Origin: a virus
DNA: 40,321 nt
IMG/VR virus record: IMGVR_UViG_3300012926_000010
Location: 1 to 40,321 of that record
Direction: 5' to 3' (one strand)
The notes beneath the pieces are model-generated. The model was given only the letters and a program-made list of their open reading frames with translations, made no database searches and was not told the DNA's origin. Within the stretch, counting starts at the first letter, position 1. Every line of letters begins with the position of its first letter. The position numbers and the translations under genes were made by a program. Below, in pieces: positions 1-40,321 of the stretch.

Positions 1-482
1 ATTTGGCTATTCTGCTCCGCCGGGTCCGGCTCGCTCCAGCCGGTCTTGAAATCCTGGACCAGCGCGACGCTCGCCGTATAAATGCACCGGTCAAATTGCC
101 CACTGACCCGCAACTGGCCATTAAGGGTGAACCATAACCGTTTCTCGGAAAGTTGTTGCGTTGGCTCATTGCCAAAAATCCGTTTGACTTGATCGGTCGC
201 GCGTTCCTGCAAGAAATCGGCCGTGGCTACTTCCGAGTCGTCCAGCTTGATTTCAGTGCCATCCTCGTCGACTTCACCGGCAAGCCATGCATGAATCAGC
301 GCACCGCGTTTGGCTGCAGCGCTCCCCACGTGGGCTTCCTGGCCTAAACGCCGAGCCTCGGCTTCGAGCTGCCAACTGCCAGCACAAAGTTCATATCTCC
401 TGAAAGCTGACGCGCTTGGTAAACCCATACGTTCATCAATTGCCGCGCTTGCCTCGTTAGTTAATTCTTGTGATTCAGTCAT
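1..482 (-). CDS. PD-(D/E)XK nuclease (DUF2800/Cas4-like), N-terminal half, cut by window edge
   Basis: The frame opens at ATG 482-480 and runs off position 1 without a stop (160 aa). The N-terminus has the PSASAFRRYELCAGS motif typical of phage DUF2800-type nucleases. It is followed by the core GQFDRCIY...LVQDFKTG: the aspartates and the D-x-K of the PD-(D/E)XK fold, then a polar stretch ending NSQ where the conserved glutamine motif is expected. The rest of such a protein (strand, C-terminal cysteines) is exactly what is encoded at the other end of the window (39689-40321). The likely role is DNA recombination or end processing, since SSB-like and Sak4-like genes follow 3 bp and about 500 bp downstream in the same operon. 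The truncation is a window edge, not a mutation. Confidence 0.8.
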   Translation of the reverse strand, partial: MTESQELTNEASAAIDERMGLPSASAFRRYELCAGSWQLEAEARRLGQEAHVGSAAAKRGALIHAWLAGEVDEDGTEIKLDDSEVATADFLQERATDQVKRIFGNEPTQQLSEKRLWFTLNGQLRVSGQFDRCIYTASVALVQDFKTGWSEPDPAEQNSQ

Positions 483-484
483 AA

Positions 485-1015
485 CTAAAAAGGAATGTCA
501 TCTGGCTCAATACCTAGATCTGGATCTTTAACGCCCAAAGTCTTAGCGATCGCCGTCTGACTTTTCTTGATCTCACTTTCGGTAAAGCTCTGCGATGGCC
601 CTTCAGTGCTAGGGCCGGTCTGTTTTGGCCGGTGGAAGAATGCCACCTTGTTTCGGTCGACATTATTCTGGTCAGGCTCGATTTTTAGCCGGCATTTGCC
701 CTTGGCCCCAATCAACCTGCCCCACTCCGGTTCATCACCCGATGCCGGTGCCCGATTGACCGCTAGGAGAAACTCGGCAATTCCATCGCGGTCTTCGCCA
801 TTCTTATCAATACCGGACCACGGGTTCGCGAACACCGGTATATCATGCGGCTGGATAGTTAGTTTAATGCCTAGAATCCATTTGTTGTTCTTGAAATACG
901 GCGCGTCCGCGCTGCTGACAACAAAACTATAATCACCCGGCTGAAGAAGTGCGCCAAAAGCCCGAGATCCCGGTGCCCCTCGGTAAATATAAGATTTATC
1001 TGTCATAGAAATCAT
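485..1015 (-). CDS. ssb: Single-stranded DNA-binding protein (phage SSB-like)
   Basis: This 176-aa protein has a beta-rich body (residues about 8-125) and a disordered linker. It ends in EPDDIPF, which closely matches the acidic DDDIPF tip that bacterial SSBs use to recruit recombination and replication partners. It overlaps the end of the upstream Sak4-like ATPase by 20 nt, which suggests translational coupling. ATG 1015 is chosen because GGGG lies 4 nt upstream; a second ATG lies three codons later. Sak4-type annealases are known to work with a cognate phage SSB, and this neighbourhood fits. The body could instead be a DUF669-type protein; the tail is the strongest evidence. Confidence 0.75.
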   Translation of the reverse strand: MISMTDKSYIYRGAPGSRAFGALLQPGDYSFVVSSADAPYFKNNKWILGIKLTIQPHDIPVFANPWSGIDKNGEDRDGIAEFLLAVNRAPASGDEPEWGRLIGAKGKCRLKIEPDQNNVDRNKVAFFHRPKQTGPSTEGPSQSFTESEIKKSQTAIAKTLGVKDPDLGIEPDDIPF

Positions 1016-1862
1016 TTACCCCTTTTTCTAAAGCTGCCCAGCTGAACGGCATTGGGTTATCGAGGTCATATCGGTTTTTCGCCTCAATCCCAGTCGTCGG
1101 CGCTGTCCACATGAGCCGGTCCTCGCTGATTATCCCGCGCCCTTTCCGGGCTTTCTGACTCTCCTTGATGATCGATACGTCCAGATTAGCGAAACAGATC
1201 AAGTCTACCATCTGCCGGATAATTTCGGCGCTCTTATCATGGATCTTGATCCTATGCATGTCGTACGCCGCCGACTGCATTGGATCATTGACGGTCTTGA
1301 GGTGGCTATGGGCGAGCAGGATCACATTGAAGCGCTCGCTCATCTCGTTCAACTTCGATAGGAGGCCGGTCCAAATCTCCCTGGCTCGGACATAACCTTT
1401 GCCATACCCGCCCCCATAATCCTCGATTGATGTAACTTTGCCCTCAGTGCGTGCCCGTTGCCAAATCAAGATTTCGGTCGCATCCAAGGTATCCAGAACA
1501 ATACTCTGGTAACCGTGCTCCTCCCGGTCAAGTGCATCAACCTGGGCGTAGAGTTGGCTAAAATCCTTGGGAATCGGCAATTTCGGAACCGTGATCTGAT
1601 CGAGACCCCGCTCAACTTGAAGAAAGATCGGGTTAGGAGCATTGGTCCCGAAAGTCGATTTACCAATTCCCGGTGGCCCGTAGACCACGGCGAATACCGG
1701 CCGGCGCCGTTTCCGGGTAGTAACCTGGGATAGGATGCCGGGTTTCTTGGGCTTAGCCGCTTCTTGAGCAGCCTGCTCGGCAAATGGATTTACTTCGGTT
1801 GCTTGCTCTGAGCTTGTCGAAGGCGCCGGTTCGAGCGTAGTTGTTTGAGTATCGTTATTCAT
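996..1862 (-). CDS. Sak4-like RecA-fold ATPase (AAA_24), recombinase
   Basis: This 288-aa protein has a Walker A motif GPPGIGKST at residues 62-70 and a Walker B-like SIVLDTLD near residue 120. It lacks RecA's oligomerisation N-terminus; residues 1-45 are a low-complexity tail. This is the architecture of AAA_24 phage nucleotide-binding proteins, which include Sak4, a Rad51-like single-strand annealing protein. Position beside an SSB-like gene and a PD-(D/E)XK nuclease supports a recombination role. The start codon overlaps the stop of the upstream small ORF (TAATG). Codons 15-19 lie on a palindromic TGAGCTTGTCGAA repeat (1809-1821), so the tail seems to have absorbed a mobile palindrome. Confidence 0.8.
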   Translation of the reverse strand: MNNDTQTTTLEPAPSTSSEQATEVNPFAEQAAQEAAKPKKPGILSQVTTRKRRRPVFAVVYGPPGIGKSTFGTNAPNPIFLQVERGLDQITVPKLPIPKDFSQLYAQVDALDREEHGYQSIVLDTLDATEILIWQRARTEGKVTSIEDYGGGYGKGYVRAREIWTGLLSKLNEMSERFNVILLAHSHLKTVNDPMQSAAYDMHRIKIHDKSAEIIRQMVDLICFANLDVSIIKESQKARKGRGIISEDRLMWTAPTTGIEAKNRYDLDNPMPFSWAALEKGVNDFYDR

Positions 1863-2008
1863 TAGGCAAGGAAAAAAGTTGCATCGTAGATACCTTCATA
1901 GTAGCGGCGACCTTCCGAATGCTCAGGGTAAGATAGCCACAAGGACTTAAGCACGCGCCGGGCCCGCCAGCGATTATCGATTCGAGCGATGCGAGAGTGT
2001 AGTTTCAT
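1862..2008 (-). CDS. Small basic protein of unknown function
   Basis: This 48-aa ORF starts at ATG 2008, 4 nt after the stop of the RHH gene, and ends in a TAATG overlap with the Sak4-like gene. That spacing is why I accept it. The sequence is basic at the start (MKLHSRIARIDNRWRARRV) and has no recognisable domain. The middle reads SYPEHSEGR, which is encoded by a palindromic repeat-like stretch at about 1908-1932 similar to the TGAGCTTGTCGAA repeats elsewhere. An in-frame ATG at 2059 would extend it through the RHH stop, which is less likely. No function can be assigned. Confidence 0.45.
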   Translation of the reverse strand: MKLHSRIARIDNRWRARRVLKSLWLSYPEHSEGRRYYEGIYDATFFLA

Positions 2009-2012
2009 GTTA

Positions 2013-2189
2013 TTACTCAGTATTAACGACCGATAACGGCTCACCTTGAGACTCTTCATTAACTAACTTCCGGATGTATTGGCTCACCGTCAGATCCTGG
2101 TTCTCGGCCCGTTGCCGGATCAGCGGCTTAAGCTCTGCCGGAACACTGATCGACAATTTCTGCACCGGAACTTTTTGTTTTGTTTTCAT
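2013..2189 (-). CDS. Ribbon-helix-helix (CopG/Arc-like) DNA-binding protein
   Basis: This 58-aa protein shows the RHH pattern: a short strand (VQKLSISVPAEL), a helix (KPLIRQRAENQDL) and a second helix opened by TVSQYIRKLV. Such dimers insert the strand into the major groove, usually as autorepressors. It is the first gene of the minus operon leading into the Sak4-like, SSB-like and nuclease genes, so it may regulate that operon. It is divergent from another RHH gene that starts 26 bp away on the + strand, so the shared spacer probably holds overlapping promoters and operators. Confidence 0.7.
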   Translation of the reverse strand: MKTKQKVPVQKLSISVPAELKPLIRQRAENQDLTVSQYIRKLVNEESQGEPLSVVNTE

Positions 2190-2215
2190 CGCACTGGGTC
2201 GTATTATCAGATTAA

Positions 2216-2485
2216 ATGACCATCAAGAAGAATGCCGGCCGCACCTATGTCTCCCTTTCCTTTAGTTGCCCGCCTGAGATGGAGGCCGCAATCAATCGGC
2301 GTTGCGTAGAGCTTGGCCTGGATAGCCGGAGCGATTACTTGCGCCGCCTGTTTGAACGCGATCTGATGGCCGTCGGGCTCTATGACCCGCGCGATATCGG
2401 GCGCCAGGCCCCACCGCGGATCCGGCGCGGGAAAGAACCAAAAAATAATGAGCCGCAAAAGCGCCATAAATCAAAGCGTACCTAG
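2216..2485 (+). CDS. Ribbon-helix-helix DNA-binding protein
   Basis: This 89-aa protein has strand YVSLSFSCPPEM, helix EAAINRRCVELGL and helix SRSDYLRRLFERDL (residues about 11-52), followed by a long basic tail rich in R and K (about 67-89) likely to contact DNA. It is one of few + strand genes and is divergent from the RHH gene at 2013-2189. This resembles a small bidirectional switch. It could be a lysogenic-state regulator or an antitoxin-like protein, but no toxin gene is adjacent. Confidence 0.65.
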   Translation: MTIKKNAGRTYVSLSFSCPPEMEAAINRRCVELGLDSRSDYLRRLFERDLMAVGLYDPRDIGRQAPPRIRRGKEPKNNEPQKRHKSKRT

Positions 2486-2507
2486 AGTCGGCAGGGAAGG
2501 CGCGGGA

Positions 2508-2747
2508 TTAAGCAGAACGTCGCTTTGATTTCAGTTTACCGCTTCGCCGCGGTGCAATCGCAGGCAAAAATTTGCCTTCCGATTCGATCCGCAAAATATC
2601 AGCTAAGCGGAATCGGAAGAGTGCGGGCGTAACTTCCAATGCCGGTAATTTGCCGGATTGCCGTAACCTGCGAATGGTTTTTTTTGAAACTTTCCAGCGA
2701 GCTACTAACTCCTCTTGGCTTAACCATTCGTAATTGCCACTTGTCAT
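2508..2747 (-). CDS. Excisionase-like winged HTH protein
   Basis: This 79-aa protein carries a MerR/excisionase-type helix-turn-helix: WLSQEELVARWKVSKKTIRRL, then the wing region and FRFRLADILRIE, ending in a lysine/arginine-rich tail. The family bends DNA at att sites and directs integrase toward excision. It lies 197 bp beyond the 3' end of the integrase gene, a common place for xis. ATG 2747 is preceded by AGGA; ATG 2783 would add 12 residues and has AGGG 4 nt upstream, so the start is uncertain. It could instead be a small transcription regulator. Confidence 0.65.
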   Translation of the reverse strand: MTSGNYEWLSQEELVARWKVSKKTIRRLRQSGKLPALEVTPALFRFRLADILRIESEGKFLPAIAPRRSGKLKSKRRSA

Positions 2748-2856
2748 GGTCCTACTGGCCGGAATGGCACACGGTTGCTCCATATAACCCTGACTGTATC
2801 AAAATCGATTACAGCCGATTAAAATAGCACCGTTCAGTGGAGCGACGCCTTCCGAG

Positions 2857-2903
2857 CATTACCCCTAATTGGACTAAATTATCCTAGATTGTCCTATTGT
2901 AAC
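2857..2903 (-). promoter_or_regulatory. Four helically phased direct repeats (TAGGAYAAT-like) between xis-like and int genes
   Basis: Read on the minus strand, the gap holds successive units TAGGACAAT, TAGGATAAT, TAGTCCAAT and AGGGGTAAT, spaced 10-11 bp, so they lie on one DNA face. The last 9-mer AGGGGTAAT recurs exactly at 4275-4283 beside attP. Repeats phased by one turn are typical of excisionase or regulator sites upstream of a small HTH gene. The region 2784-2944 has no gene. The assignment is inference from pattern and location. Confidence 0.4.
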
Positions 2904-2944
2904 GCAAGAGATTTTTTGTGATTTTTTTGAATTTCTATAACCCG

Positions 2945-4261
2945 CTAAATCTTGTGGTAATCTTCAAGGCGAATCACATTATCTGCCTCGTCGCCGAAAT
3001 TCGGTGTCTCGGTGATCCGGTAATCCGAATAATGCATCGCCGTGACGGTCGGACTTTTATGGCGCAAGAAGGCCGCGCCAGAGATCAGGCCAGCTCTCTT
3101 GACGATATCCGAGCCGGCCTCTTTTCGCAGAGCATGCAGGGGACGCACATCCTTGATGCCATGAGTGCGCAACCAACGCGTGAGCCGCTCAAACAATTCT
3201 TCACACCGGTAGTAATCAAGCTTTTGATCCTTGGTGTATGGTGCATCCGGCACAATCACAAAGCCGTCTGTGGCATCCTGGACTCGTTTACGGGCTTTAA
3301 ACCAATCGAGCACCGACCGGTCGCGCAACGGGATCGGACGAAGCGAATCGGCCGTCTTTGGATGGTAATAATCGGTGATCCGAAGTTGAATCATTTCATT
3401 TTTGAAATCGATCGATGGCCATTCCAGGAGGTCAATTTCGCGACGTCGGAGTCCGGCAAAAGCGGCAAGCAAGATGACAGAATATGAATCCGGATCCATC
3501 AATGAAAGTTTCTCTTTCGCCGTGGCCAGAAGCTTATGAATATCGAAATTAGAGAAGTATCTTTGGTCAACGCCACCGAAAAAATCCACGCCAGCGAACG
3601 GGAGAGGGGAGGGAAGCTCGAGCCCGGTGGACTTGACGATCCGCGGGGCAAAGAGACTCCTTGCATTTCGTAAGCAGGTATTGATCGAAATCTTTCGCTT
3701 GTTCCGCGCCGTTTCGGTCGGTTCGGCCTGGGCTAAAGAATCGAGTTTCCATTTATTGACCTTGTCGGCAGTGATTGCGTTTAGGCCGACTCGATCAACG
3801 AGCTTATGCCATCGAATCGCTCCGTCGCTCATATGATCGAAGCGCTTGTTTTTGGGATCTAGATTTTCGATGTCCGAAACGATCTGGCGCAAAAACCGGA
3901 TGTAGATATCAAAGGTTGTCTGTTTTCCCGACCAATTCTTTCGAACCGCATCGAGATAGTCGCCGACCGTTAGAGCACCACTGAAATTTGATTGGTGCTT
4001 TTTATAAATCGCAATCGTTCGACTCCAACCAAAGTTTGAGAGACTGCGATAAATTTCAGACGCAATTCGTCCGGCAATTTCGCGATTAGCTGTTCCAACT
4101 TTGAAACGTTCACGCCGGCCTTTGAATTGAATCGAAACAGAATAATTGGATTCAAAATCGGTTGATTGTTTATGGAAATAAACACGCGAAGTCCAATAAT
4201 TCGCGCTCATTTTCGGATGGGTTTCATTCATAAATTTAGAGTGTACCTTTTCTAGACACAC
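2945..4261 (-). CDS. int: Tyrosine recombinase / phage integrase
   Basis: This protein of up to 438 aa has an N-terminal arm-binding-like region, a SAM-like core-binding domain (about 100-215) and a C-terminal catalytic domain. Catalytic residues visible are the Arg in AFAGLRRREIDLLEW (near 271), HALR (H-x-x-R, near 376), RHKSPTV (near 402) and the Tyr in AMHYSDY (near 409). It catalyses integration and excision at the tRNA-Lys-derived attP 140 bp upstream of its start. GTG 4261 has GGGG 8 nt upstream; ATG 4231 or 4210 are alternatives that would leave the arm-like repeat at 4238-4248 outside the gene. The class is certain. Confidence 0.92.
   Translation of the reverse strand: MCLEKVHSKFMNETHPKMSANYWTSRVYFHKQSTDFESNYSVSIQFKGRRERFKVGTANREIAGRIASEIYRSLSNFGWSRTIAIYKKHQSNFSGALTVGDYLDAVRKNWSGKQTTFDIYIRFLRQIVSDIENLDPKNKRFDHMSDGAIRWHKLVDRVGLNAITADKVNKWKLDSLAQAEPTETARNKRKISINTCLRNARSLFAPRIVKSTGLELPSPLPFAGVDFFGGVDQRYFSNFDIHKLLATAKEKLSLMDPDSYSVILLAAFAGLRRREIDLLEWPSIDFKNEMIQLRITDYYHPKTADSLRPIPLRDRSVLDWFKARKRVQDATDGFVIVPDAPYTKDQKLDYYRCEELFERLTRWLRTHGIKDVRPLHALRKEAGSDIVKRAGLISGAAFLRHKSPTVTAMHYSDYRITETPNFGDEADNVIRLEDYHKI
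4238..4248 (-). promoter_or_regulatory. Candidate integrase arm-type site (AGGTACACTCT)
   Basis: On the minus strand this reads AGGTACACTCT, matching the tandem AGGTACRCTTTT pair at 4496-4519 on the other side of the attachment core. A weaker copy (TAGGTACAG, minus) lies at 4377-4385. Copies flanking the core in opposite orientations are the arrangement expected of arm-type sites bound by the integrase N-terminus. This is inference. Confidence 0.35.
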
Positions 4262-4401
4262 TTTCGGTTCCCCAAGGGGTAATATAGGGTAGTATCGTCA
4301 CTAGTCGAGAAAACTTGAACAGTGGCTAGATCTTTTATTAGAGCGGCTGAATAGCCCTACGCTACCCTAAGTATATCTGTACCTACCGCGTATAATAGTG
4401 A

Positions 4402-4443
4402 CTCTTAATCCCTAGGTTCTGGGTTCGAATCCCAGACGGTGCA
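4402..4443 (+). other. attP: attP core: 3' half of a tRNA-Lys(CTT) gene
   Basis: The segment reproduces a tRNA from the anticodon loop to the discriminator. It contains loop CTCTTAA (anticodon CTT, 4404-4406), 3' anticodon stem TCCCT, variable AGGTT, T-arm CTGGG-TTCGAAT-CCCAG, acceptor 3' strand ACGGTGC and discriminator A. No matching 5' half (expected to begin GCACCGT) is present upstream, so this is not a complete gene. It lies just outside the integrase gene. Integrases of this family commonly use tRNA 3' ends, and the phage copy restores the tRNA after insertion. The exact crossover within the identity block cannot be seen. Confidence 0.85.
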
Positions 4444-4495
4444 TGCTTCAAAATCAAAGACTTACGACGAAAGGAAAAAAGTAAAAACTAATGAG

Positions 4496-4519
4496 AGGTA
4501 CGCTTTTAGGTACACTTTT
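4496..4519 (+). repeat. Tandem 12-bp direct repeats AGGTACGCTTTT / AGGTACACTTTT
   Basis: Two adjacent 12-bp copies differ at one base. They lie 53 bp to the right of the attP core, between attP and the repressor gene. An inverted relative lies at 4238-4248. They could be integrase arm sites or repressor operators. Apart from these and attP, I see no gene in 4262-4582. Confidence 0.5.
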
Positions 4520-4582
4520 TAGGCTAAATCTCCAAAACAACTGCTTTAATCGACCTTTTAATAGTCGATAATCTCCAGAACC

Positions 4583-4969
4583 GTGACCGATCCCGACTAT
4601 GTTGCCAAGCTCGTTGCCGCAACCAGAATCACTGATCCCAAGCGAGTCGAAATTCATTTCAAAGCCGATTTTAGCATCATCGTCGAAGCCAGAGACCTCC
4701 CCGGTTTGGTTCAAATGGAGCCCATCGAGGAACCGCCCAACACCGCCCGAGATGAAAACTCGGAAGCCCGAGATTTGATCGATTGGTTTCGCCGGTATCG
4801 AATCGAAAAAGGTATTACACTCGAAGACCTTGCCAAGCAGATCGGAATCAGCAAAGGAACCCTGATGGCGTACTTCGATGGAAAACGAGCCCCTAGTCAA
4901 ATAACACTGGGCCGCATCCAGAAATTTAAAAAGAGCACTGAACCGGAACAAAGGAAACAAGCAACGTAA
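4583..4969 (+). CDS. XRE-family HTH protein, probable lysogeny repressor
   Basis: This 128-aa protein has an N-terminal region (1-60) with strands VEIHFKADFSIIVEA and an acidic linker. A C-terminal XRE helix-turn-helix follows: LIDWFRRYRIEKGITLEDLAKQ, then IGISKGTLMAYFDGKRAPS. The start is GTG at 4583; no better ATG exists in frame before the domain. It is on the + strand opposite to and beside integrase and attP, the usual place of a CI-like repressor. The reversed domain order (HTH at the C-terminus) differs from lambda CI, so it could be an antitoxin-like regulator instead. No autocleavage domain is seen. Confidence 0.65.
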   Translation: MTDPDYVAKLVAATRITDPKRVEIHFKADFSIIVEARDLPGLVQMEPIEEPPNTARDENSEARDLIDWFRRYRIEKGITLEDLAKQIGISKGTLMAYFDGKRAPSQITLGRIQKFKKSTEPEQRKQAT

Positions 4970-5116
4970 ATAAAGAACTCGACTTCATCGCCGCTGTCCT
5001 GGAAGGCTTGAAAGAGCCTCAAATGGCTGGCCGTTCACAAGTATCGCAATAACCGCACCAGCGCCGATCTGATCCGGGAAGCCGTTGACCAGTTTATTGA
5101 CCGGGAAAAAAGATGA
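4970..5116 (+). pseudogene. Frameshifted small RHH-like gene
   Basis: Directly after the repressor stop, frame 1 reads KELDFIAAVLEGLKEPQ and stops at 5050-5052. The next frame, opening after a TGA at 5009-5011, reads KYRNNRTSADLIREAVDQFI then DREKR to a stop at 5114. The second part resembles an RHH helix (RTSADLIREAVDQF). Joined by one shift near 5012-5024 they form a plausible small regulator of about 45 aa. Neither frame alone has a good start. It could be decay, a sequencing error, or real frameshifting. Its 3' end overlaps the convergent zinc-ribbon gene by 23 nt. Confidence 0.35.
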
Positions 5117-5291
5117 GGTCTTTCGGTTTTCGCGGTCGCCCCTTTGGCCAACCACCCTTTTTCCCGGCTCGGCTCATCTTTTTTGGGTCCCGCGCCTTGG
5201 ATGCGCCACGACCACGGGCCCCGATAATCGAGGCGGCGCTCTTCACCACCAGCTCATTTGGTATCTCGATATCGCAGTTGGGGCATCTCAT
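5094..5291 (-). CDS. Small zinc-ribbon-like protein
   Basis: This 65-aa protein starts MRCPNCDIEIPN, a CxxC knuckle at residues 3-6, and continues into a basic region (GARGRGASKARDPKKMSRAGKKGG) with a GRPRKPKD tail. Small proteins that combine one CPNC knuckle with an ASxxGAxGGxA-type basic tail recur in phages and plasmids and have no assigned function. ATG 5291 is preferred because GGTGG sits 7 nt upstream; the frame extends further upstream without domain content. With only one CxxC visible, it would need a partner pair to bind zinc. Confidence 0.55.
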   Translation of the reverse strand: MRCPNCDIEIPNELVVKSAASIIGARGRGASKARDPKKMSRAGKKGGWPKGRPRKPKDLIFFPGQ

Positions 5292-5384
5292 GATCATGCC
5301 ACCATAGCTCAACGGCAGAAATATTGTAAAGCTTAAGCGATTAAAAGCTAAAGATACCTCACCCGTTGCCGTATTGTATCGTTC

Positions 5385-5573
5385 ATGATCAAATACTTGT
5401 TTCCTATTCTCGCATTGGCTCCGGCCATGGCGTTCGCCGGTCTTCGGTATCAAGACGACTCATTACAATATTCGCGGGATATGTACGAAGCCCAGATGGA
5501 TGCGATCTACGAGGCGCAAATGGAGCAGCGCCTGGAAAGTATTGAAGAGTATCTGCGAGAAAACGGTTACTAA
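5385..5573 (+). CDS. Small exported protein
   Basis: This 62-aa protein has a classic signal peptide (MIKYLFPILALAPAMAFAG, cleavage likely after AFA). The mature part of about 44 aa is acidic and helical, rich in Q, E and Y, with a repeated YEAQM motif (MYEAQMDAIYEAQM), suggesting a short coiled coil. It is first in a three-gene + strand operon of exported or membrane proteins beside the repressor region. That position is typical of genes expressed from the prophage (morons). No family is recognised. Confidence 0.6.
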   Translation: MIKYLFPILALAPAMAFAGLRYQDDSLQYSRDMYEAQMDAIYEAQMEQRLESIEEYLRENGY

Positions 5574-5574
5574 G

Positions 5575-5721
5575 ATGAATTTTATTATTGGATGCATCAT
5601 GCTGGCGATCTGTATCGCCATCGGATTCTTTTTCCTTCAGATCATCATCACTGCACTGGTTTGTATCGTTAGCGCCGTAGTGTTTGGATTACAGGCGATC
5701 TGGAATTTCCTGACGAAATGA
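5575..5721 (+). CDS. Small membrane protein
   Basis: This 48-aa protein is almost entirely hydrophobic (MNFIIGCIMLAICIAIGFFF and a second hydrophobic stretch to residue 40), predicted to form one long or two short membrane helices. ATG 5575 begins 2 nt after the stop of the exported-protein gene, and its stop overlaps the next ATG (ATGA at 5718), so the three genes are probably co-translated. It could be a holin-like or superinfection-exclusion protein; nothing in the sequence decides. Confidence 0.55.
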   Translation: MNFIIGCIMLAICIAIGFFFLQIIITALVCIVSAVVFGLQAIWNFLTK

Positions 5722-5975
5722 AACAATTTCTCCTCACTTGCCTTGCCGCGATGGCCATCGCTTCGACATTGTTCGCTGGTGACCATGTCGAGGTAGGCTC
5801 TGTCACCACTCATCATGGAGCCTATGTCATAGCTACTTATTTGGTCGTCAATGGTGCTTACCGCGAGGTCGATCTAGTGTGGCCCGATGGGCACGTGGAT
5901 CAGATAGCAATAACACCCGGAACACCGATTAAAACCATGAAGGTAGGCATCCAACGATTTGTGAACAAACAATAA
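5718..5975 (+). CDS. Small exported protein
   Basis: This 85-aa protein has a signal peptide (MKQFLLTCLAAMAIASTLFA, cleavage near ALFAG/D). The mature part of about 65 aa appears beta-rich (GAYVIATYLVVNGAYREVDLV) and contains no cysteines. It is last in the + strand trio and ends 1 nt before the convergent stop of the ejection-protein gene. Its likely place is the periplasm or outside the cell. The function is unknown; lysogenic conversion or exclusion are possibilities by location. Confidence 0.6.
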   Translation: MKQFLLTCLAAMAIASTLFAGDHVEVGSVTTHHGAYVIATYLVVNGAYREVDLVWPDGHVDQIAITPGTPIKTMKVGIQRFVNKQ

Positions 5976-7595
5976 CTAACGCTTTTGCAGTGCCTGTGCC
6001 ACCGCTTCCCGCTTCTTGGCTTCCACCCATCCTTTTTGAGCTGCCGCTTTCTCTGCCTTGACCTCTGCAGGCGATTTCTGGCGAGCGTAATCCGGGTGGA
6101 TATGTATCCCGGTCGCGCCGACTAGCCCGATGAGCAGCATGTTTCGGATCATCGTCAAGGCATCTTGGGCGCTCGCACCTTGAGCCCGTAATTGGTCAAA
6201 GAAAAACCCGATCGGTCCCTGGAGCGGAATCGGGCCGTGCGTTGCCGCATATTCCAACCAACCCATTCGTGCTGGTGGCGGTTTTTGTGGCGGCTTTTTT
6301 GGTAGCGGAGGCTCCGGACTCCATGGGAGCGGCCGGCGAAGGAAGGTTTGACCAGCGAGTGTTTCAAGGCCTAACCCGATACCAGGATTAAATTTATTTA
6401 GTTCGTACTCACCCAGTATTTGCCCAACGTGAGCTATTTTCCCTTCCCCTCGCAAGTCTTTATTATTCATCAGGAAAAAGGTGGCAATAGCTTTAGATAA
6501 CATTCTGAATTCAGAATGCAGCCCAGGAATAGAGAACTCCATTCCACCCGCTTTAAAGGCCAAAAAATCGCTTCTCTTAGGATCAGTAAAATTAATTAAA
6601 TCTTGATCTTTCTTTCCCGTCGCCATCAGGAACCCCTGATTTACCGCTAAAAAACCAAGACCGGTGCCAACCCATTGCATAGCTCCGCTTAACCGTATCT
6701 GGGCAACCGCTCTTTCCCCCGGAGTAGCGTTTTTATTAAACCAGGTTCGGACCGTTTGAACCGGGTCCACAAAAATACGGTTAAGTTTAGACTGAGTAAG
6801 CCTAGGGCCAAATAGCACCTTGTTAAACATACCAAAGTTAGGCTTAGCGCTCCCCGTGGCATGATTTGCCCAGTCAGCTATATTTTTTCCGATCTCGAGC
6901 GTTTCCGCCTCACTCATCGTGGGTTTGGTGTGTTTATCCATCTGTTGGTCCCACAGCTTGAACCGCAGGGTTTTTAGGATATCCCAAGCCCGCGAAGATG
7001 GGTCGCCTTTTTGCGGACGGCTAAGCAAATCGCCGCCATGCGATTTGGCGCCCACATCCAAGCCGCTCCTGAGTGAAAGGTTAAAGCGTGGTGCGCGACT
7101 CATGCTTTCCACCAATCTTTCGGTGCCAGCTTTGGAGAAAGATTTGCTATAAGTATCGCGGACAGTGCTAAAAAACGCAGCCCAGCTTGTCGGGCGTAAA
7201 ATCAATTCGCCAGCGTGGGTGACCGGGAAAACAAAGCCATGCCCAAACACCGCCGCCTTCCGAGGGAGACTTGCCAGTTGTCTCAGCCTCGTTTCGATCG
7301 GTCCATAGGCCTTTGCCTGGGATTGTTGCAAGGCTTGCTGAGTGATTGTCCGGCGGTTGTATTGCTTTTTCCAGGCGTCATTAGCCAGGAAGCGATACGG
7401 TGTTTTGCGACCTGACAAAATGTCCGTGATCCATTCAGGTTTGGCCATCCCGCTGAAAAATTTTTGGTTGATGGCGTCATGGACTTTATCAAACGGCAAC
7501 CCGTGATCGATGCCATTTTCTTTGGCCCAACGCCAGATTGCCATCCTCTCCGCGTCGGTTACCGGATTAGGGCCGGAATAGCAGGGATTGGCCAT
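5976..7595 (-). CDS. Putative internal virion / ejection protein
   Basis: This 539-aa protein comes directly after (3 bp from) the 1452-aa amidase-bearing protein. It has an alpha-helical N-terminal half. A Gly/hydrophobic segment (MQWVGTGLGFLAVNQGFLMA) could insert in a membrane, a proline-rich linker (PEPPLPKKPPQKPPP) lies near residue 430, and the end is helical and lysine/alanine-rich. In podoviruses the last large genes of the virion cluster encode proteins injected to build a channel across the envelope, and this one fits by place and composition. It may be a C-terminal module split from the preceding giant protein. No catalytic motif is seen. Confidence 0.55.
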   Translation of the reverse strand: MANPCYSGPNPVTDAERMAIWRWAKENGIDHGLPFDKVHDAINQKFFSGMAKPEWITDILSGRKTPYRFLANDAWKKQYNRRTITQQALQQSQAKAYGPIETRLRQLASLPRKAAVFGHGFVFPVTHAGELILRPTSWAAFFSTVRDTYSKSFSKAGTERLVESMSRAPRFNLSLRSGLDVGAKSHGGDLLSRPQKGDPSSRAWDILKTLRFKLWDQQMDKHTKPTMSEAETLEIGKNIADWANHATGSAKPNFGMFNKVLFGPRLTQSKLNRIFVDPVQTVRTWFNKNATPGERAVAQIRLSGAMQWVGTGLGFLAVNQGFLMATGKKDQDLINFTDPKRSDFLAFKAGGMEFSIPGLHSEFRMLSKAIATFFLMNNKDLRGEGKIAHVGQILGEYELNKFNPGIGLGLETLAGQTFLRRPLPWSPEPPLPKKPPQKPPPARMGWLEYAATHGPIPLQGPIGFFFDQLRAQGASAQDALTMIRNMLLIGLVGATGIHIHPDYARQKSPAEVKAEKAAAQKGWVEAKKREAVAQALQKR

Positions 7596-7598
7596 AAA

Positions 7599-10500
7599 TT
7601 AAGTCCGGCAAGGATAGTCCTTGACCGCCTCCATGATCCGGTTGCGCACTTCTTCGTCAGTTGGCAACGCTCGCCTCGCGCTTTGCCGCTCGATTTCTTT
7701 GCCTAGCTCGTGCATCGCGGCTTTATCTGCCGCGGTCGATTCAGCGACCGCTTTAGCCGTCTTACGTAAAATAGGTTCCATATTTTTTGGGGGAGCTTGA
7801 CCGTTGTCTCGCAAGAATCTTTCCCGCAACCCATTAAAAGTGGACAAATCTATCGGGATTTCGCCCTGAAGCGTCATGCCTTGAGCGTGCCAATTGTTTT
7901 TAAGTTTCGCGACCGGCCCGTTGTGGAAATCGGTCAAATCCTGGAAAGCGGTAGTCATGTCAATATGCAACTGCTGATTACCTGGAGCAGCTTCCGAGGC
8001 ACGGGAGGCGGCATTGGATCGCTGGCTAAGCCGGGCTTCTTCGGCCCTTACTGCTCCTGCTTGGGCCTTCGGATCGCCCCCCCGGTTATTCATTAAGTCG
8101 CTGACATGCTGGGCAATTTGTTCCGGGCCCATCTGCAATCCTCGGGTCAATAACTCTTCCTTGGAATATCCTTCGCCCGGGATCACATCCCCAAGGGCGC
8201 CGCTGGTCGTGCGCTCAGCGCTAAACCGGTTGGCAATTGCCGATACCCACGGCTCAGCTTCTCCTTGGGTTACCGGAGGCGGTTCTGTAGCCTGACTAAG
8301 TTCTTGCTGAGCTCTGGTCCAATCAGAGAATGCAGTCCCAGGCTGTCCAGACTTTACGCGTTCCCCATTTAGCTCATAAGTGCGCCGCGCTACGTCTTCT
8401 CTGGTGACCGATGGATTGGGCGGCTGTGTTTGCTCTGGCTCCGGAATATTGGCCTGAAGTTCGCGCCACATGATCGGCAAATGCAACGCTCCAGGCACCC
8501 CGACCTGCGGGTTGCGCAGCGCGTTAAACGCCCGTTCGGCACTCGCTATTTCCTTGGCGGTATATCCGCTCGGACCTTCCTGGAAAGCGCGATACGCCTG
8601 CATCAAACGCTGGGTCACACCAAAATTATACGGCACCCCTTGCGGCAGGGATTTTTCCAACTCATACCGGAACCGTTCAGTCTCCAGATTCCTGGTCGAC
8701 AATAGTGCAACCCGGTCCGCTACCGCCCTGGCTTCGCTAGTCGTTAAATCCGGAAAAACATTGTGCGCAACCACGTTGAGCACATCCCCTTGAGCCGCTT
8801 TGATGTCATCGGGATGTTCAACTAACACGTCAGCCGCAGTAAGCGGTCGGGACGGTGGCATCGCGGGCGCGGGCGCTGCTTGCTCTGCGACCGGCGGACG
8901 CTCGGGTGCCGGTGGGGGTTGTTCAGTTCTCTCGCGCACCGGCTCGCCCCCTGGGCGCATGAGTTCTCCTGCTCCATGCGCCGCGCCTGTTACCAGTCCT
9001 TGGATCCCGCCGGTAATGGCTGCTCCTCCAACCCCTTGACCAATCGGTTGTCCTGTGGCGACATTTATCCCGGCCTGGGTCGCAGCACCGATTGCCGCCG
9101 TGCCTCCGCTCCCTACAAGCGCTTGGGCTATTGCTCGTTTACCTTTGCCTTCAAGCGCATTCAGCAGTGCCCCACCCCCAGAGCTCATCAGTTTGGCCCC
9201 AGCTTCCTGCCCAAAAAACATCACAGCAGTCGCCAATGCCGCCGAATCGTTAACCGTCTTTTCATCCCATTCAGGATGAGCCTGATGCACCGCTTCTCTA
9301 GCCATGTCACTGGTCTGCGCTAATACCAGCGGCAGCATGACCGGGTTGGAATAAGCCGCCAAAAACGATGGCATCTGCGCTACAGAATCAACAATTTTTC
9401 CCACCCCGGTCCCGACCAGACGCGGATCAGTAGTGAGATTACGGCGCATTTCGGTTTGCGCTTGGCCAAGTTCAGCCGCTTGCCGTTTTTGAAAATTCGG
9501 ATCCGAAAGCCGGTCTAAAGCCGAAACGATCTGTTGCGGATCGGTACTAGGCATCCCGGCTTGCGGCTGCGGCAATTTAGATTGAATCTCGGCTATACGC
9601 TGATCAACCGGCAGCGAATAAAGGTGCGTTAAATACGCGTGTTTATCGGCGTCGCTGGCACCCGGCATCGCAGAATCAATAAACTGGTTCACATGCAACT
9701 GGTCAGTCCCGGCAACGCCCTTCTGCAACACATTGGTGTATTCTTGGAACCCGCCAATCATCTTACTCCAGGCTTCCCGCCCTACATCCAAAGCGCCCAC
9801 GTCGCTCTGCGCCTTAGCCCAGGCTTCGTCATCGGTCTTGAGCTCCGGGAACTTTTCCCGCATCAGAGCGATAATCTGCGGCTTCAGATTTGCTTGGGCC
9901 GCTTGCCGGCTCTGCGATGTGGTACCTTCAACCGGTTGATCCAATCGCTTGTATAAGCCGATGACATTACCGCTACCGGCCTCGGGTAACTTCGAGATTA
10001 CGACCCGTTGCTGCTGGATCGCCGTTGCAAGCGTTTCTCTAGCTTGCGCAGCGCTTTCCGGGCTTTGCGGCTGAAACTTGTACCCTAGGCGGGGTAAAAT
10101 CTTCTGCACCCCAGCCTGCAACGTGCTGGAATCGAAACCCTGTTTGATCGCCGCTTGCTCATCGGCAAAAAGTTGCGGATTCTTATTCACATCCGGCCCG
10201 GCGTTATTCACCAGCTTGACCGATAAATTTTTATCACCGCCGAAGTAACTGCTGATAGAGGGCGTCATGTCGACGATGGCATTCAGGTCGCCTCGCGGCC
10301 CCAGATCGACTATCGGCACCCGTAGCCGTTTACCGGTCTCTTGATCGATCACATCAACCCGGGCCGTACGCCAAGCCGCGTAATTGTTGCCGTACTTGGC
10401 CCGTAAAGCTTCTTCAGGGACCGCTACCCCCGCTACCTGGGTTGTATCAAGTTTGCCCAGCCGCGGCGCGCCCATCCCATTATCCTGGCCGCTGGCGAGA

Positions 10501-11957
10501 TCCTCGGGCGTAGCAAACGTAGTCGCTTTCCCGGTAAGAAAATCTTGAGGCTTTTCGTTCTCGTACAGGCCGTTAGCCTGCTTAGTCACCGGTTGGGCTT
10601 GCGGCGCTGCTCCTGGTACTTGCGGCGTTGCACCAGCCTCCCGATAGGCTATCGCCGCCGCCTTGGCGCTCATGCCCTCGTCGGCTTCCTTATGGCCAGG
10701 ATTGACCTCGCCGTGGCCGTAAAGCGACGTATTAGGGTAGCGTGCGGCGATAAACCTTGCGAAAGCAGCAGTTTGGGTCGGCGTGACATCCTTGTCATCC
10801 TTGGCGATAATCTCCATGCCGACGACGTTTTGATTCGAGAGACCCGCGCCCTTTGGTCCCCAGCCGGCCAGGATGTTCTGGGCACCGGGTCCGCCCGTTT
10901 GGAAAATATTGCCCTCGCGATCCATTACATACTGGACCCCAAGACCGCGCTCTCGCAATGTCGATACCACCCCATCAACCGTGCCGCGTCCGCTGGTGTG
11001 GTGAACGATGAATGCAGCAGGATCTTTATCGTGGGCAGCCTGTACTCTCACCGGAAGATCGGACCCATTGGGGTTCGTGAACCTCGAAGTATCGGCAACC
11101 GGCGAAGCTTGGGCAGCCTGAGTTGGCGGCTGGGTTGGTGTAACCGGTTCGGCTGGCTTAACCGCCGGCGCTACCGGCACAAACTTGTAGCCTAAAGCCC
11201 GCTGAACCTTCGGCGCAGTCGGCGTGACATCCAAGCCTTCCTCACCCATAAAAGACGTCACCGGCACGGCCGGACGCACTTGCGGCACAGTAGGAATCGC
11301 GGTTGCTCGAGGTGCCGTACCCGGAGGAACTTTTACCAGCTCGCCACGCTCAACTTGGGGCAGCGTGCTTGGAGCTTCAGGAGGCGGTTTGACTAACTCC
11401 GCCCGTTCAACCTGGGTCAGCTTATCCGGAGTTGGCTCAACTGGCGCTTGACCCGTGACAATCTCCTTTTGAAACTGAACACCGCTAGGCGGTTGCGCCG
11501 CTTTATCTTCGGCAGTAGCCGGTTCAGCATACGGAACCTTTTGTCCGGTATCCTGATCAATAACGTAACGCTGGCCGCCTTCTTCTGCCGGGCCGGTATA
11601 AATCTTGCTAGGCGCTTGCGGAGATATATCAGGCTGCGTGGCGGGAAGAGGCGGCACGTCGAGCCCTTCCTCGCCCATACCGCGAAATGTTCCACGCGAA
11701 ACATTCGGTGGAGCAACCGGCACAAATCTGTACCCTAGCGATGGAACTTTTTCGGCGGGAGCAGAAACTTCCCCTTGATCGGTCGCTCCTTGATCGGTTG
11801 CTGCCTCCTCGGCTAGCGCAGTGTCCGTATCGCTGGTGGCTTCATCGGTTGTATCCTGTGCTGATTCTGGATCCGAATCCTCAGAATCGTCTTGCCCGTT
11901 TAACGCCGCGGCTGCGCGCCGTTTGCGGATCTCCTCAGCTACTGCCGAATCGGCCAT
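7599..11957 (-). CDS. Giant ejection protein with Amidase_2 and RlpA-like (double-psi barrel) domains
   Basis: This 1452-aa protein starts with an acidic, proline-rich N-terminus of about 300 aa carrying repeats (LGYRFVPVAP, MGEEGLDV twice, QVERxELVK twice). Residues about 300-445 are an N-acetylmuramoyl-L-alanine amidase (Amidase_2). It shows FIVHHTSGRG, the core VVGMEIIAKD, and LYGHGEVNPGHKEADEG with the zinc and catalytic His. Residues about 480-590 look RlpA/3D-like (ARVDVIDQETGK, PIVDLGPRGD). Residues about 860-1000 are Ala/Gly-rich and hydrophobic; the end is helical. The role inferred is virion-carried peptidoglycan hydrolase and channel protein that opens the cell wall at infection, analogous to T7 gp16 but with an amidase instead of a transglycosylase. 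Confidence 0.8.
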   Translation of the reverse strand: MADSAVAEEIRKRRAAAALNGQDDSEDSDPESAQDTTDEATSDTDTALAEEAATDQGATDQGEVSAPAEKVPSLGYRFVPVAPPNVSRGTFRGMGEEGLDVPPLPATQPDISPQAPSKIYTGPAEEGGQRYVIDQDTGQKVPYAEPATAEDKAAQPPSGVQFQKEIVTGQAPVEPTPDKLTQVERAELVKPPPEAPSTLPQVERGELVKVPPGTAPRATAIPTVPQVRPAVPVTSFMGEEGLDVTPTAPKVQRALGYKFVPVAPAVKPAEPVTPTQPPTQAAQASPVADTSRFTNPNGSDLPVRVQAAHDKDPAAFIVHHTSGRGTVDGVVSTLRERGLGVQYVMDREGNIFQTGGPGAQNILAGWGPKGAGLSNQNVVGMEIIAKDDKDVTPTQTAAFARFIAARYPNTSLYGHGEVNPGHKEADEGMSAKAAAIAYREAGATPQVPGAAPQAQPVTKQANGLYENEKPQDFLTGKATTFATPEDLASGQDNGMGAPRLGKLDTTQVAGVAVPEEALRAKYGNNYAAWRTARVDVIDQETGKRLRVPIVDLGPRGDLNAIVDMTPSISSYFGGDKNLSVKLVNNAGPDVNKNPQLFADEQAAIKQGFDSSTLQAGVQKILPRLGYKFQPQSPESAAQARETLATAIQQQRVVISKLPEAGSGNVIGLYKRLDQPVEGTTSQSRQAAQANLKPQIIALMREKFPELKTDDEAWAKAQSDVGALDVGREAWSKMIGGFQEYTNVLQKGVAGTDQLHVNQFIDSAMPGASDADKHAYLTHLYSLPVDQRIAEIQSKLPQPQAGMPSTDPQQIVSALDRLSDPNFQKRQAAELGQAQTEMRRNLTTDPRLVGTGVGKIVDSVAQMPSFLAAYSNPVMLPLVLAQTSDMAREAVHQAHPEWDEKTVNDSAALATAVMFFGQEAGAKLMSSGGGALLNALEGKGKRAIAQALVGSGGTAAIGAATQAGINVATGQPIGQGVGGAAITGGIQGLVTGAAHGAGELMRPGGEPVRERTEQPPPAPERPPVAEQAAPAPAMPPSRPLTAADVLVEHPDDIKAAQGDVLNVVAHNVFPDLTTSEARAVADRVALLSTRNLETERFRYELEKSLPQGVPYNFGVTQRLMQAYRAFQEGPSGYTAKEIASAERAFNALRNPQVGVPGALHLPIMWRELQANIPEPEQTQPPNPSVTREDVARRTYELNGERVKSGQPGTAFSDWTRAQQELSQATEPPPVTQGEAEPWVSAIANRFSAERTTSGALGDVIPGEGYSKEELLTRGLQMGPEQIAQHVSDLMNNRGGDPKAQAGAVRAEEARLSQRSNAASRASEAAPGNQQLHIDMTTAFQDLTDFHNGPVAKLKNNWHAQGMTLQGEIPIDLSTFNGLRERFLRDNGQAPPKNMEPILRKTAKAVAESTAADKAAMHELGKEIERQSARRALPTDEEVRNRIMEAVKDYPCRT

Positions 11958-11958
11958 A

Positions 11959-13317
11959 TCAAGCCATCAGTTGATTCTGGGTCCGCGCGCGGGCAATCGC
12001 GTCGGCCAGTGCCGTATCTTGCGGCAACCCGCCAGTTGGCGGTTGTCCAAGGTCAAAACTTCCAGGAGTAGAGGGCGGCGTTAAAGCTGCCAGTTGCGGT
12101 GGCGGTTGCGCCGGAATTGCTGCTCCCCTCAATTGATCGGCTGCTCTGCTTTGAGCAATCGCATCGCCCAAATTCGCTGGCTGTTGCGCCTGAATCGGCT
12201 GCTGCGGTTGCGTAACATCAGCCAGCCCCTGCCCCTGGTCACCGGTATCGGCCTGGCTGGTCTTCTGGCCCGCCGGCGGCGCAGCTTTATCTTCAGGCAG
12301 CTTTTGCCCGACCTGATTGGTAGTTGGATCGATGAAAAAAGACTTGTACGGCAACGACCTGGCTTCCAGCTGGTTAACAGGCTTATAGGGATTGACTTCC
12401 GTGCCACCAGGTTGCCCGCTGGTGGGGTTGGCACTCGGAAATTTGTCGGTAAAAAGAGGTTGCTGCCCGGCTCTGACACTTGCCGCGTTATACCGGGAAA
12501 GCCAATAATTAGCCTGTTCCTTCGGCAGCGTCATAATCGGCTTCGGATTACCGGCAGCATCCAGAGTAGGAGAATTAATCGTGTAATTGCCGTCTTTGTC
12601 GCTAGTTGCATTCGCCAAATTCGGCGCAATCCTGGCATACGCTCCTTTGCCGTATTTCGCGTCAAAGTCAGCTTGGACATGCTGAAACTTGTCCGCATCC
12701 GGATCGGTCTCCGGATCGATCGACCCAGGCTCATACGCTGCCGCTTTCCCGGCTTTCCCCGCTGCTTTTCCAGCCGCCTGACCACCGCCACCCAGGTATT
12801 GCTGCCACCGGCTCGCGTTACCCCCACCGCCGCCTCCGCCACCGCCGCCCCCTCGACCGCCGCCTGCTGTACGCTGTTTGGCCAGAGCCCACTCTGAGGC
12901 AATCTTGGCCCGCTGCAACTGGTCGGCTAAATCCTGTTGGTTCTGCTCAGTGCGCATCGCGAGCTCGCCCGCTCCGCCAGTCTGTGGGGCTGAGCCAAAA
13001 GTCGGTGTCCCTGGCGCAATCACGTTTGGCGCACCCGTAGCCGGACTTACCCCCGGCGCAACCAGCCCAGCCCGTGGCGGCGTCTGCGTGTTCAAGATCG
13101 CATTAGCAGCCGCGTTCTGCCGATTCTGCTGGATAGTGTTCACGATCGCCTTAGCCAGATCGCCGCCAACGTTGCCAGTAGATGAGGTATCAATCCCGCC
13201 CCCTACCGCGCCTTTACCACGACCGCCGCCACCCCCTCTTGCTTGCGCAGGTTGACGCTGATACGGCAACCGAAGCCGTGGATACCAAGGGCGCGTAGCC
13301 TGAATTTTGGCTGGCAT
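11959..13317 (-). CDS. Gly/Pro/Gln-rich virion protein, probably ejected
   Basis: This 452-aa protein has a basic N-terminus, two poly-glycine runs (near 28-42 and 150-170), a helical segment (ELAMRTEQNQQDLADQLQRA) and Pro/Gln-rich stretches. A possibly folded piece (residues about 205-290) contains DFDAKYGKGAYARIAPNLAN. It lies 1 bp upstream of the amidase protein gene in the ejection block. Composition and position fit an internal virion protein; no family is recognised. The poly-Gly runs may show length variation between relatives. Confidence 0.5.
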   Translation of the reverse strand: MPAKIQATRPWYPRLRLPYQRQPAQARGGGGGRGKGAVGGGIDTSSTGNVGGDLAKAIVNTIQQNRQNAAANAILNTQTPPRAGLVAPGVSPATGAPNVIAPGTPTFGSAPQTGGAGELAMRTEQNQQDLADQLQRAKIASEWALAKQRTAGGGRGGGGGGGGGGGNASRWQQYLGGGGQAAGKAAGKAGKAAAYEPGSIDPETDPDADKFQHVQADFDAKYGKGAYARIAPNLANATSDKDGNYTINSPTLDAAGNPKPIMTLPKEQANYWLSRYNAASVRAGQQPLFTDKFPSANPTSGQPGGTEVNPYKPVNQLEARSLPYKSFFIDPTTNQVGQKLPEDKAAPPAGQKTSQADTGDQGQGLADVTQPQQPIQAQQPANLGDAIAQSRAADQLRGAAIPAQPPPQLAALTPPSTPGSFDLGQPPTGGLPQDTALADAIARARTQNQLMA

Positions 13318-13319
13318 AA

Positions 13320-13484
13320 CTAGTAGTACGAACCTCCTTTTTTCTTTCGGGGTATCTTCGCCCCGCTCCGGCGCGCCGTATCAAGGGCCGCTGCCACCGC
13401 CTGGGATTGTTTATGTCCAGCCTTTATCATCTCTTTTATGTTAGATGAGATTACCGATCGCGATGTTCCTTTTGCCAATGGCAT
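13320..13484 (-). CDS. Small basic phage protein (MPLxKGxSxxVIxxNI family, DUF6496-like)
   Basis: This 54-aa protein matches a widespread small phage family pattern: start MPLAKGTSRSVISSNIKEM, then KAGHKQSQAVAAALDTARRSG, then a lysine-rich tail. ATG 13484 is chosen because GGAG lies 9 nt upstream and the family starts here; the frame extends to an ATGA overlap at 13544. Members sit among virion genes in many phages; their role is not established. Confidence 0.65.
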   Translation of the reverse strand: MPLAKGTSRSVISSNIKEMIKAGHKQSQAVAAALDTARRSGAKIPRKKKGGSYY

Positions 13485-13540
13485 AAATAGCATCTCCTTT
13501 ATGTATTTTTCTCTGCCCCTCCCACTGCTCCACCCATTGC

Positions 13541-15211
13541 TCATTTGAAGTACCCTGATGCAGCACCTCCTATTGCGCCTATCCCGGCTCCGACCAAAGT
13601 ACCTATTCCGGGTACCGCCGAGCCAGCGAGTGCCCCACTTGCCGCACCTCCTAAAGCGCCTATTCCGGCGCCCATCGCTCGTTGCCCCCCACTGGCGCCT
13701 TGTCCGCCGCCATAGGCTTGTCCCAGCCCGTACGCCTGCAGGTTTGCTTGGTTGATGTTATTGTACCAATTCCCGGCTAGCTGACTCATATCCAGCCCGT
13801 ACTGCGGGAATGATGGCGCGCCGGCTCCGGTGTACTGCTGGCCCAGGCTCGAGGGATTATACTGCGGACCGCCTTGCCCCGCGGCCGCTGCCCGTTGCTC
13901 AGCCATGTTAAGGTAGCTCGCCCCGGCTTGATACGGCGTTTGGCCGCTCCCGAGATAACCGAGGGCTGCACCTTGGCTGGCCCGAAGTTGGTTTTGGCGT
14001 TGATTATAAAGACTCATTGCCACGTCGCCAAGCCCGAGCCCAGCGCCCAAATAACCTTGCTGCAGACCTAAAGCGCCCTGCAATTGTTGCTGCCGTTGGA
14101 GCAGGCGTTGTTCGCCAGCAGACCCTCGGGCCATGGTCTCAGCCACCAGTTGCGGCGTGCCGTACACGTTACCGCGCGCGATCTGGCCCGCTCTGGTACC
14201 CTGCTCAACCTCGCGCACCGTGCCGGGATCGAGCTGGCTCCCGAGCGCAGCCTGATCTTGCATTTGCTTAACGAACTGATCCACGCCGCCAGCCAACGAA
14301 ACCCGTTGAGCGTAGCCTTGCGGGTCAACCTGTTTGTACATGTCCAGGTACGACTGAAAATCGGCTGCAGTCGGGTTCGATGTCTGGGCTAGTTGCGAGA
14401 GATAACTTTGCCCAAGACCCTGGCGCAACGCTTCACCCGTAGGATCAATCTGCTGCATCTGCTGCAGCGCGACACTCTCGGGCTGCGCTTGTCCTTGTCC
14501 GCCGATTTGCCCGGATGGTTGTTGCGCCCCAGCCTGGCCCCAGCCAATCGTGTTATTACGAAAGGCCGTCAGCAGATCGTCTGCTCCAATATCCTGACCG
14601 ATAGTTACCTGCTGGCCATTAACCGTCATGGTTTTGCCAACATTTTGGCCATACCATTGCTGCCATTCGGGCAGACTGACACCGGCCGGTATCTGAGTTG
14701 CTGTTGTCGCCATATTTCCTCCTGTTTGAGCGCCGGAAGTACCGCCAGAAGTACCTGCTTGAGTGCCGCTAGATTGCCCAGTGCCGTAATAACTGGTCGC
14801 AGCCTTAGTCTGAGCCGTTCCGGCTGGCGTCTGGCCTGCAGCAGACCCTCGGCCTGAGCTCGAGTCGAAGGCCTTCTGCGCTTGGCTCTGAGCCGCAAGC
14901 TGTTGCATCGTCCAAAGCTGCTGCTGGCTGGGTAACGCCCAGCCCATCCCGGACTGAGCATATATCCTGGAATTAAGATATTGCGCATTTAAGCCCTGCT
15001 GATTTAAGGCGATTTGAGGCGGAGCGCTCAATTGCCCAGGGCCCTGAGATGTCCCAGGTGGAATTTGCGAAATTGTCTGCCAATCGCCTCGCGACTGCGT
15101 CTGGACCTCACCGGTAGAGGGACTATACCGGCCATTGACATAATTGCCGGCAGGCGTCTGAACCGGATACTGCATCCAATCGGTCGCTTGCGCTGTCGGC
15201 GGATCAGCCAT
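13541..15211 (-). CDS. Gln/Gly-rich internal virion protein with glycine-zipper C-terminus
   Basis: This 556-aa protein is rich in Q, G, A and S. Its N-terminal quarter is low complexity, the middle (about 240-400) is predicted helical, and the last 50 residues form a glycine-zipper-like hydrophobic stretch (GIGALGGAASGALAGSAVPG). Such ends insert into membranes and occur in proteins ejected from virions. A palindromic repeat-like DNA stretch near 14856-14876 encodes FDSSSGRGSA, the same peptide theme produced by the palindromes in the 38.6-kb array. The function is inferred from place and composition. Confidence 0.55.
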   Translation of the reverse strand: MADPPTAQATDWMQYPVQTPAGNYVNGRYSPSTGEVQTQSRGDWQTISQIPPGTSQGPGQLSAPPQIALNQQGLNAQYLNSRIYAQSGMGWALPSQQQLWTMQQLAAQSQAQKAFDSSSGRGSAAGQTPAGTAQTKAATSYYGTGQSSGTQAGTSGGTSGAQTGGNMATTATQIPAGVSLPEWQQWYGQNVGKTMTVNGQQVTIGQDIGADDLLTAFRNNTIGWGQAGAQQPSGQIGGQGQAQPESVALQQMQQIDPTGEALRQGLGQSYLSQLAQTSNPTAADFQSYLDMYKQVDPQGYAQRVSLAGGVDQFVKQMQDQAALGSQLDPGTVREVEQGTRAGQIARGNVYGTPQLVAETMARGSAGEQRLLQRQQQLQGALGLQQGYLGAGLGLGDVAMSLYNQRQNQLRASQGAALGYLGSGQTPYQAGASYLNMAEQRAAAAGQGGPQYNPSSLGQQYTGAGAPSFPQYGLDMSQLAGNWYNNINQANLQAYGLGQAYGGGQGASGGQRAMGAGIGALGGAASGALAGSAVPGIGTLVGAGIGAIGGAASGYFK

Positions 15212-15212
15212 T

Positions 15213-15791
15213 TCAAAAGTAGGTCTGAGGTTGGGTCAGCGTCGGTAATTGCGGGTTAGCTGGTCCGGTCAAACGCGGATTAGTCCCGGACCGGTCTACT
15301 GCTCCGGTCGATAACTGGGATGCAATCGTTGAGCCTTGGCTCCGTAAATCTCCCAAGGCAGGCAGACCAGTGGTTCCCGGCACGGTATAAGCCCCAGGCG
15401 CCCGGAAACTGAACGCCGTCGGATCTTGCCCGTAAAGCTGGCCTAAGCGGTCCGTAGCAGCTTTGAGCCGCATCTGGCGCTGGGCATACGCCATCGGATC
15501 AACGCGAGACTGAATATCCTGTTGAGCCTGCGCACCTTGAAGCGCACCTCGCGCCGCCAGCGCCTGTTGCGCCTGCATCTCAGCCGGCCCAAGGGCGCCG
15601 GTTGTTGCCAGATTCGCATATTGCTCAATAGGCTGGTTGGCGATACTCATCATCTCGCCGGCCCCGGCCGTACCAACCGCCGCCTGCGCCGCTTCCCCCG
15701 GGTGGATCACTTCAGGCTGTTGTCCACCACCTCCGCCGCCCACCTTAGTACCCTCCTTTACAGCAGAGTGTTTGCGGGATATCACACGCAA
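15213..15791 (-). CDS. Ala/Gln-rich virion-region protein, unknown
   Basis: This 192-aa protein has a Gly run near residue 20, a helical Ala/Gln middle (MQAQQALAARGALQGAQAQQ) and a Pro/Thr-rich end. It stops 1 bp before the start of the Gln/Gly-rich virion protein gene and shares its composition. It may be another internal virion component or a chaperone for loading. No domain is recognised. Confidence 0.5.
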   Translation of the reverse strand: MRVISRKHSAVKEGTKVGGGGGGQQPEVIHPGEAAQAAVGTAGAGEMMSIANQPIEQYANLATTGALGPAEMQAQQALAARGALQGAQAQQDIQSRVDPMAYAQRQMRLKAATDRLGQLYGQDPTAFSFRAPGAYTVPGTTGLPALGDLRSQGSTIASQLSTGAVDRSGTNPRLTGPANPQLPTLTQPQTYF

Positions 15792-15847
15792 ACACCCTTA
15801 CTTGATCAAGCCCCACTAATATGGTGGGTTGTTTCAAACCCTCTGGC

Positions 15848-16267
15848 TTATGCATTTAATGTCACTCCTTTAGTAAATCTCCGAGATAATTTCATAAATT
15901 GGTTCCTCGTATACATTCTAGGCGTGCTCCACTCGGTTCGGTCTCCGCGATCCCAGAGCATAATTTCCGGCCAGCCCCAGCGCCGGGTTAAATCCTCGAG
16001 CAGCCAGCCGTGCATCTGCGGCCCATCGGCAATCAAAAGTTCGATCATACAAAAGGGCCCATCGGGCTCATGAACGAAGGGATCCATGAATTGCTCAAGC
16101 CGCCGAAAGAATTTTATGATGCATACACCCTGCGCCTTACCCCAGTCGTCGATTACGTAACCGATCGTGCCCCGATTCCAAAAATACGCAGTCCAATCAC
16201 AAATCTGATCGAACCTCCACTTCTCGTGACACTTCGCCTTGCGAAATAACGGCTCAAGCGTTCGCAT
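15848..16267 (-). CDS. Conserved tail-region protein, possibly GNAT-like fold
   Basis: This 139-aa protein starts MRTLEPLFRKAKCHEKW and has alternating strands (GTIGYVIDDWGKAQGVCIIKFF, CMIELLIADG). Proteins of this size beside podovirus nozzle genes sometimes adopt an acetyltransferase-like fold; I can see the general pattern but no firm acetyl-CoA motif. The frame opens at TTG 16354 inside the nozzle gene; ATG 16267, preceded by AAGGT, avoids a 61-nt overlap and is preferred. The function is unknown, and association with ejection or tail assembly is inferred from neighbours. Confidence 0.55.
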   Translation of the reverse strand: MRTLEPLFRKAKCHEKWRFDQICDWTAYFWNRGTIGYVIDDWGKAQGVCIIKFFRRLEQFMDPFVHEPDGPFCMIELLIADGPQMHGWLLEDLTRRWGWPEIMLWDRGDRTEWSTPRMYTRNQFMKLSRRFTKGVTLNA

Positions 16268-16293
16268 TACCTTGATGTACTCTTTTGCGTGCT

Positions 16294-17841
16294 TCACGTC
16301 GCCACCGATGGCATCGATGTAAAGGCTGCTACCTGAATCTGGAATAAGGTCCAATTGCCAGTCCCCTCCAAAAGAAATTGCAGCTCATTACAGATCCCGA
16401 CACTGAGCAGCCCGATCGCTACGTTCTTGTAACCGTCGCTATCCAGATCAAACGGGAACCGCGGAATCGGTAAGGAAAGCAGGTAATTATTGGTTGGCGT
16501 ATTGCGCTTGACCAACTCAATCATCCGATCCGCAATCACCGTGATGTCAACCGGGTCATTGCTTTCCAGAAACTGGAACCGGGCCGAGTGCGGCCGGATC
16601 TGGTTAATTTCAGAGCCAAACGTGAATGATCGGCTGCGCAGAAAGGATTTATAAACCTGTTGGGAGTTGTCGATATTCTGGTCGTAATACCGGCGCTCGA
16701 GCGGATAAGTAAACCGCGAAATAATCCCGTCCTTAGTCGCTACCAAGAGCACCGTATAATTGAGATCGGTCCGGTCACGGGCAAAATCGCGTACCGCCAC
16801 ATCTGCTTCCCCGATATCGAAACACCAGGTACCCTGCCATTTGTCGAGAGAGACTGAGTAAATCAGGCAAAAATTATTGTACGTAAAATTGTCCAGCGGC
16901 ACGGAGAGCATATAAAGATCGTTCCAGAATGTCGCCCGCGCGTTATCGCAGGCGCTCCAGTTAATCCGATCGATATAACCTTGCACGTCCGCGCTGGCCG
17001 GCCGCCAGACCCCCTGCTGATCGCTGGCCGGTGCCTGGCTGCACCGGTAAACCCCGCGGCCAGTCTCCGACAAAAAGATTACATCGGTCTCGGTCTGCAC
17101 GATTGAGCCATGACACCGGCAGCCAATCGTGCCGCTGACTCGATTAATCGCCCAATCCGGCACATTCAAACCGGGTCCGGTCTCGATCACATAGGTCGCC
17201 CCGTTTCTAAACGCTACAAGACGCTGAGTCTGCCAAAGGCATTGCCCAGTGATCTCATCACTCGCGATCGGGTCAATAGTTACTGAACCCGTCGCAACAT
17301 CGAACACTTCCGGATTAAGCGCATCGCTGACAATCAGCGTGTTCTTGTACGTGTAGATTAAGCGTTCAACCGCCCAGATCGGATACTTGGCCGTTGGCCC
17401 GTTGGCTGGCAACACCACGCTGCCAAAGCCGGCGGCAACCGAATACTTGTTCAAGGTCGTGCCACTACTGAAATACAAAACGTCATTGGCCAGCGCTGAG
17501 TACACCTGCATCCCAGATGTGTAAGCCGGACCGCCGGTCAGGCTGGAGAGCACATTTGAGCGGTTATCGTACTTGTACCAAGAGGCAGCGTCATTAGCCA
17601 AAAAGACCCCGGTCCCAAGATGATGAATCGAATCCAGGCTGCCGGTCGGGCTGCTCTTTTTTAACCGGATGATACCGGGCCGCGGCCGATTGAGCCCGTC
17701 CCGTTGCGTCAGGCGGTTCTCGGCATCTTCGCTAGCCGTCCGGTCAATGGCACTGGGTGGCAGACTGTTGTTGACCCCCTGAATCGGTACACTTGCATCG
17801 AATTGGACCTCGTCATCGAGCTGGGAGTTGTAGAGCGGCAT
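16294..17841 (-). CDS. Tail nozzle protein (beta-propeller, T7 gp12-like)
   Basis: This 515-aa protein is rich in beta strands, with repeated blades such as GVFLANDAASWYKYD, NDVLYFSSGTTLNKYS, RLVAFRNGATYVIETG and TDVIFLSETGRGVYRC. The N-terminus (PIQGVNNSLPPSAIDRTASE) matches the opening of podovirus tail tubular protein B/nozzle proteins. It would close the tip of the short tail and hold the fibres. It follows the adaptor gene (3 bp gap), the usual order. Confidence 0.75.
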   Translation of the reverse strand: MPLYNSQLDDEVQFDASVPIQGVNNSLPPSAIDRTASEDAENRLTQRDGLNRPRPGIIRLKKSSPTGSLDSIHHLGTGVFLANDAASWYKYDNRSNVLSSLTGGPAYTSGMQVYSALANDVLYFSSGTTLNKYSVAAGFGSVVLPANGPTAKYPIWAVERLIYTYKNTLIVSDALNPEVFDVATGSVTIDPIASDEITGQCLWQTQRLVAFRNGATYVIETGPGLNVPDWAINRVSGTIGCRCHGSIVQTETDVIFLSETGRGVYRCSQAPASDQQGVWRPASADVQGYIDRINWSACDNARATFWNDLYMLSVPLDNFTYNNFCLIYSVSLDKWQGTWCFDIGEADVAVRDFARDRTDLNYTVLLVATKDGIISRFTYPLERRYYDQNIDNSQQVYKSFLRSRSFTFGSEINQIRPHSARFQFLESNDPVDITVIADRMIELVKRNTPTNNYLLSLPIPRFPFDLDSDGYKNVAIGLLSVGICNELQFLLEGTGNWTLFQIQVAAFTSMPSVAT

Positions 17842-17844
17842 TTC

Positions 17845-18852
17845 TCACGGCCCCCCGAATGGGTTACTTGATGTTGCGTATCTTCCTTCATCAAGATAAC
17901 TACTAGAATCATATATCACAGGAACGCACTGTTGCCTGAACTCGCTCTGGTGCTTCTCCACGTTTACCGCTGCCGCGATATGCCCCATTGCTTCCTGCTC
18001 ACTGGCTTGCGCCTTCTGCACCTGCTGCAGCCGCCGGTAAAGAGCCGAGGTCGTGAAACTAATCAGCGCATCCCAGATATGACTGATCCGCGGAACGCTC
18101 ATATCGTCGTTGAGGCTATCGGGCTTAAGCTTGACCTGGATCCGCACATAGATCGACGATCCAGCCGAAAAGGTTGGTGGCGGATAAAGGACAATCTGGG
18201 TAAACACCAGCTCGGTTAGCGCCGGCGGCATCTGCATCGCAACCGCGGAGGTTGGATGTTCGGCACTAATCGACAAAGGAGTCTCGGTGACATCCTTGGA
18301 AAGCGCGGTCACCAGTTTGTACGAGTTGACCGTGGAAATGCTCGCCGGGTTAACCGATTGATCCGGGTTAGTCGTTCCCTGGAGGATAAAAGATTCACTG
18401 ATCGGGAAATCGTTGGCATCCCGGCCGGCGATATACACGTTAAATGGACTCTGTTCGCTCGAGGTGAACGTGAACCGGCCAGGGCTGAAATAGGGCCAAG
18501 CCAAGTTTTCAGCCCGGTAAAACCAGGGCGTATTGCCCGGTAATGTGAACGCTGGAAAATAAAACCGCTCGATCCAGTCCCGTTCCCGATAGGTCAACCG
18601 GACATAGTTCGTTCCATCATAGGATAGACTGCAAAAGATCACCTCCTCGGCGTCGTAAGGTAAAAAGAAAACACCGGCAAGCGTCGGATCGAGCACCCGG
18701 CCATCTAGGGTCCGCATCGCCTCGCGCCAGTTGTGCGCATCGTACAAGGTTGCATACTTGAGCCGGACGGCTTTCTTGGCGTAATCGAGCGCATCACTGG
18801 AAATATCGCCAGTGGTCTCGCAAGCAAACTCGGCTATGTCTTTTAAAGTCAT
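17845..18852 (-). CDS. Head-tail adaptor (tail tubular protein A-like)
   Basis: This 335-aa protein has a helical N-terminus (DALDYAKKAVRLKYATLYDAHNW), the pattern of podovirus adaptor proteins that dock under the portal. A beta-rich insertion follows, and a C-terminal helix (IWDALISFTTSALYRRLQQ) ends the protein. It sits directly before the nozzle gene, as in T7-like tails. A 4-nt ATGA overlap joins it to the upstream small gene. Confidence comes from the order and the N-terminal motif. Confidence 0.65.
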   Translation of the reverse strand: MTLKDIAEFACETTGDISSDALDYAKKAVRLKYATLYDAHNWREAMRTLDGRVLDPTLAGVFFLPYDAEEVIFCSLSYDGTNYVRLTYRERDWIERFYFPAFTLPGNTPWFYRAENLAWPYFSPGRFTFTSSEQSPFNVYIAGRDANDFPISESFILQGTTNPDQSVNPASISTVNSYKLVTALSKDVTETPLSISAEHPTSAVAMQMPPALTELVFTQIVLYPPPTFSAGSSIYVRIQVKLKPDSLNDDMSVPRISHIWDALISFTTSALYRRLQQVQKAQASEQEAMGHIAAAVNVEKHQSEFRQQCVPVIYDSSSYLDEGRYATSSNPFGGP

Positions 18853-19181
18853 GCTCCAGGTGGTGGGTGAGCCACAAAGTCGGCAATCACATCAGGCAAT
18901 GCGGCGCTCGTGATCCCGTCAATCTCCACGTCGGTGATATTCTCGCCTTTACTCAATACGTTAGGATCGGTCGCCACATTCCACATAAAACTCACCACCG
19001 CCACGCTTGAATTTTTCCATGTCCAGTTGGCCCACCTTAATCGGTTGGCATGATCTGGCGCGCCTGCATCCTCGATCTTGATATAGCCCGCGCTTTTGAC
19101 CACTGAGGTCTCCGTTCGTTGTTGCAGCCAAGGCTGACTGTATCTATAAGAGTAACTGAGTTCGTATTGATCTATTGCCAT
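18849..19181 (-). CDS. Unknown small tail-region protein
   Basis: This 110-aa protein is beta-rich (YELSYSYRYSQPWLQQRTE, VAVVSFMWNVATDP) and ends in a proline-rich tail whose stop overlaps the adaptor start. Its place between fibre and adaptor genes suggests a virion component. I recognise no family. Confidence 0.5.
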   Translation of the reverse strand: MAIDQYELSYSYRYSQPWLQQRTETSVVKSAGYIKIEDAGAPDHANRLRWANWTWKNSSVAVVSFMWNVATDPNVLSKGENITDVEIDGITSAALPDVIADFVAHPPPGA

Positions 19182-19188
19182 AAGATTT

Positions 19189-20511
19189 CTACCAGCCGGT
19201 GTCGGCGTCCCACATCCCTATAACCGATGGAGGCCCAGATGCACCTGCCGCGGTGGTCCAACTGACTGAAGTAATGCCAGTTGAGTCAACATTTGATCCT
19301 GTTACCGTCTGGTTAGCGCCCATTGTCTCTACATACACAGTGTTGGCAGCACCCGCATTTCCCCAAAACCGCATCGTTGGAGACTTAGCCATTCGTTTTG
19401 GGAAATAAACACCGCACCGGGCAATAGCTGCGCTGTAGATTACGTTGCCAATCAACTTGGTTGGGCCACTGGCCGGTAACGTCCCGTAGTCGCTCGACTT
19501 AGAATAATACCGCTGACAGGCCAACAGATTATCCTCAAACGGGCAATCGATCAGTGTCGAGCATTGATTTCCCGGTTCGTGTTGCACAAAGGCAATATCA
19601 AACGTGCTGGAAACCGGTTTGGAAGCGAAATTGTCCTGACCAAGTGCCGAGTTAAAGTTGCCGTTCTGCCACGTGTCATTGGCCGGGGCTGTAACAGTTG
19701 ACCCGCCAGCTAGCGACACAGTTAATTGGTAACCTAATGAACCCGGCGCTGCCGTCCATGAGCCACCGGCTGCCCAGATCGGAATATTGGGCAACGTGAT
19801 CAACGTCCAGGTATTGGCCGAAGGAATCGTGCAAAGTTTAGTTAATGATCTCGTCGATCCAGAGTCGCGAAGCCCGACCCCGAATTTCAGTCCGGAAACA
19901 CTGGAGCGTACAAGTAGCGAGATCGAATGCACGTCAAATTGCAGCTCCCGAAATCTTGGGCCTTCCAGCAATGACCAGACCGCCATGTAATCATTCGCCC
20001 CAAGCGACGCTTGCGCTGTAGCAAGTGTTATTCGCAAAAAGCTACGACTAATCTGGAAATTAGTGCCGGGAACCACAAGCTCCGATCCGACTGCGCCCTG
20101 TTGCTGAGCGCTCCCGCCCCAGGTCCCAACTCCCCCGCCGCGCCAACGGTCGATAAAAAAACTCGAGCCGCCAATCACAACGCTGTTGCCGACATTTCTC
20201 TGGTCACATTCAAATGTCGGATTACTAATCGCGTTGAAGCTGCGTAGTCGCACGCTCCAGATGGTCGGCGTGATGTTCTGGGTCACACTGGCCGACACGC
20301 TGTCAATCAGTTGTTGTCCGGTAATCGTCGCATAAGTGCCGGCTCCTTTCAGTTCCAGCATTTGATCAGTCGGATCAAGGGTCGGGCTGGCTGGTTTGCT
20401 GCTAACAAAGGATGGCTGGATCACCGCCCCTGAGATAATCTGGTTGAGTTTTGAGGCAGTGATTTCCTTCTCGGCGTATACGAAGGTTTTTGAGGTTACG
20501 ATATCAGGCAT
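19189..20511 (-). CDS. Tail fibre / receptor-binding protein
   Basis: This 440-aa protein starts MPDIVTSKTFVYAEKEITAS, a short attachment segment similar in theme to the start of the collagen-like fibre gene ([21 protein letters not shown]). A beta-rich body follows (WSVRLRSFNAISNPTFECDQ onward). Near residue 340 comes the tail-spike signature FEDNLLACQRYYSKS, then a C-terminal tip. It probably forms trimers for host binding. ATG 20511 lies 4 nt after the collagen-like gene's stop. A 70-bp stretch of this gene (19559-19628) is copied at 22170-22239. Confidence 0.75.
   Translation of the reverse strand: MPDIVTSKTFVYAEKEITASKLNQIISGAVIQPSFVSSKPASPTLDPTDQMLELKGAGTYATITGQQLIDSVSASVTQNITPTIWSVRLRSFNAISNPTFECDQRNVGNSVVIGGSSFFIDRWRGGGVGTWGGSAQQQGAVGSELVVPGTNFQISRSFLRITLATAQASLGANDYMAVWSLLEGPRFRELQFDVHSISLLVRSSVSGLKFGVGLRDSGSTRSLTKLCTIPSANTWTLITLPNIPIWAAGGSWTAAPGSLGYQLTVSLAGGSTVTAPANDTWQNGNFNSALGQDNFASKPVSSTFDIAFVQHEPGNQCSTLIDCPFEDNLLACQRYYSKSSDYGTLPASGPTKLIGNVIYSAAIARCGVYFPKRMAKSPTMRFWGNAGAANTVYVETMGANQTVTGSNVDSTGITSVSWTTAAGASGPPSVIGMWDADTGW
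19559..19628 (-). repeat. 70-bp repeat, copy A (inside tail fibre gene)
   Basis: This stretch matches 22170-22239 at 67 of 70 bases in direct orientation. The differences are at 19600, 19609 and 19612. It encodes KPVSSTFDIAFVQHEPGNQC of the fibre. Confidence 0.95.
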
Positions 20512-20515
20512 AAAG

Positions 20516-21322
20516 CTATAACGAGTAAACCAGCGAATCCAAATACACTTGCTGCGTTTGGGTTGGGTCAGCCCATACAAACGAACTAGCTCCCAGGAAA
20601 TAAATCGTGCATACGCCGGTCGCCGCCACGCTCGCTATGTAACTAGCTACATCGCTTGGCGTCCCAGTCGCTTGCGCCCCGCCCAGTACGCAAGAACGCG
20701 TCATGGAAGGCTGCGCCCCAGCCGGGGCGGTAAACGCCGTGGTCCCAAGCGCGCTGTAGGCCGCCTGGATCATGCCGCGGAAATGGACCGTCGACACCGC
20801 GCCGTTAACCTCAACCCGGTACTGGGCTTGAGCCGGCGCCGTCCAACCAGTGCCAAGGCTTAGATTGGTCCACGTGCCGGGATTGGCGCTCGTGCCAGGA
20901 ACACCCTGCGGCCCCTGTGAACCCGTAGCTCCGGCCGGTCCTTGAATTCCTTGCGGCCCAGTAGCGCCGGTATTTCCGATTGGACCTTGGGGTCCGGTTG
21001 GCCCTGGTACAGTGGAAGCCGCACCAGCTGGCCCAGTCGGGCCGGTTGCGCCGGTTGCCCCAGTTGTTCCCTGCGGGCCTTGCGAACCAGTCGCTCCAGT
21101 CGGCCCCGTTGGCCCAGGAACTGTCGAAGCGGCCCCCGCTGGCCCCTGCGGACCGGTAGGTCCAGTTGGCCCTGTCGGACCAGCCGGACCGGGTGGGCCC
21201 GGTGTGCCGCCACCGCTGCCGATCGCCGTCGAAAGATCGTCCCGCAGCCGATTGAGCTTTATAGCCGTGATCCCGCCTTCCCGGGCATCGGTAAAGGCGA
21301 TCTTCGTATAGGCCGAGCTCAT
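20516..21322 (-). CDS. Collagen-like tail fibre
   Basis: This 268-aa protein has an N-terminal attachment segment (1-36), about 40 Gly-X-Y triplets rich in GPT, GPQ and GAT (residues about 40-148), and a C-terminal globular head of about 115 aa ([12 protein letters not shown] onward). G-X-Y repeats form a trimeric collagen stalk; phage fibres use this to space a receptor-binding head. Long shadow frames on both strands over the repeats are by-products of the GC-rich triplets. Confidence 0.8.
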
Positions 21323-21325
21323 GGG

Positions 21326-21991
21326 TCAAAGCTGTTTCGCAAGATGTTTCAAATGGTTCAGCCCGCCCCAGGCGTCAATCAAGCTAATGGCCAGCTTGCA
21401 TTTGTGTTCCCAATCGCGGTAACCCGGATCGCTGTTGGGGATAACCACGCAAGCAATGATCCGCTCAGCCGTGCCCCCGGTTTTCGGGTTATGGGAAAGC
21501 CCAAGGCATTTGGCCAATAACATCGAGCCTTCGCCGATCTGACCGCTCGGCCCGATGTCGCCCATGGCGAAATAAAAATTGTCGCCCGTCTTGGTATTGA
21601 GTGCCAACCCCACGTCGCCCAATTTGCAAAAACTTTCACCACCCGGGATCACATAAAACCCGTACCGCTCACTGTCGACGTATCGGTCCGGATGATTTTC
21701 CGGATACGTTGGGTCCACCAGTGCCGTCGTCGATATGTAATGGCCCGGAGCCGGGTGATACGCAGCTTGCACCACTGGAACACCCTGCCCGTCCGGCGGC
21801 GCATAAATTCCCCACCAGTTACCGGCGCTGCCGGCATTAGCCGTATAATCCAGCCCGCTGTTATCCGGTCCGTAGGCATGCGGCGAACCGTCCGCATTGA
21901 CCGTCAAGCCCGCTTTCCATAAGACCGCGTTCTTATCGTCCTTATACAACATCACACTGCCAACGCTTTTAAACTTGGTCAGCTCAGACAT
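21326..21991 (-). CDS. GH75 chitosanase-like hydrolase, candidate endolysin
   Basis: This 221-aa protein carries the pattern I associate with GH75-type proteins: ADGSPHAYGPDNSGLDY, GHYISTTALVDP, RYVDSERYGFYVIPGG, KLGDVGLALNTKTG and DIGPSGQIGEGS (acidic D and E candidates for catalysis), then a C-terminal GG..W/H region. No signal peptide is seen. It lies between the fibres and a one-TM holin-like gene, where an endolysin is expected. Whether it cuts peptidoglycan, chitosan or a capsule glycan cannot be told from sequence. Confidence 0.6.
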   Translation of the reverse strand: MSELTKFKSVGSVMLYKDDKNAVLWKAGLTVNADGSPHAYGPDNSGLDYTANAGSAGNWWGIYAPPDGQGVPVVQAAYHPAPGHYISTTALVDPTYPENHPDRYVDSERYGFYVIPGGESFCKLGDVGLALNTKTGDNFYFAMGDIGPSGQIGEGSMLLAKCLGLSHNPKTGGTAERIIACVVIPNSDPGYRDWEHKCKLAISLIDAWGGLNHLKHLAKQL

Positions 21992-22164
21992 TGTTTCGCC
22001 TTCTCTTTGGCCTGCTCTAAGGTCGCAAACCCGCTCCAGACATCGGTAGCGATCCCTTTGTCCCGGAACAATTGATAGGACCCATCACGCGGGTTGCGCA
22101 TAATCCGGAACGAACCGCTTTCCCAGCAGGGCAGCTCAACGAACGTCGTTTCCTTCCAATTCAT
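21979..22164 (-). CDS. Small protein of unknown function
   Basis: This 61-aa protein starts MNWKETTFVELPCWESGSFR and ends GFATLEQAKEKAKQCLS. The pattern (a short sheet, then a LEQAKEKA helix) resembles small phage proteins of unknown role. ATG 22164 lies just outside the 70-bp repeat; an upstream ATG at 22206 lies inside the repeat and was rejected as the start. It overlaps the GH75-like gene by 13 nt and the coiled-coil gene by 29 nt. Confidence 0.5.
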   Translation of the reverse strand: MNWKETTFVELPCWESGSFRIMRNPRDGSYQLFRDKGIATDVWSGFATLEQAKEKAKQCLS

Positions 22165-22339
22165 TGATTGAGCATTGATTTCCCGGTTCGTGTTGCACAA
22201 AGGCAATATCGAACGTGCTAGACACCGGTTTGGAAGCGATCAATCTCAAGCGCTCGATGATCTCCATCTGGCGCATCTCAACCCGGTTAAGCTGCTCCTT
22301 CATCGCCCGCAAAATCGACGCGGTTTCTTCGTCACTCAT
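22136..22339 (-). CDS. Chimeric small coiled-coil protein with tail-fibre-derived C-terminus
   Basis: This 67-aa ORF begins with a 37-residue coiled coil (SDEETASILRAMKEQLNRVE). It then runs in frame into KPVSSTFDIAFVQHEPGNQC, identical to 20 residues of the tail fibre, and ends about 12 residues later. The DNA of that part is a 70-bp near-copy of 19559-19628. Its ATG overlaps the stop of the holin-like gene (ATGA). The original C-terminus seems to have been replaced. Function unknown; the coiled coil may be the working part. Confidence 0.5.
   Translation of the reverse strand: MSDEETASILRAMKEQLNRVEMRQMEIIERLRLIASKPVSSTFDIAFVQHEPGNQCSINELEGNDVR
22170..22239 (-). repeat. 70-bp repeat, copy B (in small coiled-coil gene)
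   Basis: This is a direct near-copy of 19559-19628. All three differences (22211, 22220, 22223) are synonymous in the shared reading frame, so both copies encode the same 20 residues. Confidence 0.95.
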
Positions 22340-22734
22340 GGCTCCTTAGAAAGTTTGCGTTCGATGTCGTCCACGTTCTGGCTCAACTTGACCAGCATCC
22401 GGCGATTCTCCGCACTATCCATGTTACCTTGGGCAAAAGCCGCTCGGGCCTGAGCAACCCAGTCGTGCATCTCTTGCACCTGACGAACCACTTCGGCTTT
22501 AATCCGCTGCTCGCCTTCCCAGCTTACCCGTCTTGAAACCTCGATCTCGGTCTTGTTGCGATCCGCCGAATTCCATGTTGCAACCCAGTTGCCAAATCCA
22601 CTAAATGCAATCAGCCCAACGGTAGCTAACTGTACCCAAGTATTGCCGCTGGAAGCCAAGGTCGAGAGCACCGTCAGTATCCCAACCGGCCCATTCTTGG
22701 CAGGAGCATCCATGCCCTTTAATTCATGGATCAC
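22336..22734 (-). CDS. Holin-like protein with one membrane segment
   Basis: This 132-aa protein has one hydrophobic segment (residues about 34-53, TWVQLATVGLIAFSGFGNWV) after a short N-terminus. A long charged coiled coil (EVSRRVSWEGEQRIKAEVVR onward) follows. One-TM proteins with a coiled-coil tail next to a lysin gene are commonly holins or inner-membrane spanin-like parts. Its start overlaps the previous stop (ATGA) and its stop overlaps the next start. The lysis role is inferred from place and topology. Confidence 0.5.
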   Translation of the reverse strand: MIHELKGMDAPAKNGPVGILTVLSTLASSGNTWVQLATVGLIAFSGFGNWVATWNSADRNKTEIEVSRRVSWEGEQRIKAEVVRQVQEMHDWVAQARAAFAQGNMDSAENRRMLVKLSQNVDDIERKLSKEP

Positions 22735-23204
22735 CAGAGCTCAAAATCACGGAGCCGCCGTTTATCGGTCGCGCCGCACCACGTGAACCCATGACGAGTA
22801 AACACTTTCACAACATCGTCCAGTATCGCGCCACCCACCTGCTGACTCAGCCGCCAGGCTGCCCCGTACCAAAAGAGGCTGGGCTGATCCCCGTCGCCAA
22901 ACGAATAACATTTGCAGAACTGGTTTAATCCATTAGCCTTCCGCGCCTCGGTCGTCCAACGGGCCGTAATCTCCTCGTATGTCTGCGCCAGCGGCCCGAA
23001 TAACCGCCGGTTAACCCAGACCTTGGCAATGTATGCCTCAGGAAAGAACGTCAGCTGAAACATCTCGGGACTGCGCCATTTCTTAAGGTTGCGCGCCTCC
23101 CAGAGCACGGTCGGCCGCCCGTCCAACGCGATATCAAACGTGCCATAGAGCTTCTCCATCTCGTGCACGGAGGAATTAACCGGCGCCATTTCAACGAATC
23201 TCAT
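22731..23204 (-). CDS. Unknown protein in lysis/tail interval
   Basis: This 157-aa protein is rich in aromatics and has a sheet-like pattern (YGTFDIALDGRPTVLWEARN, MFQLTFFPEAYIAKVWVNRR) and four cysteines including FCKCYSFGDGD. It is coupled by 4-nt overlaps both upstream and downstream. It is possibly a virion or lysis accessory protein. I recognise no family. Confidence 0.5.
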   Translation of the reverse strand: MRFVEMAPVNSSVHEMEKLYGTFDIALDGRPTVLWEARNLKKWRSPEMFQLTFFPEAYIAKVWVNRRLFGPLAQTYEEITARWTTEARKANGLNQFCKCYSFGDGDQPSLFWYGAAWRLSQQVGGAILDDVVKVFTRHGFTWCGATDKRRLRDFELW

Positions 23205-23362
23205 CCGTAAATCCTTTTTATCTGCGCTTTGGTTCCCGCTTTCGATTTGAACCGGGAACCGTCCCGGATCTCTCGGCCGTAATAATGCTTAAGGATCTGG
23301 CCGTAAGCCTCGCGTTTTCGGCGCTCAGGCTCGGTCCCTTTTTTTGGCACGATGATATTCAT
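23201..23362 (-). CDS. Small basic protein
   Basis: This 53-aa ORF runs from ATG 23362 to TGA 23201-23203, overlapping the next start in an ATGA. It reads MNIIVPKKGTEPERRKREAY, then HYYGREIRDGSRFKS and ends KRIYG. It fills an otherwise empty gap in a tightly packed operon and ends in a coupling overlap, which is the main support. The composition is strongly basic, suggesting nucleic-acid contact. Function unknown. Confidence 0.5.
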   Translation of the reverse strand: MNIIVPKKGTEPERRKREAYGQILKHYYGREIRDGSRFKSKAGTKAQIKRIYG

Positions 23363-23369
23363 GCGAACA

Positions 23370-23792
23370 CTAAAAGGGCATCGGACGCCCCCTGGCTCCG
23401 GCCCGCAGCTTCGCCCCCATCGCCGCGATCCCCGCCATGTTTTTGCGCCGCTGCGGAGTAAGCCCAGGCGGGCCAGCTAGGCCACCCCCAAGGCCACCTC
23501 CATTCGCCGCAACCGGCGTCGGAGGCGTCCCTTGCTCACTCCCCGTCTCGGGCTCAGCCCCTTCTTCCTCCGGTGATTCGGAACCCTCCTCAGCCACCGG
23601 TTCGCCGTTAATCGAGTCAATCGACACCGTTGCCGTGTTGCCGGTAACAGACTGCACCTTTCCTTCGCAGCTGAAGCTTACGCTGTCGCCCTCCTCCGGC
23701 GGTACCCCGCCTTCAGAAAGCGCCGCCAAAGGCACATCCGAGGTAAACGTGCCCCCGGGTTTGCGGCTCACACCTATTGCTATTGTAGCCAT
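23370..23792 (-). CDS. Capsid-associated small protein
   Basis: This 140-aa protein has a compact beta domain (residues 1-65, PLAALSEGGVPPEEGDSVSF), an acidic linker (EEGSESPEEEGAEPE) and a Gly-rich basic end (RAGARGRPMPF). It lies 86 bp downstream of the major capsid gene, a place often held by head decoration or cement proteins. The domain-linker-basic layout also fits a capsid-bound accessory. The assignment is by position. Confidence 0.45.
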   Translation of the reverse strand: MATIAIGVSRKPGGTFTSDVPLAALSEGGVPPEEGDSVSFSCEGKVQSVTGNTATVSIDSINGEPVAEEGSESPEEEGAEPETGSEQGTPPTPVAANGGGLGGGLAGPPGLTPQRRKNMAGIAAMGAKLRAGARGRPMPF

Positions 23793-23877
23793 GGATTATC
23801 CTTTACGTAATCTTTGTTTTAGTCTTAGTCATTCCGAACAGATGCTAAATCGTCGTAAGTAGCTGATAATCAACGAC

Positions 23878-24885
23878 TTAGGTCGGAGTGTAAGCCGTTT
23901 TCGTCTGTAGGACTACCCCGTTCCAGGAACTTAAGCAAACACTGTTATAGAAAGTTTTCCATGCGTAGGTTACGAATTGATTGAAGGGATTAGCTGAATC
24001 AGCTTCGGTGATTGTGTTCACCTTGGGGGCGGGCGGGTTTTCGCCTTCCAGGTCAGGCACCGCGAACGCGTCCTTGCCGAACACTAGCGCGCCAATTACC
24101 GCCCCTCCGGCGACGTTGGTGCCTTCCACGTTCTGGTAGCTCGAGTTGGTTGTCCGCAGCACCTTGATCCCGAACAGCTTGCCAAGCTCGCCTTTCCAAA
24201 TCTGTTCGGGTTTCTGGAACGCGCTCGCGTACGTCCACGCGCTGCCCTGTTCCTCAACCAGATCGCGTTCTTGCTCCGGTGAAACCACGGCACAGAAATA
24301 ACCGTCATCGAACTCTTTGGCTTTATTGAGCCGCATTTCGGTACACACATCGATCAGGTCATCCGTACTGAATCGGCCTTGCTGCGCAGTGAGCGCGTTA
24401 AGCGTAGTGAAATCGGTGGCCGTGCCAGCGTAGCGCTTGGTAAACTTGGTCGGTTCCTCAGTCGTACCGTTGATACAGGCTTCCCGAATAAGCGTGTCGC
24501 ACCAAAGCGCGGCTTCCTCACCGAACTTGGTCATCAGGCTGTCGCCCGTATCCAAAAACTCAGTCTCATCGACAATATCGGAGACCTGCGCGTACCCGCC
24601 GTACTGCTGCAACGTGCGCGTGATAAACTCGAAAACGAGCTTGTACGGCGCATTAGAAGGCGGCGTGCCTTCGGTTAACGTGATGACATTGGCAACGGAG
24701 GCGACCGGCGGCCGGAAAAACCGGATAGTTTTAGAGCCTTGGCCTTGTGGGATAGCGGCTTTATAGGCCGGATCGTAAAGCTGTAACTGATTGATCTGGT
24801 GAGTCAGTAATTGCTTAGCGAAATAAATGCGGTACTCGGACGCTTTATCGGTCGTTGTAACCGCTCCATAAACAGGAGGAGGCAT
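23878..24885 (-). CDS. Major capsid protein (N4-gp56 family)
   Basis: This 335-aa protein fits the N4-gp56 capsid family. It opens with YFAKQLLTHQINQLQLYDP, has the E-loop-like GQGSKTIRFFRPP and TLTEGTPPSNAP, and the core QYGGYAQVSDIVDETEFLD. The later segments are FDDGYFCAVVSPEQERDL and GELGKLFGIKVLRTTNSS. The family uses the HK97 fold and forms the icosahedral shell. It lies between scaffold and small capsid-associated genes. No protease gene or cleavage domain is evident. Confidence 0.9.
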   Translation of the reverse strand: MPPPVYGAVTTTDKASEYRIYFAKQLLTHQINQLQLYDPAYKAAIPQGQGSKTIRFFRPPVASVANVITLTEGTPPSNAPYKLVFEFITRTLQQYGGYAQVSDIVDETEFLDTGDSLMTKFGEEAALWCDTLIREACINGTTEEPTKFTKRYAGTATDFTTLNALTAQQGRFSTDDLIDVCTEMRLNKAKEFDDGYFCAVVSPEQERDLVEEQGSAWTYASAFQKPEQIWKGELGKLFGIKVLRTTNSSYQNVEGTNVAGGAVIGALVFGKDAFAVPDLEGENPPAPKVNTITEADSANPFNQFVTYAWKTFYNSVCLSSWNGVVLQTKTAYTPT

Positions 24886-24907
24886 AGAAGTTGAAGATTA
24901 ATGAGCA

Positions 24908-25762
24908 TTAGAACCACGGCACTCCATCGCGCTGAGCGCCTCGTCGTAAGTGTTTACGCATGTCAGCGACCGAAAGCTTGGAGAAATCATTGATCGATTC
25001 CACCCTGTTCCCGCTCCCGATCCTGGCCGGCGCACCGCCGCCGATTGAAGTCAAAGAGGTGTAGCGCTGCAGTTCAGTTTTAAGTTTGGAATTCTCTGTC
25101 TGGAGCGACTTGTAATCTCCTTCTAGTAATTCCATTTTCGCCCGGTGATATGCGGCCACGATACCCCTGGGATGTTGCCGATAGATGTTTCCATCTTGGC
25201 TTCCCATAATCTCGCGCAACTTGGCGTCTAACCTGGTCCCATCGCGCATAAACTCAGGGTCAGTCTGCGCAAGCTCGCGCTCGGCACTTTCCCACTGAGC
25301 CTGATGCTCCGGGGTTCCCATCGGCGGCAATTCCAGCGTCCGGCTCTGCCTTTCGGCTTGCGCCTCGGCTTCCATCGCCGCGATCTCCCTATCCGCTTTC
25401 TCGACGAGCTCGAAGTTGCCTTCTTGCTCCCATTGGGTGCGGTATTTTTTGAGATCGTTTAGGGTGTAATCGCGTTTGGGTTTTGCCGCTTCAGCTGCCG
25501 CTCGCTCTTTTTGAGCAAACTGGCTTTCCCGTTGCGCTAAAACCGCTTCGCGTCTGGCTATTTCGGCCCGTTGCCGTTTGGTCCGTTCGTACCGACTCAG
25601 GGCTTCCTTGGGCTTTTGGCCGTTGGTGGGCTCTTTCGCCGGACGGGTATCGGTGCCTACAGAAGGACGGTCGCTTTCAGCTTGTTCCCCCTGACTCTCA
25701 CCAAATGATTGACTCGGCTCTTGAGTTGAGGTTTCGGCTGATTGCTCCAGCTCTTCTGGCAT
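24908..25762 (-). CDS. Capsid scaffolding protein
   Basis: This 284-aa protein has an acidic, disordered N-terminus (PEELEQSAETSTQEPSQSFG), a long coiled coil (residues about 55-150, rich in E, R, A and Q) and a C-terminal basic helix-turn region (LSVADMRKHLRRGAQRDG) of the kind that contacts capsid protein. Its place directly before the capsid gene is the usual scaffold position. ATG 25762 avoids overlap with the previous gene; ATG 25807 would add 15 residues. Confidence 0.75.
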   Translation of the reverse strand: MPEELEQSAETSTQEPSQSFGESQGEQAESDRPSVGTDTRPAKEPTNGQKPKEALSRYERTKRQRAEIARREAVLAQRESQFAQKERAAAEAAKPKRDYTLNDLKKYRTQWEQEGNFELVEKADREIAAMEAEAQAERQSRTLELPPMGTPEHQAQWESAERELAQTDPEFMRDGTRLDAKLREIMGSQDGNIYRQHPRGIVAAYHRAKMELLEGDYKSLQTENSKLKTELQRYTSLTSIGGGAPARIGSGNRVESINDFSKLSVADMRKHLRRGAQRDGVPWF

Positions 25763-25776
25763 ATCTCTAGCGGGTT

Positions 25777-26154
25777 TTATCCGATCGCGCCACGGCCACC
25801 GAGCCATCTCCAGTCATCGGATCGCCTGGAAGGCGCCTGACTAGCCGCGGGTTGCTCATTGTCTTCCAGGGCTTCAAACCCGCTCTCCTCCAAGGGGAAA
25901 ACTCGTAGCCGATGAAGCAATGCTAACATGTCCTGGGCTCCTCGGGCTTCCGCGTTCGCGCTCACCGAATTTCGGTAAACGACATTAAATGTTTTGGAGG
26001 CAACGATTTGCCGCAAGAATTCAAAAAGCTTTATACCACAACTTGAGCGACAGAAAAGATCAAATGCATCGCGCTCAGCCGGTGTCCATTGCACCGCGCG
26101 GATAATCGGCCGGCTCAAAATCACTCGCAGATACCATTTCAGGATTGGATTCAT
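25777..26154 (-). CDS. Unknown head-region protein
   Basis: This 125-aa protein has a helical N-terminus (MNPILKWYLRVILSRPIIRA, then WTPAERDAFDLFCRSSCGIK) and an acidic, disordered C-terminus. Its start is coupled by ATGA to the upstream small gene, and it lies between portal and scaffold genes. It could be a minor head protein or assembly factor; no family is recognised. Confidence 0.5.
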   Translation of the reverse strand: MNPILKWYLRVILSRPIIRAVQWTPAERDAFDLFCRSSCGIKLFEFLRQIVASKTFNVVYRNSVSANAEARGAQDMLALLHRLRVFPLEESGFEALEDNEQPAASQAPSRRSDDWRWLGGRGAIG

Positions 26155-26342
26155 GAGCTATTTTCACAGATTTCAAAATTTTCAAAGTCTTCCATGGCGA
26201 CTAGGTCTTCGACTTGGTCAGGATAGAGCACCCGATAGCAGAAACGGGGTTCTAATCCTTCTGGCTCTACCATTTCCAGACCAATAATTTCGGCCGGTTC
26301 CCCCCTGCGAAAAGCTGCCCAATGAGTGTTAATTAGGTTCAT
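26151..26342 (-). CDS. Small acidic protein, unknown
   Basis: This 63-aa protein is acidic (GLEMVEPEGLEPRFCYRVLY, then DLVAMEDFENFE). Its stop overlaps the next start (ATGA). It sits between the portal-tail duplicate and an unknown head gene. It may adopt a small beta fold. Function unknown. Confidence 0.5.
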   Translation of the reverse strand: MNLINTHWAAFRRGEPAEIIGLEMVEPEGLEPRFCYRVLYPDQVEDLVAMEDFENFEICENSS

Positions 26343-26346
26343 ACCT

Positions 26347-26574
26347 TCATCCCATTGGCAGGCTGCCGTTCCCGGTCGGCATCGGCGGGCCGCCAGCTGG
26401 CGCCCCAGCCGCCTGCTGCTGAGCAGCTTGCTGAGCCTGTATCGCTTTCATCGTCTGCTGCATTTTTTGGATGAACGGCGCAATCTGTTGCGCGTACTCC
26501 TTCCAGTGCTGCGGATCGATATGCATTTGCATTTGCATATGCTGTATGAATATCTGCTTAAGAATCGAGTTCAT
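26347..26574 (-). CDS. Stand-alone duplicate of the portal protein C-terminus
   Basis: This 75-aa protein reads MNSILKQIFIQHMQMQMHI, then HWKEYAQQIAPFIQKMQQTMKA, and ends PPMPTGNGSLPMG. It parallels the last part of the upstream portal (FMQHMQMHIQAA, QYWKGHAAQIQPFIAKVQQ, LMPTGNGNLPMG). It therefore arose by tandem duplication of the portal 3' end and became a separate gene 6 bp downstream. It may bind the same partner as the portal C-terminus, for example inside the head. Confidence 0.65.
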   Translation of the reverse strand: MNSILKQIFIQHMQMQMHIDPQHWKEYAQQIAPFIQKMQQTMKAIQAQQAAQQQAAGAPAGGPPMPTGNGSLPMG

Positions 26575-26580
26575 GCTTTT

Positions 26581-28620
26581 TCAACCCATCGGCAGGTTGC
26601 CGTTCCCAGTTGGCATTAACGGCCCGGCGCCAGCTGGCATCCCAGGCTGGGGCGGCATTGGCGGACCGGCTGCTGCGGGCACGGCACCGCCGCTTGGCAT
26701 TCCCGGCGGCATTCCCGGCGGCCCAGGAGGCATCCCAGGAGGTGGCCCGCCACGTAAATTTGCCATCGCCCCAGCCGCCTGCTGTTGAGCAGCCAGCTGT
26801 TGTTGCATCGCTTTCATGGTCTGCTGCACCTTAGCGATAAACGGCTGAATCTGAGCCGCGTGCCCTTTCCAGTATTGCGGATCGCTCTTAGCCGCCTGGA
26901 TATGCATCTGCATGTGTTGCATGAAGGTCTGCATCAATGGCGGCGGGATCGGACGCTGATTCTGTTGACTCCAGCCGATAAAGCCGTCCTCAATCTGCAG
27001 ATGAACCAAATGATCGTCCGGCGGCTTAACCTGAGGCAGAAATCCATCGAACATCAGCGAATTTTCAATCGCCTGTTGTTCCTGCTGATCCGCCGCAATG
27101 TCCTGCGGTTCCTGGTAAAGTTCCTTGATCCATTGCGCGTCCATGAGCTCAATAATCTTCTTATCGACCTCCGGAGTGACGATCCAGGGTGAGCCCTGGC
27201 TCAGTTGCCTTAGCTGCATCAGCTTCTGGATCTCGCGCTCACGCGAATACCCGTCAACTGAACCATTCGGACGCAGCACGTACTTGTTATCAAAAGCCGC
27301 ATCATCCAAGCTCAAACGCTGGTTGCGCCAGAAATAATCCAGGCTCGCGTTGTCGTACTGCTTGAGCAGACCCCAGGCTTGCTCGAAAATCCGCGTCATC
27401 GCGCCCTTTAAAATCCGTGCCCGCAGATCGTTACTCTGCTGCATGACGTTAGTGATGACATTTGTCTCAGTCGCCGTCTTATTGCCCTGCGGCTGATCGG
27501 AGCCGCCCACACCGAAGTCAGGAATCCCCACTCGCTGCTCGGCCATCGAGCGGTTGCTTTGGATTTCTTCATCGAAAGATACCGGCGGGCCGGGCTGCTG
27601 CACAAGCTGGAGCGCCGAATCATAAACCGCTCCCGGCTCCCACCGAATATTTTGCGCATTAATCGATCCGCCCTGGGAACTGAGCACGGGCCGGTTAGCA
27701 ATCGACATGAAATCCAGTTTCTCGTTCCAGGTCTTGCACGCACTAGCCTCATACATTTGCACCAGCTCACACACCCCGCGGCTCGAGTAGAACCCGCCAT
27801 CGGTCAACTCGTACGGAATCAGCGTCAATGGCACCTCTTTATGCTCGTAGGGTAACCCGAAATCGCCCCTGGCCGGCTCATCGGGCTGCAACGGGCTAAA
27901 CGTCTTGACCTTAATCTGGCCATCGGTCTCCCGGATGTAAACCTCCCATAACACGATCAAATCTTTCAGCCGCGAATACGAAAGTCCCTCAGCCGTGTAC
28001 CGGGACCGCTCGTATTTCTTGTCCGGTTTACCCTCACCCGTAATCGAGTCAACGTAAGTCTCGTCGGTGTTAAATCCTTTGCTCTCGGCATCGCGCAGAT
28101 ATTCCTCGCGTGAATATTGCATCACGTGCACGACCCGATCCGCTTTTTGAAAATCAAAGGTCGCCCAGGGCGGCATGATGATGAAATAAGGATGAATCGA
28201 CGCAAAGGCCAGTTTCTGGGCCACCGCGTCCCAGTAGGTCTTAATCACCCCCAAGCCGTTCTGGAGACAACTGTCAATCCCGCAGATCGCCTGCTCGCTA
28301 AAGTTGGATACTTCCCTGACCTTGTAATCAAACCATTGCGCCACCGCATCGATATAACTATCGCCCTGATCCTGGAGGCTGTAGAACGCCGCCAGGAGTT
28401 CAGGCCCAAAGATCCAGACCACGTAGTAAGGCTTAAGCTTGCCCACGATCGTATCCGCAATCGGGACATGAACATTGGCCGCTCCCGGCCAGGGCCGATT
28501 GGCCCGACCAACCCCTTGGCCACGCATGCGCGCCCAGAGAATCTGGCGCGCTTCCCATTTGGACCGGTCCTCTAGATCATCCTGGATCTCGCCGTAAAGT
28601 TCAGAGTTATCTTCCGGCAT
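26581..28620 (-). CDS. Portal protein (podovirus type)
   Basis: This 679-aa protein has an N-terminal region EARQILWARMRGQG, WPGAANVHVPIADTIVGKLK, typical of P22-like or related large portals. A stem/clip region follows. Middle motifs include HPYFIIMPPWATFDFQKADR and TATETNVITNVMQQSNDLRA, and the barrel-like C-terminus is Gln/Met-rich and ends in Gly-Pro-Met-rich repeats. Twelve copies would form the DNA channel at one vertex. It lies between small head genes and the scaffold, downstream of the terminase genes, which is standard order. Confidence 0.85.
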   Translation of the reverse strand: MPEDNSELYGEIQDDLEDRSKWEARQILWARMRGQGVGRANRPWPGAANVHVPIADTIVGKLKPYYVVWIFGPELLAAFYSLQDQGDSYIDAVAQWFDYKVREVSNFSEQAICGIDSCLQNGLGVIKTYWDAVAQKLAFASIHPYFIIMPPWATFDFQKADRVVHVMQYSREEYLRDAESKGFNTDETYVDSITGEGKPDKKYERSRYTAEGLSYSRLKDLIVLWEVYIRETDGQIKVKTFSPLQPDEPARGDFGLPYEHKEVPLTLIPYELTDGGFYSSRGVCELVQMYEASACKTWNEKLDFMSIANRPVLSSQGGSINAQNIRWEPGAVYDSALQLVQQPGPPVSFDEEIQSNRSMAEQRVGIPDFGVGGSDQPQGNKTATETNVITNVMQQSNDLRARILKGAMTRIFEQAWGLLKQYDNASLDYFWRNQRLSLDDAAFDNKYVLRPNGSVDGYSREREIQKLMQLRQLSQGSPWIVTPEVDKKIIELMDAQWIKELYQEPQDIAADQQEQQAIENSLMFDGFLPQVKPPDDHLVHLQIEDGFIGWSQQNQRPIPPPLMQTFMQHMQMHIQAAKSDPQYWKGHAAQIQPFIAKVQQTMKAMQQQLAAQQQAAGAMANLRGGPPPGMPPGPPGMPPGMPSGGAVPAAAGPPMPPQPGMPAGAGPLMPTGNGNLPMG

Positions 28621-28829
28621 TACAGTAAACGCCCATTCATTTCGTCCAGAATATCAACAATCCGTTCCATACAAGCGATCTCGTAAGCCATCTTTTGCGG
28701 GCTCATTTTATCCTCGCTAACCAACCGAGGATATACCCGGTGCCGATAAGAAAGCTCACGCCGGGCGCACTGTAACAAGGCTTCAATCGAGATGTCTTCA
28801 GTGTTCAATGGATCCGCGGCGTCTCGCAT
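28620..28829 (-). CDS. Small helical protein before portal
   Basis: This 69-aa protein is predicted helical (ISIEALLQCARRELSYRHRV, MAYEIACMERIVDILDEMNG). Its stop overlaps the portal start (TAATG). Proteins of this size before portal genes are common; one suggestion would be a chaperone or small head factor. No family is recognised. Confidence 0.55.
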   Translation of the reverse strand: MRDAADPLNTEDISIEALLQCARRELSYRHRVYPRLVSEDKMSPQKMAYEIACMERIVDILDEMNGRLL

Positions 28830-28843
28830 CGTTTAAAAAAATG

Positions 28844-29083
28844 TCAGCCAGTCACCGTGTCGCCAGTGCGGATAATCAAGCGATCACTGCCGCGCGGGGT
28901 TGCGATCACCTCGCATTTCCAGGCGGAGCTCGGCAGCTCATGAACCGGCTGAAGCACTAGGTCGCCGCCTACAGTCAACGGCGTACTCGTCAGTATCCCG
29001 GCCGTGCTCGCGACCCGTAAGTTAATCGTGCCGTACCAGCCAGTATTAAAATTATTGCGCGCTACAGTGGTTGAGATTGGCAT
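28844..29083 (-). CDS. Small beta-rich structural protein, unknown
   Basis: This 79-aa protein is beta-rich (NTGWYGTINLRVASTAGILT, GGDLVLQPVHEL) and overlaps the HTH gene by 32 nt. Its ribosome site GGAGG sits 8 nt before the ATG. It belongs to a row of five small genes between terminase and portal, which probably encode head-assembly or virion parts. Confidence 0.5.
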   Translation of the reverse strand: MPISTTVARNNFNTGWYGTINLRVASTAGILTSTPLTVGGDLVLQPVHELPSSAWKCEVIATPRGSDRLIIRTGDTVTG

Positions 29084-29267
29084 TTAAGGTTCCTCCAGAA
29101 TTCAAGGTCCTCCAGAATTCTATCTTCTCATAAATCTGGCGTGCTCGAGCTGGCGTAATACCGTTTTTATTGCCAATAGCAATAAAAGTTAAACCCTTTT
29201 GACGATCTTCATAAATCGCCTGATTGCGTTCACTTTTCTGCTTCTCTGGCCGCGTTCTTCCCATCAC
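29052..29267 (-). CDS. Small HTH protein (sigma region 4-like)
   Basis: This 71-aa protein carries ERNQAIYEDRQKGLTFIAIG followed by NGITPARARQIYEKIEF. This is the helix-turn-helix layout of sigma-70 region 4 and related regulators (a GLTFxxIGxxxGITxARxRQIxxK pattern). It could act as a late-gene regulator. Its location inside the head gene row is unusual for a regulator. The stop-proximal part contains a duplicated 13-bp segment that carries the next gene's ribosome site. Confidence 0.6.
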   Translation of the reverse strand: MMGRTRPEKQKSERNQAIYEDRQKGLTFIAIGNKNGITPARARQIYEKIEFWRTLNSGGTLNANLNHCSAQ

Positions 29268-29554
29268 AGTTGGGTCAGGGTTAAAACCGTCGAAGCCGTA
29301 TCAGCATTAAGCGTGAAAACGGCATTCCTTGGAATCTTTTTAAACGTGATCGAATCATTGACCGCCAGACACACATTATTCACGTCTGCGACCGTCGCCG
29401 GTTTAGTTACGTCAAAACTGACCCACGCTTTTCCAGGGCCGAGATTCTTCATATAGATTTCTCCGCCGTCGATCCCCGAGTATGAGCACGTACACAGATC
29501 ATTTAAGGCCAGTGTGATCGTGCGATGCACCCGGATAGTAATCGACTGAGGCAT
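29264..29554 (-). CDS. Small beta-rich virion-region protein
   Basis: This 96-aa protein is beta-rich (SITIRVHRTITLALNDLCTC, GKAWVSFDVTKPATVADV, DSITFKKIPRNAVFTLNADT). It shows an Ig-like or jelly-roll-like alternation of strands. Its stop overlaps the next ATG (ATGA). It is a possible minor head or decoration protein. No family is recognised. Confidence 0.5.
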   Translation of the reverse strand: MPQSITIRVHRTITLALNDLCTCSYSGIDGGEIYMKNLGPGKAWVSFDVTKPATVADVNNVCLAVNDSITFKKIPRNAVFTLNADTASTVLTLTQL

Positions 29555-29557
29555 AAA

Positions 29558-29815
29558 TCATTGAACAATCGTGCTAGGCGCAACCTGACGCGCCTCGAAC
29601 CGGCAGAATATTGCCGGTTGACCGGTAGTCACCGCCGGCCATTGGGCGATAATCATGTTCTCTTTAGCCCAGCTGTAGACCGGCGTGGCCGCCAAATCCG
29701 CGCTGCGCACCCCAAACACGCTCGTAAAAAGGGCATCGATCGTTACCGTGGAAGCGATCACCGTACCGGGCGTCGGTGCGGCCAAAGGTTCAACTGCTTG
29801 TTGTCCGTTGCTCAT
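29558..29815 (-). CDS. Small virion-region protein, unknown
   Basis: This 85-aa protein has a Pro/Ala-rich start, then VTIDALFTSVFGVRSADLAA and AIFCRFEARQVAPSTIVQ. It overlaps the stop of the upstream gene by an ATGA. It is in the same row of small structural-type genes; no domain is recognised. Confidence 0.5.
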   Translation of the reverse strand: MSNGQQAVEPLAAPTPGTVIASTVTIDALFTSVFGVRSADLAATPVYSWAKENMIIAQWPAVTTGQPAIFCRFEARQVAPSTIVQ

Positions 29816-30063
29816 ACTTTATGGGTAATGGTTGAGGGCGATATCGGGCGCGCCGAGAGATAAATATCGACAATTGTTTGTGCCTGTGGATCGGCAATCC
29901 CGGCGAGCTGCCAATTCACCTGCCACCGGTCAGCGTACATCCGGATAAAACGTGGCGGCTTTCCGGGATCAATCAGCTCGTCGCTGAAATTGTACGAATT
30001 GGTTAAAAGATCCCGGAGCGTTGAATCCCAGGTGAGTTCCTGCGGGGGCTGGGTTCCGTTCAC
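29812..30063 (-). CDS. Small virion-region protein, unknown
   Basis: This 83-aa protein reads MNGTQPPQELTWDSTLRDLL, then FIRMYADRWQVNWQLAG and IVDIYLSARPISPSTITHK. The C-terminal half is beta-rich. It starts 15 bp after the methyltransferase stop and is coupled to the next gene by ATGA. Function unknown. Confidence 0.5.
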   Translation of the reverse strand: MNGTQPPQELTWDSTLRDLLTNSYNFSDELIDPGKPPRFIRMYADRWQVNWQLAGIADPQAQTIVDIYLSARPISPSTITHKV

Positions 30064-30078
30064 AACATTTTGTTGTAC

Positions 30079-30912
30079 TCAAGATGAAAGCTTTACGCAA
30101 CCTATTGTTTGGGCGATCGCCGCGAAGAACGGGTAGGCTTGCTGCGGAACGACGGCGTTACCGAGGGCATTAAGGCGGTGTGATCGATTGGGAATCCCAT
30201 GAGCCACTCGACCCACTGCGGGTTCAACGACCCATTGATTTCTTTTGGGGTAAACATCTTCTTTAGTGCCGCCCGCGCTCCTGCTCCGCCCCATTTGCAC
30301 ATCGCCTGACCGCCCGTATTGGTCATTGCCGTTGGTGTCGGTATCATTACTTGGGCCGATAACTTCGGTTCTCCCCGGCTGTTGATCTTCCCATTGAGCC
30401 GGTCCATTGCATCGTCGGCGACCGGCGTTTGCCACAATGAACACTCGTTGTCGTCGGTGCTTAGCGCCAACGGCGTTAGCTGGAACGCTGAACATTCGAA
30501 CTTGGTATCCAAACGATTCCAGACGTAGCAGAACTCCTCCGAATTCGTCCAGGCTGAGGATTCCAGGAGGATTTTCGAAAATAACCCAAGTGGGCTGGAC
30601 GTCTCGAACAACATCGAGAGCTGCTGGCCAGAGCCAACGGTTATCCGCCGTGCCTCGTCGCTTCCCGGCAAGGGAACTAGGCTGGCAAGGTACGCCGGCC
30701 GAGAGGACATCAACTCGTCCTCGAAGCCCGGAAAAATCGGCTGTTCGGATGTCTCCATAATTCGGTACGGTGGGCCAGCGCTCATTTAGCAGCCGGCAGC
30801 AGTACGGTTTAACCTCCGCGAACCCAACCGTCTCGAACCCGGCCCACTCGGCTGCTAGGTGAAAACCGCCGATCCCAGTAAAGAGGTCAAGATGAGTCAA
30901 TCGCCAGTCCAC
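30079..30912 (-). CDS. DNA (cytosine-5) methyltransferase
   Basis: This 277-aa protein has all core motifs: motif I DLFTGIGGF (9-17, AdoMet binding), motif IV GVPCQPSS with catalytic Cys76, motif VI FENPPG (ENV is more usual), motif VIII KHRRQRVFIVA and motif X ALGNAVVPQQAYPFF. It is short for the family because the target-recognition region is small. No restriction enzyme gene is adjacent, so it is a solitary enzyme, probably protecting phage DNA from host restriction. It overlaps the large terminase end by 16 nt. A second long frame lies entirely within it. Confidence 0.92.
   Translation of the reverse strand: MDWRLTHLDLFTGIGGFHLAAEWAGFETVGFAEVKPYCCRLLNERWPTVPNYGDIRTADFSGLRGRVDVLSAGVPCQPSSLAGKRRGTADNRWLWPAALDVVRDVQPTWVIFENPPGILSLDEFGGVLLRLESFGYQVRMFSVPANAVGAKHRRQRVFIVANAGRRRCNGPAQWEDQQPGRTEVIGPSNDTDTNGNDQYGRSGDVQMGRSRSAGGTKEDVYPKRNQWVVEPAVGRVAHGIPNRSHRLNALGNAVVPQQAYPFFAAIAQTIGCVKLSS
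30102..30785 (-). CDS. Possible nested gene: methyltransferase-companion protein in another frame
   Basis: This 227-aa frame lies wholly inside the methyltransferase gene, shifted by one base on the same strand. Its middle and end resemble stand-alone proteins I associate with phage cytosine methyltransferases. The pattern is LLESSAWTNSEEFCYVWNRL, then LWQTPVADDA, IPTPTAM, and LNPQWVEWLMGFPIDHTAL near the end. The same DNA in the enzyme frame encodes motif X, so the resemblance could reflect over-annotated shadow frames in databases. It is open for 684 nt. I cannot tell dual coding from shadow without codon analysis. Confidence 0.35.
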   Translation of the reverse strand: MSAGPPYRIMETSEQPIFPGFEDELMSSRPAYLASLVPLPGSDEARRITVGSGQQLSMLFETSSPLGLFSKILLESSAWTNSEEFCYVWNRLDTKFECSAFQLTPLALSTDDNECSLWQTPVADDAMDRLNGKINSRGEPKLSAQVMIPTPTAMTNTGGQAMCKWGGAGARAALKKMFTPKEINGSLNPQWVEWLMGFPIDHTALMPSVTPSFRSKPTRSSRRSPKQ

Positions 30913-32336
30913 GCGCCAAGCCCTTCCAGCTGCCGTTGCAACCCGGGATCGCGCAGCTTGCCATTATCAAATCCTTCATAGGCGTCCTCCAACCGCTCCC
31001 ACGGATCATGTTTTTTGCCGACGTAAACACTGAAATTCATCACTCCGTGCGAAAAGGCGCCTATGACGCTATCGGCTCTGTCGGGCGATTTGACGCCCCG
31101 AGCCGCCATGTCCGCCTTCTTCTCTATCCCCAGTCGTCCGCGCGCGTCCAGGGTGCTTTTCCGGCTCGTTAATTGCCCAATTAGAGTCGGGTCGTTCAAC
31201 AAAACGAGCTCACCACGCGAAATGCGCTGACTGAACGAATGCCAAACCTCGGCTCCTCTGGAGACATAATGGTCCTCGTCAGTCGGCTTGCCACCGAAAC
31301 TGAACCGATTGATCGGCCACCCGGCGTCCCGGAGCATATCACACATCGGAAGCCCCAGGCCGCCTGCATCACCCCAGATCTGTTCGGGTCGCAACCCAGC
31401 TTTCCTGAACTCCATAATGAACCGACCCACGATCGAGATAGCGTTGGTGTCATGCCAACCAACCAGATCCATCAACTTGTTCCCAGTCCGGATCGCAAGC
31501 ACGTTCTCGTCACGGCCCATCGCGAAATCGCAGAACGCCGCATACTCGTGCCGACTGATCTTAGCGCCAGGCGGATTATGGATCATCGCCATCAACGCCT
31601 GGAATGGCACGATAAAGGATTCGCCCTCGGCCAAGTCCATGAATTCGCCGTAAATACTCGAGCGGACCAGCGGATGATTCTCACCGTAAGTCTCAAGCAT
31701 ATCGGCAATCTTCTCAGCCGGGATATGCGGGCATTGCTCCAGGGAAATCTCAAAACAGATATGGTTCTGCCGGTTTAGGCTGAACGCGTCGAAGAACGTG
31801 CCACCGCGCAGCCCGGGGCTGCTGATTAGGAGCAGGACGGCGTAGCCACAGCGGTCAATCGCCTCGAAGATCGGTGCCTCAATCGACTTGGCTTCGTCGA
31901 CAATCATTAAGAGCGGCGCACCCTTAGCGCCGTGGTGACCTTCAACCCGCTGGCTCTCGTCGGTGGTAAAAGCCACCAACTGGCCACCTTGCGGCGTGCG
32001 GATCTCGCGTTGCAGAAATGTCCAGTGCTTAAGGTGCGGATCCCGGTACTCGAACAAGGCTCGCATGAGCTGGCTATCAAGCTGCCTGGAATCAGCGCTC
32101 ATCAGGACAACTTTGCTTTTTGGGTAACGGTCAAGCCAGCGGCAGATAGCTAGCGGAATAACGATCGAGCTTTTGCCTGAGCCGTTTGGGGTACGTACGG
32201 CGATGCGGACCCGATCGTATTGGCTGCCCTGGTCAACGGCCTCACCGATCTCGGCCTGCCACCGGTAGAGCTCGCGCCGCAAAACTGTGTGTGCGAATAA
32301 CAGCGGCGAATCGCGCAATCCTTTAGCAAGTTTCAT
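30897..32336 (-). CDS. terL: Terminase large subunit
   Basis: This 479-aa protein has an ATPase domain with Walker A RTPNGSGKSS (near 49-58), Walker B PLLMIVDEA and a coupling motif around LLLISSPGL. The RNase H-like nuclease follows, with acidic residues at FCDFAMGRDEN, WGDAGGLGLP and SPDRADSVIGAF. It drives DNA packaging into the prohead with the small subunit at 33698-34153. The two are separated by four small genes, which is unusual. Confidence 0.9.
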   Translation of the reverse strand: MKLAKGLRDSPLLFAHTVLRRELYRWQAEIGEAVDQGSQYDRVRIAVRTPNGSGKSSIVIPLAICRWLDRYPKSKVVLMSADSRQLDSQLMRALFEYRDPHLKHWTFLQREIRTPQGGQLVAFTTDESQRVEGHHGAKGAPLLMIVDEAKSIEAPIFEAIDRCGYAVLLLISSPGLRGGTFFDAFSLNRQNHICFEISLEQCPHIPAEKIADMLETYGENHPLVRSSIYGEFMDLAEGESFIVPFQALMAMIHNPPGAKISRHEYAAFCDFAMGRDENVLAIRTGNKLMDLVGWHDTNAISIVGRFIMEFRKAGLRPEQIWGDAGGLGLPMCDMLRDAGWPINRFSFGGKPTDEDHYVSRGAEVWHSFSQRISRGELVLLNDPTLIGQLTSRKSTLDARGRLGIEKKADMAARGVKSPDRADSVIGAFSHGVMNFSVYVGKKHDPWERLEDAYEGFDNGKLRDPGLQRQLEGLGAWTGD

Positions 32337-32413
32337 GATACCTTTCGGTTCAGGCTCCGATCATCGCGTTTGACCGGAGCCCTCTCCTTGGCCTAGGCTA
32401 CGTTTGCTCAACC

Positions 32414-32438
32414 TGGTTTTCTCTCGCGCTTTGGCTTA
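32414..32438 (+). repeat. Solitary copy of the array motif (block B, 8-nt spacer, block A start)
   Basis: The sequence TGGTTTTCTC (32414-32423) is identical to a variant B block of the array at 38290-38874. It is followed by 8 nt (tcgcgctt) and then TGGCTTA, the start of an A block. This equals the last array unit (TGGTTTTCTC, 8 nt, TGGCTAA at 38851-38875) except for the spacer. It lies in the short gap after the coiled-coil gene, whose stop codon overlaps it. The rest of the gap 32337-32435 has a 7-bp inverted repeat (GGCTCCG/CGGAGCC, 32353-32381) and no gene. Confidence 0.6.
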
Positions 32439-32612
32439 ATGCGCTTCATTTTCTCTGAGCTCTTCGATTTCCTTAAATGCCGCTACCAGCGACGCTAGCA
32501 AAGTATCCTGATCGCGCTTAAGCTGTTCAATCTCAGCATCTTTTAGCCTGATCATCTCGGCGTAAGCGCGAAGCATTTCAGCATCATCAACTATCGGTGT
32601 TACCTCACTCAC
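32436..32612 (-). CDS. Small coiled-coil protein (GTG start)
   Basis: This 58-aa ORF starts at GTG 32612, overlapping the stop of the upstream gene (GTGA), and ends at 32436. The sequence is a leucine/glutamate-rich coiled coil (AEMIRLKDAEIEQLKRDQDT, AAFKEIEELRENEAH). The overlap and lack of other coding potential support it. It probably forms helical dimers; function unknown. Confidence 0.5.
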   Translation of the reverse strand: MSEVTPIVDDAEMLRAYAEMIRLKDAEIEQLKRDQDTLLASLVAAFKEIEELRENEAH

Positions 32613-32905
32613 TTGGCAGCATGGCGCAGTTCGGCGATAAGGTGAGCGTAATCAGGAGGCTCTACCGGATTCTGTTCAGGGGATAGCGCATCAGCCGCGC
32701 GGGTGAGTAGGGACTCATAGCGCGTGCGCCGAATCGCTAAGGCGGCAATATCTTGCTTAGCCGTCCACAGATCCTCTTTAAGCCGCGCAATTTCATCCAT
32801 CGCTTCACTGTAGGCTTGGTCCTGAATATTCATTTGGGTGCCTTTAGTTTCACCAAGCTGCATAAGGCGCCGTTCGCGGTGGTCGAGAGTTTCAGGAGTG
32901 CTCAT
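32609..32905 (-). CDS. Coiled-coil protein, unknown
   Basis: This 98-aa protein is largely helical with heptad-like spacing (QAYSEAMDEIARLKEDLWTA, RYESLLTRAADALSPEQ). It is coupled by ATGA to the upstream gene and by GTGA to the downstream one. Its location between the two terminase genes suggests a late or packaging-linked role. No family is recognised. Confidence 0.5.
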   Translation of the reverse strand: MSTPETLDHRERRLMQLGETKGTQMNIQDQAYSEAMDEIARLKEDLWTAKQDIAALAIRRTRYESLLTRAADALSPEQNPVEPPDYAHLIAELRHAAK

Positions 32906-33549
32906 AGTGGCAAGAGCGCTAGCGCCTCCTGGTAGGATTTCTCCAAGGCGCGCAGTGCTGCGGGGCCTTCACTTTCTGCGATCGCCCGCACGGTGACCAG
33001 GCCGCCCTCGATCGACTCGAGGATCTCCGAGCGGCTAGCCGGGCGACCTTCCTTAAACCAGATGGTCTGTTCGGGCGGCCCGAGCTGAAAAAGGTAGCCG
33101 CCCATCTGATCGGAGACCGGCCAATAGTTTTTGGTGACCCAGAGCAAGGTGACGCCGGGGTTGCGATCCAGGGGGATCCCGTCGGCTTTTTGGACCCCAT
33201 CGGGCAGGTCCCGGGTGCGCCGGTGCATCCTTGGGCTAGCCAGGAACGGGCACGCCTGGGCCGCGAAGATCGCGCAATCCTTGTGACTAGGCGGCTCCGA
33301 ACTGATCTTGTTCAGGGCGCACATCGGCCCGATCACGAACACCAGGTACCGGCCGAGCTGCTGGCCGCATACCCAACATTTTCTTTTATGGTAAGCTTCC
33401 TCGCGCTTCCCTGGCCCGACGGCGCGGAACTCGGGTTTGCCGTCCACCCAGGCGACGAACCACGGCACGGGCCGGCCGTGCTCATCAAGTGGGAGCTGGG
33501 AAACACGTGAAGGGAGCTCAAGTGTGTGGTTGGGTTGTTGCTGATTCAT
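32902..33549 (-). CDS. Conserved phage cysteine-rich protein of unknown function
   Basis: This 215-aa protein matches a recurrent phage and plasmid protein pattern: LPLDEHGRPVPWFVAWVDGK, the cysteine block KCWVCGQQLG, FVIGPMCALNKISSEPPSHK, DCAIFAAQACPFL, then a C-terminal basic helix. Six cysteines and a histidine could bind metal. The family occurs in many mobile elements without an assigned role. It is coupled by ATGA overlaps on both sides. Confidence 0.65.
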   Translation of the reverse strand: MNQQQPNHTLELPSRVSQLPLDEHGRPVPWFVAWVDGKPEFRAVGPGKREEAYHKRKCWVCGQQLGRYLVFVIGPMCALNKISSEPPSHKDCAIFAAQACPFLASPRMHRRTRDLPDGVQKADGIPLDRNPGVTLLWVTKNYWPVSDQMGGYLFQLGPPEQTIWFKEGRPASRSEILESIEGGLVTVRAIAESEGPAALRALEKSYQEALALLPL

Positions 33550-33647
33550 GTTCGGTTCTTGAGCAGTTCCAGTTCACGTTCTAGTTCGGCGATCCGCTGC
33601 CTGGCGCGGCCGAGCTCTTCATCCTCCGCCGCGGCGCTCTCGGGCAC
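33546..33647 (-). CDS. Tiny coiled-coil ORF
   Basis: This possible 33-aa ORF runs from GTG 33647 to TGA 33546-33548, overlapping the next start (ATGA). It reads VPESAAAEDEELGRARQRIA, then ELERELELLKNRT. The frame opens 42 nt further upstream, after a TAA, without an ATG. The coupling overlap and coiled-coil sense are the only support. Confidence 0.3.
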   Translation of the reverse strand: MPESAAAEDEELGRARQRIAELERELELLKNRT

Positions 33648-33697
33648 GTGCTCGCCCCATTTGTCCTTAGTAGCTTCGATAAACTGTTAGTATTGCG

Positions 33698-34153
33698 TTA
33701 TTTTGTATCTCCGTTGCCGTCACTTAATTGCGGCCGGTATTTCTGGAACATCCCGGCCACGGTGTCCCGGATCGGGTTAGCCTCTTTCTCGATCGCCTTA
33801 GCCTCTTTGCTGTCGATATGGATCGATAAATTGTTCTGGCTGTACGAGTTGTTAAAGGACAACTGGATCTCTGGCTTAGCGAATTGGGTGGGATATTTGC
33901 GCTCGAGCATCCAGGCTGCGCCGCACCAGTTTCCGGTGCCGTCCCAGATCCTTTTGCGGTAGGGCATCTCACGAGCAATTTCGGCTTTTCTAATCGCCGG
34001 ACAGAAGGTTCCAGCGCGGGCCCGTTGAATAGTTTTAGAGCTAATGCCTGTGAAGAGAGCGACTTGCGCATCGGTGAACGCGAGCCAGAAGAGCTCGGCG
34101 ATTTTTTCGATGAGAGCTGGGGTAAGCTTAGGAGGTCTGCCGATGCGAGGCAT
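33698..34153 (-). CDS. terS: Terminase small subunit
   Basis: This 151-aa protein starts MPRIGRPPKLTPALIEKIAE, followed by a helix-turn-helix (TDAQVALFTGISSKTIQRAR) and a helical, oligomerisation-type middle (GAAWMLERKYPTQFAKPEIQ). This is the layout of Terminase_2/HTH small subunits that recognise phage DNA for packaging. It precedes TerL by four small genes. An alternative reading as a transcription regulator is less likely given the C-terminal half. Confidence 0.7.
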   Translation of the reverse strand: MPRIGRPPKLTPALIEKIAELFWLAFTDAQVALFTGISSKTIQRARAGTFCPAIRKAEIAREMPYRKRIWDGTGNWCGAAWMLERKYPTQFAKPEIQLSFNNSYSQNNLSIHIDSKEAKAIEKEANPIRDTVAGMFQKYRPQLSDGNGDTK

Positions 34154-34394
34154 TTAGTGCGCTTCTGAGTTTATGTTGGAGTTCGCGTTGGGTCCAGGGA
34201 GGTTGGCAACGTTGGTTGTAGGACAGGAGGAAGGGCCAAGCTTGATCGAAGGAGAGAGCGAAATCGTTGGTGAGGATTCTGGCGACCCGGAAAGTCTGGT
34301 TATGGCCGCCTTGGCCTGAGACAGCTGGCTCGATTTTGGCCAGATAAGCGTGGATTTGTTTAGTAGATTTTCGGCTCATTTTTTTTCGTTTCAC
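34128..34394 (-). CDS. Primase-associated domain protein
   Basis: This protein of up to 88 aa has the pattern YLAKIEPAVSGQGGHNQTFR, DFALSFDQAWPFLLSYNQRC, QPPWTQRELQHKLRSAL. It is common at the C-terminal side of mobile-element primases and helicases (the AVSGQGGHxxTFxxA and NxxCxPPWxxxEL motifs). Here it is a separate gene downstream of the primase-helicase. Start: GTG 34394 with AGGAG close by, or ATG 34379. It may help prime or load the helicase. Confidence 0.6.
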   Translation of the reverse strand: MKRKKMSRKSTKQIHAYLAKIEPAVSGQGGHNQTFRVARILTNDFALSFDQAWPFLLSYNQRCQPPWTQRELQHKLRSALNASHRQTS

Positions 34395-34733
34395 AACTCC
34401 TCTCTCTAAAGAGAGAGATATAAGAGGGGAAAAGAATCCTGAAAGAAGACCCTACTTATGGAGGAGTCCCAATCTGAAGAGCCTCCTCTGTAAGGGTCAC
34501 TTTTTTCAGGGATGATTCTCCTCGTGGGAAGGGTTGGGATGGCAGCCATTTTTGCGAAATGGGGTTGAAACGAAGCGCTGAAACGAAGTACATGGATATG
34601 ATAACGAGAGTAGTATTTGGTGAAATGGAGTAGTGTTATTTCCTTGGAGAAGTGTGAAACGAGCGTGGAACGAAATTGGGTTAATGCATGACAACGAAGC
34701 TTCAAAATTGGTTAAAGCCGTGCAACGAAACTT
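34395..34733 (+). other. Noncoding region with repeated AACGAA motifs; candidate origin or control region
   Basis: No convincing gene lies here. Six copies of an AACGAA-like motif occur: GAAACGAAG at 34567 and 34580, GAAACGAGC at 34656, GGAACGAAA at 34667, CAACGAAGC at 34692 and CAACGAAAC at 34723. A perfect inverted repeat CTCTCTCT/AGAGAGAG lies at about 34404-34421, just before the small primase-associated gene. Short direct repeats between replication genes suggest iterons; this is inference. Confidence 0.35.
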
Positions 34734-36248
34734 TTATTTATCGCCTGGCAAATGAACGCATTCATAAGCGCGGCCTTTTTTTCGGATTAGTTTTCGATCG
34801 AGTATTCGTTTAGCGGCTCGCGATACTGTGGCGATGGAGCAACCGAGCTCAACGGAGATAGCTGTTGCGGTATCGATGCCGAGCTTGATGAGATCGTAGA
34901 CTTGGTCGTCGAAGCTTTTTTCCTCGCAATGGATATCGACCGAGCCGTTCTGATCGGTCTTAAAAGTCCATTCGCGAGAGGGTTCGTAGATATCGCCGGA
35001 ACGTTGTTTGGTGAAGGTGGTAGAGAATCGGGCTTCATTTTGAGCATCATCTTTACCGATGATGGCTTCGACCTTAATGACCCATGCGGCGGAGTCCTCG
35101 CGTTTGGAGGTGCCGCGCATCGTGCCGGAACGGGATGCGTGATGGACGATGATGACGGTGATGCCCATGCGGCGGAGTTCGAGGAGCCAGGGCAAGACTT
35201 TCTCCCATTCTTCGGAGTCGTTTTCGAGCATGCCGCTGAACAGGCAGGAGAGATTATCGATGATAAGAAGCTGAGTATGATTTTCTAGGCAGAGGAGTAG
35301 CAGGGCGTCTTGAGTAATTTTGCTAGCGAGGTTGAGGCTGCCGAGGCCTTGATCGAAGAAATGCTCGTGATGAAGGATGGAGAGATTTTTGCGGGGTGGA
35401 TCCAGGAGGCCGATGACGCGGTCTTTAAAATCGGCGAGTGGCATTTCGCCATCGATCCATAAGACATTCCAGGCGCGATTTATGATCCAGTCGATCAAAG
35501 GAACGCCCTTGGCCGCGTAACAGGCTATTGAACCGACCAGCCAGGTTTTACCGCAACCGCGATCGCCAAAGATGAAGCCTAGATCGCCGGCTTTGCACCA
35601 GCCGCCCAGAAGCTGGGAGCGTAGAGGGACATCCATCTCTGAGAGCTCGATGCTGGAGATAAGGCCCTTACGCATCCGTTCGAAGAGATCAACGACATCT
35701 TGGTCGCGTTCTTCGATTAAGGGTTTGACCCATTCTGGGGGCCAGATGATCTGATCGAACTCGATTTCTTTTACCGGGATGTCGTTAACGACCCGGTATA
35801 GGGCGCCGCTTGGATGAGTGCCGGCAATAACGGTTTGGGCGCCGCCGCCGCCGCGCCATTCGCCGATATGTTCATCGCCTGGGTGTTCCAGTCGGCAGAT
35901 TTTTTCGGGATAAGGACCTTTGATCCGGAAGAAAAAATGGCGGCCGCGTAAGCCAACGGTTTGGAGCGTAGAGTTGACCAGAGGCAGATTGAGTGAATAG
36001 AAACGTTTGACTGCGGCGTCTGAATCCAGGTCGATATCGATGAGATGATTGCTGGCTGGGCCTAAGAGAATGCCAATATTGCCGGCTTGTTCGAGCAGCG
36101 TCCGGTATTCGGGTTTTTGGGTATCTTGGAACGTTAATTTCTGCCAACCGTTAATCTTTGGCCCTTTTTGGGCTTTAGGAATTGGCAGAAGCACGCCGTT
36201 TGGTCCGAAAAGTTCAGTTGCCACTTGGAAGGGTCCATTTCCGGTCAT
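34734..36248 (-). CDS. Primase-polymerase fused to replicative helicase
   Basis: This 504-aa protein has an N-terminal bifunctional prim-pol domain (AEP superfamily). It carries PKINGWQKLTF, NIGILLGPASNHLIDIDLDS (the DxD metal motif), GLRGRHFFFR and GEWRGGGGAQTVIAG. A RepA/AAA_25 helicase domain follows, with Walker A GDRGCGKTW, WIDGEMP, LLIIDNLSCLF (Walker B) and VIIVHHASRSG. A C-terminal winged helix (ISVELGCSIATVSRAAKRIL) ends the protein. It probably primes and unwinds phage DNA. ATG 36248 is preferred; GTG 36323 would extend it by 25 residues. Confidence 0.85.
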   Translation of the reverse strand: MTGNGPFQVATELFGPNGVLLPIPKAQKGPKINGWQKLTFQDTQKPEYRTLLEQAGNIGILLGPASNHLIDIDLDSDAAVKRFYSLNLPLVNSTLQTVGLRGRHFFFRIKGPYPEKICRLEHPGDEHIGEWRGGGGAQTVIAGTHPSGALYRVVNDIPVKEIEFDQIIWPPEWVKPLIEERDQDVVDLFERMRKGLISSIELSEMDVPLRSQLLGGWCKAGDLGFIFGDRGCGKTWLVGSIACYAAKGVPLIDWIINRAWNVLWIDGEMPLADFKDRVIGLLDPPRKNLSILHHEHFFDQGLGSLNLASKITQDALLLLCLENHTQLLIIDNLSCLFSGMLENDSEEWEKVLPWLLELRRMGITVIIVHHASRSGTMRGTSKREDSAAWVIKVEAIIGKDDAQNEARFSTTFTKQRSGDIYEPSREWTFKTDQNGSVDIHCEEKSFDDQVYDLIKLGIDTATAISVELGCSIATVSRAAKRILDRKLIRKKGRAYECVHLPGDK

Positions 36249-36323
36249 CGTATTTTTACATTCTTCTCTCGAAAGACGCGTCCGTACCCCGTCACCTTTT
36301 AGAGCGCTTTTATTTTTGAGCAC

Positions 36324-36900
36324 ACACGGGATCGCGAACGCGCTTTTCGAAAGAAGGGCGTTTGCTCTTAAAAGGTGGAAGCCAACTTAGCACTCAGTGC
36401 CAACTGAAGGCGAGTGTTTTAGAAGCGTTTTTTGTGGTGGAATTCGTTACTAGGGACAAAGCCTCTGAAGAGGTTGCGATAAAAAGAAACGCAGGCGGTG
36501 GTTGATCGTTCATGAGAAAAGAGGCAAGGAAACTGTCTGCTTTAGCTGGCAGAGGAATTACCGATCGTATATCCTGGAGACAAGGCACCCTGAATACTCA
36601 GGGGTAAAACGGTTTGTTCTTTGAGAAGTCGAAGTAGAAGGTTCCCTCGCTACACTGTGAGGGGTAAAACTTCGAAGGTGCGCGTAAGCGTATAAACTTC
36701 GCTCTCGGGAAAGCCTGAGAGGGCCGCAGTCAATCGGCCACACGTTTAGGAACTGTTTGAAATCGATGCACATAGGTCGGTCTAGGTTTACTTACAAGCC
36801 GCCTGTTTCAGCTGGCGGTAGTTGACGCTTGCCCTGAGCTTGTCGAATGGGCTAGAGTCAAAGCCGTAATCGTTGGTTAAAACTTGTTTTGTGCATACGA
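36324..36900 (+). other. Noncoding region with three hairpins and a 60-bp-spaced GGGGTAAAAC repeat
   Basis: No gene is convincing. Hairpin 1: CCCTGA-ATAC-TCAGGG, 36588-36603. Hairpin 2: CCCTCGC-TACACT-GTGAGGG, 36644-36663. Hairpin 3: CTCTC...GAGAG, 36702-36721. The first two both end in GGGGTAAAAC (36601-36610 and 36661-36670), exactly 60 bp apart. A palindromic GCCC-TGAGCTTGTCGAAT-GGGC lies at 36831-36852. The region lies upstream of the primase-helicase gene and may hold its promoter, an origin, or a small RNA. Confidence 0.4.
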
Positions 36901-36926
36901 ACCGGGCTGCTGAGTGGCAGTCCGGT
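36901..36926 (+). terminator. Strong hairpin, terminator-like on + strand
   Basis: ACCGGGCTGC and GCAGTCCGGT form a 10-bp stem with one G-U pair around loop TGAGTG, followed by TTTGCTTT on the + strand. No + strand gene ends here, so it may instead cap or process the minus-strand tRNA-like transcript, which runs through it about 50 nt downstream. Confidence 0.4.
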
Positions 36927-36975
36927 TTTGCTTTCGAGCTCTAGGACAAACCGAAGGACTTCTAAGTCAGCCGGG

Positions 36976-37050
36976 CGTCCGGCGTGGGATCGAACCACAT
37001 TCGTCTCTGGGCCTAGGAATCCCATCGACAGCACCATGCCATACCGGACG
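36976..37050 (-). tRNA. tRNA-like gene, anticodon CCT (Arg)
   Basis: On the minus strand a cloverleaf folds. The acceptor is CGTCCGG/CCGGACG (7 perfect pairs), with T8 and A9. The D-arm is TGGC...GTCG with A14 and GG. The anticodon arm is TGGGA-TTCCTAG-GCCCA with anticodon CCT and one A-G mismatch at the loop end. The T-arm is TGTGG-TTCGATC-CCACG. Oddities are an 8-nt variable loop, discriminator C and no encoded CCA. It may be a divergent phage tRNA for AGG codons or a degenerated one. Confidence 0.55.
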
Positions 37051-37121
37051 TTCTTTACCAATGGACCATCAATAACCTGGGATCCTACATCGGTGCCACC
37101 GGCTCATTTGTGCCGTTTGAC

Positions 37122-37301
37122 TCACAATCGCTCTCGTATTCTTTTGCCCTCGCCGTCACGCGCGACTTCTGGGCCTTGCAGGACCCGGCGCATCGCCTTA
37201 AGCAGTCGAAGGGCCGTATGCAGAAGCCAACCCAAGTAAATCAGCAGACCGGCAACGGCGATAGAGAGCGCGCCTAGGATAAAGAGCAAAAGGTCTTTCA
37301 A
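37122..37301 (-). CDS. Small membrane protein (TTG start)
   Basis: This 59-aa ORF starts at TTG 37301, with TTGGA 5 nt upstream, and stops at 37122. It reads MKDLLLFILGALSIAVAGLL, then IYLGWLLHTALRLLKAMRRV and a charged tail: one clear membrane helix with a basic cytoplasmic end. It lies just downstream of another small ORF in the same frame and so may have been missed by start-codon filters. Function unknown. Confidence 0.5.
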   Translation of the reverse strand: MKDLLLFILGALSIAVAGLLIYLGWLLHTALRLLKAMRRVLQGPEVARDGEGKRIRERL

Positions 37302-37328
37302 GCGCGTCCAATCTCGCGTAAGCCTAGT

Positions 37329-37460
37329 TCATGTTCCAAAATGCGGCTGGCTGCTTCTTTGCCGGGCCCGGCGCAGCCGGTAAGCCAGCCGGATTAGTTC
37401 TTCCTCCTCCAAGACAGCTAAGAGCTCAGTGAGGATCGTTGGGTCATTTTGTTTTTGCAT
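37329..37460 (-). CDS. Small helical protein
   Basis: This 43-aa ORF reads MQKQNDPTILTELLAVLEEE, then ELIRLAYRLRRARQRSS. It starts 10 nt after the stop of the VRR-NUC gene. An acidic-to-basic helix dominates. ATG 37460 is chosen; an upstream in-frame ATG at 37484 overlaps the nuclease gene. No family is recognised. Confidence 0.45.
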   Translation of the reverse strand: MQKQNDPTILTELLAVLEEEELIRLAYRLRRARQRSSQPHFGT

Positions 37461-37470
37461 AAAAAAGCTT

Positions 37471-37953
37471 TCATTTCTCGTCATAAATTGGGAGCCGCAT
37501 TCCTTCCTTCCAATAAGTCCAAAGCCAATTTTTAATTGCCCGGATGCCGATCTCGGCACTTCTCCATATTTGCACCTCGGTGCCAGCGCGCAGGAACTTT
37601 TTGAACATCTCACTTTGGTCTGGTGAGAGCTTAGCGCCATCCAATTTCATCTCGCCCAGCAACGCCCGGGCGTCCCGGTAGATACGAAAATCGGGCATTC
37701 CTTTGCGGTTGGTCGTTTTGCGATCCGTGCGCGACCAATCGAATGTCAGTTTGCCGTCTTCCTCCTGAAGCATGAGCCAATTGACTAATGTCTTTTGTTC
37801 GGTGCGCTCCAGGCGGAGTAGATATTTGGCTCTAGCTTCCTCGCTGGTTAGAGCGGCATTGGGGTGCCCGATCGCGGCTGCCAGGACCTGGCGGTCCTCT
37901 GGCGCCATAAGGCGTTTAAAATTATCGGGCAAACTATTTGGATCGGCGCCCAT
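37471..37953 (-). CDS. VRR-NUC domain nuclease
   Basis: This 160-aa protein carries the VRR-NUC pattern of the PD-(D/E)XK superfamily: ERTEQKTLVNWLML, then NRKGMPDFRIYR (metal Asp), ALLGEMKLDGAKLSPDQ (E-x-K) and the GTEVQIWRS strand. Such phage nucleases act on structured DNA, for example as Holliday-junction-like resolvases. Residues 1-50 are a helical N-terminal extension. It belongs to the replication side of the genome. Confidence 0.8.
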   Translation of the reverse strand: MGADPNSLPDNFKRLMAPEDRQVLAAAIGHPNAALTSEEARAKYLLRLERTEQKTLVNWLMLQEEDGKLTFDWSRTDRKTTNRKGMPDFRIYRDARALLGEMKLDGAKLSPDQSEMFKKFLRAGTEVQIWRSAEIGIRAIKNWLWTYWKEGMRLPIYDEK

Positions 37954-37960
37954 CGTAGAC

Positions 37961-38263
37961 TCACTTCTTGGTTTCGCGTTTCTGGATGGTTACTTTAAGC
38001 GGCAAGTCCGCCTGCGCGGTATTGAAGGATTGCTCGATCTCATCTTTGACCCGGTGACTGAAAGTGATCACAGTTTTAACCATGCGCTGGCTCCCATCGT
38101 AGCTAAGCCGGTGGGCTAAGGAAATTTTGATATCGGCATCATCATCGCGATAGGTCTGGATATCGGCCCAGTGATCCCGCAGCAGACTGCTGGTTTCTTC
38201 AGAGATTAGCTCGATTAACTGTTCGGATTCATCCTGAGCTTGTCGAATGGGTTCGGTAGTCAT
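37961..38263 (-). CDS. Unknown protein, co-operonic with nuclease
   Basis: This 100-aa protein has an acidic helical start (SEQLIELISEETSSLLRDHW), then strands (DIKISLAHRLSYDGSQRMVK, TVITFSHRVKDEIE) and a basic end. It resembles small phage recombination-side proteins in layout but I recognise no family. Codons 5-9 (PIRQA) lie on a TGAGCTTGTCGAA palindrome copy (38235-38247). ATG 38263 is preferred; the frame continues up to the array edge at 38308. Confidence 0.55.
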   Translation of the reverse strand: MTTEPIRQAQDESEQLIELISEETSSLLRDHWADIQTYRDDDADIKISLAHRLSYDGSQRMVKTVITFSHRVKDEIEQSFNTAQADLPLKVTIQKRETKK

Positions 38264-38620
38264 AGCTGCTGGTGTTCTTAAAGGAAAGCGGGCTCGCTCA
38301 TCGCGCATGGGTTTCTTGTCAGCAGTGGCTCGCTCACGCTCTTTAGTTTTCTCCTCATTCCTGGCTCGCTCCTTGATTTTGGGTTTCTCAATCTAGATGG
38401 CTCGCTCTTGTCCTCTGGGTTTCTCCGGTACTCTGGCTCGCTCTTCAGCAATGGGTTTCTCGAGCGCCTTGGCTCGCTCCGCCACCTTGGTTTTCTCAAA
38501 TGAGCTGGCTCGCTCAACGTTTCTGGGTTGGACATTCGACCGAGGACATTCGGCTGAGCTCAGTCGAAGCCCTAGAGTCGAGGTCCTCGCATCAGATGGC
38601 TCGCTCGATGTTCCTGGGTT

Positions 38621-38648
38621 GCCCTCGACCTCTAGCTCGGGCCGAAGG
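38621..38648 (+). repeat. 28-bp palindromic insertion inside a B block (copy 1)
   Basis: The sequence GCCCTCGACC...GGGCCGAAGG splits block B between TGGGTT and TCTC. An identical 28-bp copy is at 38757-38784 in another B block. It has imperfect inverted arms (CCTCGACC and GGCCGAAGG) and resembles REP-like palindromes found widely in bacteria. Confidence 0.8.
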
Positions 38649-38756
38649 TCTCTTGAAACGTGGCTCGCTCCCCAGATCTGGTTTTCTTATCAACCGTGGC
38701 TCGCTCACCGGCTATGGGTTTCTCTTTTGTAATGGCTCGCTCACTCTTTGCGGGTT

Positions 38757-38784
38757 GCCCTCGACCTCTAGCTCGGGCCGAAGG
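38757..38784 (+). repeat. 28-bp palindromic insertion inside a B block (copy 2)
   Basis: This is identical to 38621-38648 and at the same point of the block. A third, different insertion of about 55 bp (38530-38584), which includes a TTCGGCTGAGCTCAGTCGAA palindrome, splits another B block. Confidence 0.8.
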
Positions 38785-38871
38785 TCTCTTGGCTTGTGAC
38801 TCGCTCGTGGCGCTTGGGTTTCTTATGATATATGGCTCGCTCGTTTGCTATGGTTTTCTCCCCTTTTATGG

Positions 38872-39684
38872 CTAAATTATATGTTCCTTAGAATGCCCTC
38901 CTACTACAAAAATATAAGGATCTGTCACCGGCAACCCTTTCGCCTCACGCCCCTTAATCCAATAATGCGCTAGAAATAATTTGATCGTGCGCCGCTTAGC
39001 CCTGGCGTGCAGATGCCCATCACTCAATTTGCCTTGTTCTAACCGTTTCCTGGTTACCGTGTCCGGCTTGAATTTTTTATTAGTTAACTCTAGAGCAGCA
39101 ACTTTGGCATATTGACCGTTCTCATTCCGGCTGACCTCGTCGGTTTTGAACCCGATATACAATTTGCCATAGAGCGCCCCTTCCTTGCCGCTGACCTTGA
39201 CAAACGATTCCCCGAGTTTCCAGCAAAGGGTTTTTAATCGCCCGTTGTAAGGCAGCTTGCTCCCCTTGGTTTTGCGGTCGAATCCCGGTGCCTGGCCGGC
39301 AAACTTCCAGAGAGAAGAAATCGTAGTCGCTTTCTCAATATCGATATGCGCGGCGAGTCCTGCCGCAATGATCGGACCGATCCCCCATTGGTCGTACGCC
39401 CACTTAGCTTCTAAAGGCGATTCTGGGCTTTCCACCCATTTCTTAAGCTTGGAGGTCAGCACTTTCTCACCGATGTTCAACCAATAATCGAACCAATCCT
39501 TCATGGGTGAGACGCCTTCGCTCCGCTCCTTGTTGGCATGGATAATTCGAAGGGTTTGGGCGTCATAGTACAAACCAACCGCGTCAGCAATATCATCCTT
39601 CTTCAACTCGTAGTCTTCTAGAAGTTTATCTAATAATATAGAGCGGGTCTCACGCGATATTTCTATTTTCTTCTTCTTGTCCAT
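38872..39684 (-). CDS. IS110/IS116-like helix-hairpin-helix protein (Transposase_20-like)
   Basis: This 270-aa protein has a helical N-terminus of about 90 aa. The middle carries a helix-hairpin-helix region like the IS110 family C-terminal domain (WGIGPIIAAGLAAHIDIEKA, TISSLWKFAGQAPGFD). Next come LPYNGRLKTLCWKLGESFVK and KLSDGHLHARAKRRTIKLFL, which are basic and DNA-binding-like. The N-terminal DEDD RuvC-like domain of real IS110 transposases is absent, so it is not a complete transposase. It ends at the array edge (38874). It may be a phage DNA-binding protein that exapted this domain. Confidence 0.6.
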   Translation of the reverse strand: MDKKKKIEISRETRSILLDKLLEDYELKKDDIADAVGLYYDAQTLRIIHANKERSEGVSPMKDWFDYWLNIGEKVLTSKLKKWVESPESPLEAKWAYDQWGIGPIIAAGLAAHIDIEKATTISSLWKFAGQAPGFDRKTKGSKLPYNGRLKTLCWKLGESFVKVSGKEGALYGKLYIGFKTDEVSRNENGQYAKVAALELTNKKFKPDTVTRKRLEQGKLSDGHLHARAKRRTIKLFLAHYWIKGREAKGLPVTDPYIFVVGGHSKEHII

Positions 39685-39688
39685 AATT

Positions 39689-40321
39689 TCAGGATTTCAG
39701 CGTGATCGGTTTCGGCGTACCCTTGACCCGCTTCAGGCTGGCAGCATTGGGGCGCTCCTCGATTAGCCCTTGCAAGATTTCACCCAGGCGCGCCTTGAGC
39801 TCTTTGCCGCGAAGTTGCAATTTCCTGCCCAGCGCTTTCTCCAGATCGCCCAACCGGTAGTTGGCCGCGCCCTGGATATCTTCTATCTCAAGCCATTCGC
39901 CCAAGCGCTGGCGGGCGGCCTCCCAATCAACCACCTCGCGCCGGACCACCCCAGGAACCATTGCCCACCCTGGAATCGCGTAGCTCGGATCATCGGTTAA
40001 CCGGCCAGCATAATATTCCCGGATTGCGTCTATGCGTTCCTGCAGTATTTCGACCGAACCGAGCAAATCGGCGGCGCCCGTACCATCGGGTAACGCCTCG
40101 GCTTGGCTTATCGTCGGCACAAGCTTTTTAACCGCGGGGCACACGTTGATTGCCGGGCAATACCGGCACGCTTCCACGCTCGGGACTAGCGGCGCCCGCT
40201 CGTCCCGGATGGCCCGTAACGTGCTCAGGACGTCACTGTAAGCCTTAGCCAGCGCCGGGTAATCATAGGTAGCCTCGCTTACTCCGTGCGGCCCTGAAAT
40301 GACCTGGACGATCACCTTGCG
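39689..40321 (-). CDS. PD-(D/E)XK nuclease (DUF2800/Cas4-like), C-terminal half, cut by window edge
   Basis: The frame is open from the window edge (RKVIVQVISGPHG...) to the stop at 39689. It includes YDYPALAKAYSDVLSTLRAI, the cysteine cluster CRYCPAINVCPA (iron-sulphur-type, as in Cas4/AddB-like nucleases) and a basic helical end. It would follow NSQ at the other end of the window after about 20 missing residues. GTG 40315 is only an apparent start; upstream codons continue without a stop to the edge. It lies 5 bp upstream of the HhH protein gene. Confidence 0.75.
   Translation of the reverse strand, partial: RKVIVQVISGPHGVSEATYDYPALAKAYSDVLSTLRAIRDERAPLVPSVEACRYCPAINVCPAVKKLVPTISQAEALPDGTGAADLLGSVEILQERIDAIREYYAGRLTDDPSYAIPGWAMVPGVVRREVVDWEAARQRLGEWLEIEDIQGAANYRLGDLEKALGRKLQLRGKELKARLGEILQGLIEERPNAASLKRVKGTPKPITLKS

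What the first reader, a model, noticed from the sequence alone, without database searches (positions are those of the whole stretch)
38290..38874. Array of 26 ten-nt blocks with 26 unique, exactly 8-nt spacers
Blocks TGGCTCGCTC and TGGGTTTCTC (7 of 10 positions shared) alternate strictly, and each is followed by exactly 8 nt, never 7 or 9, across about 580 bp. No spacer repeats. Constant length with free sequence means spacing matters and spacer identity either does not matter or is deliberately diverse. This is unlike CRISPR (repeats and spacers far longer), iterons (no variable spacers of fixed length), VNTRs (spacers would be copied) or coding repeats (stops occur in several spacers in the SEPxxxRNPxxx frame). 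Possible meanings: (1) a DNA scaffold for a protein that reads 10 bp every 18 bp (partition, packaging or DNA-compaction site); (2) a transcribed RNA, since it lies inside a minus-strand operon, with 8-nt guide or antisense segments; (3) a decoy array. The origin of spacer diversity is itself a puzzle.
Basis: seen in the sequence. Interest (0 to 1): 0.92.

Follow-up and report, generated by a model that had tools for sequence, protein, structure and literature searches.

The report
Phage TIGR-TasA dual-guide RNA array
The repeated blocks are the guide-RNA array of a TIGR-Tas system, an RNA-guided DNA-targeting system first described in 2025, sitting directly behind its tasA gene in an uncultivated phage; the kind is known, but this copy and its relatives show hairpins inserted into repeats and single spacers being reshuffled.

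Summary
On the minus strand, 13 units of GAGCGAGCCA-N8-GAGAAACCCA-N8 run from the stop codon of a 270-aa gene (38872-39684) down to 38290, and all 26 spacers are 8 nt. The gene encodes a Tas (Nop-domain) protein: phmmer E 2.9e-22 to TasR (PDB 9MTY), and its predicted fold matches TasR and TasH best. It has no nuclease domain, so it is TasA. The array fits a dual-repeat TIGR array (Faure et al. 2025, PMC12045711): a 36-nt unit, an edge repeat 9/10 identical to the experimentally processed SpTIGR array, and a truncated first edge overlapping the tas stop codon. The same array occurs in 139 fetched loci; 93 carry tas, with all 121 arrays on the tas strand. Two less expected points follow. Three loop repeats carry hairpin inserts; in a sister phage two matching units have plain 10-nt loops. 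In 100 arrays, single spacers recur with a different partner 30 times (null about 0.6), which suggests half-unit shuffling through the repeats. No natural target was found.

The parts
38872..39684 (-). tasA gene (270 aa Nop-domain protein, no nuclease domain)
   Evidence: phmmer to 9mty_A TasR 2.9e-22 and 21kl TasH 1.2e-16; AF2 model pLDDT 90.9, Foldseek top hits 9mty, 21kl, 9vzx, 9w02-04
38290..38872 (-). TIGR dual-repeat array, 13 units of spacer A(8)-loop(10)-spacer B(8)-edge(10)
   Evidence: parsing; 36-bp period in 93 tas-bearing loci
38869..38872 (-). 5'-truncated edge repeat GCCA, overlapping the tas stop codon TAG (38872-38874)
   Evidence: sequence; truncated first edge is typical of TIGR arrays (PMC12045711)
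38751..38788 (-). unit 3 loop repeat with 28-nt hairpin insert (spacers CAAGCCAA | CAAAGAGT)
   Evidence: fold -15.6 kcal/mol; sister unit CAAGCAAA | CAAAGAGT has plain loop GAGAAAACCA
38615..38652 (-). unit 6 loop repeat with the same 28-nt hairpin insert (spacers CGTTTCAA | GGAACATC)
38524..38588 (-). unit 7 loop repeat with about 55-nt hairpin insert (spacers TCTGATGC | GAAACGTT)
   Evidence: fold -27.2 kcal/mol; sister unit TCTGATGC | GAAACATT has a 10-nt loop
38671..38696 (-). unit 5 (spacers CGGTTGAT | GATCTGGG, loop AAGAAAACCA), the third unit conserved in the sister phage
   Evidence: sister CGGTTGAC | GATCGGGG with the same loop variant
38290..38299 (-). last edge repeat GAGCGAGCCC; no terminator found after it, the next gene starts close by
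37961..38263 (-). next gene downstream (start codon placed at 38263, outside the array; the listed ORF start 38308 lies inside the array)
   Evidence: start region conserved in the sister phage

Best explanation
A TIGR-TasA locus of a tailed phage. The tasA gene and the array behind it lie on one strand, with no terminator found between or after them, so they are probably co-transcribed. The array RNA is cut within the edge repeats into 36-nt tigRNAs, about 64 and 91 nt for the three hairpin-bearing units. A TasA dimer holds each tigRNA through the box-like ends of the edge and loop repeats. The two 8-nt spacers then pair with opposite strands of one 16-bp DNA target, read as spacer A followed by the reverse complement of spacer B. 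With no nuclease domain, TasA would bind and bend the target, most likely to silence or block DNA of a competing element or the host. Shown here: anatomy, protein family, strand and co-occurrence. Inferred from characterised relatives: processing, pairing rule, binding. Least certain: the biological target and purpose.
For: Tas homology by sequence and fold. Edge, loop and spacer layout as in PMC12045711. The Salicola phage CGphi29 array (SpTIGR, shown in the paper to be processed) has edge AAGCGAGCCA, loop AAGACAACCA and 8-nt spacers, nearly the same as here. 93 of 139 array loci hold a tas homologue, 121 of 121 arrays on its strand, 82 downstream with median gap 16 bp. Conversely, of 64 loci fetched by the Tas protein alone, 46 have best self-match at lag 36 and 55 at lags 34-38, against 8 of 156 control viral loci at lag 36. 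Spacers are free in sequence (2437 distinct of 2973, nearly flat base composition). Both spacers of a unit are kept together between sister phages.
Against: No terminator follows the array, which the paper calls typical. No target was found in 1.49 Mb of fetched loci beyond the shuffled control, nor in the window itself, so guiding is not shown. 46 of 139 array loci showed no tas in the DNA held; many of these matches lie near contig or locus ends, but this was not checked one by one. No expression data.
Confidence: 0.95

Rival explanations
1. A DNA scaffold: a phage protein binds the 10-bp blocks every 18 bp for partition, packaging or compaction; spacers are only padding.
For: Constant spacing with free spacer sequence would fit a DNA-binding array.
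Against: The gene at the array is an RNA-binding Tas protein; all 121 arrays are on the tas strand, which DNA sites would not need; repeat ends match box-like ends of tigRNAs (PMC12045711); both spacers of orthologous units are kept.
Confidence: 0.02
2. A coding repeat: the array is part of a protein with hexapeptide repeats.
For: 18 bp keeps frame; an 85-aa minus-strand ORF (38278-38535) and plus-strand ORFs cross the array.
Against: No codon periodicity at the spacer positions; 1-nt spacer indels in relatives break the frame; hairpin inserts interrupt it.
Confidence: 0.01
3. A decaying TIGR array: hairpin insertions and losses mark a relic that no longer works.
For: The window has 13 units against at least about 48 in the sister; three loops are interrupted; some sister repeats are degenerate.
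Against: tasA is intact and 92% identical to the sister protein; all 26 spacers are exactly 8 nt and the loop ends survive around every insert.
Confidence: 0.12
4. An IS110-type transposon with a bridge RNA rather than a TIGR system.
For: Nop-like domain shared with IS110 recombinases; PHROG calls the family 'transposase'; IS621 structures are the next fold matches.
Against: No IS110 domain found in Pfam, and the protein is too short for an N-terminal DEDD domain; TasR and TasH are far better matches; IS110 has one bridge RNA, not a 36-nt periodic array.
Confidence: 0.02

Closest known systems
SpTIGR of Salicola phage CGphi29 (TasH; HQ634153)
   Same: Edge AAGCGAGCCA against GAGCGAGCCA here, similar loop (AAGACAACCA), 8+8-nt spacers, array directly downstream of tas on the same strand, phage genome
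   Different: Effector is TasH with an HNH nuclease; here TasA without nuclease. SpTIGR ends in a terminator; here none found. No hairpin loops in SpTIGR.
TIGR-TasA systems with dual-repeat arrays, e.g. Flavonifractor plautii FpTIGR (Faure et al. 2025, PMC12045711)
   Same: Solo Nop-domain protein plus dual-repeat array, 36-nt unit
   Different: FpTIGR has 18 nt of spacer per unit according to the paper; here 8+8.
TIGR stem-loop arrays (same paper, Peromyscus gut locus)
   Same: Dual spacers with hairpins between them, as in three units here
   Different: There hairpins replace the repeats throughout; here only 3 of 13 loop repeats carry one and edge repeats are normal.
IS110/IS621 bridge-RNA recombinases and box C/D snoRNPs
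   Same: Nop-type RNA-binding fold and split guides (literature; IS621 fold match)
   Different: No catalytic recombinase domain, no methyltransferase partner, and a long guide array.

Membership tests
TIGR-Tas | Nop-domain Tas protein encoded next to the array | tested here: met
   phmmer 2.9e-22 to TasR 9mty, 1.2e-16 to TasH; Foldseek E 4e-09 to 9mty, all hits at E<=0.001 are TasR/TasH
TIGR-Tas | Array of two alternating 8-12-nt repeats separated by about 9-nt spacers (8 in SpTIGR) | tested here: met
   10-nt edge and loop repeats, 26 spacers of 8 nt; same layout in SpTIGR
TIGR-Tas | Edge and loop repeats share matching box-like ends | tested here: met
   Both begin GAG and end in CCA here; the Tas-bound motifs of TasR are UG and CCA (PMC12045711), so the 5' motif differs
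[quoted passage not shown]
   GCCA at 38872-38869 overlapping the tas stop codon
TIGR-Tas | Array ends with a 3'-truncated edge and a rho-independent terminator (typical, not defining) | tested here: not met
   Last edge is 10 nt long; no minus-strand terminator found
TIGR-Tas | Processing into 36-nt tigRNAs bound by Tas | not testable with these tools
   Unit length is 36 nt; needs small-RNA sequencing
TIGR-Tas | Tandem-spacer targeting of both DNA strands | tested here: inconclusive
TasA subtype | No HNH or RuvC nuclease domain | tested here: met
   270 aa, no Pfam match at E<=1; the model is helical, with no strands reported
CRISPR | Repeats of about 25-36 nt with spacers of similar size and cas genes | tested here: not met
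   10-nt repeats, 8-nt spacers; neighbouring genes checked are phage replication/nuclease-like
IS110 transposon | N-terminal DEDD recombinase domain plus C-terminal Tnp domain, single bridge RNA | tested here: not met
   No Pfam IS110 domain; TasR/TasH closer

The most novel reading that the evidence does not exclude
TIGR arrays diversify by exchange of single spacers through the short repeats, which makes new dual-guide combinations without an adaptation machinery, and their loop repeats accept whole hairpins, so that this array is a working hybrid between dual-repeat and stem-loop TIGR arrays.
Probability: 0.35. Interest if true: 0.65.

Novelty: new member of a known kind. Interest (0 to 1): 0.5.

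Why it matters
The founding paper leaves open how TIGR arrays arise and expand, what TasA does, and how dual-repeat and stem-loop arrays are related (PMC12045711). This window and its relatives give concrete material for two of these. A pair of sister phages carries orthologous units with and without hairpin loops. A set of 100 non-redundant arrays shows single spacers combined with new partners far above chance. Both can be tested by ordinary expression and pull-down.

Tried and rejected
Coding repeat: considered because GGG/GGT and CTC/CTT changes look synonymous in one frame; dropped, since spacer columns show no codon periodicity and relatives have 1-nt indels. Self- or cross-targeting: 1074 distinct pairs against 1.49 Mb gave 149 one-mismatch and 5 exact hits for the expected geometry against 129-146 and 4-6 for shuffled pairs, with no own-contig hit; window against itself, nothing at two mismatches or fewer. 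Hairpin inserts as a host-specific repeat: the palindrome was absent from 7 and then 289 Verrucomicrobiota genomes and the insert from phage records. Rfam: no match.

Full report
Observation. The array is real and almost exactly as described. Read on the minus strand, it is a truncated edge GCCA, then 13 times [spacer A 8 nt, loop repeat, spacer B 8 nt, edge repeat]. The edge is GAGCGAGCCA (all 13 within one change) and the uninterrupted loops are GAGAAACCCA or GAGAAAACCA (within one change). Every one of the 26 spacers is 8 nt.

Neighbourhood. The window is a 40,321-bp virus record with terminase, portal, major head protein, integrase, Sak4-like annealing protein and primase/helicase. Its terminase is closest to Akkermansia phages at 38% identity, so a Verrucomicrobiota host is plausible but not shown. 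The gene immediately upstream of the array on the same strand, 38872-39684, ends in TAG whose last base begins the truncated first edge repeat.

Protein. Pfam has nothing for it, but phmmer against solved structures gives TasR 9MTY at 2.9e-22 and TasH 21KL at 1.2e-16; 9MTY is the TasR structure of Faure et al.. An AlphaFold2 model from 40 window and locus sequences (alignment; pLDDT 90.9) matches TasR and TasH structures first (E 4e-09 to 8e-04) and IS621/ISCro4 recombinases next at E of about 0.01-0.07. There is no room for and no sign of HNH or RuvC, so it is TasA.

What the family is. TIGR-Tas (PMC12045711): alternating edge and loop repeats of 8-12 nt with spacers of about 9 nt (8 in SpTIGR), first edge truncated, processed into 36-nt tigRNAs, spacers A and B pairing with opposite target strands. 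I checked the SpTIGR array directly in Salicola phage CGphi29: AAGCGAGCCA N8 AAGACAACCA N8, ending in a terminator. The window array is its close relative, but has no terminator.

Relatives. The exact double-repeat pattern found at least 119 stretches in viral contigs and 67 in genome contigs; many single matches in genome contigs are chance. In 139 loci, the window included, an extended array is present. In 93 of these a tas homologue is in reach; all 121 arrays there are on its strand, 82 downstream, median gap 16 bp. Searching the other way, by Tas protein only, 55 of 64 loci show a best self-match at lags 34-38 and 46 exactly at 36, against 8 of 156 control viral loci at 36. The controls were loci from the target scans.

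Sister phage. Contigs 3300012203_000069 and _000096 (L194/L051, L039/L063) share mostly 82-94% DNA identity with the window over much of its length and a 92% identical TasA. They appear to be one phage broken inside the array, which is an inference. Three of 13 window units have clear counterparts, in the same order, with 4 substitutions in 48 spacer bases and both spacers kept: CAAGCCAA|CAAAGAGT, CGGTTGAT|GATCTGGG, TCTGATGC|GAAACGTT. The other ten were not found among at least about 48 sister units, but some could lie in the unassembled gap.

Hairpin loops. In two of these three conserved units the window loop carries a hairpin and the sister loop is 10 nt. The loop ends are kept. The third interrupted loop repeats the first insert letter for letter. 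No other fetched array shows such a strongly folded insert between intact loop ends (long segments there are mostly diverged repeats, and this was judged by eye). Part of the large insert also lies in the sister phage outside the array (L194 4699-4736), so it looks like a dispersed palindrome. Whether such loops still work is unknown. In TasR the middle of the loop repeat makes no clear sequence-specific contact (PMC12045711), which makes tolerance plausible.

Spacer reuse. In 100 non-redundant arrays with 1242 units, 16 unit pairs share spacer A only, 14 share spacer B only, and 6 share both; column-permuted arrays give 0.32, 0.31 and 0.00 on average, with maxima 4, 2 and 0 in 100 runs. In most cases identity ends at or just past the flanking repeats, the shared units are 1 to 11 apart, and the loop variant goes with the shared spacer in 24 of 30 cases against 12.1 expected in the same arrays. 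The 30 pairs come from 18 arrays and are not all independent. The simplest reading is exchange of half-units by recombination in the repeats; independent acquisition of the same spacer is not excluded.

Targets. None found. The geometry used, A followed by the reverse complement of B with 0-2 bp gap, is my derivation from the paper's cleavage rule and 8-nt 3' overhangs.

Verdict. Identity as a TIGR-TasA locus is close to certain. The function, RNA-guided DNA binding without cleavage, is inferred from relatives. The new points are the hairpin loops and the spacer reuse, both computational and awaiting test.

Noticed in passing
L500 4402-4760 (PP438412.1, Microcystis phage Mvi-JY20, about 22.1-22.4 kb): An isolated Microcystis phage carries a Tas homologue (XAI95461.1, annotated hypothetical) followed by a TIGR-like array with edge ATGCGAGCCA, loop ACGAAACCCA and mostly 8-nt spacers, ending in a terminator-like hairpin. 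Its host is known, so it may suit target searches.
   Followed up: partly
L194 4690-4755: In the sister phage a palindromic stretch related to the window's large hairpin insert lies outside the array, around a gene for which the window has an orthologue (485-1015); it seems to be read in frame in a disordered part of the protein.
   Followed up: partly
window 38230-38263 and L039 (reverse strand) after the array: The first codons of the gene after the array contain CATTCGACAAGCTCAGG, resembling a common bacterial intergenic palindrome, in both sister phages.
   Followed up: no
L181 (CP070677.1), L148, L174, L136, L162, L165, L185: Genome-collection contigs labelled Latescibacterota, Dehalococcoidia, Altiarchaeales, Colwellbacteria, Spirochaetaceae and Bathyarchaeota hold multi-copy arrays of the same repeat family; integrated phages or mis-binned phage contigs are possible.
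   Followed up: no
L021, L015, L056, L059, L174: Several contigs carry two or three separate arrays of the same family spread over a few kilobases on one strand.
   Followed up: no
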